NCBI RefSeq assembly: GCF_002159175.1
Contig: NZ_NFGZ01000006.1
Span: 1 to 64,000, forward strand
Direction: 5' to 3'
DNA length: 64,000 nucleotides
Origin: Flavonifractor sp. An92
Lineage (GTDB): Bacteria > Bacillota > Clostridia > Oscillospirales > Oscillospiraceae
The notes beneath the pieces were generated by a model. It saw only the letters and a program-made list of their open reading frames with translations, had not been told where the DNA came from and made no database searches. The translations under genes and the position numbers were made by a program. Below, in pieces: positions 1-64,000 of the stretch (positions are counted from its first letter, which is position 1; each line of letters begins with the position of its first letter).

Positions 1-433
1 GTAGGGGGGAATATAACTGGTCAGTAACTGTTTCCTTATTACATTTCACCGAATGGGGAAATGGCTGTCCCGGTTCGGTGAAATGCATTTCCCCGTTTGG
101 TGAAATGGGAGGCGCACTGAGCCCATAGGTCTCCAGGACAGCGTCGGAGAGGGCGTACCAGAGGGTGCGGTCGGTCTTGTCCTCGCTGAAATTGCCCGAG
201 AGGAGGGCCCCCTGCTCCCGCAGCCGCCCGGTGATGCGCTCGATCTGCCGCTTGCTCCAGAACGGGAAGAGCTTCGTCAGGGCCTCCAGGGTGTTGTAGG
301 TCCAGGTGCGCCCCTCGTGGAAGTGGCGGCCGTTGGCCTGGTTCTTGGCCACCCAGAAGGCCATGGCGTGGAGGAAGATGGCCCCGTCCACGCCGTACTC
401 TGAGGCCAGCTCGGCGTTGAAGTGGAACTCCAT
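1..433 (-). CDS. Phage/element replication-initiator-like protein, 3' end off the window
   Basis: The ATG frame stays open for 144 codons to the window edge, so the C-terminus is missing. The N-terminus (MEFHFNAELASEYGVDGAIF, then WVAKNQANGRHFHEG and FPFWSKRQIERI) matches my memory of a common winged-helix replication-protein family of Firmicutes phages and plasmids (replisome-organiser/DnaD-like); that assignment is recall, not a search. The later part has the short repetitive ISPNGEMHFTEPG-type linker often seen in these proteins. The start is coupled to the upstream gene: its TGA and this ATG share one base (TGATG). It is the last visible gene of a leftward early operon. Confidence 0.6.
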   Translation of the reverse strand, partial: MEFHFNAELASEYGVDGAIFLHAMAFWVAKNQANGRHFHEGRTWTYNTLEALTKLFPFWSKRQIERITGRLREQGALLSGNFSEDKTDRTLWYALSDAVLETYGLSAPPISPNGEMHFTEPGQPFPHSVKCNKETVTDQLYSPL

Positions 434-708
434 CACGGGGGATCACTCTCCCCCCGGCTCTCGTAGGCGATCAGGGTCACGCCGTCCAGATCCTGTTCCA
501 GCGCGCAGGACGAGCCGTCTTTGGCCAGGACTCGCCGGATCTCCTGCCCCAGCAGGTCCGGCTTATGCAGGAGAATCTCGATCTTGTCCCCCTGCCACCG
601 GTCAAAAGCCAGCCGGATGCTGATGATATCCCGGTCCAGCTCCATGGCATGTACGGCGGAGCGGAGCATCCGCAGCGCCCCGGCCAGATCTTCTATCCGC
701 TTGTCCAT
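433..708 (-). CDS. Small element protein of unknown function (91 aa)
   Basis: I do not recognise a family. The predicted protein begins MDKRIEDLAGALRMLRSAV and is largely helical at first, then shows a mixed segment (GDKIEILLHKPDLLGQEI) without cysteines or membrane stretches. The ATG was chosen because a purine-rich AGGGGG site lies about six bases upstream; a longer in-frame version would lack this. It ends by overlapping the start of the replication-like gene and starts four bases after the preceding gene, so it is part of the leftward early operon of the element. Confidence 0.6.
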   Translation of the reverse strand: MDKRIEDLAGALRMLRSAVHAMELDRDIISIRLAFDRWQGDKIEILLHKPDLLGQEIRRVLAKDGSSCALEQDLDGVTLIAYESRGESDPP

Positions 709-712
709 GGTA

Positions 713-934
713 TTACCCCCTCCCGTTGGAAACGGCCTCGCGGAAGGCATTCAGGGCGCCCATCCGCTCCCGCAGCCGCTCCTCGGCATAGGCCAGGCAG
801 GTCCGCTGGACCTCCGGGTCCAGCTTCAGGTCCTCCCGGGCCCACACCTCCACGTTGCCCTCCGCGTCACAGACGGCGGCGTGCAGCGCCGTGAAGATGG
901 CCGCCACGGCCTCTTTGCTCAATCTGACATTCAT
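713..934 (-). CDS. Small element protein of unknown function (73 aa)
   Basis: The protein (MNVRLSKEAVAAIFTALHAAV...) is helical and charged, with no recognised domain. Its ATG overlaps the TGA of the upstream gene (TGATG), and an AGGGGG ribosome site lies about eight bases before it; a GTG two codons further upstream is too close to that site. Translational coupling on both sides argues that it is a real gene of the leftward early operon. Confidence 0.6.
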   Translation of the reverse strand: MNVRLSKEAVAAIFTALHAAVCDAEGNVEVWAREDLKLDPEVQRTCLAYAEERLRERMGALNAFREAVSNGRG

Positions 935-1182
935 CAACACATCCCCCTCAGTTCCACCAGGCGCTTGGCCACCTGGTCGGTGTCATATTTCTTCATCCGC
1001 CCGATCTGAGTGGGCAGGATACCCAGCTCCTGCGCGGCCTGCCGGGCAGAAGTACGGGACCGGTACCCCAACTCCTCCCGAAGCTCCTCCAGGGTCATCA
1101 TGCCGCCGTAGCGATCGCGGAGAATGGTCCGCTTTTCGCGGATCTCACTTGCGATCCGCGCATTGTTGTGATATACTGCCAT
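934..1182 (-). CDS. Small HTH-like element protein (82 aa), possibly excisionase-like
   Basis: The 82-residue product contains a segment resembling a helix-turn-helix: MMTLEELREELGYRSRTSAR followed by GRMKKYDTDQVAKRLVE, the kind of arrangement seen in small MerR/excisionase-like phage proteins that carry a recognition helix and a basic tail. The start has AGAAAGGA upstream. Function as an excisionase or early regulator is an inference from size, motif and position; it could also be a generic DNA-binding protein. Confidence 0.55.
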   Translation of the reverse strand: MAVYHNNARIASEIREKRTILRDRYGGMMTLEELREELGYRSRTSARQAAQELGILPTQIGRMKKYDTDQVAKRLVELRGMC

Positions 1183-1196
1183 ATGTAGTCCTTTCT

Positions 1197-1236
1197 GCCG
1201 TCTCCGGGTCTGCTACACCCGGGGGCGGCCTTTTTT
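1197..1236 (+). terminator. Strong rho-independent terminator pointing rightward
   Basis: A 13-bp stem (GCCGTCTCCGGGT pairing with ACCCGGGGGCGGC, including two G-U pairs) with a 7-nt loop is followed by CTTTTTT on the + strand only. All genes around it run leftward, and the minus strand has no U-tract after the stem, so it would stop a rightward, antisense transcript. Confidence 0.6.
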
Positions 1237-1242
1237 ATTGGC

Positions 1243-1689
1243 TCAGCTTCCTCCGGCGCAGCGCAGCTCCAGGGCGGCCTCCACGATCTCGCCCAGGTCC
1301 TCCATGATGGCGTCGAACTCCACCCGCTCGCTGGTGTCGATCACGTTGTCCTCGGCGATGCGCAGCAGCCGCCGGTCGGCGTGAGAATCGGCGAAGTCGA
1401 AGATCCGATTGACCAGCTTGGTAGTAGCCTCAATGACGGAGCGCTGCTCCACCTCCGGCACCACAGAGCGGTAGACCACGTTGTTCTCCTGCATGTGCTG
1501 AAAGCACAGGTTCAGCGAGTTGTACAGAATGGACATGAGCTGCACCACATTGTCCGGCGGCGTCCGCTGGCCGGTCTCGTAGGCGCGGATGCTCTCCACG
1601 CTGATGCCCAGGCGCTCGGCAGCCGATTCCTGGGTCAAACCGGCACCCCGGCGAGCGTTTTTGTAGATATTCCAGCATTCTCCCGGCAT
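1243..1689 (-). CDS. XRE-family HTH regulator (148 aa) of the element
   Basis: An XRE/Cro-type helix-turn-helix lies near residues 8-50 (ARRGAGLTQESAAERLGISV, then SIRAYETGQRTPPDN), the canonical GLTQ...A..LG.S...I..YE.G pattern. The C-terminal two thirds (about residues 60-148) is a helical domain with no recognised fold and no peptidase motif, so this is not a LexA-type repressor. A clear AAGGAGG site precedes the ATG. It is transcribed leftward into the early operon and may control it; the target is unknown. Confidence 0.75.
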   Translation of the reverse strand: MPGECWNIYKNARRGAGLTQESAAERLGISVESIRAYETGQRTPPDNVVQLMSILYNSLNLCFQHMQENNVVYRSVVPEVEQRSVIEATTKLVNRIFDFADSHADRRLLRIAEDNVIDTSERVEFDAIMEDLGEIVEAALELRCAGGS

Positions 1690-1713
1690 GGTAAAACCTC
1701 CTTCTTGGGTGTA

Positions 1714-1923
1714 TCATTGGTCCATCGACCCGCCCGGCGGGTTGCGCCCACAGAGCGCATCCAGGGAGACGCCATACAAATCAGCCAGGGCCAGCAGGGA
1801 AGCAAGCCCGGGCTGCCGGGCCCCGCTTTCCCACATACAGACAGCGGCTTTGGTGACGTGGGCTGCTTGGGCAGCCTGTGAAAGCGTCAAGCCCCGCATC
1901 TCCCGCAGTTCTTTGAGTCGCAC
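1714..1923 (-). CDS. Small XRE/Cro-like regulator (69 aa), GTG start
   Basis: Almost the whole protein is one XRE helix-turn-helix (RLKELREMRGLTLSQAAQAA, then KAAVCMWESGARQPGLASLL), followed by LYGVSLDALCGRNPPGGS. The last element resembles the end of the other Cro-like gene in this element (SIDALFGRNPPGET), so the two are probably diverged duplicates. The GTG is preferred to an upstream in-frame start because GGAAGGAGG lies about six bases before it. It is divergent from the next small gene, and a 15-bp inverted repeat sits between them. Confidence 0.7.
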   Translation of the reverse strand: MRLKELREMRGLTLSQAAQAAHVTKAAVCMWESGARQPGLASLLALADLYGVSLDALCGRNPPGGSMDQ

Positions 1924-1970
1924 TTGTTTCCCTCCTTCCCGGTTGCCCTTTCTGGGTGATTGTGGTATCA

Positions 1971-1985
1971 TTCACATTGAGTGAA
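1971..1985. promoter_or_regulatory. Small inverted repeat between divergent element genes
   Basis: TTCAC-ATTGA-GTGAA forms perfect 5-bp arms in the gap between the leftward GTG-started Cro-like gene and a rightward small gene. It is a candidate operator for that Cro-like protein; only position and symmetry support this. Confidence 0.35.
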
Positions 1986-2007
1986 CACAAACAGGGAGGT
2001 GAATTAC

Positions 2008-2202
2008 TTGACAGTCCATGAGTTAGACAAACGACTAGGGGCAGCACTTGATAACTTTGCTTCTGAAATGCAGGCTCAATATGATGATTACAGCAAAGAG
2101 CACGCAGTAAAGGGAGATATCGCGGAATTATCAAGGCAGACCTTCTATGCACTGAATGAGTTCAGAAAAGAAATTATCTCCTATCTCAATGCGCAACAGT
2201 AA
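2008..2202 (+). CDS. Small element protein of unknown function (64 aa), TTG start
   Basis: The product (MTVHELDKRLGAALDNFASE...) is a short, acidic, helical protein with no recognised domain. The TTG was chosen because GGGAGGTG ends seven bases before it; an upstream GTG lies before the ribosome site and inside the inverted repeat. This stretch (2.0-2.8 kb) is more AT-rich than the chromosomal genes, as expected for mobile DNA. Confidence 0.5.
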   Translation: MTVHELDKRLGAALDNFASEMQAQYDDYSKEHAVKGDIAELSRQTFYALNEFRKEIISYLNAQQ

Positions 2203-2216
2203 TGTCACAGAGGCCG

Positions 2217-2381
2217 TCAGGTACTGCTGGCGGCCTTCTCCTCCCCCAGCTTGATTTCTACTTGCACGCCAAGGTACGAGATATCCCTTTGGAGCCGCTT
2301 GATTGCTTCGATGTGTTCTAAGAGTTCACGCGCATTTTTCTCTGCTTGGTCCAAGTTTTGGATCGTAATCTTTGCGAGCAT
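2217..2381 (-). CDS. Very small coiled-coil-like protein (54 aa)
   Basis: A 54-codon frame starts at an ATG preceded by a near-perfect AAAGGAGGG site about six bases upstream. The peptide (MLAKITIQNLDQAEKNAREL... LGVQVEIKLGEE) is one long amphipathic helix followed by a short charged tail, similar in style to small phage accessory proteins. It is convergent with the preceding 64-aa gene, with 14 bases between the stops. No function is known to me; the strong ribosome site is the main support. Confidence 0.5.
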   Translation of the reverse strand: MLAKITIQNLDQAEKNARELLEHIEAIKRLQRDISYLGVQVEIKLGEEKAASST

Positions 2382-2476
2382 TCTCTTCCCTCCTTTCGTT
2401 TACCACACGTTAATCATAATCGTTCACAATACGAGAGGTAACGATGACGACAAAACGTCGGATTTGGTGATATACC

Positions 2477-2794
2477 ATGATAAGTAACGAAGAAAAGGCC
2501 TTCCTCCGCTGGCTGAGCAAACAACCTGACCCTGTTTCTCATAGTACAATGAGCGACTTATCCGCCCCCGAGTACTCCTCTCATCGCGTTGATTCACTCT
2601 ATAAAGGCGGATATCTTTCAAGGTCTCTTTCCGTAGAAAACGGCGAAATCACCGGGCTATACACCGTTAGTGATAAAGCTCGTGCAACCTTGCAGGAAAG
2701 CACAAAGCTCTCACATGAAAAGATCGCCGAATGGGTTCGCTACATCATTACAACAGCGATAGCCGTCATTGCTCTGATTCGCACGTTTCTTTGA
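2477..2794 (+). CDS. Small winged-helix-like protein with C-terminal membrane anchor (105 aa)
   Basis: Residues 1-75 resemble a small winged helix (SNEEKAFLRWLSKQ, LYKGGYLSRSLSVENGEI, YTVSDKARATLQE), and the C-terminus has a single hydrophobic segment (YIITTAIAVIALIRTFL) that should anchor it in the membrane with the head in the cytoplasm. It has only a weak GGTGAT ribosome site. Its 3' end overlaps the 3' end of the convergent small gene by 29 bases. Membrane-anchored small phage proteins can act in superinfection exclusion or lysis, but nothing here proves a role. Confidence 0.55.
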   Translation: MISNEEKAFLRWLSKQPDPVSHSTMSDLSAPEYSSHRVDSLYKGGYLSRSLSVENGEITGLYTVSDKARATLQESTKLSHEKIAEWVRYIITTAIAVIALIRTFL

Positions 2795-2939
2795 GCTGCC
2801 CAGGGTGATCCGGCACCCGGATCACTGCGGTGCAACACTCCAAAATGAGGCAAGGCTCCCCCGTATATGTCTCCAGTCTCTTGCGAAGCTTTTCTCTCGC
2901 CTCTGGGGCAATCTCAGCATCAAATGCAAATACAAGCAC
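2766..2939 (-). CDS. Small element protein of unknown function (57 aa), GTG start
   Basis: The frame VLVFAFDAEIAPEAREKLRK... reads like a compact alpha/beta domain (strand, helix, then PCLILECCTAVIRVPD). The GTG has GGGGGGGTGG a few bases upstream. It lies directly downstream of the Cro-like gene in the leftward transcript made from the strong switch promoter, so it is probably an early gene. No family recognised. Confidence 0.5.
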   Translation of the reverse strand: MLVFAFDAEIAPEAREKLRKRLETYTGEPCLILECCTAVIRVPDHPGQLKETCESEQ

Positions 2940-2958
2940 ATTTCCACCCCCCCTCTCG

Positions 2959-3171
2959 CTAGGTCTCGCCTGGCGGGTTGCGCCCGAAGAGGGCGTCGAT
3001 GGAGCAGCCAAACACATCGGCCAGCTCCGGGAGCTTCGCGGCGTTGGGGAGGATCGAACCGTTTTCCCACATTGCCACGGTGGAGCGTCCCACTCCTACG
3101 GTCTGTGCCAGGGTCTTTTGAGAGATCCCGTGCTCTTCCCGGATCGTTTTGAGCTTGAGCAAGGTTGTCAT
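2959..3171 (-). CDS. Cro-like XRE regulator (70 aa), first gene of the leftward transcript
   Basis: A single XRE helix-turn-helix fills residues 5-60 (LKTIREEHGISQKTLAQTVG, RSTVAMWENGSILPNAAKL). The recognition-helix region VGVGRSTVAMWENGS is almost the same as VGVGRTTVTMWENGS in the divergent repressor, so both probably bind the same operators, as Cro and CI do in lambda. GGGAGGTGA precedes the ATG. It is transcribed leftward from a consensus promoter overlapped by two of the three operators. The likely role is the lytic/excision-side switch protein; the direction of the decision is inferred. Confidence 0.75.
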   Translation of the reverse strand: MTTLLKLKTIREEHGISQKTLAQTVGVGRSTVAMWENGSILPNAAKLPELADVFGCSIDALFGRNPPGET

Positions 3172-3204
3172 GCGGTGTCACCTCCCTGTAATGTCACTCC
3201 CAAT

Positions 3205-3223
3205 ATGTCATGTATCGTGACAT
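3205..3223. promoter_or_regulatory. Switch operator O1
   Basis: A perfect 19-bp inverted repeat, ATGTCA-TGTATCG-TGACAT. It is immediately downstream of the leftward -10 box and covers the expected transcription start. Core TGTCA-N7-TGACA is shared with O2 and O3. Confidence 0.7.
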
Positions 3224-3224
3224 T

Positions 3225-3253
3225 ACTATAACACCGCCAGCCAGTTATGTCAA
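3225..3253 (-). promoter_or_regulatory. Leftward switch promoter
   Basis: On the minus strand TTGACA, a 17-base spacer and TATAGT form a near-consensus promoter driving the Cro-like gene. O2 overlaps its -35 box and O1 its start site. Confidence 0.75.
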
Positions 3254-3265
3254 TACTAATGACAT
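3247..3265. promoter_or_regulatory. Switch operator O2
   Basis: A perfect 19-bp inverted repeat, ATGTCA-ATACTAA-TGACAT, overlapping the -35 box of the leftward promoter. Its centre is exactly 42 bp from the centres of O1 and O3. Confidence 0.7.
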
Positions 3266-3283
3266 TTATTTTTTGCAATCCCC

Positions 3284-3312
3284 TTTCCGTGTCATTCTAA
3301 ATGACATATAAT
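3284..3312 (+). promoter_or_regulatory. Rightward repressor promoter
   Basis: A perfect TATAAT -10 box is preceded at 17 bases by a poor -35 (TTTCCG). The weak -35 suggests activation or low basal use, as in a repressor-maintenance promoter. O3 occupies the spacer. Confidence 0.5.
3289..3307. promoter_or_regulatory. Switch operator O3
   Basis: GTGTCAT-TCTAA-ATGACAT, core TGTCA-N7-TGACA, lies inside the spacer of the rightward promoter, where binding would shut off the repressor gene. Confidence 0.65.
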
Positions 3313-3329
3313 TGGCATGAGGTGACAGT

Positions 3330-3707
3330 ATGAACAGAATCAAGGAATTACGTACTGCCCAGACCCCAAAAATGTCGCAGGATAAGCTGGGAAAGCTGGT
3401 TGGCGTGGGCCGCACCACCGTCACCATGTGGGAAAACGGCTCCAATGAGCCGGACAACGCCACGCTGGTCAAACTGGCGGAGATCTTCGGCGTGTCTGTT
3501 GACTATCTTCTGGGGAAAAACCCGGAGCCCCCCTCCCCTTCCGGAAGCGGGACAGCCCCTGCGGACCAGGAGCAGCTCATGGCCGCCTTCTGGGGCGGCG
3601 ATCAGGACCTCACCGACGAGGACAAGGAGGCCATGTGGGCGGACGTGAAGAACTTCGCCGCCTTCATCGCCCAGAAGAAAAAACAGGAGAAGCAGCAGCA
3701 TGACTGA
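3330..3707 (+). CDS. CI-like XRE repressor (125 aa) of the element
   Basis: The N-terminal XRE domain (residues 1-60: KELRTAQTPKMSQDKLGKLV, GRTTVTMWENGSNEPDN, FGVSVDYLLGK) is followed by a Pro/Ser linker and a short acidic-to-basic helical tail. There is no self-cleaving peptidase, and the next gene encodes an ImmA/IrrE-type protease that overlaps it by eight bases. In the ImmR/ImmA arrangement of ICEBs1 and related phages, the protease cleaves the repressor to induce the element; the same is inferred here. GAGGTGA precedes the ATG. Autoregulation through O1-O3 is likely. Confidence 0.8.
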   Translation: MNRIKELRTAQTPKMSQDKLGKLVGVGRTTVTMWENGSNEPDNATLVKLAEIFGVSVDYLLGKNPEPPSPSGSGTAPADQEQLMAAFWGGDQDLTDEDKEAMWADVKNFAAFIAQKKKQEKQQHD

Positions 3708-4116
3708 TCTCATTGGCCTGTACGACTATGCGGAACAGCATGGCGTGGAGGTCTACTGGTTCACCATGGACAACGCCGAGTCCCTGTCCATGATGGACCC
3801 GGAGGGGCAGTGCTATGTGGCCATGGACCCGTGGCGCCTGGGCAGCCTGGCCGAGGAGCGCACCAAGCTGGGGCATGAGCTTGGTCACTGTGAGACCGGC
3901 AGCTTTTACAACGAGTACGCCCCTCTGGATGTGCGCCAGAAGCACGAAAACCGCGCCACTCGCTGGGCATATAAAAAGCTCATCCCGGAGGATGAGCTGA
4001 AGAAGGCGCTCCGTCATGGGTATCGGGAACCCTGGGAGCTGGCCGAGTATTTCGATGTGACCGAGCCGTTCCTGCGGGGCGCGCTGGACTACTACCGCAT
4101 GGCGGCCGGGCTGTAA
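3700..4116 (+). CDS. ImmA/IrrE-family metallopeptidase, probable anti-repressor protease
   Basis: Around residues 55-65 the sequence ERTKLGHELGHCETGSFYN carries the HELGH zinc-protease motif typical of ImmA/IrrE proteins, with a later acidic residue region (KHENRATRWAYKKLIPEDEL) characteristic of the family. The 138-residue length fits the phage-type members. It overlaps the repressor gene, so the two are co-translated. The expected job is site-specific cleavage of the CI-like repressor when the element is induced. What activates it is not visible. Confidence 0.85.
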   Translation: MTDLIGLYDYAEQHGVEVYWFTMDNAESLSMMDPEGQCYVAMDPWRLGSLAEERTKLGHELGHCETGSFYNEYAPLDVRQKHENRATRWAYKKLIPEDELKKALRHGYREPWELAEYFDVTEPFLRGALDYYRMAAGL

Positions 4117-4153
4117 ACTGTGTCCAAGTCGGACACCGAAAGGGGACACGATT

Positions 4154-5638
4154 ATGTTCCATGTGTTTAAAACGTTGTTTCGGAAGCAGCCCGAACATAC
4201 CGAACCGGAACCCGCCGCCATCCACGTTTCCCCGGTACCTGTTCCAGAAGAAACGCCCGTTGAATCGCTCCAGCCCTGTCCGGAACCTGCATCAGAAGAA
4301 GTCCCCGTTGAATCCGCCCAGCCGGCTTCCGCACCAGAGCCCGTAGAGGATACCCCGGCTCCGGACTGCTGCAAGTGGGATCGGAAGCAGCCTGAACATG
4401 CCGAACCGGAACCCGCCGCCATCCACGTTTCCCCGGTACCTGTTCCAGAAGAAACGCCCGTTGAATCGCTCCAGCCCTATCCGGAATCTGCATCAGAAGA
4501 AGTCCCCGCTGAATCCGCCCAGCCGGCTTCCGCACCAGAGCCCGCAGCGGAACCACCGGTTCCGGACTGCTGTAAGCGGGAGTGGAATATCAACTTTGAC
4601 CGGGTCTATAGCCGCCAATGGGAGTTCGACTTCCCGAACGGCTCCCCGGACGAACCAGACGGCGAGGACGAGGTTGTCCCTTCCCCTTCCGCCGCTCCTA
4701 CCCGCCCATCCCCCGCCGCTCTGCCCGAGCTGCCACGCGCCTATGTGGTCCTGGACTTTGAGACCACCGGGCTCTCTCCGGAACGGGACTGCATCCTTGA
4801 GATCGGCGCCGTCAAATACATGGACGGGAAAGAAGCGGCGGTCATGAACAGCTTTGTAGACCCTCAGCGTCCGATTTCCCCGGAAATCACGCGGATCACC
4901 GGAATCACCGACCAGGACGTTGCCGGAGCCCCTACGCTCCGGCCTGCCGTGGAATCTCTGCACCAGTTTATGGACGGACTTCCCATCGTGGCTCACAACG
5001 CCGGATTTGACCTCAGTTTTCTGGCTGCGGCCTATCGCACCCTGGGCCTGGAACCGGATTTCACCTATCTCGATACGCTGGAGCTGGCCCGCCGTGCGTT
5101 TCCTGACGCCCCCAATCACAAACTGTCTACGCTCATTCAGTTCTTGTCCATTGACGACACGCAGGCGCACCGCGCATTGTCCGACGTTCGTCAGACCCAC
5201 GCCCTGCTCTGTCGGTGCGCGGCGGTCCCGGGAACGAAGCTAAACCTGAAGTGTTTCCCAGCCAAGCCATACCAAAAACGCCGCTCCAGCTCCTCTGGCC
5301 ACTCCAACTTTTCGCCCAAAGACATCGTTTGTACCTGCGAATCTCTGGATGAGTCCCATCCACTGTTCCAAAAGCGGATCGTCTTTACCGGTGAGCTTTC
5401 CCTGAGCCGTCAGCAGGCCGCGCAGATGGCGGCAGATGTGGGGGCGCTGGTCAAATCCGGCGTCTCTGGAAAAACCGACTATCTGGTGGTGGGGACGCAA
5501 GATCTGGCGCTGGTTGGCGCGGACGGTATGAGCAGCAAAGAGGAAAAGGCCTATGCCCTGAATCAGGCGGGCAAGGCACACATCAAGATCATCCGCGAAC
5601 AGGAGTTCATCGACCTGGTTCGCGCCGTGGAGGTTTGA
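4154..5638 (+). CDS. DnaQ-type 3'-5' exonuclease fused to a C-terminal BRCT domain, with tandem-repeat N-terminus (494 aa)
   Basis: Three parts are visible. Residues 10-143 are two copies of a 67-residue Pro/Glu-rich repeat, each ending PDCCK. Residues 195-360 are a DEDDh exonuclease: VVLDFETTG (D201, E203), HNAGFD (D286) and AHRALSD (H339, D344) supply all expected catalytic residues, like DNA polymerase III epsilon. Residues 403-490 are a BRCT domain (KRIVFTGELSLSR, SGVSGKTDYLVVG) of the ligase/RFC1 type that binds DNA ends or phosphate. It should degrade single strands or 3' ends. It sits between ImmA and the integrase, a usual place for cargo or defence genes; role in defence, repair or replication is unproven. 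Confidence 0.8.
   Translation: MFHVFKTLFRKQPEHTEPEPAAIHVSPVPVPEETPVESLQPCPEPASEEVPVESAQPASAPEPVEDTPAPDCCKWDRKQPEHAEPEPAAIHVSPVPVPEETPVESLQPYPESASEEVPAESAQPASAPEPAAEPPVPDCCKREWNINFDRVYSRQWEFDFPNGSPDEPDGEDEVVPSPSAAPTRPSPAALPELPRAYVVLDFETTGLSPERDCILEIGAVKYMDGKEAAVMNSFVDPQRPISPEITRITGITDQDVAGAPTLRPAVESLHQFMDGLPIVAHNAGFDLSFLAAAYRTLGLEPDFTYLDTLELARRAFPDAPNHKLSTLIQFLSIDDTQAHRALSDVRQTHALLCRCAAVPGTKLNLKCFPAKPYQKRRSSSSGHSNFSPKDIVCTCESLDESHPLFQKRIVFTGELSLSRQQAAQMAADVGALVKSGVSGKTDYLVVGTQDLALVGADGMSSKEEKAYALNQAGKAHIKIIREQEFIDLVRAVEV
4181..4582 (+). repeat. Two-copy tandem repeat, 201-bp period, in the exonuclease gene
   Basis: The unit starting CGGAAGCAGCC(C/T)GAACAT recurs exactly 201 bp later and the copies are nearly identical at the DNA level, so the duplication is recent. 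It keeps the frame and encodes a Pro/Glu-rich 67-residue unit ending in a CC pair, a likely extended linker whose copy number may vary between strains. Confidence 0.85.
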
Positions 5639-5641
5639 GCT

Positions 5642-6172
5642 TTGGAAGGACAAATTTCTTTGACTGATCTTTCTACCGGGCCGGAGGCCCAGGAGCTGGC
5701 CTGGCTGGAGAACACTATGCCCGCTATGCGCGCCGCCGTGGAGAGCCGCGGCGGCATCCCGGACCTGCTGGTACGGAGCGCCGTCAAGTCCTACACCGCG
5801 GTGGCGTTCTGTAACTTCACCGTATTCCGCCTTCGTCTGCGGGGAAAGCAGCCCTACCTCTCGGTCCCCCTGCTCTTCTCCGACCTGATCCCGGAGGGCG
5901 CCCCTCAGAAAAGGGTGAGTTCTGAGCCCAAGTACATCCGTCTTTTGATCGACGAGGCGCATCCCATTGACTTCTATGCCCCCTTCCTCACCCAGATCGC
6001 GGGCGCCACGGTGGACCGCTATCCCAAGGAGTGGGACTGCTGTTCCCGCTATCTGGAGTGCAGCAACGCCGGCAGCTGTACACACCCGGACAAAGCCTTT
6101 GCCATGCAGTGCGGCTACCGCAAGATCCTGAGCAGCGGACGCATTTTCTTTGGCGAAAAGCGGAACGTGTGA
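5642..6172 (+). CDS. Element-encoded Cys-rich protein (176 aa), TTG start
   Basis: The C-terminal part has WDCCSRYLECSNAGSC, then HPDKAFAMQCGYRKIL, a cluster of five cysteines plus His that resembles a small metal-binding motif I recall from Firmicutes phage-like proteins of unknown function. The N-terminal 110 residues look like an alpha/beta domain (TAVAFCNFTVFRLRLRGKQ, KYIRLLIDEAHPIDF). It starts three bases after the exonuclease-BRCT stop, with GGAGGTTTGAGC before the TTG, so the two are one operon and perhaps act together. Biochemical function unknown. Confidence 0.65.
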   Translation: MEGQISLTDLSTGPEAQELAWLENTMPAMRAAVESRGGIPDLLVRSAVKSYTAVAFCNFTVFRLRLRGKQPYLSVPLLFSDLIPEGAPQKRVSSEPKYIRLLIDEAHPIDFYAPFLTQIAGATVDRYPKEWDCCSRYLECSNAGSCTHPDKAFAMQCGYRKILSSGRIFFGEKRNV

Positions 6173-6227
6173 GATCATCCACAAGAGGAAAAAGCGGGAG
6201 CCGTACAAGAACCGTTACTGAGCCAAA

Positions 6228-6260
6228 AAAGACCCGGGGCTCCGGCCCCGGTCTCTTTCA
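6228..6260 (+). terminator. Hairpin with short U-tract after the exonuclease operon
   Basis: AGACCCGGGGC and GGCCCCGGTCT form a GC-rich hairpin (one bulge) followed by CTTTC. It is a moderate candidate terminator that would separate the cargo operon from the integrase gene. Confidence 0.45.
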
Positions 6261-6305
6261 ACGCTCGCAATAGAACATTTGTATTATACCAGAAAGGAGG
6301 ATCAC

Positions 6306-7406
6306 ATGGGGAACTACATCCGCAAGACCGCCCGCTACAACGGGAAGAAGTACGAAGCCACCGGAAAGACCGAGCTGGAGGCTCTCACTAAGCTGGCCGA
6401 AAAGCTCTCCGCCGCCAAACGCGGGGAGGAAGTGCTGGGCGGGTCCATGACCGTGGACGCCTGGTATCACCAGTGGAAAGCCACGTATAAGGACCCTATG
6501 GGCATGACTGAAAAGTCTCTTGGCATGTATGATGAGAAGTATACTGGGTATATCAAACCCGCCATCGGGCGCTTAAAGCTGAAGGACGTGCGGGACGTCC
6601 ACCTCCAGCGGCTGCTGAACAGTCAGGCGGGCATGAGCTATTCTCATGTGGAGAAGCTGCGACGGGTGCTGAAGGGGATGTTCTCCCGGGCCCGGAAGTC
6701 CCGTCTGATCCCTTACGACCCCTCGGAGGATCTGGAGCTCCCTGCCGTCCATCAAGGCTCGCACCGCAGCCTTACCGAGGAGGAACGTGCGGTGCTGCTC
6801 CGGGTAGCAGAGACCCATCCGTCGGGGTTATACATCCTGACACTGCTCTACACCGGGATGCGGCCTGGCGAGGCAGCGGCCCTCAACTGGGCCGACGTGG
6901 ACTTTGAGCACGGAGAAATCCACATCCATGCGGCGCTGGAGAGTGGATCAGGCCGTATCAAAGGGCCAAAGACCAAGGCCGGTGTCCGAGATATTCCAAT
7001 CCACGCCGCTCTGTTGCCGCGGCTCCATGCGGCCCGCGGTAAGCCTTTCGACCCGGTATTTCCCAGCCCACAAGGACACCGGCTTAATTCCAATAGCCAG
7101 TACCGGCTCTGGAAAACCTTCCGACGTGCTATGGATATTGAGATGGGCGCGGAGGTATATCGGAACAAGGTGGTCAAGTCGGTAATCGCCGACGATCTGA
7201 CGCCCTATTGCCTGCGGCACACGTTTGCCACCGACTGCGCCCGTGCCGGGGTCCCGCTGGAGACAGTGCGGTGGTTCCTTGGTCACGAGGACATCTCCAC
7301 CACGGCGAATATCTACCAGCACCGTGACGCCACTGCTCTGCGTGCCGGAATGGATCTGCTGGATAGAGCTGGTGGAAAAGGTGGTGGAAAAGCTAATATC
7401 GGATAG
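6306..7406 (+). CDS. int: Tyrosine recombinase (integrase) of the element, 366 aa
   Basis: This is a phage/ICE-type tyrosine integrase: an N-terminal arm-binding region (residues 1-45, NYIRKTARYNGKKYEATGKT), a core-binding SAM-like domain (about 48-140), and the catalytic domain. Visible active-site residues are R186 (LYTGMRPGEA), R304 in TPYCLRHTFAT, H327 (LGHEDISTT) and Y337 (NIYQHRD). The position of the usual first His of HxLR is Tyr301, a known variant in Firmicutes integrases. The ATG follows AAAGGAGG. It reads toward the adjacent tRNA-Gly remnant, the normal place of an integrase beside its att site. Confidence 0.92.
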   Translation: MGNYIRKTARYNGKKYEATGKTELEALTKLAEKLSAAKRGEEVLGGSMTVDAWYHQWKATYKDPMGMTEKSLGMYDEKYTGYIKPAIGRLKLKDVRDVHLQRLLNSQAGMSYSHVEKLRRVLKGMFSRARKSRLIPYDPSEDLELPAVHQGSHRSLTEEERAVLLRVAETHPSGLYILTLLYTGMRPGEAAALNWADVDFEHGEIHIHAALESGSGRIKGPKTKAGVRDIPIHAALLPRLHAARGKPFDPVFPSPQGHRLNSNSQYRLWKTFRRAMDIEMGAEVYRNKVVKSVIADDLTPYCLRHTFATDCARAGVPLETVRWFLGHEDISTTANIYQHRDATALRAGMDLLDRAGGKGGGKANIG

Positions 7407-7451
7407 CTCTGTCTCTTAGAACTGCAATATATTCCTGATATTAACACTCCC

Positions 7452-7497
7452 GCTTCCCAAGCTGAATATGAGGGTTCGATTCCCTTTACCTGCTCCA
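7452..7497 (+). other. Attachment-site remnant: 3' part of a tRNA-Gly(UCC) gene
   Basis: The stretch contains the anticodon loop TTCCCAA with GCTGA stem half, the T-arm GGGTTCGATTCCC and the acceptor 3' side TACCTGC followed by TCCA, but no 5' half of a tRNA upstream. This is what remains on the chromosome side when an element integrates in the anticodon/T-arm part of tRNA-Gly. The complete tRNA should lie at the far end of the element, outside the window. Confidence 0.85.
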
Positions 7498-7498
7498 G

Positions 7499-7530
7499 AA
7501 AAAAGACACGACTTGCGTCGTGTCTTTTTT
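7499..7530 (+). terminator. Original terminator of the tRNA-Gly gene
   Basis: A 14-bp perfect stem (AAAAAAGACACGAC / GTCGTGTCTTTTTT, loop TTGC) immediately follows the tRNA-Gly remnant. Confidence 0.8.
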
Positions 7531-7550
7531 GTCTGCTGCGCTGCCCTGGA

Positions 7551-7590
7551 TAAAAAATAAGCAGACACGAAACATCGTGTCTGCTTATTT
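7551..7590 (-). terminator. Terminator of tRNA-Leu
   Basis: On the minus strand a 16-bp perfect stem begins at the tRNA 3' end and is followed by a T-run. Its arms share GACACGA with the neighbouring tRNA-Gly terminator. Confidence 0.8.
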
Positions 7591-7674
7591 GGTGCGGATG
7601 ACGGGACTTGAACCCGTACGTCGATTGACACACGCCCCTCAAACGTGCCTGTCTACCAGTTCCAGCACATCCGC
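7590..7674 (-). tRNA. tRNA-Leu(GAG)
   Basis: Read on the minus strand, acceptor GCGGATG pairs with CATCCGC and is followed by A and an encoded CCA. The anticodon arm CACGT-TTGAGGG-GCGTG gives anticodon GAG, a long variable arm follows as expected for class II tRNA-Leu, and the T-arm is GGGTTCAAGTCCC. It is intact and 85 nt long. Confidence 0.95.
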
Positions 7675-7702
7675 GTGAGGTCTTAATCAAGACCGCTAGA
7701 TT

Positions 7703-7731
7703 ATTATAGCGAGCCTTCGCCCATTTGTCAA
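7703..7731 (-). promoter_or_regulatory. Consensus promoter of tRNA-Leu
   Basis: TTGACA, 17-base spacer and TATAAT on the minus strand, about 30 bases before the tRNA. Confidence 0.85.
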
Positions 7732-7767
7732 CCGCATTTTGCAGGTTCCCATAAAATTTTTTCCACC

Positions 7768-7796
7768 TTGCCCGGGCCCTCCCCGTCCTGTATACT
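7768..7796 (+). promoter_or_regulatory. Promoter of the AlbA-like gene
   Basis: TTGCCC, 17-base spacer, TATACT, 40 bases before the start codon. Confidence 0.55.
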
Positions 7797-7836
7797 GAGA
7801 GTATCTCAACACGCCCCAGCGGCACGGAGGTGCGCC

Positions 7837-8289
7837 ATGTTTGACGTCAGACACATCGAGCGCTATCGGGAGAACGGCCATCTGGAGGCCAAGCTGGCCA
7901 CGGGAGGGCTGCCCCGCAGCATCTGGGAGACCTATTCCGCCTTTGCCAACACCTGGGGCGGGCTGATCCTGCTGGGTGTGGAGGAGCTGGAGGACCACTC
8001 CCTGCGCATCCAGGGCCTGCTCAACGCCCAGGAGATGCTGGAGGAGTTTCTGGCTCTCGTCCGGGACCCCAAGGTGGCCAGCGCCGACCTGGTGGGTGAG
8101 AAGGGCGGCGAAGTGGTGCCCACCGCCCAGGGGGACATCCTGGTCCTGCGCATCCCACCTGCCCCCCGGAACCTGCGCCCGGTGTACGTGGGGGGCGACC
8201 CCTACCGCGGCTCCTACCGGCGGGAGGGGGAGGCCGACCTCCACTGCACCGCCGAAGAGGTGGCGGCCATGCTGGCCGGGCGGGACTAA
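7837..8289 (+). CDS. Stand-alone AlbA_2 (Schlafen AlbA-like) domain protein, 150 aa
   Basis: Residues 1-115 match the AlbA_2 putative nucleic-acid-binding domain seen at the N-terminus of many bacterial regulators: HLEAKLATGGLPRSIWETYS, then AFANTWGGLILLGVEE, and the late strand DILVLRIPPAPRNLRPVYV. Normally this domain is followed by an ATPase or winged-helix module of several hundred residues; here the protein ends soon after GSYRREGEADLHCTAEEV. It is therefore a single-domain form. The ATG has CACGGAGGTG upstream and its own promoter. Role unknown; DNA or RNA binding is inferred from the family. Confidence 0.75.
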   Translation: MFDVRHIERYRENGHLEAKLATGGLPRSIWETYSAFANTWGGLILLGVEELEDHSLRIQGLLNAQEMLEEFLALVRDPKVASADLVGEKGGEVVPTAQGDILVLRIPPAPRNLRPVYVGGDPYRGSYRREGEADLHCTAEEVAAMLAGRD

Positions 8290-8305
8290 AATACTTTGCA
8301 TCCCG

Positions 8306-8334
8306 TTGTATTTTTCCTCCAAGTCTGTTATACT
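8306..8334 (+). promoter_or_regulatory. Promoter of the GH13 gene
   Basis: TTGTAT, 17-base spacer, TATACT, 49 bases before the start codon. Confidence 0.6.
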
Positions 8335-8383
8335 ACCTTTGTTGAAAACGCAGCATACCATAGCGATTTGGAGGTAATGGATT

Positions 8384-9697
8384 ATGTGGTTTGACGAGGC
8401 TGTCCTGTATCAGATCTATCCCCTGGGCCTGTGCGGCGCCCCCCGGGACAACGACGGTGTGACCGAGCACCGGATTCTGTGCATCCTGGACTGGGTGGAG
8501 CACATCCGCGCCACAGGGGCGGACACCGTCCTCTTCAATCCGCTGTTCGAGAGTGACCGTCACGGCTACGACACCCGGGATTTCCGTAAGGTGGACTGCC
8601 GCCTGGGCACCAACGAGGATTTCAAGCAGGTCTGCGACGCGCTCCACGCCGCCGGTCTGCGGGTGATGCTGGACGGCGTGTTCCACCATGTGGGCCGGGG
8701 CTTCTGGGCCTTCCGGGACGTGCAGGAGCGCCGGTGGGACAGCCCCTACAAGGACTGGTTCCACATCAGCTTTGACGGCAACTCCAACTACAACGACGGC
8801 TTCTGGTACGAGGGCTGGGAGGGGCACATGGAGCTGGTGAAGCTCAACCTCCAGAACCCGGCGGTGGTGGAGTACCAGTTCGAGTCCATCCGCCAGTGGG
8901 TGGAGGAGTTCGGCATCGACGGCCTGCGCCTGGACGTGGCCTACTGCCTGACACCAGAGTATCTGAAGCAGCTGCGGGCCTTCACCAACTCCTTGAAGCC
9001 CGACTTCGTCCTGGTGGGCGAGACCCTCCACGGCGACTATAACCGCTGGATGAACGACGAGATGTGCCACTCGGTCACCAATTACGAGTGCTACAAGGGC
9101 CTCTACTCCAGCTTCAACTCCATGAATCTCTTCGAGATCGGCCACTCCCTGGCCCGGCAGTTCGGGCCGGAGCAGTGGACCCTCTACAAGGGCAAGCACC
9201 TGCTGTCCTTCCTGGACAACCACGACGTCACCCGCATCGCCTCCATGCTGGAGCGGAAGGAGCACCTGCCCCTGGCCTACGGCATCCTCTTCGGCATGCC
9301 CGGCGTGCCCGCCGTGTACTACGGCAGCGAGTGGGGCATGGAGGGCCGCAAGGAGTCCGGGAGCGACGACGCCCTCCGCCCGGCGGTGGAGCTGCCCCAG
9401 TCCAATGAGCTCACCGCCTGGATCGCCAGGCTGGCCGCCGCCCGGAAGAGCAGTCCGGCCCTGTGCTATGGCAATTACCGCAACGTGGTGCTCACCAACC
9501 GGCAGATCATCTTTGAGCGATGCGCCGACGGCGAGCGGGTGCTGGTGGCGGTGAACGCCGACGACGCGCCCTATGTGGCCCACTTCGACGCCGGATGCGG
9601 CATGGCGGTGGACCTCATCACCGGCGCGCCCCACGACTTCGGCGGCGGCAGCGAGCTGCCTCCGTACAGCGTGGCGTTTTGGAAGATGGAGCGCTGA
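8384..9697 (+). CDS. GH13 alpha-amylase-family glycoside hydrolase (437 aa), cytoplasmic
   Basis: All four conserved GH13 regions are present: DGVFHH (97-102), GLRLDVA with nucleophile D184, LVGETL with acid/base E213, and FLDNHD with D281. There is no signal peptide, so the enzyme is cytoplasmic and probably acts on imported malto- or isomalto-oligosaccharides. The length and lack of an N-terminal starch-binding domain fit small cyclomaltodextrinase/maltogenic-like or glucosidase members; the exact specificity cannot be read from the sequence. GGAGG precedes the ATG. It is monocistronic, between its own promoter and a strong terminator. Confidence 0.88.
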   Translation: MWFDEAVLYQIYPLGLCGAPRDNDGVTEHRILCILDWVEHIRATGADTVLFNPLFESDRHGYDTRDFRKVDCRLGTNEDFKQVCDALHAAGLRVMLDGVFHHVGRGFWAFRDVQERRWDSPYKDWFHISFDGNSNYNDGFWYEGWEGHMELVKLNLQNPAVVEYQFESIRQWVEEFGIDGLRLDVAYCLTPEYLKQLRAFTNSLKPDFVLVGETLHGDYNRWMNDEMCHSVTNYECYKGLYSSFNSMNLFEIGHSLARQFGPEQWTLYKGKHLLSFLDNHDVTRIASMLERKEHLPLAYGILFGMPGVPAVYYGSEWGMEGRKESGSDDALRPAVELPQSNELTAWIARLAAARKSSPALCYGNYRNVVLTNRQIIFERCADGERVLVAVNADDAPYVAHFDAGCGMAVDLITGAPHDFGGGSELPPYSVAFWKMER

Positions 9698-9723
9698 GGA
9701 GCTTCCTCCCTCCCCGGCGCGCA

Positions 9724-9763
9724 GAAAAAGAGCCCCGGCTTTTGAAAAGCCGGGGCTCTTTTG
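9724..9763. terminator. Bidirectional terminator between GH13 gene and ABC operon
   Basis: AAAAGAGCCCCGGCTTTT and its complement form a long stem flanked by A and T runs, so it serves the convergent genes on both sides. Confidence 0.85.
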
Positions 9764-9779
9764 TGCTCTGTTTGGACAA

Positions 9780-11666
9780 TCAAGCCGGTTCTTCGGCGAA
9801 ATTGCCGGTGTAGAGGCGGTAGTAGGTGCCCTTCTCCTCCATGAGCTGGTCGTGGGTGCCCCGCTCGATGATGCGGCCCTGGTCCATGACCATGATGCAG
9901 TCGGCGTTGCGCACCGTGGAGAGCCGGTGGGCAATGACGAAGGTGGTGCGCCCGGTCATGAGGGCGTCCATGCCGTCCTGGACCAGCTTCTCGGTGCGGG
10001 TGTCGATGGACGAGGTGGCCTCATCCAGGATGAGCACCGGCGGGTCGGCCACGGCGGCCCGGGCGATGGCAATGAGCTGGCGCTGGCCCTGGGAGAGGTT
10101 GGCGCCGTCGCCGGTGAGCATGGTGTCATATCCGTCGGGCAGGCGGCGGATGAAGCCGTCGGCGTTGGCCAGCCGGGCGGCGGCCATGCACTCCTCGTCG
10201 GTGGCGTCCAGGCGGCCGTAGCGGATGTTCTCCAGAACGGTACCGGTGAAGAGGTGTGTGTCCTGGAGGACGATGCCCAGGCTGCGGCGCAGGTCCGGCT
10301 TCTTGATCTTGTTGATGTTGATGCCGTCGTAGCGGATCTTGCCGTCGGCGATGTCGTAGAAACGGTTGATGAGGTTGGTGATGGTGGTCTTGCCCGCGCC
10401 GGTGGCGCCCACAAAGGCGATCTTCTGGCCGGGCTTTGCCCACAGGCTGATGTCGTGGAGGACCAGCTTCTTCTCGTCATAGCCGAAGTCCACGCTGTCA
10501 AAGACCACGCCGCCCTCCAGGCGGGCATAGGTGATGGTGCCGTCGGCCTTGTGGGGGTGCTTCCAGGCCCAGGTGTTGGTGCGCTCTCCGGCCTCGGTGA
10601 GGGTGCCGTCGGCGTTCTCCTTGGCGTCCACCAGCTCCACATAGCCCTCGTCTTTCTCGGGCTCCTGGTCCATGAGCTCAAAGACACGGGAGGCGCCGGC
10701 GGCGGCGGTGACCACGAAGTTGATCTGCTGGCTCACCTGGGTGATGGGCTGGGTGAAGCTCTTGTTGAGGCCCACGAAGGTGATGACGGTGCCCAGGGTC
10801 ACGCCGGCCAGGTCGTTGATGCCCAGGATAGCGCCCACGATGGCCACCAGGGCGTAGCTCAGCCAGCCGATGTTGGCGTTGATGGGCATGAGGAGGTTGG
10901 CGTAGCGGTTGGCCTTGTCGGCGCTCTCCCGCAGGGCCTCGTTGACCTGGTGGAAGTCGGCCTTGGCGGCCTCCTCGTGACAGAATACCTTGACCACCTT
11001 CTGGCCGTCCAGCATCTCCTCGATAAAGCCGTCCACGATGCCCAGGTTCTTTTGCTGCTGGGCGTAGAAGCGGCCCGAGAGCTTGGAGAAATTGGAGGTC
11101 ACCACCAGCATCACCGCCGCGGTGAGCAGGGAGATGACGGTGAGGGCGGGGTTCAGGAGGATCATGGTCACCAGCGTGGCGGCCATGGTGATGGTGGAGT
11201 TGATGATCTGGGGGATGCTCTGGCTCATCAGCTGCCGGAGGGTGTCCACGTCGTTGGTGTACACCGACATGATGTCGCCGTGGGCGTGGGTGTCGAAGTA
11301 CTTGATGGGCAGGGACTCCATGCGGCGGAACAGGTCGTTGCGCAGGCGGCGCATGGTGCCCTGGCTGATGGTGACCATGATGCGGTTATAGCCGTAGCTG
11401 GCCGCGATGCCCAGGAGCAGCAGGACCACCAGCCGCAGCAGCGCCTGGCCCAGGCCGCTGAAATCGGTGGAACCGGCGTTCATCATGGGCACGATGTAGT
11501 CGTCCACCAGGGTCTGGGGGAAGGTAGCGCCCGCCACCGTGGCGATGGCGGAGATCAGGATACACAGGATGACCAGCACGAAGGCCAGGCGGTAGGAGTG
11601 GAGCATGTAGCGCACCACCCGCTTGAGGACCGCCATGGAGTCACCGCGGGATACATTCGGTTGCAT
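9780..11666 (-). CDS. ABC exporter half-transporter with consensus catalytic site (628 aa)
   Basis: An N-terminal six-helix membrane domain (about residues 20-330) is fused to an ATPase with Walker A VGATGAGKTT, signature LSQGQ and Walker B VLILDEATSSID, whose Glu is the catalytic base. The partner gene just upstream has Asp at that place but a VSGGQ signature. This is the split seen in heterodimeric exporters of the TM287/288, BmrCD and LmrCD type: one complete and one degenerate ATP site. Substrate is unknown; multidrug or lipid-like compounds are usual. An AGAAGGAGGG site precedes the start. It is the last gene of the MarR-led operon. Confidence 0.9.
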   Translation of the reverse strand: MQPNVSRGDSMAVLKRVVRYMLHSYRLAFVLVILCILISAIATVAGATFPQTLVDDYIVPMMNAGSTDFSGLGQALLRLVVLLLLGIAASYGYNRIMVTISQGTMRRLRNDLFRRMESLPIKYFDTHAHGDIMSVYTNDVDTLRQLMSQSIPQIINSTITMAATLVTMILLNPALTVISLLTAAVMLVVTSNFSKLSGRFYAQQQKNLGIVDGFIEEMLDGQKVVKVFCHEEAAKADFHQVNEALRESADKANRYANLLMPINANIGWLSYALVAIVGAILGINDLAGVTLGTVITFVGLNKSFTQPITQVSQQINFVVTAAAGASRVFELMDQEPEKDEGYVELVDAKENADGTLTEAGERTNTWAWKHPHKADGTITYARLEGGVVFDSVDFGYDEKKLVLHDISLWAKPGQKIAFVGATGAGKTTITNLINRFYDIADGKIRYDGININKIKKPDLRRSLGIVLQDTHLFTGTVLENIRYGRLDATDEECMAAARLANADGFIRRLPDGYDTMLTGDGANLSQGQRQLIAIARAAVADPPVLILDEATSSIDTRTEKLVQDGMDALMTGRTTFVIAHRLSTVRNADCIMVMDQGRIIERGTHDQLMEEKGTYYRLYTGNFAEEPA

Positions 11667-11684
11667 ATGGTTTCCCTCCTTCTG

Positions 11685-13427
11685 TTACGACGCGCTCTGG
11701 TCGAAGTCGCCGCCGCCCTTGATCTGGGAGTCGTAGATCTCCCGATAGATGGCGTTGCTCTCCAGCAGGTGCTCGTGGGTGTCAAAGCCGTCGATGCGCC
11801 CGTTGTCCAGCACCAGGATGCGGTCGGCCCCCTCCACGCTGGAGATGCGCTGGGCGATGATGATCTTGGTGGTGCCGGGGATCTTTTGGGCAAAGGCTGC
11901 CCGGATGCGGGCGTCGGTGGCGGTATCCACGGCGCTGGTGGAGTCGTCCAGGATGAGCACCTTGGGCTTCTTCAGCAGAGCCCGGGCGATGCACAGGCGC
12001 TGCTTCTGGCCGCCGGAGACGTTGGCGCCGCCCCGCTCGATGCGGGTGTGGTAGCCGTCGGGGAAGCGATCGATGAACTCGTCGGCACAGGCCGCCTTGC
12101 ACGCCTCCACGCACTCGGCCTCGGTGGCGTCGGGGTTGCCCCAGCGCAGGTTCTCCAGGATGGTGCCGGAGAAGAGGGTGTTCTTCTGGAGCACCACCGA
12201 CACCTGGTTGCGCAGGGCCTCCATGTCGTACTGCCGCACGTCCAGGCCGCCCACCTTCACCGCGCCGGAGTCCACGTCGTAGAGCCGGCAGATCAGGTTC
12301 ACCAGGCTGCTCTTGCCCGAGCCGGTGCCGCCGATGACGCCGATGGTCTCGCCGGACTTGATGTGCAGGTCGATGTCGGTGAGGGCGTTCTTGCCCGAGC
12401 CGTGCTTGTAGGAGAAGCTGACGTGCTCAAAGTCGATGGAGCCGTCGGCCACCTTCTCCACAGGGTCGGCCGGGTCGGCCAGGTCGGGGGTCTCGTTCAG
12501 GACCTCGCTGATCCGGCGGACGCTGGCCATGGACATGGAGATCATGACCACCACCATGGAGAGCATCATGAGGCTCATCATCAGGCTCATCACGTAGCTG
12601 AAGAGGCTGGTCAGCTCACCGGAGGTCATGGTGCCGCCCACGATGAAGTGGGCGCCCATCCAGGACACCATGATGATGCAGAAGTACACCGCCAGCATCA
12701 TGGCGGGGCTGTTGAAGGCCAGCAGGCCCTCGGCCTTGACGAAGAGGCGGTACAGGTTGGAGGAGGCCTTGGAGAACTTCTCGTTCTCATAGTCCTCCCG
12801 CACAAAGGCCTTCACCACCCGGATGGCGGACACGTTCTCCTGGACGCTGGCGTTCAGGTCATCGTACTTGCGGAACACCTCGTTGAAGATCTTCATGGTC
12901 ACCGCCATGATGCACCCCAGCACCGCCACCAGGAACACCACCGCGATGAGGAAGGTGAGGCTCAGCTTGGGGCTGATGATGAGACACATGATGTAGCTGA
13001 ACACCAGCATCAGCGGCGAGCGCACGGCGATGCGGATGATCATCATGAAGGCGTTCTGTACGTTGGTGATGTCGGTGGTCATACGGGTGACCAGACCGGG
13101 CACACTGAATTTGTCGATGTTGGAAAAAGAGAAGGTCTGGATGTTGTTGTAGATGGCCTCCCGCAGGTTGGCCGCCAGACCGGCGGAGGCGCTGGCGGCA
13201 CATTTTCCGGCCAGGGCGCCAAAGACCAGGCTCAGCGCGGCCAGGACCACCATCAGGATGCCGTAACGGTAGACCACGGAGAGATTGGCGGCCTCCAGGC
13301 CCTTGTCGATGATGATGGCGGTGATGAAGGGCAGCAGGATCTCCATCACCACTTCCAGCGCGGCCATGGCCACGCACAGCAGGGTGTCCCGCCGATAGCG
13401 CCCCAGCTGATGCAAAACGGTTTTCAC
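11685..13427 (-). CDS. ABC exporter half-transporter with degenerate Walker B (580 aa)
   Basis: Membrane domain about residues 15-310, then ATPase with Walker A GGTGSGKSS, signature VSGGQ and Walker B VLILDDSTSAVD. Asp replaces the catalytic Glu, so its own ATP site should hydrolyse slowly or not at all, as in the regulatory half of heterodimeric exporters. It overlaps the MarR gene by four bases (ATGA) and precedes the 628-aa half by 18 bases, so the three are one operon. The complex is expected in the cytoplasmic membrane exporting a compound sensed by the MarR protein. Confidence 0.9.
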   Translation of the reverse strand: MKTVLHQLGRYRRDTLLCVAMAALEVVMEILLPFITAIIIDKGLEAANLSVVYRYGILMVVLAALSLVFGALAGKCAASASAGLAANLREAIYNNIQTFSFSNIDKFSVPGLVTRMTTDITNVQNAFMMIIRIAVRSPLMLVFSYIMCLIISPKLSLTFLIAVVFLVAVLGCIMAVTMKIFNEVFRKYDDLNASVQENVSAIRVVKAFVREDYENEKFSKASSNLYRLFVKAEGLLAFNSPAMMLAVYFCIIMVSWMGAHFIVGGTMTSGELTSLFSYVMSLMMSLMMLSMVVVMISMSMASVRRISEVLNETPDLADPADPVEKVADGSIDFEHVSFSYKHGSGKNALTDIDLHIKSGETIGVIGGTGSGKSSLVNLICRLYDVDSGAVKVGGLDVRQYDMEALRNQVSVVLQKNTLFSGTILENLRWGNPDATEAECVEACKAACADEFIDRFPDGYHTRIERGGANVSGGQKQRLCIARALLKKPKVLILDDSTSAVDTATDARIRAAFAQKIPGTTKIIIAQRISSVEGADRILVLDNGRIDGFDTHEHLLESNAIYREIYDSQIKGGGDFDQSAS

Positions 13428-13888
13428 AGTGTTACCTCCTTATTTGTCATTTCCCCCGTCTGGGACAGGTTGTGCAGCATCTTCTTCTGCATCCGGTCCA
13501 GCTCGGTCAGTTCCTCCGGGGTGAAACGGTCGTACAGTCGGGCCTGCACCGCCTGGATGGAGCGATCCAGCGACTCCTGGACCGCCCGGCCCTTTTCCGT
13601 GGCGAAGAGCAGCTTGCGCCGGTCGTCCCCCGCGCAGCGCTCCACCCGCACGTACCCCTTCTCCCGCAGCCGCTTCACCAGCCCGGAGAGCGAGGCCATG
13701 GAGTAGCCGAATTCCCGGTGGATGGTCGTCAGCGACGCACCTTCCTCCGAGTGGCAGAGGATGTAGAGCAGCATGTGGGCCTGCATGGCGGTCAGCCCCT
13801 TCTGGGCCAGCACTTCATTGGCCCGCAGTTCCAGCTGAATGCTGATCTGCCGGTTGTCCCGGGCCATGGTGTCCCGGTCCGCTTCCAT
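13424..13888 (-). CDS. MarR-family regulator of the ABC exporter operon (154 aa)
   Basis: A winged helix is visible: LLYILCHSEEGASLTTIHRE, FGYSMASLSGLVKRLREKGY and the wing VRVERCAGDDRRKLLFATEKG. The dimerisation helices lie at both ends. It is the first gene of the operon and overlaps the first ABC gene by four bases, so it probably represses both and is released by the exported compound, the usual MarR logic. The intergenic region upstream has two TGTTTGG-containing direct elements near its promoter (CAATTGTTTGG and AACTGTTTGG) that may be its binding site. Confidence 0.88.
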   Translation of the reverse strand: MEADRDTMARDNRQISIQLELRANEVLAQKGLTAMQAHMLLYILCHSEEGASLTTIHREFGYSMASLSGLVKRLREKGYVRVERCAGDDRRKLLFATEKGRAVQESLDRSIQAVQARLYDRFTPEELTELDRMQKKMLHNLSQTGEMTNKEVTL

Positions 13889-13960
13889 TTCCGCTCACCT
13901 CATTTCAATTGTTTGGAACAGAACTGTTTGGGTCCGTACATTTTTATAGCACAAAGAAGC

Positions 13961-13989
13961 TTGCATGTGAAATTCAAATCTGCTATATT
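13961..13989 (+). promoter_or_regulatory. Promoter of the LysR gene
   Basis: TTGCAT, 17-base spacer, TATATT. The leftward TATAAA of the divergent MarR operon lies just upstream, so the two transcripts start back to back. Confidence 0.6.
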
Positions 13990-14055
13990 CAATAAAAAAC
14001 TTGTATTGATTCTCTACATAATACAAAAGGCCCCCCGGGGCCGGGAGGTGTTTTT

Positions 14056-14940
14056 ATGAATACCACACAGCTGGAGTGCTTTATGGCCGTATCCAATTTT
14101 CTGAACTTTTCCCGGGCGGCGGAACATCTGCGCATCACCCAGCCCGCTGTCAGCCACCAGATCAGCACTCTGGAGGACGAGCTGGGGGTAAAGCTCTTCC
14201 ACCGCACCAGCAAGAGCGTGCGTCTGACGCCGGAGGGCTACCTCTTCACCCAGTACGCCGGGGAGATGCTGAAGCTGGCGGGGCTGTCCAAGGCCCGGCT
14301 GAAGGAGTGTCTGTCCGACCTGCCCGCCCGGCTGGGCATCGGCTGCCGCAACACCATCGAGCTGCGCATGCTGCGTCCGGTGCTGGCCCGGCTGCGGGAG
14401 GAGCGGCCGGAGGTGATGCCCCTGCTGCGGCTCATCCCCTTCGACTCCCTGGAGAACCAGCTCAGCGAGGGGGAGCTCCAGCTCATCTTCTCCTTCCAGG
14501 AGTCCGCGTCCAAAAAGGCCCGTTACCACGAGCTGCTCCGCTGTCCGGCGGTGTGCGTGTGTGCGCCGGACCACCCCCTGGCGGAGGAGCCCTTCCTCAC
14601 GGTGGAGCGGCTGCGCAGCGCCGGGGCCATGGCCGCCTGCCGCCCGCCCATCTGTCCCCCTGCCCTCTTCCCCATCCAGTCGGAGGTGCTGGCCGGCCGG
14701 CCTCCCCACCAGGTCTTTTTCTGCGACGATCTGGAGGCCGCCTTCACCCTGGCCGAGGCGGGCTATGCCCTGGCGGTGGTCCCCGATCTGCCCGGGGCGC
14801 GGCTGCCGGGACTGCGGTACATCCCCCTCCCCGAGTTCGAGCCCCTGTCCTTCGGCGCGGTGTACCTCCCCGGTGAGCGCACCCCCGCCCTGCGCGCCCT
14901 GCTGACCCTGCTGGAAGAGGTGCTGCGCTCTGCCCAATAA
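14056..14940 (+). CDS. LysR-family transcriptional regulator (294 aa)
   Basis: The N-terminal helix-turn-helix (residues 1-60: NTTQLECFMAVSNFLNFSRA, HLRITQPAVSHQISTLEDEL, LFHRTSKSVRLTPEG) is classic LysR. The rest is the periplasmic-binding-like sensor domain (about 88-290). GGGAGGTG precedes the ATG. It is divergent from the MarR/ABC operon and could influence it, but LysR proteins more often regulate a metabolic neighbour; none is obvious. It ends at a terminator shared with the convergent bilirubin-reductase operon. Confidence 0.9.
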   Translation: MNTTQLECFMAVSNFLNFSRAAEHLRITQPAVSHQISTLEDELGVKLFHRTSKSVRLTPEGYLFTQYAGEMLKLAGLSKARLKECLSDLPARLGIGCRNTIELRMLRPVLARLREERPEVMPLLRLIPFDSLENQLSEGELQLIFSFQESASKKARYHELLRCPAVCVCAPDHPLAEEPFLTVERLRSAGAMAACRPPICPPALFPIQSEVLAGRPPHQVFFCDDLEAAFTLAEAGYALAVVPDLPGARLPGLRYIPLPEFEPLSFGAVYLPGERTPALRALLTLLEEVLRSAQ

Positions 14941-14944
14941 ACAA

Positions 14945-14983
14945 AGACCGCGCCCCCGGAGTTTCCGGGGGCGCGGTCTTTTT
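14945..14983. terminator. Bidirectional terminator between LysR gene and bil operon
   Basis: AGACCGCGCCCCCGG / CCGGGGGCGCGGTCT stem with a 5-nt loop, T-run on the + side and a shorter T-rich tract on the minus side. Confidence 0.85.
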
Positions 14984-14988
14984 CGTAT

Positions 14989-15465
14989 TTACAGGGCGGC
15001 GCGGAGGGCGTCCAGGTCGGCCTGGTCGGGGTGGCTCAGGGCCCGGTCGAAGTTCTCCAGCATGGCGGTGCGGCGGGGGCTCTCCTCCATGGCGGCGTAG
15101 CGGTCCCGCACGGCCTGGGGCATCTTGCCCTGGCACATGAAGCGGCCCACCACAGTGCCGCGGCCCTCCAGATTGGCCTCCACACGACCCAGGATCTGGT
15201 CAAAATAGGCGGGCGCGCCGCCAAAGCCCGCGGTGCCGAAGAGGAACACCTGCTGATTAGTCACCTGGTGGAGGAAATTGGCCACGCCCTCGTCACAGGT
15301 GCCCTTGTCGGTCCAGAAGCCCACATAGAGCTTTTCTGCCTTCAACGCCTCAGGCGAGGGCTCGCCCCAGTAGATGCACTCCTCTCCCGGCAGGGTGGAG
15401 AGCAGGGTGTCGGCCAGGAGTTTGGTATTGCCGGTACGGCTGCTGAACACAATGGCGTAAGTCAT
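14989..15465 (-). CDS. bilS: Flavodoxin-like protein BilS, electron donor of the bilirubin-reductase operon (158 aa)
   Basis: The N-terminus AIVFSSRTGNTKLLADTL holds the flavodoxin FMN-phosphate loop (S-x-T-G-N-T), and the FGTAGFGG region fits the second FMN loop. It starts by a four-base ATGA overlap with the reductase gene, third in a MarR-reductase-flavodoxin operon. That order matches the bilQRS operon known from gut clostridia such as Clostridium symbiosum, where the flavodoxin supports BilR in reducing bilirubin to urobilinogen. The function is by synteny plus family; a general flavodoxin role is the alternative. Confidence 0.82.
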   Translation of the reverse strand: MTYAIVFSSRTGNTKLLADTLLSTLPGEECIYWGEPSPEALKAEKLYVGFWTDKGTCDEGVANFLHQVTNQQVFLFGTAGFGGAPAYFDQILGRVEANLEGRGTVVGRFMCQGKMPQAVRDRYAAMEESPRRTAMLENFDRALSHPDQADLDALRAAL

Positions 15466-16574
15466 TGGGAAACCTTCCTTTCATAGATACAGTGGACGCC
15501 CCGGTGGGCCATCATCCCGCCCAGGCACTCTTTGTTGCAGCGGACACAGCGGTGGATCTCCCCCGCCCGTCCGTCAAAAACCTTGTTGGGCCACTCCGGG
15601 TCGGCAATGAGCTGCCGACTCATGGCGGCGCAGTCCATGCGGCCCGCTTTCAGCTGTTCCTCGATGAAATCCGGGTCGGTGAGCCCGCCCACGGCGCAGA
15701 TGGGCTTCTTGGTGAGGGCCCGCACCCGGTCGCAGAAGGGGAGGAAACAGCCCTCCGCGCCGAAAGCGGGGTGCTTGGCCGGGGGGATGGTGTCGGAGAG
15801 GTCCGAGTGGTTGGCCAGGGTAATATGGAAGCTGGTGACCCCCGCCTCCTCCAGGAGGGGAACGAACACCGGCAGCTCCTCCACCAGGACCCCGGCGTTT
15901 CCGTAATGGGGGTCCTCCTGGCGTACCGCCAGCTTGTAGTCGATGGGCAGCTCCGGGAGTTTTCGGCGGATGGCCGCCACCGCCTCCACCGCGAAGCGGG
16001 CCCGGTTCTCGGCGCTGCCGCCGTAGCGGTCGGTGCGGTGGTTAAAGACCGCGGAGCTGAAACTGCCGCACATCCGGTCCCCGTGGACCTGCACCAGGTC
16101 GAAGCCCGCCGCCACGGCCCGCTCGGCCGCCTCGCCGAAGGAGGCCGTGATGGCCTCCACCTTGCGCTCGGAAAGGCCGGTGATATAGGGCCCCACCGCG
16201 TCGTTGAGGCGCTTGCGCAGGTCATCCGGTCCCAGCCGGTGGGTCAGCATACCGGGTACACATTTCAGCATGGCGCTCAGATCCGAGTCGGACTGGTGGA
16301 GCTGGGCGCAGACCTTACAGCCGTGGGCGTGAATGGCCTCGATGAGGCGCTGATAGTGGGCAAAGCCCTTTTGTGTAAAAAGGGACGGACCGAAGCCGTG
16401 CTTCCCCACCGGCACGTCGCCGATGATGATCATGGCGCAGCCACCTGCGGCGATACGCGCCAGGCGCTCCACCTGCTCGTCCTCCGGCACGCCCAGGGTG
16501 GTGGGGGAAAAGATGATGCGGTTTTTTAACGTCAGTCCGCCGTAGTCGACGGGACTGCTGAGGAGTTCGTACAT
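15462..16574 (-). CDS. bilR: Bilirubin reductase BilR, old-yellow-enzyme family (370 aa)
   Basis: A flavin TIM-barrel reductase: LKNRIIFSPTT at the N-terminus, YGGSAENRARF (184-194), and the C-terminal AVGGLTDPDFIE...GRMDCAAMSR FMN-phosphate region. The active-site segment reads VQVHGDRMCGS: H164-G165-D166-R167. Ordinary enoate reductases have HGAH/HGAN-type sequences here; as I recall, the HGDR with D166 and R167 is the signature reported for true bilirubin reductases, at the same numbering. C-terminal cysteines (CVRCNKECLG...C) may bind an Fe-S cluster. This is the short form, without the C-terminal NADH/FAD domain. Expected reaction: reduction of bilirubin to urobilinogen in the gut lumen. 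The gene overlaps both neighbours. Confidence 0.85.
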   Translation of the reverse strand: MYELLSSPVDYGGLTLKNRIIFSPTTLGVPEDEQVERLARIAAGGCAMIIIGDVPVGKHGFGPSLFTQKGFAHYQRLIEAIHAHGCKVCAQLHQSDSDLSAMLKCVPGMLTHRLGPDDLRKRLNDAVGPYITGLSERKVEAITASFGEAAERAVAAGFDLVQVHGDRMCGSFSSAVFNHRTDRYGGSAENRARFAVEAVAAIRRKLPELPIDYKLAVRQEDPHYGNAGVLVEELPVFVPLLEEAGVTSFHITLANHSDLSDTIPPAKHPAFGAEGCFLPFCDRVRALTKKPICAVGGLTDPDFIEEQLKAGRMDCAAMSRQLIADPEWPNKVFDGRAGEIHRCVRCNKECLGGMMAHRGVHCIYERKVSQ

Positions 16575-16981
16575 ACAGGGTGCTCTTCTTTCTGAAGTTT
16601 GGCCAAGAGGTGGAAAAGCTGCTCCCGCTCGTCTTCGGTGAGGGGACCAAGTACCTCCCGGTCCCAGTCGAAAAAGACCTGGTGGCTCACCTGAAACGCC
16701 TCCTGCCCCTTTTCACTCAAATCCAGCCGGTAGGCGCGGCCGGACTTGGTGCGGGTGAGGAACCCCTCCTCCACCAGCCGGGTGACGGTGCGCTGGGAGT
16801 GGCCCCAGTCCAGTCTCAGGTCGGCGGTGAGCTGGGCCTGGGTGCAGCTCGGGTGCTTGCCCACATAGATCAGCGGGAACAGGGACCCAAAGTGGAGCCC
16901 CAGCTCCTGGAGCCGCCGGGTGGTGTAGGCCGTGAAATCCCGGTGAAGGGCGGTGGTACAATAGGCCAGGGTACGGAACAT
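16532..16981 (-). CDS. bilQ: MarR-family regulator BilQ (149 aa)
   Basis: A MarR winged helix is visible (HPSCTQAQLTADLRLDWGHS, QRTVTRLVEEGFLTRTKSGR, YRLDLSEKGQEAF). It is the first gene of the operon and runs 43 bases into the reductase gene, whose start is therefore translationally coupled. Two perfect palindromes overlap its promoter, so it likely represses its own operon and responds to a tetrapyrrole or other ligand. The name follows the bilQRS order of published operons; the ligand is inferred. GAAGGAGGCG precedes the ATG. Confidence 0.82.
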   Translation of the reverse strand: MFRTLAYCTTALHRDFTAYTTRRLQELGLHFGSLFPLIYVGKHPSCTQAQLTADLRLDWGHSQRTVTRLVEEGFLTRTKSGRAYRLDLSEKGQEAFQVSHQVFFDWDREVLGPLTEDEREQLFHLLAKLQKEEHPVCTNSSAVPSTTAD

Positions 16982-17000
16982 GGGAGCGTCGCCTCCTTCT

Positions 17001-17043
17001 CTTGACTAGGTCAAGTATAGCAGATAACTTGACAAAGTCAAGT
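17001..17043 (-). promoter_or_regulatory. bil operon promoter with two MarR-type palindromic operators
   Basis: On the minus strand TTGACT, a 16-base spacer and TATACT form the promoter. Two perfect palindromes overlap it: CTTGAC-TAG-GTCAAG at 17001-17015 over the -10 edge and start site, and ACTTGAC-AAA-GTCAAGT at 17027-17043 over the -35. They share the CTTGAC-N3-GTCAAG core and are centred 27 bp apart. BilQ is the obvious ligand. Confidence 0.75.
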
Positions 17044-17055
17044 AATAGTTTTCAA

Positions 17056-17088
17056 AAACGGAGGGGGCGCGGAATGCGCTCCCCTCCG
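17056..17088 (-). terminator. Terminator of the MATE gene
   Basis: GGAGGGGAGCGCATTCCGCG folds with CGCCCCCTCC on the minus strand and is followed by GTTTTTG. It separates the MATE gene from the bil promoter. Confidence 0.65.
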
Positions 17089-17096
17089 AAGGTCAG

Positions 17097-18446
17097 CTAT
17101 TCGCCGGTGAGCCGGGCCTCGATGCGTCCCCGGCGCAGGGCGTAGTAGAGAAATCCGGCAAAATCCGCCAAAAACCAGCCGATGGGCACCGACCACCAGA
17201 TGCCAACCACCCCGATGGCGGGAATGGCGGACAGGGCGTAGGCCAGCACCACCCGGGTGCCCAGGGAGATCACCGTGAGGACCACGCTCATCCCCGGCAT
17301 AGCCACCGCCCGGTAGAGGCCGTACAGGAGGAACAGGCACCCGATCCCCAGATAGAAAGCCCCCTCGATGCGCAAATAGGTAATGCCGATGGCGATGATC
17401 TCGGTCTCCTCCGCCTCGACAAAGAGGCCCATCAGCGGCCCGGCCAGGAGGCACACCACCGCCGACACCACCACGCAGAAGGCCACCGCGCACACCACCG
17501 CCGAGCGGATGCCCTGCCGAATGCGCTGGGGCTGCCGGGCACCGTAATTCTGGGCGATGAAGGTGGAGAAGGCGTTGCCGAAATCCTGCACCGGCATGTA
17601 GGCGAAGGAGTCGATCTTCACCGCCGCGGCAAAGGCAGCCATCACCGCCGGGCCGAAGGAGTTCACCCGCCCCTGGACCAACAGGATGCCGAAATTCATC
17701 ACCGACTGCTGCACGCAGGTGAGGAGGGAGAACTGGCTGATCTCCGCCAGCCCCCGGCGGGTGAGGCGGAGATGGCGGCGCTGGGGCCGCAGCTGGGGAC
17801 AGCGCCACACGCCGTAGAGCAGCAGCCCCACCCCGGAGAGGTACTGGGCCAGCACCGTGGCCCCCGCCGCGCCCTGGACGCCCCAGGAGAATCCCACCAC
17901 AAAGAGGAGGTCCAGGCCGATGTTGCTCACCGCCGACACCGCCAGAAAGACCAGCGGCGCGGTGGAGTTGCCCACCGAGCGCAGAAGGCAGGCCATGAAA
18001 TTATAGAGGAAGGTGGCCGGGATGCCCCACAGGATCACCCAAAGGTAGGCCCGCATGAGGGCGTAGTTCTCTGCCGGCACCTGCAAGAGGCGCAGGATGG
18101 TATCCAGCCCGGCAAAGGAGGCAGCGGTCAGCACCGCCGTCAGGGCCGCAATGAGGAAAAAGGAGGTACACACGCTCTCCCGCAGGCCATCCAGGTCCCC
18201 CCGGCCCCACCGGATGGAGAACACCGCGCCGCTGCCCATGGCGAGGCCCAGCAGCACCGAGGTGAGAAAGGTCATCAGGGTGTAGGCCGAGCCCACCGCC
18301 CCCAGCGCCGCCGTCCCCAGAAAGCGGCCCACGATGAGGGTATCGGCCACGTTATAGCACTGCTGGAGCAGATCGCCCAGGATCATGGGCAGCGCAAAGC
18401 ACAGCATAGTGCTGGTCACCGGCCCCCGGGTCAGGTCCCGCTGCAT
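17097..18446 (-). CDS. MATE-family efflux transporter (449 aa)
   Basis: Twelve hydrophobic segments in two repeats are visible, with the family features PMILGDLLQQCYNVADTLIV at the N-terminus and the matching QSVMNFGILLVQGRVNSFG in the second half. The start MQRDLTRGPV was chosen because GGGGGAGAGAGG precedes it; an upstream in-frame ATG gives an unlikely leader. MATE proteins export drugs or metabolites with H+ or Na+. It is upstream of and co-directional with the bil operon but ends at its own terminator, so a role in bilin export is only a possibility. A second MATE gene of the same length lies near 59-60 kb. Confidence 0.9.
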   Translation of the reverse strand: MQRDLTRGPVTSTMLCFALPMILGDLLQQCYNVADTLIVGRFLGTAALGAVGSAYTLMTFLTSVLLGLAMGSGAVFSIRWGRGDLDGLRESVCTSFFLIAALTAVLTAASFAGLDTILRLLQVPAENYALMRAYLWVILWGIPATFLYNFMACLLRSVGNSTAPLVFLAVSAVSNIGLDLLFVVGFSWGVQGAAGATVLAQYLSGVGLLLYGVWRCPQLRPQRRHLRLTRRGLAEISQFSLLTCVQQSVMNFGILLVQGRVNSFGPAVMAAFAAAVKIDSFAYMPVQDFGNAFSTFIAQNYGARQPQRIRQGIRSAVVCAVAFCVVVSAVVCLLAGPLMGLFVEAEETEIIAIGITYLRIEGAFYLGIGCLFLLYGLYRAVAMPGMSVVLTVISLGTRVVLAYALSAIPAIGVVGIWWSVPIGWFLADFAGFLYYALRRGRIEARLTGE

Positions 18447-18586
18447 CCTCTCTCCCCCCTTTATCAAAATCCACCGCATTATGATACCCCCGGATGCGGA
18501 AAACTGCAATGCCTCTTTGCTTGTCTTTCGGCAAAAAACGTGGTATCATACGCCGTAGAATTTGAAAATCATGGGAGGAACCCAGT

Positions 18587-18850
18587 ATGTTGATCGATTA
18601 TCAGCCCCAGGGCGTCTGTTCCCGGCGGATGCTCATTCAGGTGGAGGACGGCGTGGTCCAGGACCTCCAGGTCATCGGCGGCTGCCACGGCAACCTCCAG
18701 GGCATCTCCGCGCTGGTGCGCGGCATGAAGGTGGAGGATGTGGTGGCGCGCCTGAGCGGCATCCGCTGCGGCGTCAAGCCCACCTCCTGCCCCGATCAGC
18801 TCTCCAAGGCCCTGGAGCAGGCCATGCACGGCGCGGAGGATGCACAATGA
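18587..18850 (+). CDS. TSCPD domain protein (87 aa)
   Basis: A short stand-alone TSCPD protein: GVCSRRMLIQVEDGVVQDLQ, GCHGNLQGISALVRGM, and the closing CGVKPTSCPDQLSKAL. The domain also occurs at the C-terminus of ribonucleotide reductases; stand-alone copies are common in Clostridia and their biochemical role is unknown, although the conserved Cys residues suggest metal or thiol chemistry. GGGAGG precedes the ATG. Its TGA overlaps the ATG of the hydrolase gene, so they are translated together. Confidence 0.85.
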   Translation: MLIDYQPQGVCSRRMLIQVEDGVVQDLQVIGGCHGNLQGISALVRGMKVEDVVARLSGIRCGVKPTSCPDQLSKALEQAMHGAEDAQ

Positions 18851-19665
18851 ATTATCAGGTCCGGAATGTGACTGCCCCCGACGGGGCTTCCGCTCCCCTG
18901 ACCCTCTACCTCTGGGACAACTCGGCGGAGCTGGATGACGGCCTGCTCCGGCCCCTGGTCCTCCTCTGCCCCGGCGGCGGCTATGCCATGACCTCCGACC
19001 GGGAGGCCGAGGGCATGGCCCTGCGCTTTGTGGCCATGGGCGTCCACGCGGCGGTGCTGCGCTACTCGGTGGCCCCCGCCCGCTTCCCCACCGCCCTGCA
19101 CCAGCTCGCCCGGTCGGTGGAGCTCATCCGCACCCACGCGGCGGAGTGGTATGTGGACCCGGAGCGCATCGTGGTCCAGGGCTCTTCCGCCGGCGGGCAT
19201 CTGGCCGGCTCCCTGGGCGTGTTCTGGAACGCGGATTTCCTGGCCCGGGACCTGGGCACCCCGGCGGAGCTGCGGAAGCCCAACGGGCTCATCCTCAGCT
19301 ATCCGGTCATTACCTCCGGCCCCTTCGCCCACCGGGGCAGTTTTCAGAACCTGCTGGGCGAGCGGGAGAGCGAACTCTCCGACTTTCTCTCCCTGGAGCA
19401 TCAGGTGGGCCCCCAGGTGCCGCCCGTGTTCCTGTGGCACACCTTCACCGACCAGAGCGTGCCGGTGGAAAACTCCCTGCTGCTCCTGAGCGCCCTGCGG
19501 CAGGCGGGCGTGTCCACCGAGTTCCACCTCTTCCCGGTGGGCCGCCACGGCCTGGGGACCGCCGGTCCCCTCACCGCCGGCCGGGACAACGCCGGGTTCC
19601 AGCCGGAGTGCGCCGTGTGGATGGACCTGGCCGAGACCTGGCTGCACAATCTGGGCCGGACCTGA
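18847..19665 (+). CDS. Alpha/beta-hydrolase esterase of the BD-FAE type (272 aa)
   Basis: LVLLCPGGGYAMTSDREAEG is the oxyanion-hole HGGG-like region (CPGGGY), VVQGSSAGGHLAGS carries the nucleophile Ser in GSSAGG, TDQSVPVENS the acid Asp region, and VGRHGLG the catalytic His. This pattern matches carbohydrate/acetyl-xylan-type esterases of family COG0657, mostly cytoplasmic, as no signal peptide is seen. It overlaps the TSCPD gene by four bases. The natural ester is unknown; sugar acetyl esters are typical of the family. Confidence 0.88.
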   Translation: MNYQVRNVTAPDGASAPLTLYLWDNSAELDDGLLRPLVLLCPGGGYAMTSDREAEGMALRFVAMGVHAAVLRYSVAPARFPTALHQLARSVELIRTHAAEWYVDPERIVVQGSSAGGHLAGSLGVFWNADFLARDLGTPAELRKPNGLILSYPVITSGPFAHRGSFQNLLGERESELSDFLSLEHQVGPQVPPVFLWHTFTDQSVPVENSLLLLSALRQAGVSTEFHLFPVGRHGLGTAGPLTAGRDNAGFQPECAVWMDLAETWLHNLGRT

Positions 19666-19672
19666 TCCGGCT

Positions 19673-19705
19673 GAGCGCGGACCGCTGTGCGGCCCGCGCT
19701 TTTTC
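19673..19705 (+). terminator. Terminator after the esterase gene
   Basis: AGCGCGGACCGC and GCGGCCCGCGCT stem with a short loop, followed by TTTTT. Confidence 0.75.
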
Positions 19706-19819
19706 CTGGAAAAATTTTTTGCGGTTGCCCGGAACTTTTTCTCGTCCCCCTTCGTCAAAGGCTGTGTGAACCTGAAACGGGTCCCATTTAAATTCAATGA
19801 CTAAAGGAGTTTTGCCCCT

Positions 19820-20566
19820 ATGAATCCTCGTTTTCTTTCTCTCGCCCTGGCCGGCGCCCTGTCTCTGAGCCTGCTGGCCGGCTGCGGCAGCAACGGCGAG
19901 TCCGTTGCCCCCTCGGAGGAGGTCACGCCCCCCCAGGCCAGCGAGAGCGTCCAGCCCTCCGAATCCCCCCTGCCCTCTGAGAGCCTCCAGCCCGAGGTGA
20001 GCGAGGAGCCCAGCGCGAGCGTGACCCCCTCTGACGAGCCGGAGACTCCCTCCGCCAAGCCCACTTCCAAGCCCTCCGCCGCTCCCACCACCAAGCCCAC
20101 CGCGAAGCCGACGGCCAAGCCGACCACGAAGCCCACCGCCAAGCCCACCCCCACTCCCGCGCCCACGCAGGCTCCCGCTGACGCTTCTACTGTTATTAAC
20201 TCCGTGTGGACCGAGATCTCCAAGAATGAGATGCCCGCCCTCATCGACCTGGACAGCGAAACCCTGCTGGCGGTGTACAGCATCAACTCCTCCGACCTGG
20301 AGGCCTACATCTGCAAGATGCCCATGATGGCCACCCACGCCACCGAGTTCTTCATCGCCAAGGTGAAGGACGGCAAGATGGACACTGTGAAGGCCGCCGT
20401 GGAGAAGCGCCAGGACGACCTGGAGGCCCAGTGGAGCCAGTACCTCCCCGAGCAGCTGGAACTGGTGCAGAACTACAAGCTGGTGACCAACGGCAATTAC
20501 ATCCTCTTTGCCATCAGCGATTCTGCCGACGCCGCTGTCACCGCCTTTAACACCTATACAAAGTGA
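19820..20566 (+). CDS. DUF4358-type lipoprotein with Ser/Pro/Thr/Lys-rich stalk (248 aa)
   Basis: A lipoprotein signal (LALAGALSLSLLAGCGSNGE, lipid-modified Cys in LAGC) is followed by about 90 residues of low-complexity S/P/E, then repeated K-P-T-(A/T/S) units (residues 75-110), which resemble a wall-spanning stalk. The C-terminal 130 residues (VWTEISKNEMPALIDLDSET, YSINSSDLEAYICKMPMMAT) match DUF4358. This family is usually found beside MBOAT acyltransferase and DHHW genes, as here. It probably stays on the outer face of the membrane and helps a surface polymer acylation machine; its exact task is unknown. AAGGAG precedes the ATG. Confidence 0.82.
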   Translation: MNPRFLSLALAGALSLSLLAGCGSNGESVAPSEEVTPPQASESVQPSESPLPSESLQPEVSEEPSASVTPSDEPETPSAKPTSKPSAAPTTKPTAKPTAKPTTKPTAKPTPTPAPTQAPADASTVINSVWTEISKNEMPALIDLDSETLLAVYSINSSDLEAYICKMPMMATHATEFFIAKVKDGKMDTVKAAVEKRQDDLEAQWSQYLPEQLELVQNYKLVTNGNYILFAISDSADAAVTAFNTYTK

Positions 20567-20657
20567 GGGAAATCGGTTATACTGTTGTGAGCTGAGCGCC
20601 CGGCAGGGTCTCCTGCCGGGCCTCTTCCCTAAGTTCCGATTTTGAGAAGGTGAGTCT

Positions 20658-22058
20658 TTGGTTTTTTCCAGTCTGTATTTCCTGTTCCTGTACCTCCCCA
20701 TCGTCCTGCTTGTCTACTACATCACCCCCCTCAAGTGGCGCAACGCCTGGCTGTTGGTGGTGAACCTGGTCTTTTATGGCTGGGGCGAGCCCAAGTACAT
20801 CGTACTGATGCTCTTCACCATCCTGCTGGACTACTTCGCCGGCCTGGTGGTGGCAAAATGCAAGCAACAGGACAACGACACCGGCGCCAGGATCGCTGTG
20901 GCGGTGGCGCTGGTCCTCAATCTGGCCATCCTGTTCTTCTTCAAGTACTGGGATCTGGTGGCCACTACCCTCCAGCATGTGGGCATCGACATGCCGGTCC
21001 TCAATCTGGCGCTGCCCATCGGCATCTCCTTCTACACCTTCCAGACCATGACCTATCCGGTGGATGTGTACCGCGGAGACGCTGAGGCCCAGAAAAATGT
21101 GATCCACTTCGGCACCTTCGTCACCCTCTTCCCCCAGCTCATCGCCGGCCCCATCATCAAGTACAAGGAGCTGGCCGACCAGATGACCCACCGCACCCAC
21201 TCCCCGGAGCAGTTCGCCTCCGGTGTGCAGGTGTTCACCGTGGGTCTGGCCAAGAAAGTGCTGCTGGCCAACAACATCGGTAAGCTCTGGGACGTGTACC
21301 TGGCCCTCCCCACCGACCAGCTCACCGTGGCGGGCGCCTGGCTGGGGGTGCTGGCCTTCTCCCTCCAGCTCTACTTCGACTTCTCCGGCTACTCCGACAT
21401 GGCCGTGGGCCTGGGCCGGATGCTGGGCTTTGAGTTCCTGCGCAACTTCAACTACCCCTATATCTCCAAGTCCGTCACCGAGTTCTGGCGGCGGTGGCAC
21501 ATCTCCCTGGGCTCCTGGTTCCGGGAGTACCTCTACATCCCCCTGGGCGGCAACCGGGTATCGAAACCCCGGCTGTTCTTCAACCTCTTCGTGGTGTGGG
21601 CCGCCACCGGCATCTGGCACGGCGCCAGCTGGAACTTCCTCATCTGGGGCCTCTACTTTGCTGTTCTGGTCATTCTGGAGAAGGCCTTCCTGGGTAAGGT
21701 CCTTCAAAAACTCCCCGCCGCCGTGCAGCATGTGTACACCCTCTTCCTGGTGCTGGTGAGCTGGGCCATCTTCGCCGTGGAGGACTTCGGCCACATGGGG
21801 ATCTACCTGAAGGCCATGTTCGGCTTCGCCCCCGGCGGCCTCACCAGCCCCAGCGTGAGCTACTACTTCGCCTCCTTCCTGCCCACCCTGCTCATCGGGT
21901 GCGTGGCCTCCACCCCCCTGGCCGCCAAGCTGTGGCGCAAGCTGCCGGAGCGCCCCATGAAGGTGGTGCTGCCGGTGCTGGTGCTGACCGGTCTCATCTT
22001 CTCCACCGCCTATCTGGTGGACGCCAGCTACAACCCCTTCCTCTACTTCCGCTTCTGA
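20658..22058 (+). CDS. MBOAT-family O-acyltransferase, AlgI/DltB-like (466 aa), TTG start
   Basis: A polytopic membrane protein with AlgI-type hallmarks: LVVNLVFYGWGEPKYIVLM, FYTFQTMTYPVDVYRGD, FWRRWHISLGSWFREYLYIP and the active-site His in ATGIWHGASWNF. MBOAT proteins move an acyl (usually acetyl) group from a cytoplasmic donor across the membrane to a surface polysaccharide or teichoic acid. The TTG is preceded by AGAAGGTGAG. The downstream DHHW protein is the likely extracytoplasmic partner, as AlgJ/AlgX are for AlgI. The acceptor polymer is not visible in this window. Confidence 0.88.
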   Translation: MVFSSLYFLFLYLPIVLLVYYITPLKWRNAWLLVVNLVFYGWGEPKYIVLMLFTILLDYFAGLVVAKCKQQDNDTGARIAVAVALVLNLAILFFFKYWDLVATTLQHVGIDMPVLNLALPIGISFYTFQTMTYPVDVYRGDAEAQKNVIHFGTFVTLFPQLIAGPIIKYKELADQMTHRTHSPEQFASGVQVFTVGLAKKVLLANNIGKLWDVYLALPTDQLTVAGAWLGVLAFSLQLYFDFSGYSDMAVGLGRMLGFEFLRNFNYPYISKSVTEFWRRWHISLGSWFREYLYIPLGGNRVSKPRLFFNLFVVWAATGIWHGASWNFLIWGLYFAVLVILEKAFLGKVLQKLPAAVQHVYTLFLVLVSWAIFAVEDFGHMGIYLKAMFGFAPGGLTSPSVSYYFASFLPTLLIGCVASTPLAAKLWRKLPERPMKVVLPVLVLTGLIFSTAYLVDASYNPFLYFRF

Positions 22059-22079
22059 TCCGAAAAGGAGGTCAACCAC

Positions 22080-23216
22080 ATGTCCAAACGCTACTGTATC
22101 TTCCTCAGCGCCCTGTTCTGCGCCTTCCTGGCGGTGTTCCTGGTAGCCGGGGCCGTTATGCCCGACCGCACCTTCTCCCAGATCGAGAACCGCGAGCTCC
22201 AGCAGCTCCCCGAGCTGTCGGCCGACAGCGTCCTCAGCAGCAAGTTCATGTCCGACTTTGAGACCTACACCGTGGACCAGTTCCCCGGCCGGGACGCCTG
22301 GGTGGACCTGAAGGCCCGCACCGAGAAGGCCATGGGCAAGCAGGAGAACAATGATGTGTACTTCTGCAAGGAGGACACCCTCATCACCCGCTTTGACGAG
22401 CCCGATCAGCAGCAGCTGACCACCAACCTGGGCTATGTGGACCAGTTCGCCCAGAAGGCCGGCGTGCCGGTGTACTTCTCCCTGATCCCCGGCGCCGCTG
22501 AGATCTGGTCCGACCGCCTGCCCGAGGGCGCCCCCAACGCCAGCCAGAAGGACGTCATCGACCAGGCCGCCTCCACCCTCCAGAACGTGCAGATCTGTGA
22601 CACCTACACCACCCTGTACGAGCACAAGGATGAGGACATCTACTACCGCACCGACCACCACTGGACGAGCCTGGGCGCCTACTACGGCTACGCCGCGCTG
22701 ATGGAGGCCATGGGCATCGACCCCGTGCCCCTCTCCAACTACACCAAGACCACCGTGTCCGAGGATTTTTATGGCACCATCTACTCCTCCTCCGGCGTGC
22801 GCTGGGTGAAGCCCGACTGCATCGACACCTATGTGCCCGACACCGGCATCTCCGTGGTCTCCCACACCTACGACTCCAAGGGCAACCCCGTGGAGGAGCA
22901 GCGGCAGCTCTATGACTACTCCTTCCTCTCCGTGAAGGACAAGTACTCCATGTTCCTGGGCGGCAATCAGTCCCTGGGCGTGGTCACCACCCCCAACACC
23001 GATAAGCCCAAGCTGCTCATCATCCGGGACTCCTACACCGACTCCCTGGTGCCCTTCCTCACCGCCCACTTCTCCGAGATCCACCTGATCGACCCCCGCT
23101 ACTCCAAGATCTCCATCCCCCAGTACATCGCCGACAATGACATCGACGAGGCGCTGGTGCTGTACAGCGTGTCCAACTTCGTCTCTGATAAGAACCTGGT
23201 CTGGATCAGCCGCTGA
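22080..23216 (+). CDS. DHHW-family protein, AlgJ/AlgX-like acetyltransferase partner (378 aa)
   Basis: An N-terminal membrane anchor (FLSALFCAFLAVFLVAGAVM) leads to an extracytoplasmic SGNH-like domain. The naming motif is seen in YYRTDHHWTSLGAYYGY, with the conserved D-H-H-W; the later IIRDSYTDSLVPFL supplies a Ser in the GxSY-like block. By analogy to alginate acetylation, this protein receives the acetyl group from the MBOAT protein and places it on the glycan. It starts 21 bases after the MBOAT stop with AAAGGAGG, in one operon with it and the lipoprotein. Confidence 0.85.
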   Translation: MSKRYCIFLSALFCAFLAVFLVAGAVMPDRTFSQIENRELQQLPELSADSVLSSKFMSDFETYTVDQFPGRDAWVDLKARTEKAMGKQENNDVYFCKEDTLITRFDEPDQQQLTTNLGYVDQFAQKAGVPVYFSLIPGAAEIWSDRLPEGAPNASQKDVIDQAASTLQNVQICDTYTTLYEHKDEDIYYRTDHHWTSLGAYYGYAALMEAMGIDPVPLSNYTKTTVSEDFYGTIYSSSGVRWVKPDCIDTYVPDTGISVVSHTYDSKGNPVEEQRQLYDYSFLSVKDKYSMFLGGNQSLGVVTTPNTDKPKLLIIRDSYTDSLVPFLTAHFSEIHLIDPRYSKISIPQYIADNDIDEALVLYSVSNFVSDKNLVWISR

Positions 23217-23224
23217 TCGCAGTC

Positions 23225-23262
23225 AAAAACGGCTCCGCCCAAATGGGCGGAGCCGTTTTGCT
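23225..23262 (+). terminator. Terminator of the DUF4358-MBOAT-DHHW operon
   Basis: AAAACGGCTCCGCCCA / TGGGCGGAGCCGTTTT forms a long stem with a T-run. Confidence 0.85.
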
Positions 23263-23321
23263 TTTTGGTTCCCGCTCTGCTATCATGGAGCTATCCCGCA
23301 TGTGAAAGGAGCTGAGGCTCG

Positions 23322-23672
23322 ATGGAGCCCACCTACTGCAAACTGGAGATCTTCATCCCCGAGACCCATCTGGCCGTGCTGCAGGACGCCCTGGCCCAGG
23401 TGGACGCCGGACACATCGGCCGGTATGACCGCTGTCTCTCCTACAGTCCCGTCACCAGCTGCTGGCGGCCCCTGGAGGGGACGAACCCCTATCTGGGCGC
23501 GGTGGGCCAGGTGAGCACCGAGCCGGAGCTGAAGGTGGAGGTCACCTGCCTCCTGGCCCGGGTGGACGCCACCGTGGAGGCCGTGAAGCGGGTCCACCCC
23601 TACGAGGAGCCGGTCATCAATGTGATCCCCCTCTATCGCACGTCCTTCGCCCCGTCGGGTCCAGCGGATTGA
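23322..23672 (+). CDS. NIF3/YqfO C-terminal-like (CutA-like fold) protein, 116 aa
   Basis: The protein matches the small stand-alone form of the domain inserted in NIF3/YqfO proteins: KLEIFIPETHLAVLQDALAQ, AGHIGRYDRCLSYSPVTSCW, EGTNPYLGAVGQ and the closing VKRVHPYEEPVINVIPL. The fold is ferredoxin-like, similar to CutA, and generally trimeric; function is unknown but metal or nucleotide binding is suspected. GAAAGGAGCTGAGG precedes the ATG. Its last 56 bases overlap the end of the convergent cation transporter gene, and the final ten residues look like a non-conserved tail. Confidence 0.82.
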   Translation: MEPTYCKLEIFIPETHLAVLQDALAQVDAGHIGRYDRCLSYSPVTSCWRPLEGTNPYLGAVGQVSTEPELKVEVTCLLARVDATVEAVKRVHPYEEPVINVIPLYRTSFAPSGPAD

Positions 23673-24531
23673 CGTGGACCATGCAGTGCTTCACCTGGGG
23701 AAAGGCCCCCTCAATGGCGTGGTGGACCCGGGCGGCCACCCCGTGGGCCTGGGTGAGGGAGCTCCCGGCGTCGGCGCACAGGTCGATCTCCACATAGACC
23801 CGCTCGCCGAAGAGCCGGGTCTGGAGCCGGTCCAGCCGCAGCACGCCCTCCTGGGCCAGAGCCACGGTGCGCATGGCCTCCTCCAGCTCCCGGGGACAGG
23901 CGGTGTCGATCAATTTGGTCACCGCGTCCCGGAACACCTCCCAGGCCGCCTTCAGGATGAGCAGGCAGATGAGGACGCTGGCCAGCGGGTCCAGGGCGGG
24001 CAGACCCAGCCGCGCCCCCAGGATGCCCGCGAAGCTCCCCACGGAGGAGAGCGCGTCGGAGCGATGGTGCCAGGCGTCGGCCATCAGCGCCGGGGAGTCC
24101 GTCTGTTTGGCCACCCGCCGGGTGTACCAGTACATCCCCTCCTTGCACACGATGGAGAGCAAGGCCGCCCACAGCGCCACCGCGCCGGGCGCGGCCCGAC
24201 CGGCCGACTGCAAGGCGGAGCGGAGCCCCGCCCAGCCCACGCCCACACCGGTGGCTGCCAACAGTCCCGCCAGCAACAGGGCGGCCACGCACTCCAGCCG
24301 CTCATGCCCGAAGGGGTGTTCCCGGTCGGAGTCCTTCCCCGCCAGACGCACCCCCACCAGGACCACCAGGGTACTCAGCACATCCGACCCGGAGTGGACC
24401 GCGTCGGAGAGCATGGCCTGGGAGCCCCCCGCCACACCGGCCAGGAGCTTGATGGCGGTGAGCAGCACGTTGATCCACACCGTCACCACCGCCGCCCGGA
24501 CCACCTGATGTTGTCGCTTTGTCCCGTCCAT
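23617..24531 (-). CDS. Cation diffusion facilitator (CDF) metal exporter (304 aa)
   Basis: Six membrane segments and both CDF metal sites are visible: HSGSDVLSTLVVLVGV in helix 2 and HHRSDALSSVGSFAG in helix 5. The cytoplasmic C-terminal domain (RLQTRLFGERVYVEIDLCAD, HHAIEGAFPQVKHCMVHVNP) is present. The family exports Zn2+, Mn2+, Fe2+ or Co2+ in exchange for protons. Asp in the helix-5 HxxxD and the HxxxD of helix 2 are compatible with Zn or Mn; I cannot decide. Monocistronic, with GGGGGAGG before the ATG. Confidence 0.9.
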   Translation of the reverse strand: MDGTKRQHQVVRAAVVTVWINVLLTAIKLLAGVAGGSQAMLSDAVHSGSDVLSTLVVLVGVRLAGKDSDREHPFGHERLECVAALLLAGLLAATGVGVGWAGLRSALQSAGRAAPGAVALWAALLSIVCKEGMYWYTRRVAKQTDSPALMADAWHHRSDALSSVGSFAGILGARLGLPALDPLASVLICLLILKAAWEVFRDAVTKLIDTACPRELEEAMRTVALAQEGVLRLDRLQTRLFGERVYVEIDLCADAGSSLTQAHGVAARVHHAIEGAFPQVKHCMVHVNPLDPTGRRTCDRGGSH

Positions 24532-24617
24532 CCCGTTTCCTCCCCCGGCGCGCTCCGCCGGCCCCGCGTTTTCTGCTGGGCCAGTCTATGCGCGCGCTCC
24601 GCCGGAGGTGCGGACGG

Positions 24618-25103
24618 TCACTCCTCCTTGGTAAGGAGGAGCCCGGCCTCTCCCACGTCGATGGAGCCGTCTTTCAGAGAGATGAAGGGCGAGCAGGACA
24701 CCGTCTCCCCCTCATAGGTCAGGCGGATGTCCGCATCGGCGAAAATGTCGCTGACGTTGCACTGGAGGAGGAACGGGGCGCAATCCGGGTCCTCGTACAG
24801 CAGCACCGGCTGTGAGGTCTCCAGGTCGTTGCGGTACAGCTCCAGCTCCATACCGGAGTACCGGGGGATCACCAGATAGTAGTCTCCCCCGGAGAGGTAG
24901 TGGACCGGTAGTTCCGCGCGATCCAGATAGCGCTCGGCGTAGTAGTCCAGGTCCTCCGGCTTCTGGTAGCCCAGATAGGCCACGGCGTAGAGCTGTCCCT
25001 CCGCAAAGGGGATGTTCTCGGTGCGGCTGGCCTGGGGCTGACCGGCGCACCCGGCCAGCAGGCCCAGGCTCAGCAGCAGCGCCGGTACGGTGATCGGTTT
25101 CAT
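24618..25103 (-). CDS. Small lipoprotein of unknown function (161 aa)
   Basis: A lipoprotein signal (VPALLLSLGLLAGCAGQPQA, lipobox LAGC) is followed by a mixed alpha/beta domain with no recognised family: LYAVAYLGYQKPEDLDYYAE, GGDYYLVIPRYSGMELELYR, GETVSCSPFISLKDG. It should be anchored on the outside of the membrane. A hairpin (CCCCGGC/GCCGGGG) lies upstream near 25125-25145. No operon partner is evident. Confidence 0.7.
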   Translation of the reverse strand: MKPITVPALLLSLGLLAGCAGQPQASRTENIPFAEGQLYAVAYLGYQKPEDLDYYAERYLDRAELPVHYLSGGDYYLVIPRYSGMELELYRNDLETSQPVLLYEDPDCAPFLLQCNVSDIFADADIRLTYEGETVSCSPFISLKDGSIDVGEAGLLLTKEE

Positions 25104-25218
25104 GGCGTTCCCTCCTTGTCCCGCCCCGGCACTCCGCCGGGGCTTCTTGGCACCATTCTACCACAGTCCACCCCGCCGCGCCAGAGGCGGCCCAAAACAC
25201 TATGCTGACTGTTAAGTG

Positions 25219-25247
25219 TTGTTTTATGGCGATTCCAGCGTTATAAT
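25219..25247 (+). promoter_or_regulatory. Promoter of the large BRCT gene
   Basis: TTGTTT, 17-base spacer, TATAAT, 64 bases before the start codon. Confidence 0.6.
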
Positions 25248-25311
25248 GGCGCTATATGAGAGAATTCGTTCTGCCGCATATAGCAGTGGAACCGCAGGAG
25301 GAGGAACAGCC

Positions 25312-28300
25312 ATGAAACTTACAGGGCTCTCAGAAGAAGGAAAACGTCTGGAAATCCCGGGCGGACTCAGCGTGCAGCTGCCCCCCGGCGCGGCCTACGG
25401 AACAGACAACGATGGCGATCTGATCCTGTACCGCTTCGATCCGGTCCCGTCGGGCTACCGGGCGGGCAGTTTCGAGGTGGCGGATGAGACTCCCTTTGCC
25501 TGGAAGCTCAGCGGACTGAAGGAACGGGTCACCCTGAGCGTAGAGGAATCGGTCCCCCTGGATGAGGTCCGGGGGGAGGCGGAGAAGGCCCTGCGGGGCA
25601 TCGCGGAAAACCTCACCGCCGGTGAGGAGTCCCAGGAGCCCTACGAACCCGGCTCCAGCACCCAGGTAGAGGAGACCGAGGACGGCTTCACCATCCGTTC
25701 CAATCTCTCCATCTCCAACGCCGGGGGCTCCTATCAGCTGCTGCCCCTGGAGGGGGACCGGATCGGTATGCTGGTGAAGAAGAAATTCCAACTCTTCGGC
25801 GTCACACTCACCCTTACGTATCTCTTTGTAGCGGTATGGGTGGGCCGCGTGGTGAAGATCTACCTGTCCACGGCGGCGGTCCCCAACGCCGGGGAGGGCT
25901 TTGAGGAGCTGACCGGCGCCTTCGCTCCCCTCCTCCAGACCGCCGAGCTGGACCCGGAGCAGGCCAAGCCCCCCGAGGAAAAACCCATGCAGAACGCCGC
26001 CGAAGTGCTGGAGCGCCTGGACCTCACTCAGGGCGAGCGGGTGGAGGCGGGCGAGTTCTCCGTGCTGGTGCCCAAGGGCCTCCGCTTTACCCGGGAGGTC
26101 AACCCGGACCGGCGGCTGCTCACCTGCGCGCCGGATGACATTTCCTTTGACGAGGAGGGCTGGGACACCCGCTGCGGCATGGCCTTCACCCTCCAGAAGG
26201 GGACCCCCGTCCCCACCTCCCTGACCCACCCGCTGGACACCCCGGAGGGACAGAGCGAGGCGGACGCCCTGCTAAACAGTTTGAACCTCTCCGGCATAGG
26301 GCAGACCGTCAAAAACAGCCAGGTGGGGCAGCTCACCACCCCGGTCCGGGCGGCGGAGTATTGCATCTCCTATGAGCTGGCCGACGACAACCCGGTGGAG
26401 GTCATCTTCCGGTATTTTATCGTCACCCACCATTTCCTGTACACCGGCCAGTACATCGGACGTAAAACCGCCCTGGGCGAGGACGCTCCGGAGCGGCACC
26501 GCGCTGTGCTGGAGGGCTGGCTGTGCGCCTTCCAGTTCGTAGGCGGCGGCGAGGCCCTCTCCGCCGCGGAGGGCAAGGAGGCCCTGGGCGAGCTGGCCGG
26601 AGCCGACGGACACCTGGACGGCCTCAAGGGCGTGGCTCTCTTCTTCCAGGACGTGCTCTTCTTCCACGACGAGCATCTGGTCTGGGACGGCAAGCACCAC
26701 AAGACCCAGCAGCTCCAGTTCAACTCCGCCAAAATGGGGGAGTACGCCTCCCTCCTGTTCAATCTGGACCGTCTCTCCCAGGAGACCCTGCGTCTGGTTG
26801 GGTCCATGGAGGAAAATGAGGCCCTCCGCATCCCCGCCGCAAAGCTGGGCGAGGAGCTGCGCACCTTCCTCCACGGCGCCGACCTCACCGGCGCGGTGCT
26901 GTTCCACCTGGCCGGATACCACCTCTTCCACTTCCAGGAGACAGGCGAGAACGCCTATCGCATCCTGATGGATGAGCGCATCCAGCGCACGGTCCCGGAG
27001 CCCGTGGCCTATCTGACCACCTTCCTGGGGGCCCTGCGGGCTTACAACGGGAACAGCGCCCCCTTTACCGCCGAGGAGGGCCCTGTCTATCGGGCCATCG
27101 ACGTGCCCGACCTCTTCCACGACGGCGGACCCGCCCTGGCCACCGACGAGGACCTGGAAGGGCCGGAGGAGATCGACTGGGAGGCCCAGGAGCGGGCCCG
27201 TCTGGCTGCCGTCCCCTTCGATGACGGCGCGGCGGTGACGGTCGCGGGAAGCACCTTCGTCCTCACCGGCGATTTCCAGTACCAGAAGGGCAGCCGGGAC
27301 CTTATCGCCCAGGAGATCACCGCCCGGGGCGGTCGGGTCACCGGCGCCATCAGCGGCAAGACCACCTATCTGGTCATCGGCAGCCAGGGCAACTTCGGCC
27401 AGCGGAAGGTGGATCAGGTCCAGGAGCAGCGCGCCAAGGGCAAGGAGATCCAGATCATCCGGGAGGACGCGCTGGTCCAGGCGCTGAAAACCAAGCCCGC
27501 CGCCAAGGCTGCTCCGACCAAGTCTGCGTCCAAATCCGCCGCCTCCAAACCTGTCTCCAAGTCCCCCTCCACCCCCAAGCGCTCCACCCCCACCCGGAGT
27601 GCGTCCAAGCCCACCTCGTCGGACAGCTCGGTGCGCATCGAGCACATCCAGCCCGAACCCGGAGAGTTCATGCGCCTCCAGGTCACCGTGGACCTGCCTG
27701 GGCTGGACGACACGCCGGAAGATGTGCGTGCGGCGCAGCGTCAGGCCAAGAAACAGAAGCAGGACATCCAGAAACAGATCAACAACGACCGGCTCAAGGA
27801 CATCAACGAAAAGCGCAAAGAGGCGGACGGCAAATTCCAGCGCGCGTGGAAAAAGCTCCACGACGACTACCGCAAGCAGTATGATGAGCTGGGCCAACAG
27901 CGCCTGGAACATCAGGCGGCGCTGGAGGCCGCCCAGCGCACTCTGGGCACCCTGGGCTTCTTCCAGTTTTCCAGGAAGCGCGACCTGCGCCAGCAGATCG
28001 CGGCCTTCACCACACAGCTCCAGGCGCTGGACCAGAAGCTGAAGCAGCTGGTGGACGAGGAAACGAAAAAAATCAAAGAGCTCAACCACAAGCTCCGGGG
28101 CAAGGTGTCCAAGGAGGCTCAGGATGCCTCCTACTTCGTCATGCTGGACACCACCGGCCAGGAACAGAATGTGCTGTACAACGTGTTGAGCAACCTATCC
28201 GAGCGCCCCAGCTCCCGGGATCAGGTGATGCAGCACCTCACCTATTCCCTGGGCAATGACTGGACCTACACCCATCTCAACCGCGCCCTGCGCAACCCCT

Positions 28301-28386
28301 TCATCCGTACCGTCACCCTGGAACTGCCCACCATTCGGCCCGACGGCACTGTCGGCACCGAAACAGTATCCGGGTACGGGTTCTAA
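25312..28386 (+). CDS. Large multi-domain protein with internal BRCT domain (1024 aa)
   Basis: The start follows GGAGGAGGAAC; a longer in-frame version would begin before the ribosome site. Visible parts: an N-terminal region of about 480 residues with repeated LSVEES/PxGxxxxx modules and one hydrophobic segment (about 165-190, GVTLTLTYLFVAVWVGRVVK); a middle domain around 480-640; a BRCT domain near 642-720 (GSTFVLTGDFQYQKGSRDLI, SGKTTYLVIGSQGNFG); a Lys/Ser/Pro linker (725-770, SASK repeats); a long coiled coil (about 800-940); and a C-terminal 70-residue domain that may be a winged helix (NVLSNLSERPSSRDQVMQHL). I know no characterised protein of this layout. BRCT domains bind phosphorylated or DNA ends, but the rest gives no function. 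Confidence 0.75.
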   Translation: MKLTGLSEEGKRLEIPGGLSVQLPPGAAYGTDNDGDLILYRFDPVPSGYRAGSFEVADETPFAWKLSGLKERVTLSVEESVPLDEVRGEAEKALRGIAENLTAGEESQEPYEPGSSTQVEETEDGFTIRSNLSISNAGGSYQLLPLEGDRIGMLVKKKFQLFGVTLTLTYLFVAVWVGRVVKIYLSTAAVPNAGEGFEELTGAFAPLLQTAELDPEQAKPPEEKPMQNAAEVLERLDLTQGERVEAGEFSVLVPKGLRFTREVNPDRRLLTCAPDDISFDEEGWDTRCGMAFTLQKGTPVPTSLTHPLDTPEGQSEADALLNSLNLSGIGQTVKNSQVGQLTTPVRAAEYCISYELADDNPVEVIFRYFIVTHHFLYTGQYIGRKTALGEDAPERHRAVLEGWLCAFQFVGGGEALSAAEGKEALGELAGADGHLDGLKGVALFFQDVLFFHDEHLVWDGKHHKTQQLQFNSAKMGEYASLLFNLDRLSQETLRLVGSMEENEALRIPAAKLGEELRTFLHGADLTGAVLFHLAGYHLFHFQETGENAYRILMDERIQRTVPEPVAYLTTFLGALRAYNGNSAPFTAEEGPVYRAIDVPDLFHDGGPALATDEDLEGPEEIDWEAQERARLAAVPFDDGAAVTVAGSTFVLTGDFQYQKGSRDLIAQEITARGGRVTGAISGKTTYLVIGSQGNFGQRKVDQVQEQRAKGKEIQIIREDALVQALKTKPAAKAAPTKSASKSAASKPVSKSPSTPKRSTPTRSASKPTSSDSSVRIEHIQPEPGEFMRLQVTVDLPGLDDTPEDVRAAQRQAKKQKQDIQKQINNDRLKDINEKRKEADGKFQRAWKKLHDDYRKQYDELGQQRLEHQAALEAAQRTLGTLGFFQFSRKRDLRQQIAAFTTQLQALDQKLKQLVDEETKKIKELNHKLRGKVSKEAQDASYFVMLDTTGQEQNVLYNVLSNLSERPSSRDQVMQHLTYSLGNDWTYTHLNRALRNPFIRTVTLELPTIRPDGTVGTETVSGYGF

Positions 28387-28400
28387 GCCAGAATCGCCGA

Positions 28401-28437
28401 GAAAAGGCCTGTAACCGCTGGTTACAGGCCTTTTTTA
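28401..28437 (+). terminator. Terminator of the BRCT gene
   Basis: AAAAGGCCTGTAACC and GGTTACAGGCCTTTT form a perfect stem followed by TT. Confidence 0.85.
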
Positions 28438-28447
28438 CAAATGTAAA

Positions 28448-30364
28448 TTAGTGTTTTTCTTTCACAACGGCCTCCACGCCCACCAGGTCCACGGTGGCCT
28501 TGGCCGTCTCGTTCAGCTCGTGATACTCCGGGATGGAGCCCACGATATTCTCCGCCAGCCAGTCCATGCCGATGATCTGCTCCGGGGTCAGATCGCCATC
28601 CAGCACCCGCCCGTCCTGGGCGTAGAGCTTGCCCCGGAACGGGTAGCACAGGTCGGCGCGGATGCTGTTCTGGAGGAGGTCCGCCAGCTTCTGGGTGCTG
28701 GGGGGCACCTTGGCCGTGCAGCGGAGGGCCACCACACCGGCCGACATGCCCCAGTAGTAGTTGAGGGCCTTTCCGCTCTCCTGATACTCCGCCTGGAAGG
28801 AGCGGTCCTGGATACGCCGGAGCATGGCCTCATAGTAGACCCCCCACCGCCACACTGGCGCGGCCAGGATCACCCGGTCCTCCCCGGAGATGAGGGACAG
28901 GCCGAAGCTGGTCCAGCTCCGGTCGCCCTTCCGGGTCAGGTCCCGGGAGGAGATGAGGCGGATGTTCCGGTCGGTGAGCCGCCGGATGGCGGCCTCCGCG
29001 CCGCCCACCGTGGACCACTCCAGGTAGACCTTGATGCGGGGATTGACCATCTGGGCCCCCAGCGCAAAGGCGTTGATGCCGGCGATCTGCCCGTAAATGG
29101 GGTAGTCGCACAGATAGCCCACGTCGTCGGTCCCGGCCAGGCTCCCCGCGATGGCGCCGATGATGAACTTCGCCTCGTACATCCGGGCGTAGTAGGTGCG
29201 GATGTACCGGTGGGACTTGTTGAGGGAGCAGTTGAGGATGGTGACCCGGGGCTCCTCCACCGCCGCCCGCAGGGAGGCGGGCAGCAGCCGGGGCGAGGTG
29301 GTGAAGATGACCGTATTCCCGTCGGCAATGGCCTGCCGGATGACGGCCAGAGGGTCGGACTCCAGGGCGTTGAAGTAGGCGGTGGTGCGGATGGCGTCGC
29401 CGAACACCCGCTGGACGTGGAGCCGTCCCAGCTCGTGGCTGTTGGTCCAACCGGACTCGGTGGGGGTCTTGTCGTGGATGAAGGCCACCCGCATGGCCCC
29501 CTTCTCCCCCACCGCGAACACCTTGGCCAGCAGGCCCGGCTTCTTCTCCTCCGGCGTCAGCTTCACGTCGATGGGGTCCTGCTCCTGCTGGAGGACAATC
29601 TCCTCCCAGACGTTCCGCACCAGGCCGAAGATCTCCGAGGGGGTCTTGCCCCGCAGGGCCTGATAGCCGTAGACCTGGATCACCGCCAGCATGGCGTCCC
29701 CCACGGTGGAGCGGAGCTGTCTGCCGCCGTGGGCCTCATAGGCCTCCCGGAAGGAGAAATAGGCGGCCGAAAAATCCCGGCGCTCCTCCTCGCTCCACAG
29801 CTCGTTGGGCCCCTTCCCCAACCGCTGCTGGAGCTGGAGGTAGCTGCCCGGCTTGGAGAACTCCACAAAGCTCACCCGGCTGAGCTGGTAGAACTCCAGC
29901 AGCTCATAGTAGAGCTCCACCTCCCGCGCGCCGCTGCGCGGGGGCAGGATGCGGGTGATGGAGGCGCGGATGGTGTCGCCCCCGAAAAATTTCAGCACGC
30001 TGACCCGCTTGTTGCCCTCCTGGACGTAGTAGCGGTTCATGTACTCGTAGACCTTGATGGGGTCCCGGATGCCCTCCTCGATGTGGGCCTGACAGAGGGC
30101 CTTCCACTTGGTGGCGAACTCCGAGTCCTCCCCCAGCATGGGCATGAAGTTCCGGGCAAAGGCGTTGGTCCGCACCCCGGTACAGGTGCCCACCACGAAC
30201 TCCAGCGGGATGGACTGGGTCCCCAGGTCGATCCCCCGGTTCAGCCGGTCCCGGGGCACGAAGTCGTCCAGGACCGGAAGATAGGGGTACTCGCCCCGGG
30301 AGGTACAGGCGCGAAATTCCTTCTGGGCGCGCCGCTGCGCTTCTTTGTAGTAGAGCCTGGGCAT
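28448..30364 (-). CDS. Cytoplasmic ParB-like plus BMP-type ligand-binding protein (638 aa)
   Basis: Two parts are seen. Residues 1-270 contain a ParB/sulfiredoxin-like element (DPIKVYEYMNRYYVQEGNKR, VSVLKFFGG). Residues 300-638 match the BMP/PnrA periplasmic-binding fold used for purine nucleosides: MRVAFIHDKTPTESGWTNSH, NTVIFTTSPRL, KFIIGAIAGSLAGTDDVGYL, INAFALGAQMVNPRIKVYLE. There is no signal peptide or lipobox, so unlike normal BMP proteins it should be in the cytoplasm. It could sense a nucleoside-like ligand and act through the ParB-like module on DNA or a nucleotide. It is divergent from an AraC regulator. Ribosome site GGAAAGGAG. Confidence 0.72.
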   Translation of the reverse strand: MPRLYYKEAQRRAQKEFRACTSRGEYPYLPVLDDFVPRDRLNRGIDLGTQSIPLEFVVGTCTGVRTNAFARNFMPMLGEDSEFATKWKALCQAHIEEGIRDPIKVYEYMNRYYVQEGNKRVSVLKFFGGDTIRASITRILPPRSGAREVELYYELLEFYQLSRVSFVEFSKPGSYLQLQQRLGKGPNELWSEEERRDFSAAYFSFREAYEAHGGRQLRSTVGDAMLAVIQVYGYQALRGKTPSEIFGLVRNVWEEIVLQQEQDPIDVKLTPEEKKPGLLAKVFAVGEKGAMRVAFIHDKTPTESGWTNSHELGRLHVQRVFGDAIRTTAYFNALESDPLAVIRQAIADGNTVIFTTSPRLLPASLRAAVEEPRVTILNCSLNKSHRYIRTYYARMYEAKFIIGAIAGSLAGTDDVGYLCDYPIYGQIAGINAFALGAQMVNPRIKVYLEWSTVGGAEAAIRRLTDRNIRLISSRDLTRKGDRSWTSFGLSLISGEDRVILAAPVWRWGVYYEAMLRRIQDRSFQAEYQESGKALNYYWGMSAGVVALRCTAKVPPSTQKLADLLQNSIRADLCYPFRGKLYAQDGRVLDGDLTPEQIIGMDWLAENIVGSIPEYHELNETAKATVDLVGVEAVVKEKH

Positions 30365-30444
30365 GGCCGATCTCCTTTCCCGCCTCTGCTTCCCCGCGGA
30401 AGCAGCTCAGATGGTCTGGTCGAAATTCCAGCTGTGGTTTGCGC

Positions 30445-30473
30445 TTGGTATCCGCCGGTATCTATGTTATACT
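30445..30473 (+). promoter_or_regulatory. Promoter of AraC regulator gene
   Basis: TTGGTA, 17-base spacer, TATACT, 37 bases before the start codon. Confidence 0.55.
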
Positions 30474-30510
30474 AAAGAGTAAGAATGTGTCGCGATCAGG
30501 AGGAAGCTGG

Positions 30511-31371
30511 ATGAGAGATTTTTCCTTTTCTGTTTTCCCGAACGAGAACTTTCTGGACCTGCGCATCTATCAGTACGGCTATGAACAGTGTGAGCCGCTG
30601 CATTCCTTCGGCCCGTTCGTCCGAAATCACTATCTGTTCCACTACATCATCTCCGGCCGGGGCACGCTGGACGCCACCGGCGAGGACGGCGTGACCACGC
30701 GCCGGTATGAGCTCCACGCCGGGCAGGGCTTTCTCATCTGTCCCGGCCTCATCAACACCTATTTTGCCGACGAGACCCACCCCTGGAAGTATGTCTGGGT
30801 GGAGTTTGACGGCCTCCACGCCTCGGAGTTTCTGCGCTACGCCGGACTCACCGCCGCCCAGCCCATCTATCAGGCGGACAGCGACGAGCAGAGCCAGGAG
30901 GTCCGGGACCGGATGCTCTACATCGCGGACCACTCCGACGCCTCCACCCTCCACCTGATCGGCTATCTCTACCTGTTCATGGACGCGCTGATCCGCACCT
31001 CCTCCACCCGGCTGAGCGCCCAGGGAAGCCAGATCAAGGACTTCTACATCCAGGAGGCGGTCAACTACATCGAGCAGAACTACCAGCGGGACCTGACCGT
31101 GGAGGAGGTGGCCGACGCCTGCCGCCTGAACCGCAGCTATTTCAGCAAACTCTTCAAGGACAACATGGGCTGTCCGCCCCAGGAGTTCCTGATCGGGGTG
31201 CGCCTGGCCAAGGCGGCCGAGATGATGTGCAACGGCAACGCCCCCATCAGCGAGATCGCCGTCCGGTGCGGCTATTCCAACCAGTTCCACTTCTCCCGCG
31301 CCTTCAAAAAACGCTACGGCGAGCCGCCCCAGAAGTGGCGGGCGCAGAACCGAAAACATTCCAGGACCTAA
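30511..31371 (+). CDS. AraC-family regulator (286 aa), likely for the alpha-galactosidase locus
   Basis: The N-terminal cupin-like sensor (SGRGTLDATGEDGV, HAGQGFLICPGLINTYFADE, WKYVWVEFDGLHASEFL) is typical of sugar-responsive AraC proteins of the MsmR/RafR type. The C-terminal double helix-turn-helix (about 185-283) reads DLTVEEVADACRLNRSYFSK, APISEIAVRCGYSNQFHFSR. AGGAGG precedes the ATG. The gene is convergent with the alpha-galactosidase gene and shares a terminator with it; alpha-galactoside sensing is an inference from this position and subfamily. Confidence 0.88.
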   Translation: MRDFSFSVFPNENFLDLRIYQYGYEQCEPLHSFGPFVRNHYLFHYIISGRGTLDATGEDGVTTRRYELHAGQGFLICPGLINTYFADETHPWKYVWVEFDGLHASEFLRYAGLTAAQPIYQADSDEQSQEVRDRMLYIADHSDASTLHLIGYLYLFMDALIRTSSTRLSAQGSQIKDFYIQEAVNYIEQNYQRDLTVEEVADACRLNRSYFSKLFKDNMGCPPQEFLIGVRLAKAAEMMCNGNAPISEIAVRCGYSNQFHFSRAFKKRYGEPPQKWRAQNRKHSRT

Positions 31372-31376
31372 AACAG

Positions 31377-31410
31377 AGGGCTGGCCGCAGAACCGCGGCC
31401 AGCCCTTGGT
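31377..31410. terminator. Bidirectional terminator between AraC and alpha-galactosidase genes
   Basis: AGGGCTGGCCGC / GCGGCCAGCCCT, a 12-bp perfect stem with a 6-nt loop, A-rich before and T-rich after. Confidence 0.8.
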
Positions 31411-33597
31411 TTATTCCGCCTTGAGCCAGAGGCGCAGGCTCTGATACTCTCCCAGCATGGGGAGTGGATACCCGGCCTGCATCAGCACGTCGCCGGGCCA
31501 CGCCTGCTCGTCTCCGCTCACCCGGTAGTTCCGCGCGGGGTCCAGGCCGCGCAGCTTCACGCACCGGAAGGGAGGGCCGGCGTGGGTCTGTCCGGACACC
31601 ACACACAGAATGGCCGAGCTCTGATCGGGCGCCACATGCATCCAGCAGGTGGGCGCGCCGTCCGCCGTGGGGGCGGTCAGGCGGTAGTAGTCGCCCTGCT
31701 GGATGAGCTCGTAGCTCTCCCGGTAGGCCTGGATCTGCTCTTTCACCAGGTCCTTCTCCCGGTCCGACAGCTTGCCCAGGTCCATCTCATAGCCAAAGGT
31801 GCCCGACAGGGCCACCACGCCCCGGGTCTCCAGCGGCACGCTCCGGCCGGTCTGCTCATTGGGCACCGCCGAGACATGGGCGCCCATGGTGGACGGGGGA
31901 TAGGCAAAGGAGGTGCCGTACTGGATGGAGAGGCGGTCGATGGCGTCGGTGTTGTCGCTGCACCAGATCTGGGGGGTGTAGTAGAGCATACCCAGATCGA
32001 AGCGGCCGCCGCCGCCGGAACAGCCCTCGATGAGGGTGTGGGGGTTGGCCGCGCGGAAGCGCTCCAGCAGATCATAGACCCCCAGCACATAGCGGTGGTA
32101 GACCTCCCCCTGCCGGCCGGCGGGGATGGCGGCCGACCACACCTGGGTCAGCGAGCGGTTCATGTCCCACTTCAGATAGGACACGTTGGCGGTATCCAGC
32201 ACCTTCTGGAGGGTCTGGAAGATATACTCCCGCACCTCGGGCCGGGTGTAGTCCAGCACCAGCTGGCTGCGCCCGCGGGTGAAGGGGCGGCCGGGCGGGT
32301 TGAGGACCCAGTCCGGGTGCGCCCGGTAGAGGTCGCTGTCCTCGCTGACCATCTCGGGCTCGATCCAGAGGCCGAACTCCATGCCCAGGCCGTTGATCTC
32401 CGCGGACAGGGCGCTCAGGCCGCCGGGGAGCTTCTCCTCATTGGGATACCAGTCGCCCAGGCTGGTGAAGTCGTCGTTCCGGTGGCCGAACCAGCCGTCG
32501 TCCAGCACGAAGAGCTCCACGCCCAGCTTGGCGGCCTCCCGGGCCAGCTCCATCAGGCGGGGGGTGTCAAAGTGGAAATAGGCGGCCTCCCAGCTGTTCA
32601 CCAGCACCGGCTTGCGCCGGTCGCGCCAGACATCCCGCAGCAGGTGGCTGCGCACCGCCCGGTGGAACTGCCGGCTCATGGGGCCGAAGCCGTTGGGCGA
32701 GCAGATGAGGGCGGCCTCCGGCGTGGTGAACATCTTTCCGGGCTCCAGCGTCCAGCTGAAGTGGAAGGGGTGGATGCCCAGCGTGGCACGGGCGTTGTCG
32801 AACTGATCCCGCTCCACCGCGGCCTCAAAGTTACCGCTGTACAGAAGGCCCAGGCCGTAGCAGGTGCCGTGCTCCTCCCCGGCGCCCGGCTCACACAGCA
32901 TGACGAAGGGGTTGTGCTGGTGGCTGGAGATGCCGCGGATGCTGCCCACCGACTGCACGCCGGGGCGCAGGTGGGCGCGGTTCAGGCCCCGCTCCTTCAC
33001 ATGGCCGCCGTCAAAGGTGATGAAGTCCAGGTCGGCGCTGAGGAAGTCCAGGCAAGCCGAGGCCGCCCGGCAGATGCGCACCGGCTCGTCGCCCGTATTC
33101 ACGATGCGGACGGCCCGGGTGATGAGGTCGTACTCCTCCAGCACGCCGTAGAGCAGCTCCACCCGCACATGGGCGGAGATGTCCTCCAGGGTCAGGACCA
33201 GGGTCTCCGCCTCGTCCTCCGAGGCAAAGAACGCGGGCAGGCCCTCCAGGCCGTATTTTCCCTTCTTCACTTCCGCGCCCACATACCGCAGGTCAGCCAC
33301 ACGGCTGCCGTCGGCCAGCTCCAGCTCCAGCGAGGCCAGGCGGAAGTCGCCCGCCCCGGAGCCGGAATACTCCTGCGGCAGGGTGTCCAGCGAATAGGTC
33401 CGGTCCCGGCCCGCCTCGTCGGGGTTGGGCGAGAAGCCGCGGTCGGCAAACCGGATCAGCCGGGAGAGGTCGCCCTCCTGGATCTTCGGTCCGTAATAAG
33501 TGTGGAGCAGGACGCCGTTCCGGTCCGCCTTCATCTGATAGGTGGTGTTGCGGGTCTGCAAGGTAAAAATTTGCTTGTTATTTTCTTGGATAATCAT
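31411..33597 (-). CDS. galA: GH36 alpha-galactosidase (728 aa)
   Basis: The domain order is that of clostridial/Geobacillus GH36 enzymes: N-terminal beta-supersandwich, TIM barrel (about 320-640) and C-terminal beta-sandwich. Nucleophile D478 lies in YLKWDMNRS and acid/base D548 in CSDNTDAIDR, the same numbering as AgaA of G. stearothermophilus as I recall. VLDDGWFGHRNDD and FGLWIEPEMV are also conserved. There is no signal peptide, so it works on imported raffinose, melibiose or stachyose. The start MIIQENN is preceded by GAGGAG. It lies behind the transporter genes but has a terminator and its own promoter between. Confidence 0.93.
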   Translation of the reverse strand: MIIQENNKQIFTLQTRNTTYQMKADRNGVLLHTYYGPKIQEGDLSRLIRFADRGFSPNPDEAGRDRTYSLDTLPQEYSGSGAGDFRLASLELELADGSRVADLRYVGAEVKKGKYGLEGLPAFFASEDEAETLVLTLEDISAHVRVELLYGVLEEYDLITRAVRIVNTGDEPVRICRAASACLDFLSADLDFITFDGGHVKERGLNRAHLRPGVQSVGSIRGISSHQHNPFVMLCEPGAGEEHGTCYGLGLLYSGNFEAAVERDQFDNARATLGIHPFHFSWTLEPGKMFTTPEAALICSPNGFGPMSRQFHRAVRSHLLRDVWRDRRKPVLVNSWEAAYFHFDTPRLMELAREAAKLGVELFVLDDGWFGHRNDDFTSLGDWYPNEEKLPGGLSALSAEINGLGMEFGLWIEPEMVSEDSDLYRAHPDWVLNPPGRPFTRGRSQLVLDYTRPEVREYIFQTLQKVLDTANVSYLKWDMNRSLTQVWSAAIPAGRQGEVYHRYVLGVYDLLERFRAANPHTLIEGCSGGGGRFDLGMLYYTPQIWCSDNTDAIDRLSIQYGTSFAYPPSTMGAHVSAVPNEQTGRSVPLETRGVVALSGTFGYEMDLGKLSDREKDLVKEQIQAYRESYELIQQGDYYRLTAPTADGAPTCWMHVAPDQSSAILCVVSGQTHAGPPFRCVKLRGLDPARNYRVSGDEQAWPGDVLMQAGYPLPMLGEYQSLRLWLKAE

Positions 33598-33662
33598 AAA
33601 AGACTCCTCGCAAAGAAAGTTCGAATGTGCCCGCATGGTACGGGGTGCGACAGGGCACCACC

Positions 33663-33691
33663 ATTCTAAGCGATATTTCGATGAGATTCAA
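33663..33691 (-). promoter_or_regulatory. Promoter of the alpha-galactosidase gene
   Basis: On the minus strand TTGAAT, 17-base spacer, TAGAAT, 66 bases before the start codon. Confidence 0.6.
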
Positions 33692-33707
33692 TAGATAGCC
33701 GGGCATT

Positions 33708-33766
33708 TTAGAAAAATGCGACAGCCCCGGCAGGTCATGGGAAGCCCATGCAGAGGCTGTCGCATT
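33708..33766 (-). terminator. Terminator between permease and alpha-galactosidase genes
   Basis: AATGCGACAGCC pairs perfectly with GGCTGTCGCATT, with an inner CATGGG/CCCATG stem; on the minus strand TTTTTCT follows. It should reduce read-through from the transporter operon. Confidence 0.75.
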
Positions 33767-33779
33767 GAGGGGGAGCGGA

Positions 33780-34619
33780 TTATTTGCCGCCGGTGTTGGC
33801 GATGCCCTCAATGAACTGACGCTGGAAGATCATGTAGAGGATCACCATGGGCAGCATAGCCAGCAGGCTGCCCGCCATCAGGACGGGGAAGTTGGTGGAG
33901 AACTGGCCGCGCAGGGTGGCGAGGCCCGAAGACAGGGTCATCATGTTCAGGTCGGAGTTGACCACCAGAGGCCACATCAGGTCGCCGTAAGCGAACACCG
34001 CGGTGAAGATGGTCAGGGCCGCCACCGAGGTGCCGGTGAGGGGGAACATGACCTTGATGAAGGTCTCAAACTGGTTGCAGCCGTCCAGACAGGCGGCCTC
34101 TCCGATCTCATTGGGGATGCCCATGTAGGTCTGCCGCAGGAAGAAGGTGCCGAAGGCCGAGACGATGCCCGGGAACACCAGAGCGAAAATGGTGTTGGCC
34201 ATGCCCAGCTTGGCCACCATCTGATACTGGGGCAGGATGAAGATCTGGGAGGGCAGGGACATCTGGACCAGGATCAGGCCGAACAGGATGTTCTTTCCCT
34301 TAAAGTTCAGCTTGGCGAAGGCGTAGCCCGCCATGGAGCTGAACACCACGGCGCAGATGACCCGGAAGAAGATCATCAGCGCGGTATTCACGTACATGTT
34401 GACGAAGGGCAGAGAGGCGATGGCGTCCACAAAATTGTCCAGATTCCAGTGGGACGGGAAAATGATGGGCGGGATCTGCATGCTCTCCGTCTGGGTCTTG
34501 AAGCTGGTCAGGATCATCCACACAAAGGGGAAGATCATGATAATGGAGCCCAGGATCAGAAATACGTAGATCAGGATGGTGGACATCCGTCTGGTGCGCT
34601 GTAAAGAGCTCTGTTTCAT
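33780..34619 (-). CDS. Carbohydrate ABC transporter permease, MalG type (279 aa)
   Basis: Six membrane segments and the EAA loop with the conserved EAACLDGCNQFETFIKVMFP (E-A-A---G---------P) that docks to the ATPase are present. The C-terminal LPMVILYMIFQRQFIEGIAN is typical of the MalG/LacG type. It begins 15 bases after the MalF-type gene; the ATG is used because GGAGGGG lies nine bases upstream. With the binding protein and second permease it forms the import complex for an alpha-galactoside or similar oligosaccharide. Confidence 0.9.
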   Translation of the reverse strand: MKQSSLQRTRRMSTILIYVFLILGSIIMIFPFVWMILTSFKTQTESMQIPPIIFPSHWNLDNFVDAIASLPFVNMYVNTALMIFFRVICAVVFSSMAGYAFAKLNFKGKNILFGLILVQMSLPSQIFILPQYQMVAKLGMANTIFALVFPGIVSAFGTFFLRQTYMGIPNEIGEAACLDGCNQFETFIKVMFPLTGTSVAALTIFTAVFAYGDLMWPLVVNSDLNMMTLSSGLATLRGQFSTNFPVLMAGSLLAMLPMVILYMIFQRQFIEGIANTGGK

Positions 34620-34634
34620 CAAATTTCCCCTCCT

Positions 34635-35531
34635 TTACACATCGTAATTGACCCACTTCTTCTGGCCCACGAACTGGATGACCGTGATGATACCGATCAG
34701 GAACACGGTCCACACCACGATGGCGGCGCCGGAGCCGCGGCTGCCGGCCACGAAGGTCTCGCGGTAGAAGAGGTACATCAGGCTTTGTACGCTGGTCAGT
34801 GCCGGGTTGGTATCCTCCACCATCATGTAGATGAGGTCGTAGACCTTGATGGAGGACATGAGGCGCATGATCATGACCACAAACAGGGTGGGCGAGACCA
34901 TGGGCAGGGTGATCTGCAGGAACTGGTTGACCTTGCTGGTGCCGTCGATCTCGGCGGCCTCATAGTAGGACTTGGAGATGTTCTGCAGGCCCGCCAGCAG
35001 CAGCACGGCGTCGTAGCCGATGTTGCTCCAGATGGCCACGATGGCGCAGGCGATCATGACATACTTGGAATCGGTGATCCAGTTGATGTGGGTGCCGAAG
35101 ATCTGGTTGAGGATGCCGTAGTCGCTGTTGAAGATCCAGCGCCACACCATGGTGACGGCGGCGGGAGCACAGACCATGGGCAGGAAGAAGATGGTGCGGA
35201 AGATGCCCTTGCCCTTGATCTTGGCGTTGAGCATCATGGCCACCAGCAGGGACAGGAACAGTCCCACCGGCACGGTGAGGATACAGAACAGGATGGTGTT
35301 CCAGGTGGCGCGCCACACTTCGGGGTTCTGGAACATCTCCACATAGTTGCCGATGCCGATGAACTTGTAGTGTCCGAAGCCCAGGTGCTCACAGAAGCTG
35401 GTGTAAATGGTCTGCACGAACGGCCACAGGTTGAGCACGATCAGGCCGATCATGGTGGGGGCGATCATCAGATAGCCCCAGTTCTGCTCCCGACGGGCGG
35501 CGGCAGAGAGCTTCATTGTCTTATTTCCCAT
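34635..35531 (-). CDS. Carbohydrate ABC transporter permease, MalF type (298 aa)
   Basis: About six hydrophobic helices are visible with the N-terminal YLMIAPTMIGLIVLNLWPFV and EAA loop YYEAAEIDGTSKVNQFLQIT. It sits between the binding-protein and MalG-type genes, the usual order. It has AGGAGGG before its start and probably forms a heterodimer in the membrane with the next gene product. Confidence 0.9.
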   Translation of the reverse strand: MGNKTMKLSAAARREQNWGYLMIAPTMIGLIVLNLWPFVQTIYTSFCEHLGFGHYKFIGIGNYVEMFQNPEVWRATWNTILFCILTVPVGLFLSLLVAMMLNAKIKGKGIFRTIFFLPMVCAPAAVTMVWRWIFNSDYGILNQIFGTHINWITDSKYVMIACAIVAIWSNIGYDAVLLLAGLQNISKSYYEAAEIDGTSKVNQFLQITLPMVSPTLFVVMIMRLMSSIKVYDLIYMMVEDTNPALTSVQSLMYLFYRETFVAGSRGSGAAIVVWTVFLIGIITVIQFVGQKKWVNYDV

Positions 35532-35546
35532 GTCTCAACCCTCCTC

Positions 35547-36833
35547 TCAGGAATCGGCCAGCTTTTTGGCGGTCTCGGTGTTGATGAGGTTCTGGATCTG
35601 ATCCAGGCCGGTATCGATGTCCACCGAGCCGTTGTAGATGCTGGTCATGATGTCCACCACGCCGCTCTTCCACTTGGGACGGGCGGAGTTGTTGACGTAC
35701 TGCACGCAGTAGTCAAACTGGCTCATAATGGCGTTTTCCAGGTCCAGCTTATAATCGAACTGGTCGAAGGCGCTGATCCAGGTCTCCTCCAGGCCCTCAT
35801 AGGCCGGGATGGCGGCGCCGGACTCGCCCTGGATGCGCTGGGCCTCCTCGTCGGCGAAGTACTTCAGAACGTCCAGGCAGATGTCCAGGTTCTTGCCGTG
35901 GGCGCCGGTGGCGTAGGTCAGGCCGTTGGAGATGGTGGCGCGGCCGTCACCGCTGACCGGATCGGGAGCGGCGGGCAGCACAGCCACGTCCCACTTGCCC
36001 ACCATCTCGGGATAGTTGGTCATCTGGGCCAGCAGGTTCCAGCTGCCCTCCAGGAACATGGCGCCCTTGCCGGAGAAGAAGGCGGTACCGGGGGTAGTCT
36101 CGGCGAAGTAGGCCTGATCGGGGCACCAGTCGTAGCTCTGCAGGTTCACATAGTACTTGACGGCCTCCCGGGTGGCCTCCTGGTCAAATCCGCCCTTGGT
36201 CTTGTCCTCGGTGAGGATGCATCCGCCGTTCTGGTAGACGAAGTTGTGATAACCCAGCTGCTCGTCGTTGTAGGCCATGTAGCCATAGTTCCCGGTGGCG
36301 TCGTAGATGGCCTGGGACGCGGCCTCCAGATCATCCCAGGTCCAGGTATCGTCGGGGTAGGCCACCCCGGCGGCGTCAAACATCTCCTTGTTGTAGATCA
36401 GGCAGATGTTGTCCTTGTCCTTGGGCACGCCGTACATCCGTCCGTCGGTGCCCTGGGCGTTGCTGATGGAGATGTCGCTGTAATGCTCCTCATAGGGGAA
36501 CAGGTCGGTGACATCGGCCAGCATGCCGAATTCGGAATAGTAGAGGATCTGATCGGTGTGCATCCAGAACAGATCCGGCAGGGTGTTGCTCTCGGCCGCG
36601 GCCTCCAGCTTGGTCCAGTATTCGCTCCAGCTGGTGACCTGGACCTCGATCACCACATCCGGGTTGACGTTGGCTGTGTAGGCGTCACACATGGCCTGCA
36701 TGCCGTCCCGCTGACCCACGTCCCAGATCTGGAAGGTCAGATGGGTCTTGCCATCCGACGAACCACATCCGGAGAGGGAAACCATCAGCGCTGTCGCCAA
36801 CAACAGAGCCAATACGCGCGGTACTCGTTTCAT
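35547..36833 (-). CDS. Extracellular sugar-binding lipoprotein of ABC importer (428 aa)
   Basis: The signal peptide VLALLLATALMVSLSGCGSS has a lipobox (LSGC), so the protein is anchored outside the membrane. The body is a family-1 solute-binding protein (LTFQIWDVGQRDGMQAMCDA, NTLPDLFWMHTDQILYYSEF, GKGAMFLEGSWNLLAQMTN). It is the first gene of the permease operon and has its own AT-rich promoter about 70 bases upstream. The GH36 and AraC neighbours suggest an alpha-galactoside, but a broader oligosaccharide substrate is possible. Confidence 0.9.
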   Translation of the reverse strand: MKRVPRVLALLLATALMVSLSGCGSSDGKTHLTFQIWDVGQRDGMQAMCDAYTANVNPDVVIEVQVTSWSEYWTKLEAAAESNTLPDLFWMHTDQILYYSEFGMLADVTDLFPYEEHYSDISISNAQGTDGRMYGVPKDKDNICLIYNKEMFDAAGVAYPDDTWTWDDLEAASQAIYDATGNYGYMAYNDEQLGYHNFVYQNGGCILTEDKTKGGFDQEATREAVKYYVNLQSYDWCPDQAYFAETTPGTAFFSGKGAMFLEGSWNLLAQMTNYPEMVGKWDVAVLPAAPDPVSGDGRATISNGLTYATGAHGKNLDICLDVLKYFADEEAQRIQGESGAAIPAYEGLEETWISAFDQFDYKLDLENAIMSQFDYCVQYVNNSARPKWKSGVVDIMTSIYNGSVDIDTGLDQIQNLINTETAKKLADS

Positions 36834-36905
36834 GACTTTCTCTCCTCCTCTTTTGATCCTTTTGCGCTGGGAACGGCGCCGGGAACGCCGTTAATTTATA
36901 TTTAA

Positions 36906-36933
36906 TATATAATGATTGTGACGAAACTGTAAA
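36906..36933 (-). promoter_or_regulatory. Promoter of the sugar-binding protein operon
   Basis: On the minus strand TTTACA, 16-base spacer, TATATA, about 70 bases before the start codon. Confidence 0.5.
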
Positions 36934-36949
36934 TGAAAGTGTACCAGAA

Positions 36950-37012
36950 AAATATACCCAAATGCCGTATCATGCGCGTTCTGTGCATATCACACGACAT
37001 TCGGGTATATTT
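36950..37012. promoter_or_regulatory. Imperfect inverted repeat upstream of the sugar-transporter promoter
   Basis: AAATATACCCAAATG and CATTCGGGTATATTT match at 14 of 15 positions; extended to 21 bp the arms match at 18. The repeat lies just upstream of the promoter -35 and is a candidate site for an AraC regulator or a catabolite regulator. Confidence 0.5.
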
Positions 37013-37178
37013 CAATCATTTTCGTCAGATATTTAAGTATTCGACTTTATTTTTTGTGCAAGTCCACAAATTATACCCTGTTATCCCTGGATGGGCAGGA
37101 AAACAGCCCCAGCAAACAGCGCCGCCGAGCCGCAAAACCCGGGAATTCAATATATCATAATGTGCTGTGAACCGCCGG

Positions 37179-38063
37179 CTACCACAGGAAGGGCTCCCGT
37201 TTGGAGGCCGCCTTCCGGTCCTGCTGGGGGATGCTCTCCATGTATTCGCTGGGGGACATGCCGGTCTCCCGCCGGAAGGCTTTGGCGAAATAGTTGGCGT
37301 TGGCAAACCCCGACGCCTCCGCCACGTAGGTGATGGACGGGTCCTCTCCCCGGAGGAGGAGCTTGGCGTACTCCAGGCGCAGATGGGTGATGTACCGCCC
37401 GGGCGAGACGCCGGTCTGCCGGGTAAAGGTGCGGATCAGATGGGCCTTGGACACCTCCAGTCGCTCGGCCAGCTCGTCCAGCCCTTCCAGGAAGGGGAAC
37501 TCCGCCTGGATGATGCCCACCGCCGCCTCCACCAGGGGCGTGAGAGCCTGCCCCGCCGGTTCCTCCCCGCCGGAAGCGGGGCCCAGCAGCAGGTGGCTCA
37601 GCATGGTGTAGGCGTAGGCGCCGGCGGTGGTGCCGTTCAGCGGAGCGCTCTCCTCCTCCAATACCGCCAGCGACAGCACCGCCTCCCGCACCGCCGCGCC
37701 GCCCCGGGGGAAGAAGGCCGCGCCGTCGGTCATGCGCCGCTCCAGCAGCCGTCCGGGCAGTTCGCCCCCCAGCTGCACCAGCATGCACACGCTGTCTCCC
37801 ACGGACTGCACCGTGAAGGTGCCGCACTGCCAGAGGGCCAGCGCCTGTCCCGGGGCCAATACGTCGCTCCGGGCGTGGGAGACGGCGGTCACCGCTCCCT
37901 CCATCACGGCCACTACCCAGCAGCTCAGGTCTCCGGCATAGCCGCTGTACATCCCTCCGGAGGGCAGGGGCAGGATCCGGGCGGACGACAGGGTCAAAAG
38001 GCCGTCCACCGCCGGGTCCGGCGCAGTGGGGCGGACTTCACATGCTTTGGCTGGATCAATCAT
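37179..38063 (-). CDS. AraC-family regulator (294 aa)
   Basis: A cupin-like N-terminal sensor (VVAVMEGAVTAVSHARSDVL, PGQALALWQCGTFTVQSVG) is followed by a C-terminal AraC DNA-binding domain (LDELAERLEVSKAHLIRTFT, PSITYVAEASGFANANYFAK). The start MIDPAKACEV was chosen because GGAGGAACACGCT precedes it. It sits between the transporter ATPase gene and the binding protein gene, in the same direction, and likely activates the locus. The two sites near 36.98 and 39.39 kb are candidate targets. Confidence 0.88.
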   Translation of the reverse strand: MIDPAKACEVRPTAPDPAVDGLLTLSSARILPLPSGGMYSGYAGDLSCWVVAVMEGAVTAVSHARSDVLAPGQALALWQCGTFTVQSVGDSVCMLVQLGGELPGRLLERRMTDGAAFFPRGGAAVREAVLSLAVLEEESAPLNGTTAGAYAYTMLSHLLLGPASGGEEPAGQALTPLVEAAVGIIQAEFPFLEGLDELAERLEVSKAHLIRTFTRQTGVSPGRYITHLRLEYAKLLLRGEDPSITYVAEASGFANANYFAKAFRRETGMSPSEYMESIPQQDRKAASKREPFLW

Positions 38064-38081
38064 AGCGTGTTCCTCCAAAAA

Positions 38082-38122
38082 GGGACAGGAGCGGATGGGA
38101 AGCCGCTTCCTGTCCCTGTGGC
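38082..38122 (-). terminator. Terminator between ATPase and AraC genes
   Basis: On the minus strand GGGACAGGAAGCGG and CCGCTCCTGTCCC form a stem followed by TTTTT. The T-run abuts the AraC ribosome site, so the hairpin could also limit AraC expression. Confidence 0.65.
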
Positions 38123-38139
38123 CTGTGTATATCTGGACC

Positions 38140-39240
38140 TTAGTGGGCGATGGCCTGCTCGGTCTCCTTGTCAAAGAGGTGGATCTTCTCGCTCTTGAAG
38201 GTCAGGACGGCGGGGTCGCCCTCACGGCCCTTGAAGGTGGGCTCGGTGCGGATGACCAGGCGGTTGCCCTGGCACTCCACGTGGAGGCTGATCTCGGCGC
38301 CCATGAGCTCGGCGATCTCCACGGTGGTGGCGATGCTGCCGGGGCCGGCCTCGCCGGAATCGGCGGCGATGATGTCCTCGGGCCGGATGCCCAGCACCAC
38401 GGTCTTGCCCTCATAGGGGGCCACGGCCTCATTCATCCGCTGGGGCAGCGCCACGGCGGTACCGCAGACCTGGGCCGCATAGCCTTCGCCCTGCTTGACG
38501 ATGACGGCGTCCAGGAAGTTCATCTGAGGGGAGCCGATGAAGCCGGCCACGAACAGGTTGCAGGGGTAGTCGTAGAGCACCTGGGGGGCGTCGTTCTGCT
38601 GGATGACGCCGTCCTTCATGACCACGATGCGGTCGCCCATGGTCATGGCCTCGGTCTGGTCGTGGGTGACGTAGACGAAGGTGGTCTGCAGGCGCTTGTG
38701 CAGGCGGCTGATCTCCGCGCGCATGGCGGTACGGAGCTTGGCGTCCAGGTTGGACAGAGGCTCGTCCAGCAGGAACACGGAGGGGTTGCGCACCATGGCG
38801 CGGCCCAGAGAGACACGCTGCCGCTGGCCGCCGGAGAGGGCCTTGGGCTTGCGGTTCAGCAGGTGCTCCAGGTCCAGGGCGCGGGCCGCCTCGTGGACGC
38901 GGCGGTCGATCTCGTCCTTGGGCACCTTCTTCTGGATCAGGCCGAAGGCGATGTTCTTATAGACCGTCATGTGGGGGTAGAGGGCGTAGTTCTGGAACAC
39001 CATGGCAATGTCGCGGTCCTTGGGGGCCACGTCGTTGACCAGGCGGTCACCGATGTACAGCTCGCCGCCGGTGATGTCCTCCAGACCGGCGATCATCCGC
39101 AGGGTGGTGGACTTGCCGCAGCCGGAGGGGCCGACCAGGATGACGAACTCCTTGTCCTGAATCTCCAGATTCAGATCGGGCACGACCGTCACATTGCCGG
39201 GATAGGTTTTATTGACATGCTTGAACGTGATGCTTGCCAT
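38140..39240 (-). CDS. Sugar ABC importer ATPase, MsmK/UgpC type (366 aa)
   Basis: Walker A LVGPSGCGKST, Q-loop FQNYALYPHMTVY, signature LSGGQRQRVSLGRAM and Walker B VFLLDEPLSNLD are all present, with the C-terminal OB-fold regulatory domain (TVVLGIRPEDI, LMGAEISLHVECQGNRL). Such ATPases often serve several sugar importers of one cell. The start MASITFKHVN follows GGAGGTCAAGGATC. It is transcribed from its own promoter, with two direct repeats just upstream. Confidence 0.92.
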   Translation of the reverse strand: MASITFKHVNKTYPGNVTVVPDLNLEIQDKEFVILVGPSGCGKSTTLRMIAGLEDITGGELYIGDRLVNDVAPKDRDIAMVFQNYALYPHMTVYKNIAFGLIQKKVPKDEIDRRVHEAARALDLEHLLNRKPKALSGGQRQRVSLGRAMVRNPSVFLLDEPLSNLDAKLRTAMRAEISRLHKRLQTTFVYVTHDQTEAMTMGDRIVVMKDGVIQQNDAPQVLYDYPCNLFVAGFIGSPQMNFLDAVIVKQGEGYAAQVCGTAVALPQRMNEAVAPYEGKTVVLGIRPEDIIAADSGEAGPGSIATTVEIAELMGAEISLHVECQGNRLVIRTEPTFKGREGDPAVLTFKSEKIHLFDKETEQAIAH

Positions 39241-39342
39241 GATCCTTGACCTCCATGATCCCGCCTGTTTTGCGGGTAATTTATTGATGGTCTGTCCCGG
39301 CCATCTGACCGTCCGTCCCCGGAAAGACCTTCTTTGACACCA

Positions 39343-39371
39343 AGGATAGCACGCCCCTCTCCCCTGCGCAA
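39343..39371 (-). promoter_or_regulatory. Promoter of the MsmK-type ATPase gene
   Basis: On the minus strand TTGCGC, 17-base spacer, TATCCT, about 100 bases before the start codon. Two AAAATAGTGA direct repeats lie just upstream (39376-39405). Confidence 0.5.
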
Positions 39372-39375
39372 CAGC

Positions 39376-39405
39376 AAAATAGTGATTGTCCCGGTAAAAT
39401 AGTGA
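39376..39405. promoter_or_regulatory. Two AAAATAGTGA direct repeats, 20-bp spaced
   Basis: The 10-bp sequence AAAATAGTGA occurs at 39376-39385 and 39396-39405, immediately upstream of the ATPase promoter. Direct repeats at about two helical turns upstream of -35 fit an AraC activator site. Confidence 0.45.
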
Positions 39406-39526
39406 CGCTTCCGGCCCAAAAGCGCCCGATGTCATCCGATTACCCCATACATCAATTTATTGCTATTGAATTGCCCGGCGGGGTGTGATATCTTCACTCT
39501 AATAAGGATGAAAGGAAGGGTTCTGT

Positions 39527-40243
39527 TTGCTGTTCCGCCAAGACTATCGCGCGCCCGGTCCGGGCATCCGCAAGGATGAGCCGGAAAAGACCGGCCCCGC
39601 CCGGATGCTCCAGATCATTCAGCTGGAGGCGGGCTCCATTCTCCTTCTGAATGTGCTCTTTCTGCTCTCCTGCATCCCCATCGTCACCCTTCCGCCCGCC
39701 CTCTTCGCCATGAATCAGGTCATCCGCAAGATGATGCTGGACCGGCCGGTGCTGTGCTTTTACGACTACCGCACCGCCTTCCGCACCTACTGGAAGCGGG
39801 CCTACGGCGCCTTCTTCCTTACCGCCGTTCCCCTGGTGGCGTCGGGCTTCGGCGCGTGGTTCTACCTGCTGCGGGCCGCGGAAAATCCCATCCTCTTTGC
39901 CCCCTTCCTGGTCTGCTCCACCATTTTTCTGGTGACCCTGCTCTCCTCGGTCTGCCTCTACGGCACCCTGAGCACCGGAATGGAGTTCCGCCCCGCCCTG
40001 CGCATGGCCCTGGCGCTGGGCCTGGGAAAACCCCTGCGGCCCATCCTGGCCGTCATCTTGGGCTACGGCCTGGCGGCGTTCGGCATTCTCCAGCTCCCCA
40101 TTAGCCTGATCTATGAGGTCTTTCTGGGCTTCTCCCTCCCCTGCCTCCTGGCGAATTTCTTCCTGCGCACCCTGCTGCGGGACTACTGCCCCACGCCCAA
40201 GCCGGACTTTCCGGAGGATGAGTCCGACCACCCGGACGCATAA
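39527..40243 (+). CDS. DUF624/YesL-family membrane protein (238 aa), TTG start
   Basis: The product has about four to five membrane helices (ILLLNVLFLLSCIPIVTLPP, AYGAFFLTAVPLVASGFGAW, FLVCSTIFLVTLLSSVCLYG) and matches the YesL family, common beside sugar ABC transporters and of unknown function. GAAAGGAAGG lies before the TTG. It is divergent from the MsmK-type ATPase; the association with carbohydrate uptake is by genomic habit only. Confidence 0.78.
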   Translation: MLFRQDYRAPGPGIRKDEPEKTGPARMLQIIQLEAGSILLLNVLFLLSCIPIVTLPPALFAMNQVIRKMMLDRPVLCFYDYRTAFRTYWKRAYGAFFLTAVPLVASGFGAWFYLLRAAENPILFAPFLVCSTIFLVTLLSSVCLYGTLSTGMEFRPALRMALALGLGKPLRPILAVILGYGLAAFGILQLPISLIYEVFLGFSLPCLLANFFLRTLLRDYCPTPKPDFPEDESDHPDA

Positions 40244-40254
40244 TATTCCAAATC

Positions 40255-40298
40255 AAAGGCCCGCGGCGAAACAATCCGTTTCGCCGCGGGCCTTTTTC
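40255..40298. terminator. Bidirectional terminator
   Basis: AAAGGCCCGCGGCGAA and TTCGCCGCGGGCCTTT, a 16-bp stem with T-run, serves the convergent YesL and G3E GTPase genes. Confidence 0.85.
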
Positions 40299-40309
40299 CT
40301 ATTTTTCCA

Positions 40310-41227
40310 TCATGCGCGGTCCGCTTCCAGCAGCGCGGCGATCTTATCCCGGTTCAGCGCCGTGCCGATGACCACCAGACGGCTCTCTTCCACGCCGGTC
40401 ACGGAGTGGAGCCACACCCGCCCCGGGGTATAGTCTACCTGATACCACATTCCATCAGCCCCCGGCAGGAACCCCTTGGCCCGGAGCACCCGGCCCAGCT
40501 CGGGGCCATCCAGCTCCGAGAGGAGGAGCTGCCACTCCCCTTCGTCCCGGGGCGTCTCCAGGTGGAGCGCCAGGGAGGTGAACACCGCACCGCCGTGGTG
40601 ATGATGGGTGTGCGCTGAATTGTGAGGCACGGTGCGGGCCCGGGCCTCTTCCAGCAGCAGCTGCACGTCCAGCTCCTCCCAGGGACAGGCGAAAATGGCC
40701 GCCCCCGGGTTCTCCTCCGCCAGGGAGGCGCACACCGCCCGGGCCTCCTCCGGGGAGATCAGGTCCAGCTTGCTGCACACCAGAGCGCCGGCATGGCGAA
40801 TCTGGTCCAAGTAGAAGGTGCCCATATCCTCCCGATAGGCCGGGTGCATCTCGGCATCCACCACGGTGATGGCGGCCACCGGCCCCAGCCCCCACTCCGG
40901 CGGGAGGTTCTGGCAGGTCCGCAGCAGGTCACCCATCCCCGCTACACCGGATGGCTCGATGAGCAGCCGCTCCGGCCGCTCGGTCTCGGCAAGCTCCCCG
41001 ATGGTTTTCTCAAAGGGTCCGGCCAGGGAGCAGCAGATACACCCGGACGCCAGCGTCCGAACGGCCAGCCCCGGGCGCTGGAGCACCAGATCGTCCACGC
41101 TGCACGTGCCGAATTCATTCTCCAGCAGGGCCGTCCGCGGCCCATCCGCTCCCATGTCCAGAATGTGCCGGATGAGGGTGGTCTTTCCCGCCCCCAAAAA
41201 TCCGGAAATCAGAAGGATCTCGCCCAT
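40310..41227 (-). CDS. G3E-family GTPase of the CobW/YjiA type (305 aa)
   Basis: Walker A ISGFLGAGKTTLIRHI, the metal-binding CxCC motif (ASGCICCSLAG), Walker B-like LLIEPSGVAG and the SKLD base-recognition motif are present. Between the domains is a His cluster (SAHTHHHHGG), then the CobW C-terminal domain (VLRAKGFLPGADGMWYQVDY). The family inserts or moves Zn, Co or Fe among metalloproteins. The His stretch and CxCC suggest zinc handling, but the client is unknown. The closest functional neighbour could be the CDF exporter 16 kb away; there is no operon link. Confidence 0.85.
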   Translation of the reverse strand: MGEILLISGFLGAGKTTLIRHILDMGADGPRTALLENEFGTCSVDDLVLQRPGLAVRTLASGCICCSLAGPFEKTIGELAETERPERLLIEPSGVAGMGDLLRTCQNLPPEWGLGPVAAITVVDAEMHPAYREDMGTFYLDQIRHAGALVCSKLDLISPEEARAVCASLAEENPGAAIFACPWEELDVQLLLEEARARTVPHNSAHTHHHHGGAVFTSLALHLETPRDEGEWQLLLSELDGPELGRVLRAKGFLPGADGMWYQVDYTPGRVWLHSVTGVEESRLVVIGTALNRDKIAALLEADRA

Positions 41228-41365
41228 CGGCTCTCCCCCGCTCTCTTTCGATATGGTCCGTATTCCAATACGGCTCAGCTCCTAATTTTTCAGTATACCG
41301 GTACCGCTCCGCTTTGTCCAATTCCTTTCTGAAATAGGGCGGTTCTCCTTTATTGAAAAGAGGGA

Positions 41366-41410
41366 CAAAACACACCGCCCCCGAAAGCCGAAGCTCTCGG
41401 GGGCGGTGTG
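41366..41410 (-). terminator. Terminator of the BCCT gene
   Basis: An 18-bp stem CACACCGCCCCCGAGAGC / GCTTTCGGGGGCGGTGTG (one mismatch) on the minus strand, followed by TTTTG. Confidence 0.8.
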
Positions 41411-41433
41411 CCACTAGAATAAAAGAGAAGGAA

Positions 41434-42951
41434 TCAGTTCTTCCGAACAGCGGGGTCCTGGCTCATCACCTTGACGATGGAGACCATGGTGAAGATCAGG
41501 ATGAAGGCGAAGGGGAACGCCGAGACGATGGACATGGTCTGCAGCATGTTCAGGCCGCGTCCCTCGGCGGTGCAGAGCATCAGCACCAGAGCCAGAGCCG
41601 CCTGCAGCACGCCCCAGATGAACTTGCGGCTGTTGGAGGGGTTCAGGTCGCCCTCGGAGCTGAGCATGCCCAGCACGTAAGTGGCGGAGTTGGCGGAGGT
41701 GATGAAGAAGGTGCACAGCAGCACCACCACGATGACGGACAGGATGGTGGTCAGCGGATAGTGCTCCAGCACGGAGAACAGAGCGGTGGAAGTGTTGGAA
41801 GCGATCTCGGCAGCGGCCTCGACGCCGACCTTCTCGCCCACATTGATGCCCATGGTGCCGAAGATGGCGAACCACACGAAGGAGGCGCCGGCAGGCAGGA
41901 GCAGAACGCCAGCCACAAACTCCTTGATGGTGCGGCCCTTGGAGATGCGGGCGATGAACAGGCCGGAGAAGGGAGCCCAGGCGATCCACCAGGCCCAGTA
42001 GAACACGGTCCAGGCGCTGTACCAGCTGGGATTCTCGGAGAAGGCGCCCACGGCCATGGCGCTGGAGGGCAGGCTCTGGACGTAGTTACCGGTGCCCTCC
42101 ACCAGGTTGCAGAGGATGTCCACGGTGGGGCCGATGGCCAGGCAGATCAGCATCAGCAGACCAGCTACCACCACGTTCATGTCACAGACCTTCTTGATGC
42201 CCTTATCCACACCGGCCACAGCGGTCCAGATGTAGATGACGGTGATGACGGCCACGATAACGAACACGGCCACCTTGTTCTCGGGCACGCCAAAGACCTT
42301 GTTCAGGCCGGAGTTGATCTGCATGGCGCCCAGGCCCAGGGAGGTGGCGATGCCGCCGGCGGTGGCAAAGATGGCCAGGATGTCGATCAGCTTGCCCACA
42401 GGGCCATTGACGCCCTTCTCACCCAGCAGCGGGGTGAACACGGAGCTGACCAGGCCGGGCTTGCCCTTGCGGAACTGGAAGTAAGCCATGCCCAGGCCCA
42501 GCACGCAGTAGCCGGCCCAGGGGTGGAGGCCCCAGTGGAGGAAGGCCTTCTGGAAGGCGAAGCTGGCAGCCTCGGCGCTGCCGGGGACGGCGTCGGGAGG
42601 CGCCACCCAGAAGTTCATGGGCTCCGCCACGCCCCAGAACACCAGACCGATGCCCATGCCGGCGGAGAAGAGCATACCGAACCAAGAGACGTTGCTGTAT
42701 TCCGGCCGGGAGTCGTCGGGACCCAGGCGGATGTTCTTGAACTTGCTGAAGAAGCCGATCCAAATGGCAAAGACCACGAAGCTGGTCATGGCCAGCATGT
42801 AGAACCAGGAGAAGTTGCCGCCCAGGAAGCTGAACGCGGCGTTGGCCGCCGCCTCAAAGGTGCTGCCCGAGACCACGGCCCACAACACCAGGGCAGTGGT
42901 GATGATGACGGAAATGATGTAGGTGGTGTTCCTAGAATTTTGCTTGTTCAT
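41434..42951 (-). CDS. BCCT-family betaine/choline/carnitine transporter (505 aa)
   Basis: Twelve hydrophobic segments and BCCT family motifs are present, notably GMGIGLVFWGVAEPMNFWV, WGLHPWAGYCVLGLGMAYFQ and the Trp-rich FYWAWWIAWAPFSGLFIARI (quaternary amine box and conserved WW...P). The family imports glycine betaine and related compounds with Na+ or by antiport. It lies downstream of the reductase genes for such a substrate, with a terminator between but the same orientation. It probably feeds the reductase with betaine, which then yields trimethylamine and acetyl phosphate. Confidence 0.9.
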   Translation of the reverse strand: MNKQNSRNTTYIISVIITTALVLWAVVSGSTFEAAANAAFSFLGGNFSWFYMLAMTSFVVFAIWIGFFSKFKNIRLGPDDSRPEYSNVSWFGMLFSAGMGIGLVFWGVAEPMNFWVAPPDAVPGSAEAASFAFQKAFLHWGLHPWAGYCVLGLGMAYFQFRKGKPGLVSSVFTPLLGEKGVNGPVGKLIDILAIFATAGGIATSLGLGAMQINSGLNKVFGVPENKVAVFVIVAVITVIYIWTAVAGVDKGIKKVCDMNVVVAGLLMLICLAIGPTVDILCNLVEGTGNYVQSLPSSAMAVGAFSENPSWYSAWTVFYWAWWIAWAPFSGLFIARISKGRTIKEFVAGVLLLPAGASFVWFAIFGTMGINVGEKVGVEAAAEIASNTSTALFSVLEHYPLTTILSVIVVVLLCTFFITSANSATYVLGMLSSEGDLNPSNSRKFIWGVLQAALALVLMLCTAEGRGLNMLQTMSIVSAFPFAFILIFTMVSIVKVMSQDPAVRKN

Positions 42952-42986
42952 ACGCTACCCCCTCACAAATTTTAACCATGATTACT

Positions 42987-43024
42987 CAAAAAGCGGCGGC
43001 TGGGAATCCCAGCCGCCGCTTTTG
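42987..43024 (-). terminator. Hairpin between reductase and BCCT genes
   Basis: AAAAGCGGCGGCTGGGA / TCCCAGCCGCCGCTTTT stem with T-run on the minus strand. It should separate or attenuate transcription into the BCCT gene. Confidence 0.8.
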
Positions 43025-43071
43025 ATCCAGTTACGCCGCGCCTCCCAGCCGGGAACAGGGCGCGCCGCCGA

Positions 43072-44388
43072 TCAGTTTTTCACCTTGAACACCGTCTGCT
43101 CGGTGATGTCGGTGGCCAGGGCGTCCAGAGCCACACCCACACGGTAGTAGCGCAGCTTCCACTGCTCTTCCTTGGAGGTGTTGGGATCGCCCAGAGGATA
43201 GGGGATGGAGATGGTGGGGACCATACGGTTGGCGCCCACGGTAGAGGCCACGGGGATCAGGTTGCACATCTGGACAATGGTAAAGCCAGCGCGCTCGAAC
43301 TCTTTCACCATCGTTGCACCGCAACGAGTGCAGGTGCCTCACGTGGAGCCCATGATGATGGCGTCGACCTTGTCCTGCTTGAGGAGCGGGATGATCTCCT
43401 TGGCCATCCGGCGGGCCTCAGCCTCGGTGGTGCCGGTACCCACGGTGGAGTAGAAGTAGGGATGCAGGGAGCCGAACTTGCCCTCCTTCTCATAGGCGCG
43501 CATGGCGTCCAGAGGCACGATGACGTTGGGGTCGGCGTTGGCGGCAGCGGGGTCGAAGCCGGCGTGGATGGTCTTGAACACACCGCTCTCCAGGCGATCC
43601 ATGCCGGAGATGTCGTAGCGTCCCCAGCGGGTGGCGGAGGCGGACTGGATGTGGTCGGGGTTGTCCACGGGGACGATGCCGCCGGTGGTGCACAGGGCGA
43701 TGCGGGCCTTGCTCAGGTCCTTAATGGCGGGGGCGATGGGCACCAGATCCTTGGCGGGGATGACCAGCTCGGTCTGATAGGGCTCACCATTCAGCTTCTT
43801 GATGAGCATCTCCACGCCGCGGCGGGCCGCAGTCTTGCCGTCGGCCAGCCACGCCTGATGGCGCACGCCGCGGGGGAAGAACTTCTCAGCGACCGCGCCG
43901 GTGTGGGGCTGACCGGTCAGGTCCTTGTTGATGTAGTCGGCGATGAGCTGCACGTCGCCCTTCATCTTGGCCGCGGACTTGCCGCCGATGAAGATGGGCA
44001 TCTCCTTGTGGAACATCTCCACGCCGGGGTTCTCCACGTGCATGGAGGTGAGCACCGGCACACCGTACTTCTCGTGGACAGCCTTACAGATGGTGCCGCA
44101 GGCGAAGCCGTAGCGGCCAGCCTGGAAGGCGGGGCCAGCCACGAAGAGGTCGAACTCCTTGTCGGCCAGGAAGCCCAGGATGGTCTCCACCGCCTCGTCG
44201 GTCTTGGAGCCCATGAAGTTATCGCCGCAGACGATGGTGTGGGTCACCTCGCCGCCGTTGGCCTTCACCATGGCGTTGAGGGCCACGGCGGGACCGATGA
44301 GCTCGGCCTTGATGAAGGGGGCCTGGTCCGCCTGATCCTCGCCGCCGATGCCGGCAAAGAACTGGTTGATGTAGTGGATGATTTTCAT
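43072..44388 (-). CDS. grdH: Selenoprotein substrate-specific subunit of betaine/sarcosine/glycine reductase (GrdB/F/H family), 438 aa with UGA-encoded Sec350
   Basis: The frame is interrupted by one TGA (43339-43341) read as selenocysteine: IIMGST-U-GTCTRCG. After it the frame continues with strong family sequence (GFTIVQMCNLIPVASTVG, NRMVPTISIPYPLGD) to the true stop. Sec at residue 350 matches the known GrdB position. This subunit activates the substrate and passes the carboxymethyl group to selenoprotein A. Glycine, sarcosine and betaine versions cannot be separated by eye; the BCCT neighbour favours betaine (GrdH). Its partner GrdI-like gene lies 18 bases upstream in the same operon. Selenoprotein A, GrdC/D and thioredoxin genes are not in this window. 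Confidence 0.88.
43316..43337 (-). promoter_or_regulatory. Candidate bacterial SECIS hairpin after the Sec codon
   Basis: Starting two bases after the UGA, GCACC-U-GCA / UGC-GGUGC forms an 8-bp stem with one bulged U and loop CUCGU that includes GU. Bulged U plus GU in the loop are features of bacterial SECIS elements read by SelB. The distance to UGA is shorter than in E. coli, so this is a candidate only. Confidence 0.5.
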
Positions 44389-44406
44389 GTGCGTTCCCCT
44401 CCTTCG

Positions 44407-45729
44407 TTAAAATTCAAGCATGGTCTTGGGGGACCAGCCGGCGATCTGATCGCCGCAGAACATGGAGTTGTTCTCCATGATGATGGAGCCGTCGGGACGG
44501 ACAGAGGGCCCGAGGATCTCGTCGCCGGCCCATCCGCCGGACAGGCCGTCGCGGGCCAGGGCCTGCAGCTCGCCGATGACGGTGGCGCAGGGGGGCAGCT
44601 CGATGAGCTCGGAGACGTTGCCGGTGGAGACCAGGGCGTTGCACTTCTCGTCCAGGGTCACCAGGGGCTGAGAGCGGCCGTCACGGCCGGTGCACTCGTT
44701 GGAGATGCCGACCACCTTGACGCCCACGTCCTCCAGGGCCACGATGCAGCGGACGTAGTCGGCGTCGGGGTTGCCGTAGCCTTCCTCGGTGACGATGGCG
44801 CCGTCGGCGCCCAGGTTGAGCGCCATGTTGGACACCATAACGGCGGCGCGCTCCTTCTGGTCCAGGGCCACGTTCAGGTTGGACATGATGACGCCGATGA
44901 AGTTGAAGGACTTGCCGTCCTCGGCCATCAGCTCGCGGATGGTGGGGAAGTTCTGGAAGTCGTAAGTGCACCACTTGGAGGAGCAGGGCATGAAGGAGCC
45001 GGAGATGATGGCGCCGTCCAGCACCTCGGTGGGGCTGACGAAGGAAGGCAGGTACTTGTTCATGTCCCAGCCGTACAGCAGGTCGTTGTAGCCCAGCTCT
45101 TCCATCTGGGACTGGGGCTGCATGACCAGCACCACGTTGGGCAGGCCGTTCTTCTCCCGCTGGGTGACGGGGGTGAAGTCGAACTCCTCCACGTCCTCGG
45201 GCTCCAGGTCCTTCACGGCCTGGCCGATGTACTCCGCCAGACGGTGAGCGGCCCAGCGGATGGCGTGGTTCTTCTTCTGCTGCTCGTAGCGCTCGAACTC
45301 CTCATCGGTGTCCATGACCATGCACACGTTGATGAGCTTGGAGAAGAGGGTGTACTTGGCGCCCTCGCCGCCCATGTCGATGAGGCCGTCGCCGAAGGAG
45401 CCCCAGTGCTTGCCCACGGCCAGCACGCTGCAGCCCTTCAGGGCGTGGACACGGCCCTGACCGGCGGGGCAGACCTCACCGGTGACGCCGGGGAACACGC
45501 TGCGGCCGTCAGGACGGACGCGGGGCTCCACGGCCTCCTTCACGGGGCAGATGCGGGTGTCGTCGCCGGGACGGGCGATGACCAGGTCCAGGTCGGTGAT
45601 GTGCTCATCTTCCGCGCGCAGGTAGGCGATGGCCGCCTCCTTGTCGATGGTCAGCAGACCATTGCGGAATGCTGTCTCCGAGCCGAATTGGACGTCGGTG
45701 ACATGGAAATTGCCGATCTCCAGTTTCAT
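44407..45729 (-). CDS. grdI: Pyruvoyl-type precursor subunit of betaine/sarcosine/glycine reductase (GrdE/G/I family), 440 aa
   Basis: The N-terminus MKLEIGNFHVTDVQFGSET, VFPGVTGEVCPAGQGRVHAL and ILGPSVRPDGSIIMENNSM are conserved in this family. The precursor is normally cleaved before a Cys near residue 240-255 to leave a pyruvoyl group that binds the amine; here the candidate area is ISGSFMPCSSKWCTYDF, with Cys at about 249 and 254, and I cannot tell which is used. The start is the ATG with GGAAGGAAG upstream, not the TTG two codons before. First gene of the operon; betaine specificity is inferred from the BCCT transporter. Confidence 0.87.
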   Translation of the reverse strand: MKLEIGNFHVTDVQFGSETAFRNGLLTIDKEAAIAYLRAEDEHITDLDLVIARPGDDTRICPVKEAVEPRVRPDGRSVFPGVTGEVCPAGQGRVHALKGCSVLAVGKHWGSFGDGLIDMGGEGAKYTLFSKLINVCMVMDTDEEFERYEQQKKNHAIRWAAHRLAEYIGQAVKDLEPEDVEEFDFTPVTQREKNGLPNVVLVMQPQSQMEELGYNDLLYGWDMNKYLPSFVSPTEVLDGAIISGSFMPCSSKWCTYDFQNFPTIRELMAEDGKSFNFIGVIMSNLNVALDQKERAAVMVSNMALNLGADGAIVTEEGYGNPDADYVRCIVALEDVGVKVVGISNECTGRDGRSQPLVTLDEKCNALVSTGNVSELIELPPCATVIGELQALARDGLSGGWAGDEILGPSVRPDGSIIMENNSMFCGDQIAGWSPKTMLEF

Positions 45730-45759
45730 AAGCAAACTTCCTTCCTTTCCGGTATGATG

Positions 45760-45783
45760 TGAATTTCACGGTTGCGAAATTCA
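45760..45783. promoter_or_regulatory. Inverted repeat in the grd leader
   Basis: TGAATTTC-N8-GAAATTCA, 8-bp perfect arms, between the promoter and the first grd gene. It may be a second regulator site or a leader hairpin. Confidence 0.45.
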
Positions 45784-45794
45784 TGTCGCGGTTT

Positions 45795-45837
45795 ATTCTT
45801 CGAACATGATTCTATTATCACGTTCGAAGAATGTCAA
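45795..45837 (-). promoter_or_regulatory. grd promoter with TetR-type operator
   Basis: On the minus strand TTGACA, 17-base spacer and TAGAAT drive the reductase operon. A perfect 11-bp inverted repeat, ATTCTTCGAAC-N16-GTTCGAAGAAT (45795-45832), places one arm in the spacer up to the -35 box and one arm just after the -10 box. The divergent TetR protein is the likely binder. Confidence 0.7.
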
Positions 45838-45908
45838 GGAAATTTTATCGAAAATCCGGCATAAACGGCGGCTGTTTTCGTCACCATTGTCTATTTTGTA
45901 CAAATCGG

Positions 45909-45937
45909 TTGACGTTTTCCCAAAATTAGGGTAAAAT
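45909..45937 (+). promoter_or_regulatory. Promoter of the TetR gene
   Basis: TTGACG, 17-base spacer, TAAAAT, 45 bases before the start codon. Confidence 0.6.
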
Positions 45938-45981
45938 ATAATAAAATCGCGATAAGAAAACGCCTGGAGAGGAGTGAGAGC

Positions 45982-46638
45982 ATGGCGCGGCACCCGTATA
46001 GTCCCGAAGAACGCAAGCAAATTTTCGCACGTTTCATCACGGCAGCGAACCAGATCATGGAAGAAAAGGGTGTCAACGCCGTCACTATCCGCCAGGTGGC
46101 CGAGCTGGCCGGGTTTAAGAGCTCCACGCTTTATCACTACTTCAGCGACCAGGATCACCTGATCATGTACGCCTCCATGAAGTATTTCCAGGAGTACAAC
46201 CACCGCCTGGCGGTGTATATCACCGAGCTGCGGGACCCCTATCTCCGCTTCCGCGCCACCTGGGAGTTCTTCTGCGACTCGGCTTTTCGGCATCCGGACG
46301 CCTTCTACCGCCTCTTTTTCGGCCGATACCGGGACGATCTGGAAGAGATCATCCGGGTCTACTACGAAATTTTCCCCGATGAGCTCCAGGACACCGACCC
46401 CATCGTCCAGGACATGCTCCAGCACGGCTCCATCCTTCAGCGAAACATGAGCATCATGAAGCCCCTGGTGGAGTGCGGCATGGTCCCCGCCGGACAGGTG
46501 GAAGTCTGGAACGAGATCATCGTCCACTGCTTCCAGGTCCTGCTGGAGGAAAAGATGCGCTACGGCGATGAGGTGGACAGCACCGCCCTCATCGAGCGCC
46601 ACCAGTGTTACATCAGCGCGCTGATGGAACGGGAATAA
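45982..46638 (+). CDS. TetR-family regulator (218 aa) of the reductase operon
   Basis: The N-terminal helix-turn-helix (residues 10-55) reads ARFITAANQIMEEKGVNAVT, IRQVAELAGFKSSTLYHYFS, DQDHLIMYAS, a clean TetR/AcrR match. The remaining 160 residues are the ligand-binding helical domain. It is divergent from the reductase genes, and an 11-bp inverted repeat overlaps their promoter. A half copy of that site lies in the promoter of the DUF3841-like gene pair, so it may regulate both. The ligand could be betaine or a product; that is inference. GAGAGGAGTGAG precedes the ATG. Confidence 0.88.
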   Translation: MARHPYSPEERKQIFARFITAANQIMEEKGVNAVTIRQVAELAGFKSSTLYHYFSDQDHLIMYASMKYFQEYNHRLAVYITELRDPYLRFRATWEFFCDSAFRHPDAFYRLFFGRYRDDLEEIIRVYYEIFPDELQDTDPIVQDMLQHGSILQRNMSIMKPLVECGMVPAGQVEVWNEIIVHCFQVLLEEKMRYGDEVDSTALIERHQCYISALMERE

Positions 46639-46680
46639 AAAACACCCTGCCGGGTCAAAACCCGGCAGGGTGTTTTTTTC
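46638..46680. terminator. Bidirectional terminator after TetR gene
   Basis: AAAAAACACCCTGCCGGGT and ACCCGGCAGGGTGTTTTTT form a long stem with A and T flanks. Confidence 0.85.
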
Positions 46681-46703
46681 GCACTATGCAGCTTTTTTCG
46701 CAC

Positions 46704-47255
46704 TCAGGAGCAGCGCTCCACCCACTCCCGCCGCAGCTCCCACACGGCGGCCTGGGCATAGCCCTCCTCCGGCGGGTCGAAGAGCCCCTTCCAGCTCTCC
46801 TCCACCCGGCGGCGCAGCTGGGGGTAGAACGGAGTACGGAATAAGTCCAGGGGGTCTTTCACGCCCTGGCGCTCCAGCTCCCGGTCAAAGGCGGCTCTGT
46901 CCTCCTCGCTCCGGGGCAGGTAGGACAGGTTCAGCACCGCGTTCCACCGCCGGGCGTCGAAGAGGAGGACCTGCTCCTCCGGCACGGTGAGGCGCAGCAG
47001 GGCGCAGTCCCCCTCCAGCCCCACCCAGCGCGGGTCGGGCCAGCACCACACCGGGGACTCGGCCCCCTCCGGCGGCGGGAGGATCGAACGGGCCTGTCGG
47101 ACGAAGAAGCCGTAGGCGGCCGAGAAATTCCAGCCGCTCCGGCCGTATTTCTGCTCCACAAAGGCCCGGCGCACCCGGTAGATCCCCTCCCGCTCCAGGG
47201 TCTCCAGGACGATGGGGCTCTGGGCGGTCCAGAGCGTCATGGTCGCTCCGCTCAT
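46704..47255 (-). CDS. DUF3841-like protein, second of a tandem pair (183 aa)
   Basis: The protein starts MSGATMTLWTAQSPIVLETL, has a Trp-rich middle (ESPVWCWPDPRWVGLEGD) and a common closing block (WKGLFDPPEEGYAQAAVWEL). The LWT...Q start, the Y-rich centre and the VWCWPDP turn resemble the DUF3841 family of unknown function. It is a diverged paralogue of the upstream gene (shared VWTRQ/LWTAQ start, LLITDMERW/LLFDARRW, SWDRLF/SWKGLF). The ATG overlaps the upstream TGA (ATGA), which favours this start over an earlier one. No signal peptide. Function unknown. Confidence 0.72.
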   Translation of the reverse strand: MSGATMTLWTAQSPIVLETLEREGIYRVRRAFVEQKYGRSGWNFSAAYGFFVRQARSILPPPEGAESPVWCWPDPRWVGLEGDCALLRLTVPEEQVLLFDARRWNAVLNLSYLPRSEEDRAAFDRELERQGVKDPLDLFRTPFYPQLRRRVEESWKGLFDPPEEGYAQAAVWELRREWVERCS

Positions 47256-47824
47256 CCCCAGACCACCTCCCGCAGCCACTCATGCTTCAGCTCCCACAGC
47301 GTGGCCTGGGCCATATCCCCCGGCCGGGGCGGGCAAGTGAAGAGCCGGTCCCAGCTCTTGATGATCTTGCTCCGGAGCAGGGGGTAGAAATTCCCTTTGT
47401 CCGAGTCGATGAGGGCCCCCTCGCTGGCGATGCCGTAGCGCTCCAGCTCGGCATTGTGACGCTTCTCGTCCTCCGCGTCCAGCGGGATGTACCACTGGTT
47501 CACCCGATAGCCCCAGCGCTCCATATCGGTGATAAGCAGCGCGTCCTCCGGCACCGACAGCGTCAGCACCACCGTGCCCTCCACCGGCTGGAGCATGCTG
47601 TCCTGGCTCAGCGACACCCACACCGGGTACTGCGCGTCGGCGGGGCGGGGCACGTAGCGCTCCCCCGCCCTGGCATACCAGCGGTAGAGCTCCAGATAAA
47701 AGTCGGCCATATCCCCGTTTTTGGCCCGTATCGCCTCTTCCCGGGTGAGGTAGCGCCCGGTGCGCTCCAATTCCTCCAGCACGGCGGGGTGCTGGCGGGT
47801 CCAGACCGTTCTCTCCTGCGACAT
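47252..47824 (-). CDS. DUF3841-like protein, first of a tandem pair (190 aa)
   Basis: MSQERTVWTRQHPAVLEELE begins the protein, with QYPVWVSLSQDSMLQPVEGT and SWDRLFTCPPRPGDMAQATL later, matching its neighbour over the full length. It looks cytoplasmic and has no catalytic motif I recognise. It leads a two-gene operon from a promoter whose spacer carries the same 12-bp element as the grd promoter, so TetR control is possible. The AGAAAGGGTG site precedes the ATG. Confidence 0.72.
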   Translation of the reverse strand: MSQERTVWTRQHPAVLEELERTGRYLTREEAIRAKNGDMADFYLELYRWYARAGERYVPRPADAQYPVWVSLSQDSMLQPVEGTVVLTLSVPEDALLITDMERWGYRVNQWYIPLDAEDEKRHNAELERYGIASEGALIDSDKGNFYPLLRSKIIKSWDRLFTCPPRPGDMAQATLWELKHEWLREVVWG

Positions 47825-47871
47825 GCTTGTTCACCCTTTCTCACGGCCTTCTGCGGCCGTTCTTGAAAGGA

Positions 47872-47900
47872 ATTATAATATCACGTTCGATAAATAGCAA
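47872..47900 (-). promoter_or_regulatory. Promoter of DUF3841-like pair with half TetR-site
   Basis: On the minus strand TTGCTA, 17-base spacer, TATAAT. The spacer contains TCGAACGTGATA at exactly the position it has in the grd promoter spacer, a half-site of the inverted repeat there. Confidence 0.6.
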
Positions 47901-47911
47901 GAGGCCCCTGC

Positions 47912-48811
47912 TTACGCCTCCGTCCGCGTCACTGCCCGCAGGAGCAGGGTCTCCCCCTCCTCCAGCGTCAGGGTGATGGTGGGCCCGTCCTCCTCCCGGA
48001 GGACCGCCTCATAGACCCCCGGCTCCAGACAGACAAGGGAATCCAGGGTGTACGGGCCGCCCGCGTCGCTGCTCACCCCTTCCGGGACATAGCCCTCCCC
48101 GGTGCGTGTAAAGTGCCCGGTGGTCTGGTGCTCATAGGTCAGCCCGGTACCGAAGAACCGGGTGAGGGCGGCATCCACCTGCTCCTCCGTCAGGACGCCG
48201 CCGCCGCTGATCCCCGCCTTGTAGAGCCAGTAGAGCACCTCTTCCCAGGAGGTGAATGTGCCGGTCTCGGGGTCGAATCCGGGTACGAACCGGAGTTCGT
48301 ACTGTGAAGCGACATAGACGAAGGTATCCCGCAGTTGAGCCGAGGGTTCCACCGGTCCCGGCTCCGGTTCAGGAAGGGCGGCCAGCGCCTCTCGTAACTC
48401 TTCCCAGCCGTCCGCGGCGGTGGTCACCGTCACGCCGTCCGCCGTGACATATTGGATCTTGTGAGGGGCCGGAGTGCTCACCTCTGCCGTCTCCGCCGGG
48501 CGGTGGGTCAGCCGCCACCCCACCGCCGCGCAGAGCACGCAGCACACCAGGACCGCCGGAAACACCACTGCTTTCTTCCCATACCTCCGCCGGCGGACCG
48601 GGGCGCCGCTGCCGCTCAGCGTGTTCAGATCGGTCCCCAAGGCCTGGGCGATGGCGCGCAGCATCTCCAGGTCGGGGAGGGTCTGGTCCCGCTCCCAGTT
48701 GGAGACCGCCTGGCGGGTGACCGAGAGGCGGTCGGCCAGGGCCTGCTGGGACAGTCCGGCCTCCCGGCGCAGCTGAGCCAGCCGTGTCCCAAAGGAATTG
48801 GCTTCCTTCAT
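47912..48811 (-). CDS. XRE-type HTH protein with one membrane helix and external domain (299 aa)
   Basis: Residues 8-62 are an XRE helix-turn-helix (RLAQLRREAGLSQQALADRL, SVTRQAVSNWERDQTLPDLE), residues 81-99 a membrane helix (AVVFPAVLVCCVLCAAVGWR), and 100-299 an extracytoplasmic domain with many prolines and a DGWEEL...PEPEPGPVEP stretch. This is the layout of membrane-bound XRE regulators common in Clostridia, which read a signal outside and act on DNA inside. The signal and target are unknown. GGGGGATC precedes the ATG. Confidence 0.8.
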   Translation of the reverse strand: MKEANSFGTRLAQLRREAGLSQQALADRLSVTRQAVSNWERDQTLPDLEMLRAIAQALGTDLNTLSGSGAPVRRRRYGKKAVVFPAVLVCCVLCAAVGWRLTHRPAETAEVSTPAPHKIQYVTADGVTVTTAADGWEELREALAALPEPEPGPVEPSAQLRDTFVYVASQYELRFVPGFDPETGTFTSWEEVLYWLYKAGISGGGVLTEEQVDAALTRFFGTGLTYEHQTTGHFTRTGEGYVPEGVSSDAGGPYTLDSLVCLEPGVYEAVLREEDGPTITLTLEEGETLLLRAVTRTEA

Positions 48812-48944
48812 AAAAAGATCCCCCTTTTCTGTTGTTCCTTCGCAAGGTAACCATAACAGAAAACGGGGGATTTGAAAAGCAATGCTGCGTGGCAAGGGCC
48901 TTTCCGGCCCGCAACGATCTGTTGCGGGGGCCGGAAGGCGCCGA

Positions 48945-50120
48945 TCAGCGCCGCTCGGGCATCCGCAGCCGGTGGTAGTAGCCGTCCACGTAGGTCACAT
49001 AGACGATGGCGTCCACCACATAGGCGATGGCCGTGAGGGCAAAGCCCCGGGTCAGGCCCATGGACTCCTGCATGAAGCCCATGAGCAGGGAGCCGATGCC
49101 GATGCCGATGTCATAGGAAAGCATATAGGTGGAGTTGGCCACGCCGCGCTTGGGGCCGGGGGTGGTGCCGGTGACGAAGGACTGGAACAGGGGCTGCAAA
49201 ATGCCATAGCCCAGGCCGAAGAAGAATCCGGCGGCCAGCAGGTGTACACCGGTGTTCAGGAAGAGGAAGCTGACCATGGTGAGGATCAGGACCACCAGGC
49301 TGGCAAAGACCAGCGGGCGGTGCTTTCCGGCGTCGATGGCCTTCTGCGTAGACAGCTTGGAGAGCAGCATCCCCGCCACCAGGCAGATGTAGAAATACGG
49401 CAGGTAGCCCATGATGCCCTTCTCCTGGGCCAGGATGGAGGAATAGGCGATGACCGCGCCGTAGGGGATCATCAGAAACATCATGTTGAACATGAAGGGC
49501 AGAGCGGGCCCGTGGATGGAGTCCTTGAGGGAGAACTTCTTCCGCTCCACCTTGGGGTACTTCATCCGGCAGCAGGACACGCAAATCAGCGCCGCCACCG
49601 TGATGCCGAACACGGTCAGGAAGGAGGCCTTGCTGCTCAAGCGGCTCTGCACCTGGAGCCCCACAAAGGGCCCCACCGCCATGCCGATGGACACGGTGAA
49701 GGCGAAGCGGCTGATGCCCTCGGTCACCTTGGCGGGCGGCAGCACGTCACCGGCCAGAGTCATGGTGGCCGAGCCGCACACCGAGTACACCACGCCCATG
49801 TACAGCCGCACCACGATCAGCAGGCCGAACACCGGAAAGGCCAGAAAGGCGGGGAACGACAGGCAGAAGAGGGTCAGAAAGAGCAGATACACGTGATAGC
49901 GGTTGAAGTTATCCAGCAGGTAGCCCGCCACCGGCCGGAAGAGGACAGTGGCGACGGACATCGCGGTGAGGACGATGCCCACCCGGGAGCCAGTGATGCC
50001 GATCTCCTGACAGTACACCGGGATCAGGGGGATGGAGGCGTAAAACGCCGCCAGGACCAGCAGATTTGTGATAAACAGGAGCACAAATCTCCAATTCCAG
50101 ATTTTTTCGGATTGTTCCAT
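48945..50120 (-). CDS. MFS-family transporter (391 aa)
   Basis: Twelve membrane segments with MFS motif A-like sequences (GYLLDNFNRYHVYLLFL between helices 2 and 3, with the loop RVGIVLTAMSVATVLFRPVA before it) and a typical N-terminal WNWRFVLLFITNLLVLAAFY. The start MEQSEKIWN has AAGGAG ten bases upstream; a longer start would extend into the operator. A drug or metabolite exporter is likely because it is divergent from a MarR gene and under palindromic sites, but the substrate is unknown. Confidence 0.87.
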   Translation of the reverse strand: MEQSEKIWNWRFVLLFITNLLVLAAFYASIPLIPVYCQEIGITGSRVGIVLTAMSVATVLFRPVAGYLLDNFNRYHVYLLFLTLFCLSFPAFLAFPVFGLLIVVRLYMGVVYSVCGSATMTLAGDVLPPAKVTEGISRFAFTVSIGMAVGPFVGLQVQSRLSSKASFLTVFGITVAALICVSCCRMKYPKVERKKFSLKDSIHGPALPFMFNMMFLMIPYGAVIAYSSILAQEKGIMGYLPYFYICLVAGMLLSKLSTQKAIDAGKHRPLVFASLVVLILTMVSFLFLNTGVHLLAAGFFFGLGYGILQPLFQSFVTGTTPGPKRGVANSTYMLSYDIGIGIGSLLMGFMQESMGLTRGFALTAIAYVVDAIVYVTYVDGYYHRLRMPERR

Positions 50121-50154
50121 ACCAATATAACTCCTTCGTTTCTCCAAAATAAAA

Positions 50155-50216
50155 ATAGTGGCAATTGCCACTATTCCAATATAGCACACCGTTAAACGCC
50201 CGTCAACAACTTGTTG
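50155..50216. promoter_or_regulatory. MFS gene promoter (leftward) with palindromic operators
   Basis: On the minus strand TTGACG, 17-base spacer, TATATT (50178-50206). A perfect 20-bp palindrome ATAGTGGCAATTGCCACTAT (50155-50174) covers the start region and a 13-bp palindrome CAACAA-C-TTGTTG (50204-50216) the -35 edge. Confidence 0.7.
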
Positions 50217-50220
50217 CATC

Positions 50221-50265
50221 TGCCACCAGATGGCATTTGCAAAAGTCGGGCCTCTGCACTATAAT
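50221..50265 (+). promoter_or_regulatory. MarR gene promoter (rightward) with operator
   Basis: TTGCAA, 17-base spacer, TATAAT (50237-50265). TGCCA-CCAGA-TGGCA (50221-50235) is an inverted repeat just upstream of the -35, sharing TGCCA with the 20-bp palindrome. Confidence 0.65.
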
Positions 50266-50294
50266 GGTCTCAGCACACAAAGGAGGCTCGGGCC

Positions 50295-50729
50295 GTGGAA
50301 CATACTATGGACAGCGCCTTGAAGGCCATTTCCATCCTGCACCGAAAATCGCACATCTGGCTCAACAACAGCTGTGCCCAATATGGCCTGACCGCGGCAC
50401 AGGCGGTGGTCATCTGCATCGTCTGCGACTATCACGCCCTGACCCAGGACGAGATCACCAAGCGGCTGGGCCTCGATAAGAGCGTCATCGCCAAGACCGT
50501 CACCAAGCTGGAGGAGACGGGATTCCTCATGCGCACCACCAACGCCCGGGACAAGCGGACCTATGACATCCGCCCCACCGACCGCGCTCTGGAGGTACAC
50601 CCCTTTGTCCGGGAACAGATGGACGTATGCTTCCAGCGCATGACCCAGCAGATGACCGAAGATCAGCGGGCGGAATTCCGGCAGCTTCTGAAGCTGGCGG
50701 CGGAGACCACCCTGGCTCAGGAGGACTAA
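50295..50729 (+). CDS. MarR-family regulator of the MFS transporter (144 aa), GTG start
   Basis: The winged helix is clear: ICIVCDYHALTQDEITKRLG, LDKSVIAKTVTKLEETGFLM, RTTNARDKRTYDIRPTDRAL. AGGAGG lies eight bases before the GTG. It is divergent from the MFS gene and three palindromes lie between them, so it probably represses both, as in many MarR-transporter pairs. Ligand unknown. Confidence 0.87.
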   Translation: MEHTMDSALKAISILHRKSHIWLNNSCAQYGLTAAQAVVICIVCDYHALTQDEITKRLGLDKSVIAKTVTKLEETGFLMRTTNARDKRTYDIRPTDRALEVHPFVREQMDVCFQRMTQQMTEDQRAEFRQLLKLAAETTLAQED

Positions 50730-50762
50730 GTCCCCCCTCCCGCGCCCGGAATACACAGAATA

Positions 50763-50796
50763 AGCCCCCGGTCCACCAAGTGGACCGGGGGCTCTC
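50763..50796. terminator. Terminator between MarR and dehydratase genes
   Basis: AGCCCCCGGTCCAC and GTGGACCGGGGGCT stem; serves convergent genes. The flanking T-tract is short. Confidence 0.7.
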
Positions 50797-50824
50797 TATT
50801 CTCCTTCTCCCATTTCAGGAGCCG

Positions 50825-51913
50825 TCACAGCATTTCAAGAAACGCGGCGATGCGGGTCTTGAGCTGGCCGACATCCGAGTCGCCGGCGCTGGTCTCCACC
50901 GCCATGTAGGGCAGATCGTGCTGCCGGCAGAAGCGGCTCAGCTTGTCCCGCTCCACCGTGTAGGCGTGGCAGGTCTGCAAGGTGAGGTCCAGGATCCCAT
51001 CCACGCGGTATTCCTCCGCCAGGCGCAGCAAAAGGGCAAAGCGCAGATCATTGGGGGCCATGATGGCACAGGCCGTGTTTCGGTAGCACTCGGCCAGGGC
51101 ACCCACAAGATCCTCCGCCTCGGTGTCCGTATGGCGCACGCTGGACTTGGCCAGCTCACAGTTCTCAAAGCAGACCACCACGCCGTCGTTTTCCTCCACG
51201 GCCTGAAGGACCTTGCGGTATACGCCGCCCAGAGGGCAGCCGGTGAGCAGGATGCGTTTCGCGTCGGCAGGCACCGTGTGCTCCGCCGATGCCAGCCGCT
51301 CCCGCTGCTGCCGGTAGGCCGCGGTCCGCTCCTCGCAGGTGGGGTTGGCCTGGGCGGTGCGCCAGGCCTCGTAGAGCTGCGCGCCCCACACGGCCGGCGG
51401 CTCCGCCTTCTGGAGCGCCATCAGCTCCATGACGCTCTCCCGCTCGGCATTGGCCTGCCGGGCCGCCTCCCGCAGCCCCTCCTCCGTGACCTGGGCGCCA
51501 AAACGGTCTTGGAGCATGCGGATCAGGTAGCCCAGCTCCGAGCGGATCAGAGGCGCCACATACGCCCGGTCGCTCCCCTGGGCCACCTGATAGTACCAGA
51601 GCTTCTCCTGAGGGGTGATGAGCTCGTACATCTTTTTCTTGCCGTCACAGGAGCTCTCAGTGAGGATGAGATCCACGTCCTTCAGCACGGGGTCTTCACA
51701 GATGCTGTAACACTCCTTCACGACGGGGCAGAGGTTGCCAGGCAGTGCCCGGGGCGAGATATCCGCCACATCCTCCAGATGGGTCAGACGGATCACGGCG
51801 AAGCCGGCCGCGGTCAGTACTTCCTCCGGCACATGGGAACAGAAGTGGACCGCCACCCGCTGCCCCCGCTGATGGCACCGGTCGATGATCTGCTTCAGCT
51901 GCTGCTTATCCAT
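50825..51913 (-). CDS. 2-hydroxyacyl-CoA dehydratase family subunit (362 aa)
   Basis: The fold and cysteines match the HgdB/BcrC-like family: GNLCPVVKECYSICED, SSCDGKKKMYELITP, TGCPLGG and GILDLTLQTCHAYTVERDKL. Three conserved Cys bind a [4Fe-4S] cluster. With the partner gene it should remove water from a 2-hydroxyacyl-CoA by a ketyl-radical route, starting from an activating ATPase that supplies one electron. That activator is not in the window. It overlaps the partner gene by eight bases. Substrate (lactoyl, hydroxyglutaryl or an aryl analogue) cannot be read. Confidence 0.82.
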   Translation of the reverse strand: MDKQQLKQIIDRCHQRGQRVAVHFCSHVPEEVLTAAGFAVIRLTHLEDVADISPRALPGNLCPVVKECYSICEDPVLKDVDLILTESSCDGKKKMYELITPQEKLWYYQVAQGSDRAYVAPLIRSELGYLIRMLQDRFGAQVTEEGLREAARQANAERESVMELMALQKAEPPAVWGAQLYEAWRTAQANPTCEERTAAYRQQRERLASAEHTVPADAKRILLTGCPLGGVYRKVLQAVEENDGVVVCFENCELAKSSVRHTDTEAEDLVGALAECYRNTACAIMAPNDLRFALLLRLAEEYRVDGILDLTLQTCHAYTVERDKLSRFCRQHDLPYMAVETSAGDSDVGQLKTRIAAFLEML

Positions 51914-53096
51914 AGAGCGCCTCCTCCTTTTTCTTGCGGATCATCTCCAGATAGGCCTCGATACGGGTGCGGATCTGCCCCTCGTCTCCGGGTGTGAAGT
52001 CCGTCTCGATGTGAAGGAGGGGAATGCCTTTGCGCTGACAGACCCGGCGGATGTTCTCGGTCTCGATGGCGAAGGGGTTGCAGGAGTGCAGCGTCAGGCT
52101 GACTACGCCGTCGGCCTTCCACTCATCGATGGTATCGGCCACCTGCTCCATACGACGGGTATTGGGAGATACCACGGCGCAGGGCACCTCGATGTATTTT
52201 TCCGCGATGCGGACGATGGGATCCCGGCTGCGGTCCTCAGACACCAGGCGGCGGCGGGAGGAAATGCCGCTGCACCCCTCATAGCAGACGATGGCGCCGC
52301 CCAGTTCCTCCAGCACATTGACGGTCTTTTCCGCCACGCCGCCCAGGCCCGCACCGGAAATGATGATACGGGGGCGGCAGGGGTCCGGGGCGAAGGGCCC
52401 CTGCCCGGCGTGCCAGTCGGCCTCGCACTGGTCCAGGATCTCCTTCAGCTTCTCATATTTCCGATGCCGGTCAAAGATGTACTGCTCTCCCTCCATCACG
52501 TCCCGCATATGCGTGCCGGTGATGGCCGGAGGATCGTATTTGCCCAGTTCGTAAATGCGGGCGGCCTGGACCCGCTCCTTGTTGCACCACTCGATGGCCT
52601 CGTTCAGCTTGTCCTCAGTGATCTCCTCGCCGGTGAATTCTTCCAGTCCCCGGGTAAAGGCCCGCAGCTCGGTGATCCACATGTCCAGGGAGCGCTCATA
52701 GTCGGGCAGGTTGGGCAGATGGATGACCTGCATGGGTTTGAGCTCCCCCAGCAGCTCATACATTTTCTTTTTCCCGTCACAGGTGGTCTCTCCCACCACG
52801 ATGTCGGAGAAATATGCGTACGGGCAGCTGTCCTCCAGGGCATGCCCATAGCTGGCCTTGATGAGGGGGCAGAGATTGGCGGGCAGGCGGGTCTCGGCCG
52901 TCTTGATGGGTGCGGCGCTCTTGCCGCACAGGCCCACCGAATAGAGCCCGGCCGCCAGGATGATCTCGGCGGGGGTGTACTGGCAGAACGTGCCGCACAC
53001 CTTTTTACCGCTCTCCTTCAGCTCCTTGACGGCCAGAAAGCCCTGCTGCCGCGCCTCGGCAAACTCGGAAAAATGTTCGGGCAATGAGATCGACAT
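51906..53096 (-). CDS. 2-hydroxyacyl-CoA dehydratase family subunit (396 aa)
   Basis: Same family as the next gene: ANLCPLIKASYGHALEDSCP, GETTCDGKKKMYELLGELK, ISGAGLGG and GVVSLTLHSCNPFAIETENI, with the cluster Cys residues conserved. The two are unequal paralogues that should form the alpha-beta dehydratase core. Start MSISLPEH was chosen because AAGGAGG lies eight bases before it; an ATG two codons earlier is too close. A good promoter is just upstream. Confidence 0.82.
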   Translation of the reverse strand: MSISLPEHFSEFAEARQQGFLAVKELKESGKKVCGTFCQYTPAEIILAAGLYSVGLCGKSAAPIKTAETRLPANLCPLIKASYGHALEDSCPYAYFSDIVVGETTCDGKKKMYELLGELKPMQVIHLPNLPDYERSLDMWITELRAFTRGLEEFTGEEITEDKLNEAIEWCNKERVQAARIYELGKYDPPAITGTHMRDVMEGEQYIFDRHRKYEKLKEILDQCEADWHAGQGPFAPDPCRPRIIISGAGLGGVAEKTVNVLEELGGAIVCYEGCSGISSRRRLVSEDRSRDPIVRIAEKYIEVPCAVVSPNTRRMEQVADTIDEWKADGVVSLTLHSCNPFAIETENIRRVCQRKGIPLLHIETDFTPGDEGQIRTRIEAYLEMIRKKKEEALYG

Positions 53097-53165
53097 GCGC
53101 ATTTCCTCCTTGAAATCCGTTTGTGCTGGAAAAGGAAAAATCGTAGTTCGTGCCGTTGCGTTTTT

Positions 53166-53194
53166 ATTCTACTCTTGTGCCAAACCCATTGCAA
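53166..53194 (-). promoter_or_regulatory. Promoter of the dehydratase pair
   Basis: On the minus strand TTGCAA, 17-base spacer, TAGAAT, 70 bases before the start codon. Confidence 0.6.
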
Positions 53195-53243
53195 GCTTTG
53201 ACTGAACTTCTGCGTTTGATGAGGCCGCACGGTCTATGCAAGA

Positions 53244-53274
53244 AAGCGCCTCCCCGCTGAACGGGGAGGCGCTT
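53244..53274 (-). terminator. Terminator of the DUF62 operon
   Basis: AAGCGCCTCCCCG and CGGGGAGGCGCTT form a perfect stem followed by TCTT on the minus strand, separating the SAM-hydrolase operon from the dehydratase pair. Confidence 0.8.
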
Positions 53275-53298
53275 TGTTCCTGTGGTATGAACTGCCGC

Positions 53299-54147
53299 TT
53301 ACCAGCGGATCTCCAGGTCGTAGACGCTGCCGCCCTGGATCGCGTAGGTGCGGCAGAAATTCCCCTGGTTGAGGGCGATCCCCAGGAAGGAGTTCATCTC
53401 CTGATAGAGGATGGGCGCGCCCACGGGGACGAAGCCGAAGGCCTTGTGGTACACCATATCGGCCTCATAGGCCACCGCGCCGTCCAGCGTCAGGCACACA
53501 TGCACCTTCTGACCGAAGGAAATTCCGGTCTCCACGAAGGCGCGGTTGGGGATGTTGGTGGCCAGGATGCCGAAGCCGTTCTCATGGTTGCCGCTGGTGC
53601 CGAAGGCCACGCCCCGCACCACGCCGTCGCCCACCTCGTGGGGGTAGAGCTTATGCCGCACGATCTCCTCCACCGGATAGGCGGGGCCCACCTCCTCAAA
53701 GGTGATGATCCCGGCGGCCAGCTTGGCCGCGCAGTAGGCGAACATATCCCGGCCGTGGAAGATATTCACGAACTCCGCGCCGTGGTAGTAGTGCCGGCTC
53801 TCATCGATCTGCCGGACTTCCTCGATGCCGTAGAATTCCTGGACCATGGTCAGGGTCCCGTTGTCCGGGGTCACGATGTAGTAGCCGTTTTTGGTCTTGG
53901 CCACACAGGCGCGGCGGTCAGTGCCCACACCGGGGTCCACCACCGACACGAACACCGTCCCCTCCGGCCAGCAGGGGATGGTGTATTGCAGATACTCCGA
54001 CGCGGCGGTAATGTCGAAGGGCGGGACCAGATGGGTCAGGTCGTGGATCTCCAAGGTGGGGTCCACCCGCTTGCACACTCCGTGCATGGACGCGACCAGG
54101 CCGCTGTCGATGCCGAAATCAGACTGCATAACCACACAGTGCTTCAT
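53299..54147 (-). CDS. SAM hydrolase (DUF62, SAM hydroxide adenosyltransferase) paralogue 1 (282 aa)
   Basis: The N-terminal MQSDFGIDSGLV, VVDPGVGTDRRACVA and IFHGRDMFAYCAAKLA blocks define the DUF62 family, which cleaves S-adenosylmethionine with water to adenosine and methionine. The Asp-Arg-His active set is D71, R78, H131 with the same D-to-R spacing (7) as in the archaeal enzyme. It is the last of four co-directional genes and lies 15 bases after its paralogue. Divergence between the two (for example GHH...FVN vs ETT...EVQ) suggests distinct roles. True in vivo substrate unknown. Confidence 0.85.
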   Translation of the reverse strand: MKHCVVMQSDFGIDSGLVASMHGVCKRVDPTLEIHDLTHLVPPFDITAASEYLQYTIPCWPEGTVFVSVVDPGVGTDRRACVAKTKNGYYIVTPDNGTLTMVQEFYGIEEVRQIDESRHYYHGAEFVNIFHGRDMFAYCAAKLAAGIITFEEVGPAYPVEEIVRHKLYPHEVGDGVVRGVAFGTSGNHENGFGILATNIPNRAFVETGISFGQKVHVCLTLDGAVAYEADMVYHKAFGFVPVGAPILYQEMNSFLGIALNQGNFCRTYAIQGGSVYDLEIRW

Positions 54148-54162
54148 GATCTGGGTCCCTCC

Positions 54163-54999
54163 TTACCGCTTGCGGAAGCAGATCGTCCAGTCCGGTCCGC
54201 TGCCGATGTCATATTCCACCGAAATGTTGCGCAGGTTCTTGGCGATCTGAAGATGCTTGCTCTCGCTGATCATGACCAGGGGCTCTCCCTCCGGGACATA
54301 TCCGAAGCTGGGCACATAGGCCATCTCCGCCCGGTACACCTCCCGGTCCCGGCAGCAGACGACGCACTCCACCCGGTCGCCGTGGCGGACCTGGATCTGC
54401 TCAAACATGGCATAGGGGATGTTGGAATCCACCAGGCCGAAATTGCGCGCGGAGCTCTCGATCATGCCACGGACGGTGTCCCCTTCCACCCGGGGCTCCA
54501 CCATCTCATGCTCCACGATCTCCTCCACCGGGTAGGCCGGTCCCACCCCGGCATAGTCGATGATGCCGGCGGCCAGCTTGGCGGCGCAGTAGGCGAACAG
54601 ATCCCGGCCGTGGAAGATCTGCACCTCGCGGGTAGTCTCCAGGCGGTTTTTGGTCTCGTCGATGACACGGACCGTCTCGATCCCCACGAATTTCTTCAGA
54701 TGGGTCAGGGTGCCGTTGTCCGGGGTGACCACATAGGAGCCGTTCTTCAGCTTAGCCACACAGGCCCGGCGGTCGGTGCCCACGCCGGGGTCCACCACCG
54801 ACACGAAGATGGTGCCGGCCGGCCAGAAGGGGACCACATAGTTCAGGCTGATGGAGGCCTGATAGGTGTTGAAGGGCTCGATGTCGTGGCAGCAGTCAAA
54901 GGTGCGCAGGGTGGGGTCGATGGACTGGATGACGCCGTCCATGGTACAGGTCGCCATTCCCTTGGTAAAATCGGTCTGCATCACAATGGCAGGTTTCAT
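54163..54999 (-). CDS. SAM hydrolase (DUF62) paralogue 2 (278 aa)
   Basis: MQTDFTKGMATC, VVDPGVGTDRRACVA and IFHGRDLFAYCAAKLA match the family, with the putative catalytic set D70, R77, H130. The N-terminal SAM loop reads TDFTKG where paralogue 1 has SDFGID, so the two may differ in substrate or one may be a partner subunit. It has AAGGAGGTACC before the ATG and is flanked by its paralogue and a GPH-type transporter. A hydrolase of SAM, or of an imported adenosyl compound, is inferred. Confidence 0.85.
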   Translation of the reverse strand: MKPAIVMQTDFTKGMATCTMDGVIQSIDPTLRTFDCCHDIEPFNTYQASISLNYVVPFWPAGTIFVSVVDPGVGTDRRACVAKLKNGSYVVTPDNGTLTHLKKFVGIETVRVIDETKNRLETTREVQIFHGRDLFAYCAAKLAAGIIDYAGVGPAYPVEEIVEHEMVEPRVEGDTVRGMIESSARNFGLVDSNIPYAMFEQIQVRHGDRVECVVCCRDREVYRAEMAYVPSFGYVPEGEPLVMISESKHLQIAKNLRNISVEYDIGSGPDWTICFRKR

Positions 55000-55052
55000 A
55001 AAAGGTACCTCCTTCAGTTGGTTCGGGTACAGAACAGATGACTTGATCTTAT

Positions 55053-56414
55053 TTACTCTTTGCCGCTGCGGATGGCCTCCAGCCGCTCCCGGGTCAGGGG
55101 GGAGAGCAGCAGGACCAGGCCGGCGATGAGCATGAACACGCCGGGCAGGATGGTGTAGAGCGATTCAATGGTCCCCAGCGCCTGCTCGGTCTGCTGCGCC
55201 GCGTCGGCCAGGAAGCCGCTCCCGTCCAGCAGAAGGCCGAACACCAGCGACGCCACCGCGCCGCCCAGCTTGAGGAGGAAGGAGTAGTAAGACATGATGA
55301 TTCCGTCCTTGCGCTTGTGGGACTTGGCCTCCTCCGCGTCCGCCACGTCGTAGAGGAAATTGAAGATGAACATCCAGTAGGCGGCCGGCCCGATGCTCAG
55401 GAGCAGCATATAGATGGTGGCGGCGGTCAGGCTCCCGATCCCCACCAGCTTGGCCAAAATCATCACTGCGCCGCTGAAGCCCATGCAGGCCACGTAGACG
55501 TACTTTTTATCAAAGATCTGGGCGGCCTTCATCAGGAACGGCACCGCCACGATGGAGGTGGCCGTCTGCACGGTGAACAGGACGGAGGCCTGCACCTCGG
55601 TGACGCCCAGGCAATAGGTGGTGTAGTAGAGCACGCTGGAATTGAACAGGGCCATATAGACATTGGTACATAGCGCCGCCACGATCACCACGAGATAGGG
55701 CCGGTAGCTCATGACCTCCCGGATCTCCTGCCAGAGCGCCCCGATGCTGAAGGTCTTGGTGGCAGGCCCCTCCTCCACGGGCTCCAGGCCGTAGGTGCTG
55801 CGCCAGACGATGAAGATGGTGACCATCACGATCACCGCGATGCCCATGGCCATGTACAGCCAGGCCGTATCGGTGGCCACGCCCCGCTCCACCAGCTTGC
55901 CCACAAAGAAGGTGGACAGAGAGCTGGCGCAGAAGGTACCCAGGAAGCCGGTCACCTGACGGATGCCGGAGATCTTGGTGCGGGCATAGTCGTCCTGCTC
56001 GATCACCGCGCCCATGGAGTAGTAGGGGATGTTCCAGATGGTGTACGCCGTCCAGAACACCAGAACGATAAAACCGTAGTAGAGGTTCTTGATGTTGGGG
56101 GCAAAGTCCACGTTGAGGAACAGCAGCACAATGGATGCGCCCAGCGGGATGATGGACGCCCCCACAAAGGCGCGGCGCTTTCCGTGCTTGGCCCGGCACA
56201 CGTCCATGCACATGCCGCAGATGGGGTCGGTGATGGCGTCCCAGACGATGGCGATGGACAGGATCGCGCCGGAGACTTTTGGGGAAATGCCGGCCACGGT
56301 CGTCAGGAAGAAGGACAGGAAGGTAAAGATGAAGCCGTATGCAGCATAATCGCCCAGTGCGCCGATGGAATAGCCGAACATTTTGCGAAGGGGCAACGTC
56401 TGATTTTGTTTCAT
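55053..56414 (-). CDS. GPH-family sugar or cation symporter (MFS superfamily), 453 aa
   Basis: The start MKQNQTLPLRKMFGYSIGAL, the AIVWDAITDPICGMCMD loop (GPH signature with D-P), and KRRAFVGASIIPLGAS are characteristic of the glycoside-pentoside-hexuronide family (LacY/MelB type). Twelve membrane helices are seen. In an operon with two SAM hydrolases the cargo could be a nucleoside or sugar-like compound; MelB-type carriers more often bring in sugars. Specificity is unknown. Confidence 0.85.
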   Translation of the reverse strand: MKQNQTLPLRKMFGYSIGALGDYAAYGFIFTFLSFFLTTVAGISPKVSGAILSIAIVWDAITDPICGMCMDVCRAKHGKRRAFVGASIIPLGASIVLLFLNVDFAPNIKNLYYGFIVLVFWTAYTIWNIPYYSMGAVIEQDDYARTKISGIRQVTGFLGTFCASSLSTFFVGKLVERGVATDTAWLYMAMGIAVIVMVTIFIVWRSTYGLEPVEEGPATKTFSIGALWQEIREVMSYRPYLVVIVAALCTNVYMALFNSSVLYYTTYCLGVTEVQASVLFTVQTATSIVAVPFLMKAAQIFDKKYVYVACMGFSGAVMILAKLVGIGSLTAATIYMLLLSIGPAAYWMFIFNFLYDVADAEEAKSHKRKDGIIMSYYSFLLKLGGAVASLVFGLLLDGSGFLADAAQQTEQALGTIESLYTILPGVFMLIAGLVLLLSPLTRERLEAIRSGKE

Positions 56415-56459
56415 GATCGTTCTCTCTCCTCATCAAGGTGATAGTATGGGATGCTGGCC

Positions 56460-57236
56460 CTATTCAGATACCGAGAACACCCCCCACTTTCCGATCTCCC
56501 GGAAGCCCAGGGCTTCAAACAGAGAGTGCTCGCCGGCGCAGTCGCTGAACACGTGGGGCTGACGGCCCTCCCGCGCCATACACCGGCACAGGGTGGACGT
56601 CAGCGCCGTCCCCAGTCCCCTCGCCTGATACTCCGGCGCCACGGCCAGTCCGCCCAGCATACAGGCTCCGGCGGTCTGGGCAGCGCTGTTGATGTGGGCG
56701 ATGATCTTCCCATCGTCCTCACAGTAGAGGTGGACTCCCTCACCGCTGGCGATCCGGTTGGAGATCATATCTTTCTCTCCATAGAGCGCCTGGAAGCCGG
56801 GAACGGTCATCAAAAAGGCGTGGAGCCGGTCCACATCCCGCTCTGTGGCCACCTGGACTGGAAGGGCCTCCTCCTGCCCCGTCCAGCTCCTGGGCAGCGC
56901 CAGCAGCCGTTTTTCCTGATAGACGCCCAGGTCACCCAGATACTCCCCCGCCCGGCGGACCAGAGAGGCCTCGCCCATGATGGTGCGCACACCGGACGTC
57001 ACCCAGTCGTGCAGCGCCGTCCGGTCCGGCGTCTCCCCGCTCAACAGCAGGTTCCCGTAATAGCGCAGGCATACGCCCCGGATCCCTCCATCCGGGTTGG
57101 TCAGCCGAAAGACCTGTTGATTCGGATGGGAGAATCCATAGAGCTGGATGTCCGACAGCAGAAAGATGTTGAAGTGGATCTTTCGGCTGAGATAGGCCAC
57201 CAGCTCGGCCCGGTGCTGTTCCTGACAGCGGATCAT
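56460..57236 (-). CDS. GNAT-family N-acetyltransferase (258 aa)
   Basis: The C-terminal half has the GNAT acetyl-CoA loop (ACMLGGLAVAPEYQARGLGT: motif A with R-x-x-G-x-G) and FSDCAGEHSLFEALGFREIG (motif B). The N-terminal 110 residues (HFNIFLLSDIQLYGFSHPN) look like a second degenerate GNAT domain, common in two-domain members. GGGGGCGGTGAAAGG precedes the start. First gene of the GntR-controlled operon; the acetyl acceptor is unknown. Confidence 0.8.
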   Translation of the reverse strand: MIRCQEQHRAELVAYLSRKIHFNIFLLSDIQLYGFSHPNQQVFRLTNPDGGIRGVCLRYYGNLLLSGETPDRTALHDWVTSGVRTIMGEASLVRRAGEYLGDLGVYQEKRLLALPRSWTGQEEALPVQVATERDVDRLHAFLMTVPGFQALYGEKDMISNRIASGEGVHLYCEDDGKIIAHINSAAQTAGACMLGGLAVAPEYQARGLGTALTSTLCRCMAREGRQPHVFSDCAGEHSLFEALGFREIGKWGVFSVSE

Positions 57237-57254
57237 CCTTTCACCGCCCCCTAT

Positions 57255-57267
57255 CTTGTTGAACAAG
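57255..57267. promoter_or_regulatory. GntR operator 1
   Basis: CTTGTT-G-AACAAG, perfect 13-bp palindrome downstream of the leftward promoter. A CTTGT-N10-ACAAG pair (57274-57293) follows over the promoter. Confidence 0.6.
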
Positions 57268-57283
57268 TTTTATCTTGTTTAAT

Positions 57284-57312
57284 AATATACAAGCTCCTCT
57301 CTCCCCTGTCAA
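57284..57312 (-). promoter_or_regulatory. Promoter of the GNAT-GPH-DUF62 operon
   Basis: On the minus strand TTGACA, 17-base spacer, TATATT; ACAAG elements overlap the -10 region. Confidence 0.65.
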
Positions 57313-57351
57313 TCCCTTTTGTGCAGAGATGTGGCATCTTTTCAAAATCAA

Positions 57352-57364
57352 CTTGTTGCACAAG
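57352..57364. promoter_or_regulatory. GntR operator 2
   Basis: CTTGT-TGC-ACAAG, second copy of the same palindrome type, upstream of the GntR gene. Confidence 0.55.
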
Positions 57365-57455
57365 ATGCACCTCCTCCCTTGCCATTGTTCACGGGGGGTG
57401 TTATACTAAATCCAAGTACAGCCAATCGAGGTTCTGCCTGGAAGAGGAGGAACAC

Positions 57456-58175
57456 ATGCAAAAGCGCCTGGCACACAGCAAAATCCCCACCTATGTGGGA
57501 ATTTACAACTCCCTTTACGCGGATATCACCAGCGGTGTCTACCCGGAAAACGAAAGCCTGCCCGGAGAGGTGGCTCTGGCAGAGAAATACAACGTCAGCC
57601 GCAATACCCTGCGCCAGGCCCTGGCGATCCTGTGTGAGGATGGCCTGATCGTGCGGGCACAGGGCCGCGGCACCATCGTGGCCCCCCGGAAGGAGACCCC
57701 CATCGGCGGAAAATTGCTCAATCCCATGACCCATTTCGCCAAGGAAAAGGTGGACAGTGTGGAGATCCAGTACAACTACGGCCCTCCCACCGACATCGCC
57801 CGGGTCAATCTGAAGCTGGAAAAGGGGGACCTCGTTCTGGCCAGCGACGCCCTCTATCATCAGAATGAGACCATCATCGGCTACTCCTTCACCCAGATCC
57901 CCACCGCACTCTTCAATGAGCTGGATGTGGACATCACCCGGGAGGACGCCGTGGAGCAGCTGGTCACACAGCTGATCTTCGAGCACGCCCAATTCTGGCA
58001 TGCAACGGTGAAGCTGGTCTACGCCAACGAGATGGAGGCCTCCCACCTCCAGATCCCGGAGGGCACGCCGCTGCTGCTGCTGGAGGCCCTCTTGTACGAC
58101 GGGGGCTGCGCGCCGTTTGCGCGGGCTAAGTTTTATTTCCGCCCGGAGTACTACCGCCTTCAGTTCAAGCTCTGA
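57456..58175 (+). CDS. GntR/HutC-family regulator with UTRA domain (239 aa)
   Basis: Residues 10-75 are the GntR helix-turn-helix (YNSLYADITSGVYPENESLP, EVALAEKYNVSRNTLRQALA, ILCEDGLIVRAQGRGTIVA). The C-terminal UTRA sensor (about 100-235: KLEKGDLVLASDALYHQNET, EGTPLLLLEALLYDGG) binds a small molecule. GAGGAGG precedes the ATG. It is divergent from the GNAT-GPH-DUF62 operon and two CTTGT...ACAAG palindromes lie between, so it likely represses that operon until a ligand, perhaps the transported compound, appears. Confidence 0.88.
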   Translation: MQKRLAHSKIPTYVGIYNSLYADITSGVYPENESLPGEVALAEKYNVSRNTLRQALAILCEDGLIVRAQGRGTIVAPRKETPIGGKLLNPMTHFAKEKVDSVEIQYNYGPPTDIARVNLKLEKGDLVLASDALYHQNETIIGYSFTQIPTALFNELDVDITREDAVEQLVTQLIFEHAQFWHATVKLVYANEMEASHLQIPEGTPLLLLEALLYDGGCAPFARAKFYFRPEYYRLQFKL

Positions 58176-58188
58176 TCCCAATAAAACC

Positions 58189-58228
58189 AATCAGCCGCCC
58201 GCGGAAGTTTCCGCGGGCGGCTGATTAT
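58189..58228 (+). terminator. Terminator of the GntR gene
   Basis: AATCAGCCGCCCGCGG and CCGCGGGCGGCTGATT form a 16-bp stem, followed by ATTT. Confidence 0.8.
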
Positions 58229-58294
58229 TTCAGGTCAATATCCGGCTGATTTTTCGCAACATCCGTCTTTCCGCCGGAGGCTGCATCGCCTATA

Positions 58295-59215
58295 CTATTC
58301 CCCGTTCCGGGCAGAACATGGCGGCGCGTCATCGGAGGGGCACAGCCCTTTTCGGAACTGGCTGGGCGTACAGTGCATGCGCCGGGCGAAGGCCGCCGAG
58401 AATCGCCCCGGATTCCCAAAGCCGACCAGATAGGCCACCTCGGTAATGGAGTACGCCTCCTCCTGGAGCAGCCGCACGCCCTGGGTGACCCGATAGTCCT
58501 CCAGGTACTGGAAAATAGTCTTTCCCGTCATACTCTTGAAGAGCCGGCAGCACCCTTCACGGGACAGCCCTGTCTGCGCGGCCAGCTGGGCCAGGGAGAG
58601 CGGTTCCGCATAGCGCTCGTGGAGGAGATCCAATAGGCTCCCCAGTCTGGAAAGCGCCTGTGTCTCCACAGGTCTGGCCGATGCCAGCTGCTCTCGGCGG
58701 CCAGACAGCAGTTCAAAAAACAGCGTACACAGCAGCCCCTTGATTTGCAGCTCATAGCCGAAGGGGGCCTTTTCATACACCGCGTCAATCTCCTCCATGC
58801 GCACCACGCCCTCCGCGGGCAGCGGTAGGCCGGCCAGCTCTGCTGCATTCAGGTAGGGGCACAGCAGCTTCTGATAGACGGCGCTGGAGGGCGAATCATA
58901 CAGAAGGGATGGATGGAAGATCGTGGTGAGGAGCACCGGCTCCCCGCTTCCCCGGTTCCGAATGGAATGCGGGACCCGGGAATTGATCACAAGCCCCTCC
59001 CCCGCGTTCAGCTCGAAGGTCTGGTCCTTCAGCTGGCAGCAGACCGCCCCCTGGACCACCACGGGGATCTCCAGCTCTTCGTGCCAATGGCATCGGATGG
59101 CGTGCTCATCGAAATCATCCAGCACATCATGGTTGATCTCCAGCGGGAACTGAGGGGTGCCGTGCTCGGAAAGCTCCCGCTGTTTCTGATCGACCTGGAT
59201 CTGAATGGACCGCAT
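58295..59215 (-). CDS. AraC-family regulator (306 aa), divergent from MATE gene
   Basis: A cupin-like sensor (AIRCHWHEELEIPVVVQGAV, FELNAGEGLVINSRVPHSI) is followed by the AraC double helix-turn-helix (PLSLAQLAAQTGLSREGCCR, YSITEVAYLVGFGNPGRFSA). The start at MRSIQIQ was chosen over an upstream TTG because GGAAAGGG lies eight bases before. It is divergent from the MATE exporter with 35 bases between the starts; a link is likely but not shown. Confidence 0.85.
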   Translation of the reverse strand: MRSIQIQVDQKQRELSEHGTPQFPLEINHDVLDDFDEHAIRCHWHEELEIPVVVQGAVCCQLKDQTFELNAGEGLVINSRVPHSIRNRGSGEPVLLTTIFHPSLLYDSPSSAVYQKLLCPYLNAAELAGLPLPAEGVVRMEEIDAVYEKAPFGYELQIKGLLCTLFFELLSGRREQLASARPVETQALSRLGSLLDLLHERYAEPLSLAQLAAQTGLSREGCCRLFKSMTGKTIFQYLEDYRVTQGVRLLQEEAYSITEVAYLVGFGNPGRFSAAFARRMHCTPSQFRKGLCPSDDAPPCSARNGE

Positions 59216-59250
59216 CGCCAACACCCTTTCCAAAAGGAGGTTTTTTCATT

Positions 59251-60600
59251 ATGACACAGGACCTGACAAAAGGAAAGCCTTTTCCCACCATCCTGACCTT
59301 TTCCCTGCCGGTCATTGGCGGAAATCTGTTTCAGCTGTTCTACACACTGGCCGATTCCGTCATCGTGGGCCAGGCTCTGGGGCCGGATGCGCTGGCTGCG
59401 GTCGGAAGCACCGGTATCATCCTCTATCTGGTCCTGTGCTTCATCCAGGGGGTAACCGGGGGCTTCGGCATCTGCCTTGGATACCAGTGCGGCCAGCGCA
59501 ACGAGGCCGGTATGCGAGAGAGCATCGCCGCCTCTCTGTGGCTATGCCTGCTCTGTACGGTGTGCATCACTGTGCCGTGCTGCATGCTGGCCCGGCGCAT
59601 CCTGGTCTGGATGAACACACCGGAGCAGATTTTCTCCATGGCCTACGACTATATGTTTGTGGTGCTGCTGGGCTCGGGCGCCGCCATCTTTTACAACCTG
59701 ATCTCCAATCTGCTCCGGGCTCTGGGAGACAGCCGCACGCCTCTGATCTTCCTGGTGTTCTCCTCCATACTGAACGTTCTTCTGGACATCGTGTTCATTG
59801 TGGCGCTGGGCATGGGAGTGGCGGGAGCCGCCTGGGCCACCGTTCTGAGCCAGCTGCTCTCAGCGGTACTCAGCTCAGCGGCGGGAGCGCGGCACTTTGC
59901 GGTGCTGCGCCTGCGCCGGTCCGATCTGCGCTGCTCCCGGCGGGTGCTTCTGCGCCACCTGAAGCTGGGCTTTCCCATGGGCTTTCAGATGTCGGTGATG
60001 TGCATCGGTCAGCTGGCCATGCAGAACGCCGTCAACGCGCTGGGGTCGTCCGCCATCGCGGGCTACACGGCCGCCACCAAGGTGGACCAAGTCTCTGTAC
60101 TGGTGGACAATGCCATGGGTGTCTCCATCTCCAACTATGTGGCTCAGAATCACGGCGCCGGACAGGTCGGACGCATTCGCTCCGGAGTCTGGGCCTGCCT
60201 GCTTCAGACCAGCGTGCTCAATTTGGTCCTGTGCGTGGGCATCCTGCTCTGCCGGCCTCTGGTCGTGCCGCTGTTCGTCAGCCAGGCAACGGCCGACATC
60301 TGCATGTATTCGGACCAGTATCTGCTGGCGGTGGCGCCCTTTTACCTGGTTCTTGGGGTGCTGATGACCTATCGCTCCTCCATCCAAAGCATGGGCAACG
60401 GACTGGCGCCCTTCCTGGCCTGCATCACGGAGCTTGTACTGCGGGTGGGGGCCACGGTGCTGCTGGGGGCACGGATCGGCTATCCAGGTATCTGTCTGGC
60501 CACTCCTCTGGCCTGGTGCGGCGCATCGCTGCTGTTGGTGCCAGTCTATTTCCAGACCATGCGCCGCATGCAGCGCGAGGGCCTGCTCCACCGCGCCTGA
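59251..60600 (+). CDS. MATE-family efflux transporter (449 aa)
   Basis: A 12-helix MATE protein (TILTFSLPVIGGNLFQLFYT, LADSVIVGQALGPDALAAVG, second repeat MSVMCIGQLAMQNAVNALGS). It is as long as the one at 17-18 kb and is a paralogue from the same family. AAAGGAGG precedes the ATG. Divergent AraC gene upstream, AAA ATPase gene convergent downstream, eight bases away. Substrate unknown. Confidence 0.9.
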   Translation: MTQDLTKGKPFPTILTFSLPVIGGNLFQLFYTLADSVIVGQALGPDALAAVGSTGIILYLVLCFIQGVTGGFGICLGYQCGQRNEAGMRESIAASLWLCLLCTVCITVPCCMLARRILVWMNTPEQIFSMAYDYMFVVLLGSGAAIFYNLISNLLRALGDSRTPLIFLVFSSILNVLLDIVFIVALGMGVAGAAWATVLSQLLSAVLSSAAGARHFAVLRLRRSDLRCSRRVLLRHLKLGFPMGFQMSVMCIGQLAMQNAVNALGSSAIAGYTAATKVDQVSVLVDNAMGVSISNYVAQNHGAGQVGRIRSGVWACLLQTSVLNLVLCVGILLCRPLVVPLFVSQATADICMYSDQYLLAVAPFYLVLGVLMTYRSSIQSMGNGLAPFLACITELVLRVGATVLLGARIGYPGICLATPLAWCGASLLLVPVYFQTMRRMQREGLLHRA

Positions 60601-60608
60601 GCGAAGAA

Positions 60609-62129
60609 TCACTCGGTTTCGTCGTCCAGGTCCAGGCGCTCCAGCTCGGTGATGATGTCCTGCTGCCGCTCGTAGAAGAGCAGCTCCTTGTTGTGGACGA
60701 AATACTCCGGGCAGCCGTAGCGGGCGATGAACTTGGCCGCGTGGGGGTGGATGGTCAGCTCCGTCACCAGGATCAGCATCTCCTGGCCCTCGGCAAAGAC
60801 CTCCTCACAGAAACGGAACACGTTGGCAAGCTTCTTCCGGGCCGCCTGGGCGTTATCGCCCAGAGCCATCACCCGGGCGTCAAAGTCGGCCTTGGCCAGC
60901 TGGAAGGCCTTCGCGCCGTTGCTCTCCCGCTGCAGCAGTTCCTCCAGGTGCTCCAGCGCCTGAAGGAGCTGCATCTTCTGCCGCCCCTCCTCCGCCGAGA
61001 GGCTGCCCGCCTTCCGGCTGCTGGCCAGGCGCTTGCGCTGCTCCTCCGCCATGCGGCCCATCTGCTCCGCCGGGGAGAGGGTGGGATGGGCGGTCAGGTT
61101 GGTGCGGAACTGTTTCAGGACGGCCATCAGGTCGAAGGCCACGGCCTCCTCCTCCATGACCTCCTTGAGGCTCCCGGTGACCGCGTCCAGGATAAGGCCC
61201 AGCAGGGCCAGCCGCTCGTCGAATTTGGCGGCCTGCGCCCGCTCCTTGATACTCTTGCTGGCCTTGCCCGCCAGAATGGCGTCCACCTGGTAGTCGCTGC
61301 GGTACTTGTTGAAGAGGTCGTAGTAAATGGCAAAATCCTTGGCGATCTTGGGATTCTGGAGGTACTGCCCCACCAGCTTCTCGTCCACCTTCAGGTCGTG
61401 TTTTTCATAAACCTGGATCATCCGGGACAGGTCGTCCCAGCCCCGGGCGGTGACGAAGCGCTTGCCGTCCACCGTGGACTCGATCTTGTAAAAATCCGCC
61501 TTCTTGATCTCCAGATAGGTCAGCACCGCCGGGTGGACCCCCTTCTGGTAGGCGTACTCCTTCCACACGTCGAAGTCCGGCTCCACGTCGATGCGCTTGA
61601 GCCGGTCCCAGGTGACGATGTCGAACTCCCGCACCGAGTTGTTGTACTCCGGCGGGTTGCCCGCCGTCACCACGATCCAGCCGTCGGGGACCCGGTGGCG
61701 GCCAAAGACCTTGTACTGCAGAAACTGGAGCATCACCGGGGAAAGCGTCTCGGAGACGCAGTTGATCTCGTCCAGGAAGAGGATGCCCTCCTGAATGCCC
61801 GTCTCCTCCATCATGTCGTAGACCGAGGAGATGATCTCGCTCATGGTGTACTCCGACACGTCACACTCGTAGCCGCCATAGTTTTTGTGGACGATAAAGG
61901 GCAGGCCCAGGGCGCTCTGGCGGGTGTGGTGGGTCATGGAGTAGGAGATGAGGCCCACCCCCATCTCGGCGGCCACCTGCTCCATGATGGCCGTCTTGCC
62001 GATGCCCGGAGGGCCCATGAGAAACACCGGGCGCTGCTTCTCCGGCGGGATCTCGTAGCCGAACTCGTCCTTGGAAAAATACGCCGTCATGGCGTTCTTG
62101 ATCTGCTCTTTTGCCTCTTTGATGTTCAT
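60609..62129 (-). CDS. MoxR/RavA-type AAA ATPase (506 aa)
   Basis: Walker A GPPGIGKTAIM (39-49), Walker B-like GILFLDEINCV with sensor 1 IVVTAGNPPEYN, and arginine WDRLKRIDVEPDFD are the core of a MoxR-type AAA+ ATPase, chaperone-like proteins that usually need a VWA-domain partner. The C-terminal 250 residues are a helical region with many charged residues. No VWA protein is in this window; the neighbour upstream is a small membrane-linked protein. The start MNIKEAKEQ has GGAGAGGGAG upstream and overlaps the upstream stop by four bases. Confidence 0.85.
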   Translation of the reverse strand: MNIKEAKEQIKNAMTAYFSKDEFGYEIPPEKQRPVFLMGPPGIGKTAIMEQVAAEMGVGLISYSMTHHTRQSALGLPFIVHKNYGGYECDVSEYTMSEIISSVYDMMEETGIQEGILFLDEINCVSETLSPVMLQFLQYKVFGRHRVPDGWIVVTAGNPPEYNNSVREFDIVTWDRLKRIDVEPDFDVWKEYAYQKGVHPAVLTYLEIKKADFYKIESTVDGKRFVTARGWDDLSRMIQVYEKHDLKVDEKLVGQYLQNPKIAKDFAIYYDLFNKYRSDYQVDAILAGKASKSIKERAQAAKFDERLALLGLILDAVTGSLKEVMEEEAVAFDLMAVLKQFRTNLTAHPTLSPAEQMGRMAEEQRKRLASSRKAGSLSAEEGRQKMQLLQALEHLEELLQRESNGAKAFQLAKADFDARVMALGDNAQAARKKLANVFRFCEEVFAEGQEMLILVTELTIHPHAAKFIARYGCPEYFVHNKELLFYERQQDIITELERLDLDDETE

Positions 62130-62593
62130 GGTTTTCTCCCTCTCCGCCGTTTTGTCTCCTGCTCCATCCATGCCAGAACGGAGCGGAGATTTGCATAGTA
62201 GTCCTCGTCTGCCCCCCGGCTCTTGCGCTCCAGAAGCGGCCCGATCCGCCGGTGCAGCGTGGGTCCGTCCAGATAGCCGTGGGCCAGCTCATACATGGTG
62301 TTCCGGTCGTAGATGCGCTGATTGACCCCCACACAGAAGTGCTCGATGCGGGCCAGACAGCCGCTGAGCTCCTTATATGCCCCGGGGCGTGGGTCCTGAG
62401 CGATTTCCCGCACAGCCGCCGGGGTATACTGATTCAGCCGGTCGAAGGCCTGCTCCTGGAGGACCTGGAAGGCGTCCAGCGTGGCTTGCCTGCGGTCGTG
62501 GATCACATTTCTCCAATAGGTGGCCGCCGAGAAGAGTGCCGCCGCCACCGATACCGCCAGGGTGACCAGGTCCAGAATCGAAATATGCTCCAT
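62126..62593 (-). CDS. Small membrane-anchored protein, DUF4760-like (155 aa)
   Basis: One N-terminal hydrophobic segment (ILDLVTLAVSVAAALFSAAT) is followed by a charged helical domain (WRNVIHDRRQATLDAFQVLQ, YKELSGCLARIEHFCVGVNQ). It resembles DUF4760-type proteins, whose role is unknown. Its stop overlaps the start of the AAA ATPase, so they are translated together and may form one unit. The overlap makes a client relation plausible but unproven. Confidence 0.65.
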   Translation of the reverse strand: MEHISILDLVTLAVSVAAALFSAATYWRNVIHDRRQATLDAFQVLQEQAFDRLNQYTPAAVREIAQDPRPGAYKELSGCLARIEHFCVGVNQRIYDRNTMYELAHGYLDGPTLHRRIGPLLERKSRGADEDYYANLRSVLAWMEQETKRRRGRKP

Positions 62594-62602
62594 CCCGCCG
62601 CC

Positions 62603-63388
62603 TCACTCCGCCACAAAGGGGATATTGCACTTCTTGGCGTACTGCTCGGCATAGGGCCCCGCCGGGGCGTGGATGGTGAGTTTTTTACACTTCTCGAAGG
62701 CAGACACGCTGATCTCGGTCACACCCGCCGGGATCGTCACGCTGGTCAGACCCGTGCAGTCCGCAAAAGTACCCCCGCCGATCTCGGTCACACCATCCGG
62801 GATTGTCACGCTGGTCAGACCCGTGCAGTGCCAGAAAGCAGCACAGCCAATTTCCGTCACACCCGCTGGGATGGTGATGCTCGTCAGGCCTTTGCAGCCA
62901 CGGAAGGCTTCCTCGCCGATCTTCGTCACGCTGTCTGGGATCGTGACGCTGGTCAGGTTCCCCATGGCAAATATCACACAATGCCGTTTTTCGGAAATCA
63001 TCAGGCCGTTTTCCACAGAAAATTGCCTATTTCCCGGTGCGATCTCGATCTGTGTCAAATCCATACAGCCAGAGAATACGCCCTCGCCGATCTTGGTCAC
63101 CCTCTCCGGGATGGTCACGCTGGTCAACCCCGTGCAGCCGGAGAAAGCCCACTCGCCGATCTCGGTCACGCCTTCCGAAATCGTCACACGGGTCAGACCC
63201 ATGCAGTCATAGAAGGCATAATCGCCGATCATGGTCACACCCGCCGGGATCGTCACACGGGTCAGACCCCTGCAGCCAAAGAAGGCCCGTTCCCCGATCT
63301 CGGTCACACCTTCCAGGATCACCACATCCCCGCCGGGTCCGGTGTAGTTCTTCAAAACACCGTTCTCAATTACAAAATCCCGCTCCAT
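62603..63388 (-). CDS. BspA-type leucine-rich-repeat protein (261 aa)
   Basis: About nine repeats of the type GVTEIGEWAFSGCTGLTSVTI run through the protein, the LRR_5/BspA pattern (I-x-x-x-A-F-x-x-C-x-x-L-x-x-I-x-I-P). It ends with a compact tail (PYAEQYAKKCNIPFVAE) that is shared with the next gene. No signal peptide or anchor is seen in this part, so it is likely intracellular or needs a partner for export; such proteins often bind proteins. Starts MERDFVIENGVLK with AGGGAG upstream. Confidence 0.82.
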   Translation of the reverse strand: MERDFVIENGVLKNYTGPGGDVVILEGVTEIGERAFFGCRGLTRVTIPAGVTMIGDYAFYDCMGLTRVTISEGVTEIGEWAFSGCTGLTSVTIPERVTKIGEGVFSGCMDLTQIEIAPGNRQFSVENGLMISEKRHCVIFAMGNLTSVTIPDSVTKIGEEAFRGCKGLTSITIPAGVTEIGCAAFWHCTGLTSVTIPDGVTEIGGGTFADCTGLTSVTIPAGVTEISVSAFEKCKKLTIHAPAGPYAEQYAKKCNIPFVAE

Positions 63389-63400
63389 AAAAAATCTCCC

Positions 63401-64000
63401 TTATTCCGCTTCAAAACGGATGTTGTGTTCCTTGGCGTACTGCTCGGCATAGCTGCCTGCAGTGGTATAGATGGTCAGCTTTGGGCAATCATCGAAGGCC
63501 CATTTTCCAATCTCTGTTACGGAGCCGGGAACGATCAGGCGCTCCAAGCTGAAACAACCGTCAAATGCCTGGCTGTGGATGACCTGAATGGTCTCCGGCA
63601 ATTCCACTTGTACCAGACGCTCTCTGGTGCGGCGGTATTCCTCGTAGAGGCGCGATTCCGTCTCCCAAGCGGTGCCGAACGCATTTTCTCCAATCGCGGT
63701 CACCACCGATCTTCCAATTTTCGCAGGCACCTGAACGATCTGATCCCAGCCCTTGTAGGAGGTGATCATCCAGGTACCGTCCTCCCGCTTCCGATAGGAC
63801 CAGATCTTTCTCAGCTCGCCTACCGGCAGACTCCCGGTCTCCAGGGCGCGCATGTCCCGTTTCAACATCGTCTCTGGCGTTTCAGCACCAAACGCCCGGT
63901 TTTGATACTCCAAAAGCAGGGCTGAGGCCTCCACCATATTCTCCCGGACCGCTTCCTCCAGGAGGTTGGGGCGTTCGTCTTTGGAAATCAGATGCTTTTC
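63401..64000 (-). CDS. BspA-type LRR protein, 5' end outside window
   Basis: The open frame continues to the window edge (21 codons upstream of the internal ATG), so the start is outside. The visible C-terminal 199 residues carry a segment MLKRDMRALETGSLPVGELR, a two-repeat LRR block (IGENAFGTAWETESRLYEEY, LIVPGSVTEIGKWAFDDCPK) and a tail (AEQYAKEHNIRFEAE) nearly the same as in the next gene. The two are tandem paralogues. Its N-terminal domain cannot be judged. Confidence 0.75.
   Translation of the reverse strand, partial: EKHLISKDERPNLLEEAVRENMVEASALLLEYQNRAFGAETPETMLKRDMRALETGSLPVGELRKIWSYRKREDGTWMITSYKGWDQIVQVPAKIGRSVVTAIGENAFGTAWETESRLYEEYRRTRERLVQVELPETIQVIHSQAFDGCFSLERLIVPGSVTEIGKWAFDDCPKLTIYTTAGSYAEQYAKEHNIRFEAE

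Follow-up and report, generated by a model that had tools for sequence, protein, structure and literature searches.

In the window, the 64,000-nucleotide stretch of Flavonifractor sp. An92 DNA analysed here, a regulator gene, a reductase gene and a flavodoxin gene follow each other on the minus strand (Table 1). According to the open reading frame coordinates, neighbouring genes share 43 bp (bilQ and bilR) and 4 bp (bilR and bilS). The initial annotation had described three overlapping genes at this place and had read them as bilQRS in the order Q-R-S. The open reading frames agree with the first statement, and the second is borne out by all three proteins, which exceed curated NCBIfam cut-offs. 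The models concerned (NF045592, NF045593 and NF045594) are of the equivalog type, have curated cut-offs and were built for the bil system. BilS passed the NF045594 cut-off and its gene adjoins bilR, and BilQ passed the NF045593 cut-off and is encoded by the first gene of the operon. In Pfam, BilR matched Oxidored_FMN (PF00724) and BilS matched Flavodoxin_3 (160.8 bits), and the MarR score of BilQ (23 bits) was slightly below the cut-off of 24.6. Judged by its sequence, the region 14989-16981 is a genuine bilQRS operon and a new carrier of a known system with which gut bacteria reduce bilirubin and other bile pigments. The bilQRS operons of C. symbiosum and C. difficile (PMC10769871) have the same three genes in the order Q-R-S, with a short BilR containing HGDR, a flavodoxin BilS and a MarR-family BilQ. 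The BilR of C. symbiosum ATCC 14940 was 64% identical to the window BilR.

Table 1. Features of the bilQRS locus, with positions in the window.
Feature	Coordinates	Strand	Evidence or remark
bilQ, MarR-family regulator, 149 aa	16532..16981	-	NCBIfam NF045593, 152.9 bits, cut-off 125
bilR, short-form bilirubin reductase, 370 aa	15462..16574	-	NF045592, 544.2 bits, cut-off 425; PF00724
bilS, flavodoxin, 158 aa	14989..15465	-	NF045594, 214.6 bits, cut-off 155
HGDR, BilR residues 164-167	16074..16085	-	Translation; invariant in 24 aligned BilRs
C343, C346, C350, C362 (C-x2-C-x3-C-x11-C), predicted 4Fe-4S ligands	15489..15548	-	Invariant in 24 aligned BilRs
Ribosome-binding-like AAGGAGG, 5′ of bilQ	16992..16998	-	Direct sequence reading
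Promoter-like TTGACT - 16 nt - TATACT	17014..17041	-	Sole promoter-like site in 14900-17200; mean in shuffles 0.2
Putative operator O1 (minus-strand sequence CTTGACTTTGTCAAG; includes the -35 box)	17028..17042		Exact palindrome, conserved upstream of bilQ
Putative operator O2 (minus-strand sequence CTTGACCTAGTCAAG)	17001..17015		Exact palindrome, conserved upstream of bilQ
Terminator-like hairpin, 18 pairs	14943..14981	listed on both strands	Between bilS and a convergent LysR gene

We compared 83 BilR sequences, namely that of the window, those of 80 loci (the best 80 of 103 confirmed BilR relatives from a scan of a species-genome collection) and those of two loci from the same genus. The HGDR motif, which the initial annotation had placed at residues 164-167, is indeed present in the translation, and it was found in 82 of the 83 sequences. 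Both long BilRs that were found also carry it. Its absence from all 33 other Old Yellow Enzymes with a domain match of at least 300 aa agrees with the earlier expectation that ordinary family members differ there; five partial domain matches were uninformative on HGDR and were dropped before tree construction. In the BilR of Ruminococcus gnavus, mutating D166/R167 is reported to lower activity (Hall et al. 2024, PMC10769871). The sole sequence without the motif (L080, 4001-5056) lies inside the short BilR clade; bilQ, bilS and the operator were absent from the locus DNA examined, and its substrate has perhaps changed.

A quick maximum-likelihood tree was built from 118 rows, comprising the 83 short BilRs, the two long BilRs and the 33 other Old Yellow Enzymes, which were drawn from the same family and order. 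In this tree, which is midpoint-rooted, has SH-aLRT branch support with no bootstrap and carries a warning from the tool that long branches meet between both sides, the short BilRs formed one group with an SH-aLRT of 100, the two long BilRs were its sister, and the 33 other enzymes lay across a branch with an SH-aLRT of 100 from the BilRs. The short group included the window sequence and that of C. symbiosum ATCC 14940 (L062); Hall et al. tested other strains of this species. Grouping with enoate or dienoyl-CoA reductases, which the initial annotation had named as evidence against BilR, was not seen in the tree. A dienoyl-CoA, BaiCD or enoate reductase identity was ruled out by the model scores, the tree and HGDR. 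Against the BaiCD model BilR scored 163.7 bits, with a cut-off of 825, and bilR has nothing that corresponds to the C-terminal half of the BaiCD model.

Old Yellow Enzymes are promiscuous, and a BilR-like short member of the family might serve a steroid, an enoate or a xenobiotic. The An92 genome gave no match at E 1e-5 to the E. coli-type beta-glucuronidase model NF007538, the one family searched, which could be seen as favouring such a role. Since this glucuronidase is missing, An92 may also depend on others to free bilirubin. However, the BilR score is 119 bits above its cut-off, and its clade, HGDR, the bilS and bilQ neighbours and the low BaiCD score all argue against a different substrate class, which we regard as very improbable. 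Bilirubin reduction is the predicted function of An92 BilR.

The AlphaFold model of BilR had a pLDDT of 89.0 and a pTM of 0.90, with the Fe-S tail as its least certain part (pLDDT 77, 70 and 54 in the final three ten-residue blocks). Its best eight structural matches (Z 37.6-39.5) were trimethylamine, histamine and related dehydrogenases, naphthoyl-CoA reductase and dienoyl-CoA reductase, all multi-domain proteins that we take to be the Fe-S branch of the Old Yellow Enzyme superfamily. Single-domain Old Yellow Enzymes came next, with Z of at most 34.0. The best sequence match of BilR among solved structures was 1ps9, which has the same fold and cysteine motif; in the alignment H256 is paired with H252. 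C343, C346, C350 and C362 align with cysteines 334, 337, 341 and 353 of 1ps9, as counted from the alignment. Unlike BilR, 1ps9 is without HGDR, has FAD/NADPH domains and acts on a different substrate. BilR is called an Fe-S flavoenzyme in a review (PMC11574389). From the predicted structure and the conserved cysteines, BilR probably carries a 4Fe-4S cluster at its C-terminus.

The exact cysteine motif was present in 79 of the 83 BilR rows. Three of the remaining four (L040, L056 and L064) are one residue shorter, with the spacing C-x2-C-x2-C-x11-C, and they clustered in the tree. The fourth, from Negativibacillus massiliensis (L026, 4001-5101), has an early in-frame stop immediately 5′ of the fourth Fe-S cysteine codon and was left out of the alignment because of it. 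The gene may have decayed, the stop may be a sequencing error, or the protein may hold a cluster with three cysteines.

The long BilR (NF045599, Ruminococcus gnavus type) resembles the short form in its barrel with HGDR and descends from a common ancestor in the tree. Flavodoxin-like and NADP(H)-binding domains are reported as additions at its C-terminus (PMC10769871), whereas the window bilR stops after the Fe-S motif. Because of this early end the electron donor must be a separate protein, and BilS is the natural candidate since it is translationally coupled to BilR. Electron transfer was already suggested for the flavodoxins by Hall et al. 2024 (PMC10769871). We propose that BilR holds FMN in its barrel and no longer has the FAD/NAD(P)H portion found in its long relatives. 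In place of this portion, BilS would deliver electrons along the path BilS to Fe-S cluster to FMN. Among the 83 loci, some of which stop at a contig edge, 63 had bilQ directly upstream and a bilS match directly downstream of bilR, that of L059 being weak. A bilS match was absent from the locus DNA examined in 13 of the 83, for which contig ends are part of the explanation, and bilS lay upstream of bilR in one (L063). Given these 13 loci and the order in L063, a different protein may serve as donor for some of the short BilRs.

The initial annotation had named the conversion of bilirubin to urobilinogen as the role of the operon. According to a 2026 preprint (PMC13252198), BilR reduces only the methine bridges (C5 and C15), and reduction of the vinyl groups needs a second enzyme, BilV. 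This preprint is not peer reviewed and shares authors with PMC10769871. It describes BilV as having the Old Yellow Enzyme family and the pathway in common with BilR, but as differing from it in its length of ~650 aa and in AHAH at the active site, and it gives the proportion of short-BilR species that also encode BilV as only 0.4%.

The An92 genome assembly comprises 3.49 Mb in 60 contigs and is 99.14% complete. Searching it with PF00724 (E ≤1) recovered bilR and one fragment of 16.4 bits, below the cut-off of 27, so that bilR was the single Old Yellow Enzyme barrel found to exceed the Pfam cut-off in this 99.14%-complete genome. In the search with the BaiCD model, only bilR aligned with the barrel part, and eight other matches covered positions 359-615 only. 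The second of the BaiCD-model matches (E 1e-20) was ruled out as BilV, as it lies outside the barrel. The PF00724 and BaiCD model searches thus yielded no bilV candidate, and the combination of BilR and BilV was not found in the An92 genome. As the sole Old Yellow Enzyme barrel is that of bilR, bilV is very probably absent from the gene content of An92. Without BilV the vinyl groups would stay, and divinyl-urobilinogen is therefore expected.

We consider divinyl-urobilinogen, formed from bilirubin or biliverdin, to be the better-supported prediction for the product. This prediction rests on the preprint PMC13252198 and conflicts with the urobilin reported in PMC10769871. The operon, the short-type BilR and HGDR of the initial annotation were upheld, whereas urobilinogen as end product was not, because vinyl reduction needs BilV according to PMC13252198 and An92 is without a second Old Yellow Enzyme barrel. 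It is unlikely, in our judgement, that BilR of this same operon reduces all four double bonds and yields urobilinogen after all. Hall et al. 2024 (PMC10769871) reported LC-MS/MS detection of urobilin when E. coli carried bilRS of C. symbiosum or C. difficile, and also the conversion of mesobilirubin to urobilinogen by cells with bilRS. On the other hand, R. gnavus BilR in E. coli is reported to give divinyl products only, fully reduced signals are described as absent from C. symbiosum cultures, with vinyl reduction only in the presence of BilV (PMC13252198), and the An92 genome searches found no BilV-like gene.

The natural substrate may be chiefly biliverdin in a bird-type gut rather than bilirubin, a possibility that deserves weight but that we do not favour. 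In avian microbiomes short BilR is reported to predominate, and biliverdin is reported as a further substrate of C. difficile BilRS (PMC13252198); several close loci have poultry-type names (gallinarum, merdavium, pullicola). However, one enzyme is reported to be active on both pigments, and the bilirubin and biliverdin readings are compatible.

Two perfect CTTGACnnnGTCAAG palindromes, O1 and O2, lie 27 bp apart in the bilQ promoter, O2 overlapping the final two bases of the -10 box. No other exact copies of CTTGACnnnGTCAAG occur in the An92 genome. The pattern was derived from the window and then tested in other loci. The counts refer to the 73 loci with bilQ directly upstream of bilR, the window included, and the other ten loci were treated apart. 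At least one site upstream of bilQ was found in 58 loci when an exact match was demanded, in 67 with at most one mismatch and in 71 with at most two; two sites were found in 27, 49 and 58 loci, respectively. Shuffled upstream regions gave means of 0, 0.05 and 0.75 of 73 at the same three thresholds and reversed regions gave 0. The remainder of the loci (594,604 bp) contained one exact copy, five with at most one mismatch and 37 with at most two.

In the 58 two-site loci the spacing was 28 bp in 49, 27 bp in 7 and 29 bp in 2. The join TATACTTGAC (TATA-CTTGAC), in which the first site carries the -35 box, occurred in 55 of the 73 loci. The operator of C. symbiosum bilQRS is degenerate, with a single site within two mismatches, in contrast to the perfect palindromes of the window, and two loci (L050 and L067) had no site within two mismatches. 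Six further family genomes (L166-L171) were left out of the 73, as some are maybe of the same species as counted loci; BilQ together with one or more exact sites was found in five of them, and neither was found in the 4 kb examined for L170. No description of CTTGACnnnGTCAAG as a BilQ operator was found in the literature searched, which is a weak guide to absence for the half-site sequences. Among the papers on bilQ and bilirubin, the titles point to Hall et al. as the only one that deals with the gene.

Ten of the 83 loci were without bilQ directly upstream of bilR. In five of them a BilQ over the curated cut-off is encoded elsewhere in the genome (L006, L011, L028, L041 and L063), and in the other five it is absent from the genome (L024, L069, L078, L079 and L080), the best MarR matches being 44-82 bits. 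The site was present at the bil operon in 5/5 genomes with BilQ elsewhere vs 0/5 without BilQ (Fisher one-sided p = 0.004), in a comparison that is small, has related rows and includes only 161 nt upstream for L024. Under the strict rule of a site at most 300 nt from bilR the counts were 4 vs 0, as the L063 site lies ahead of bilS. At that locus (L063, 3300-5092) the order is bilS-bilR, the palindrome precedes bilS, and bilQ is located in another part of the genome. Upstream of each of the five displaced bilQ genes there was one site or more with at most one mismatch, and none of seven weaker MarR relatives in the same genomes had a site within two mismatches upstream. The site thus follows the presence of BilQ, as a dedicated operator of a self-regulating BilQ would.

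The CTTGACnnnGTCAAG palindromes are therefore probably the BilQ operator, to which the regulator encoded by the cassette itself would bind. One palindrome copy was listed as terminator-like in a loose scan, and the palindromes might instead serve another regulator or form an RNA hairpin. We consider this quite improbable, as there are two copies at a fixed spacing across the promoter, with the TATA-CTTGAC join recurring as counted above, and as site presence tracks BilQ presence even where bilQ is not adjacent. There was no sign of a BilQ regulon beyond bil, as outside the bil locus the site was not above background in An92 or in 28 genomes hand-chosen from the 80 loci. With one mismatch allowed, the An92 genome had 8 sites vs 24 for the reversed control, and the 28 genomes had 42 exact sites vs 34 for the control. 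By hand comparison with the locus ranges, 31 of these 42 sites lay at the bil locus and 11 elsewhere. Elsewhere in the window, at 9780-13888 on the minus strand, a small MarR-like gene is followed by two MsbA-type ABC exporter genes, with no operator copy within two mismatches.

A bilR over the cut-off was found in 3 of 10 genus members and in 8 of 250 sampled family genomes, with An92 included in both counts. Of the seven flanking window genes, five were unmatched at E 1e-20 among the other 82 loci (flanks of at most 4 kb per side), and the two ABC transporter genes were matched only in L048 and L053, at 31-55% identity. The flanking genes are not conserved, and there is thus no wider operon. 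The cassette seems to be passed on together with a promoter and operator of its own; horizontal transfer was already inferred by Hall et al. 2024 (PMC10769871).

We suggest that BilQ, as a MarR-family dimer, sits on O1, over the -35 box, and on O2, which takes in the end of the -10 box and the bases after it. There it would shut off its own promoter, from which bilR and bilS would be co-transcribed with bilQ, until a bile pigment or product releases it. It is highly likely, in our view, that An92 has a self-regulated bilQRS of the short-BilR type, with repression by BilQ, a BilR fed by BilS and divinyl-urobilinogen as product. With slightly less confidence, we think it likely that a pair of CTTGACnnnGTCAAG sites ~28 bp apart, interleaved with the -35 and -10 boxes, is the conserved BilQ operator across short-BilR Bacillota, and that bilQRS is a self-contained, movable and pigment-responsive switch.

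Bacterial bilirubin reduction influences the amount of bilirubin that returns to the blood. Another carrier of bilQRS is ordinary in itself, and it is the absence of BilV that lets the product be predicted. The proposed BilQ operator offers a testable site for the switching on of the pathway and a route to a bile-pigment sensor. If correct, it would provide a first regulatory handle on bilirubin reduction in the gut; in hosts that lack BilV, such as An92, divinyl-urobilinogen production would be under the control of the switch.

A betaine reductase cassette was also present in the window, at 41350-45735 on the minus strand. It consists of a GrdH selenoprotein, a GrdG-like partner, which scores below the cut-off of its model, and a BCCT betaine-type transporter. 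The GrdH gene (43072-44388) contains an in-frame TGA (43341-43339), and a SECIS_4 element comes directly after it (43301-43338). The cassette suggests Stickland-type use of glycine betaine.
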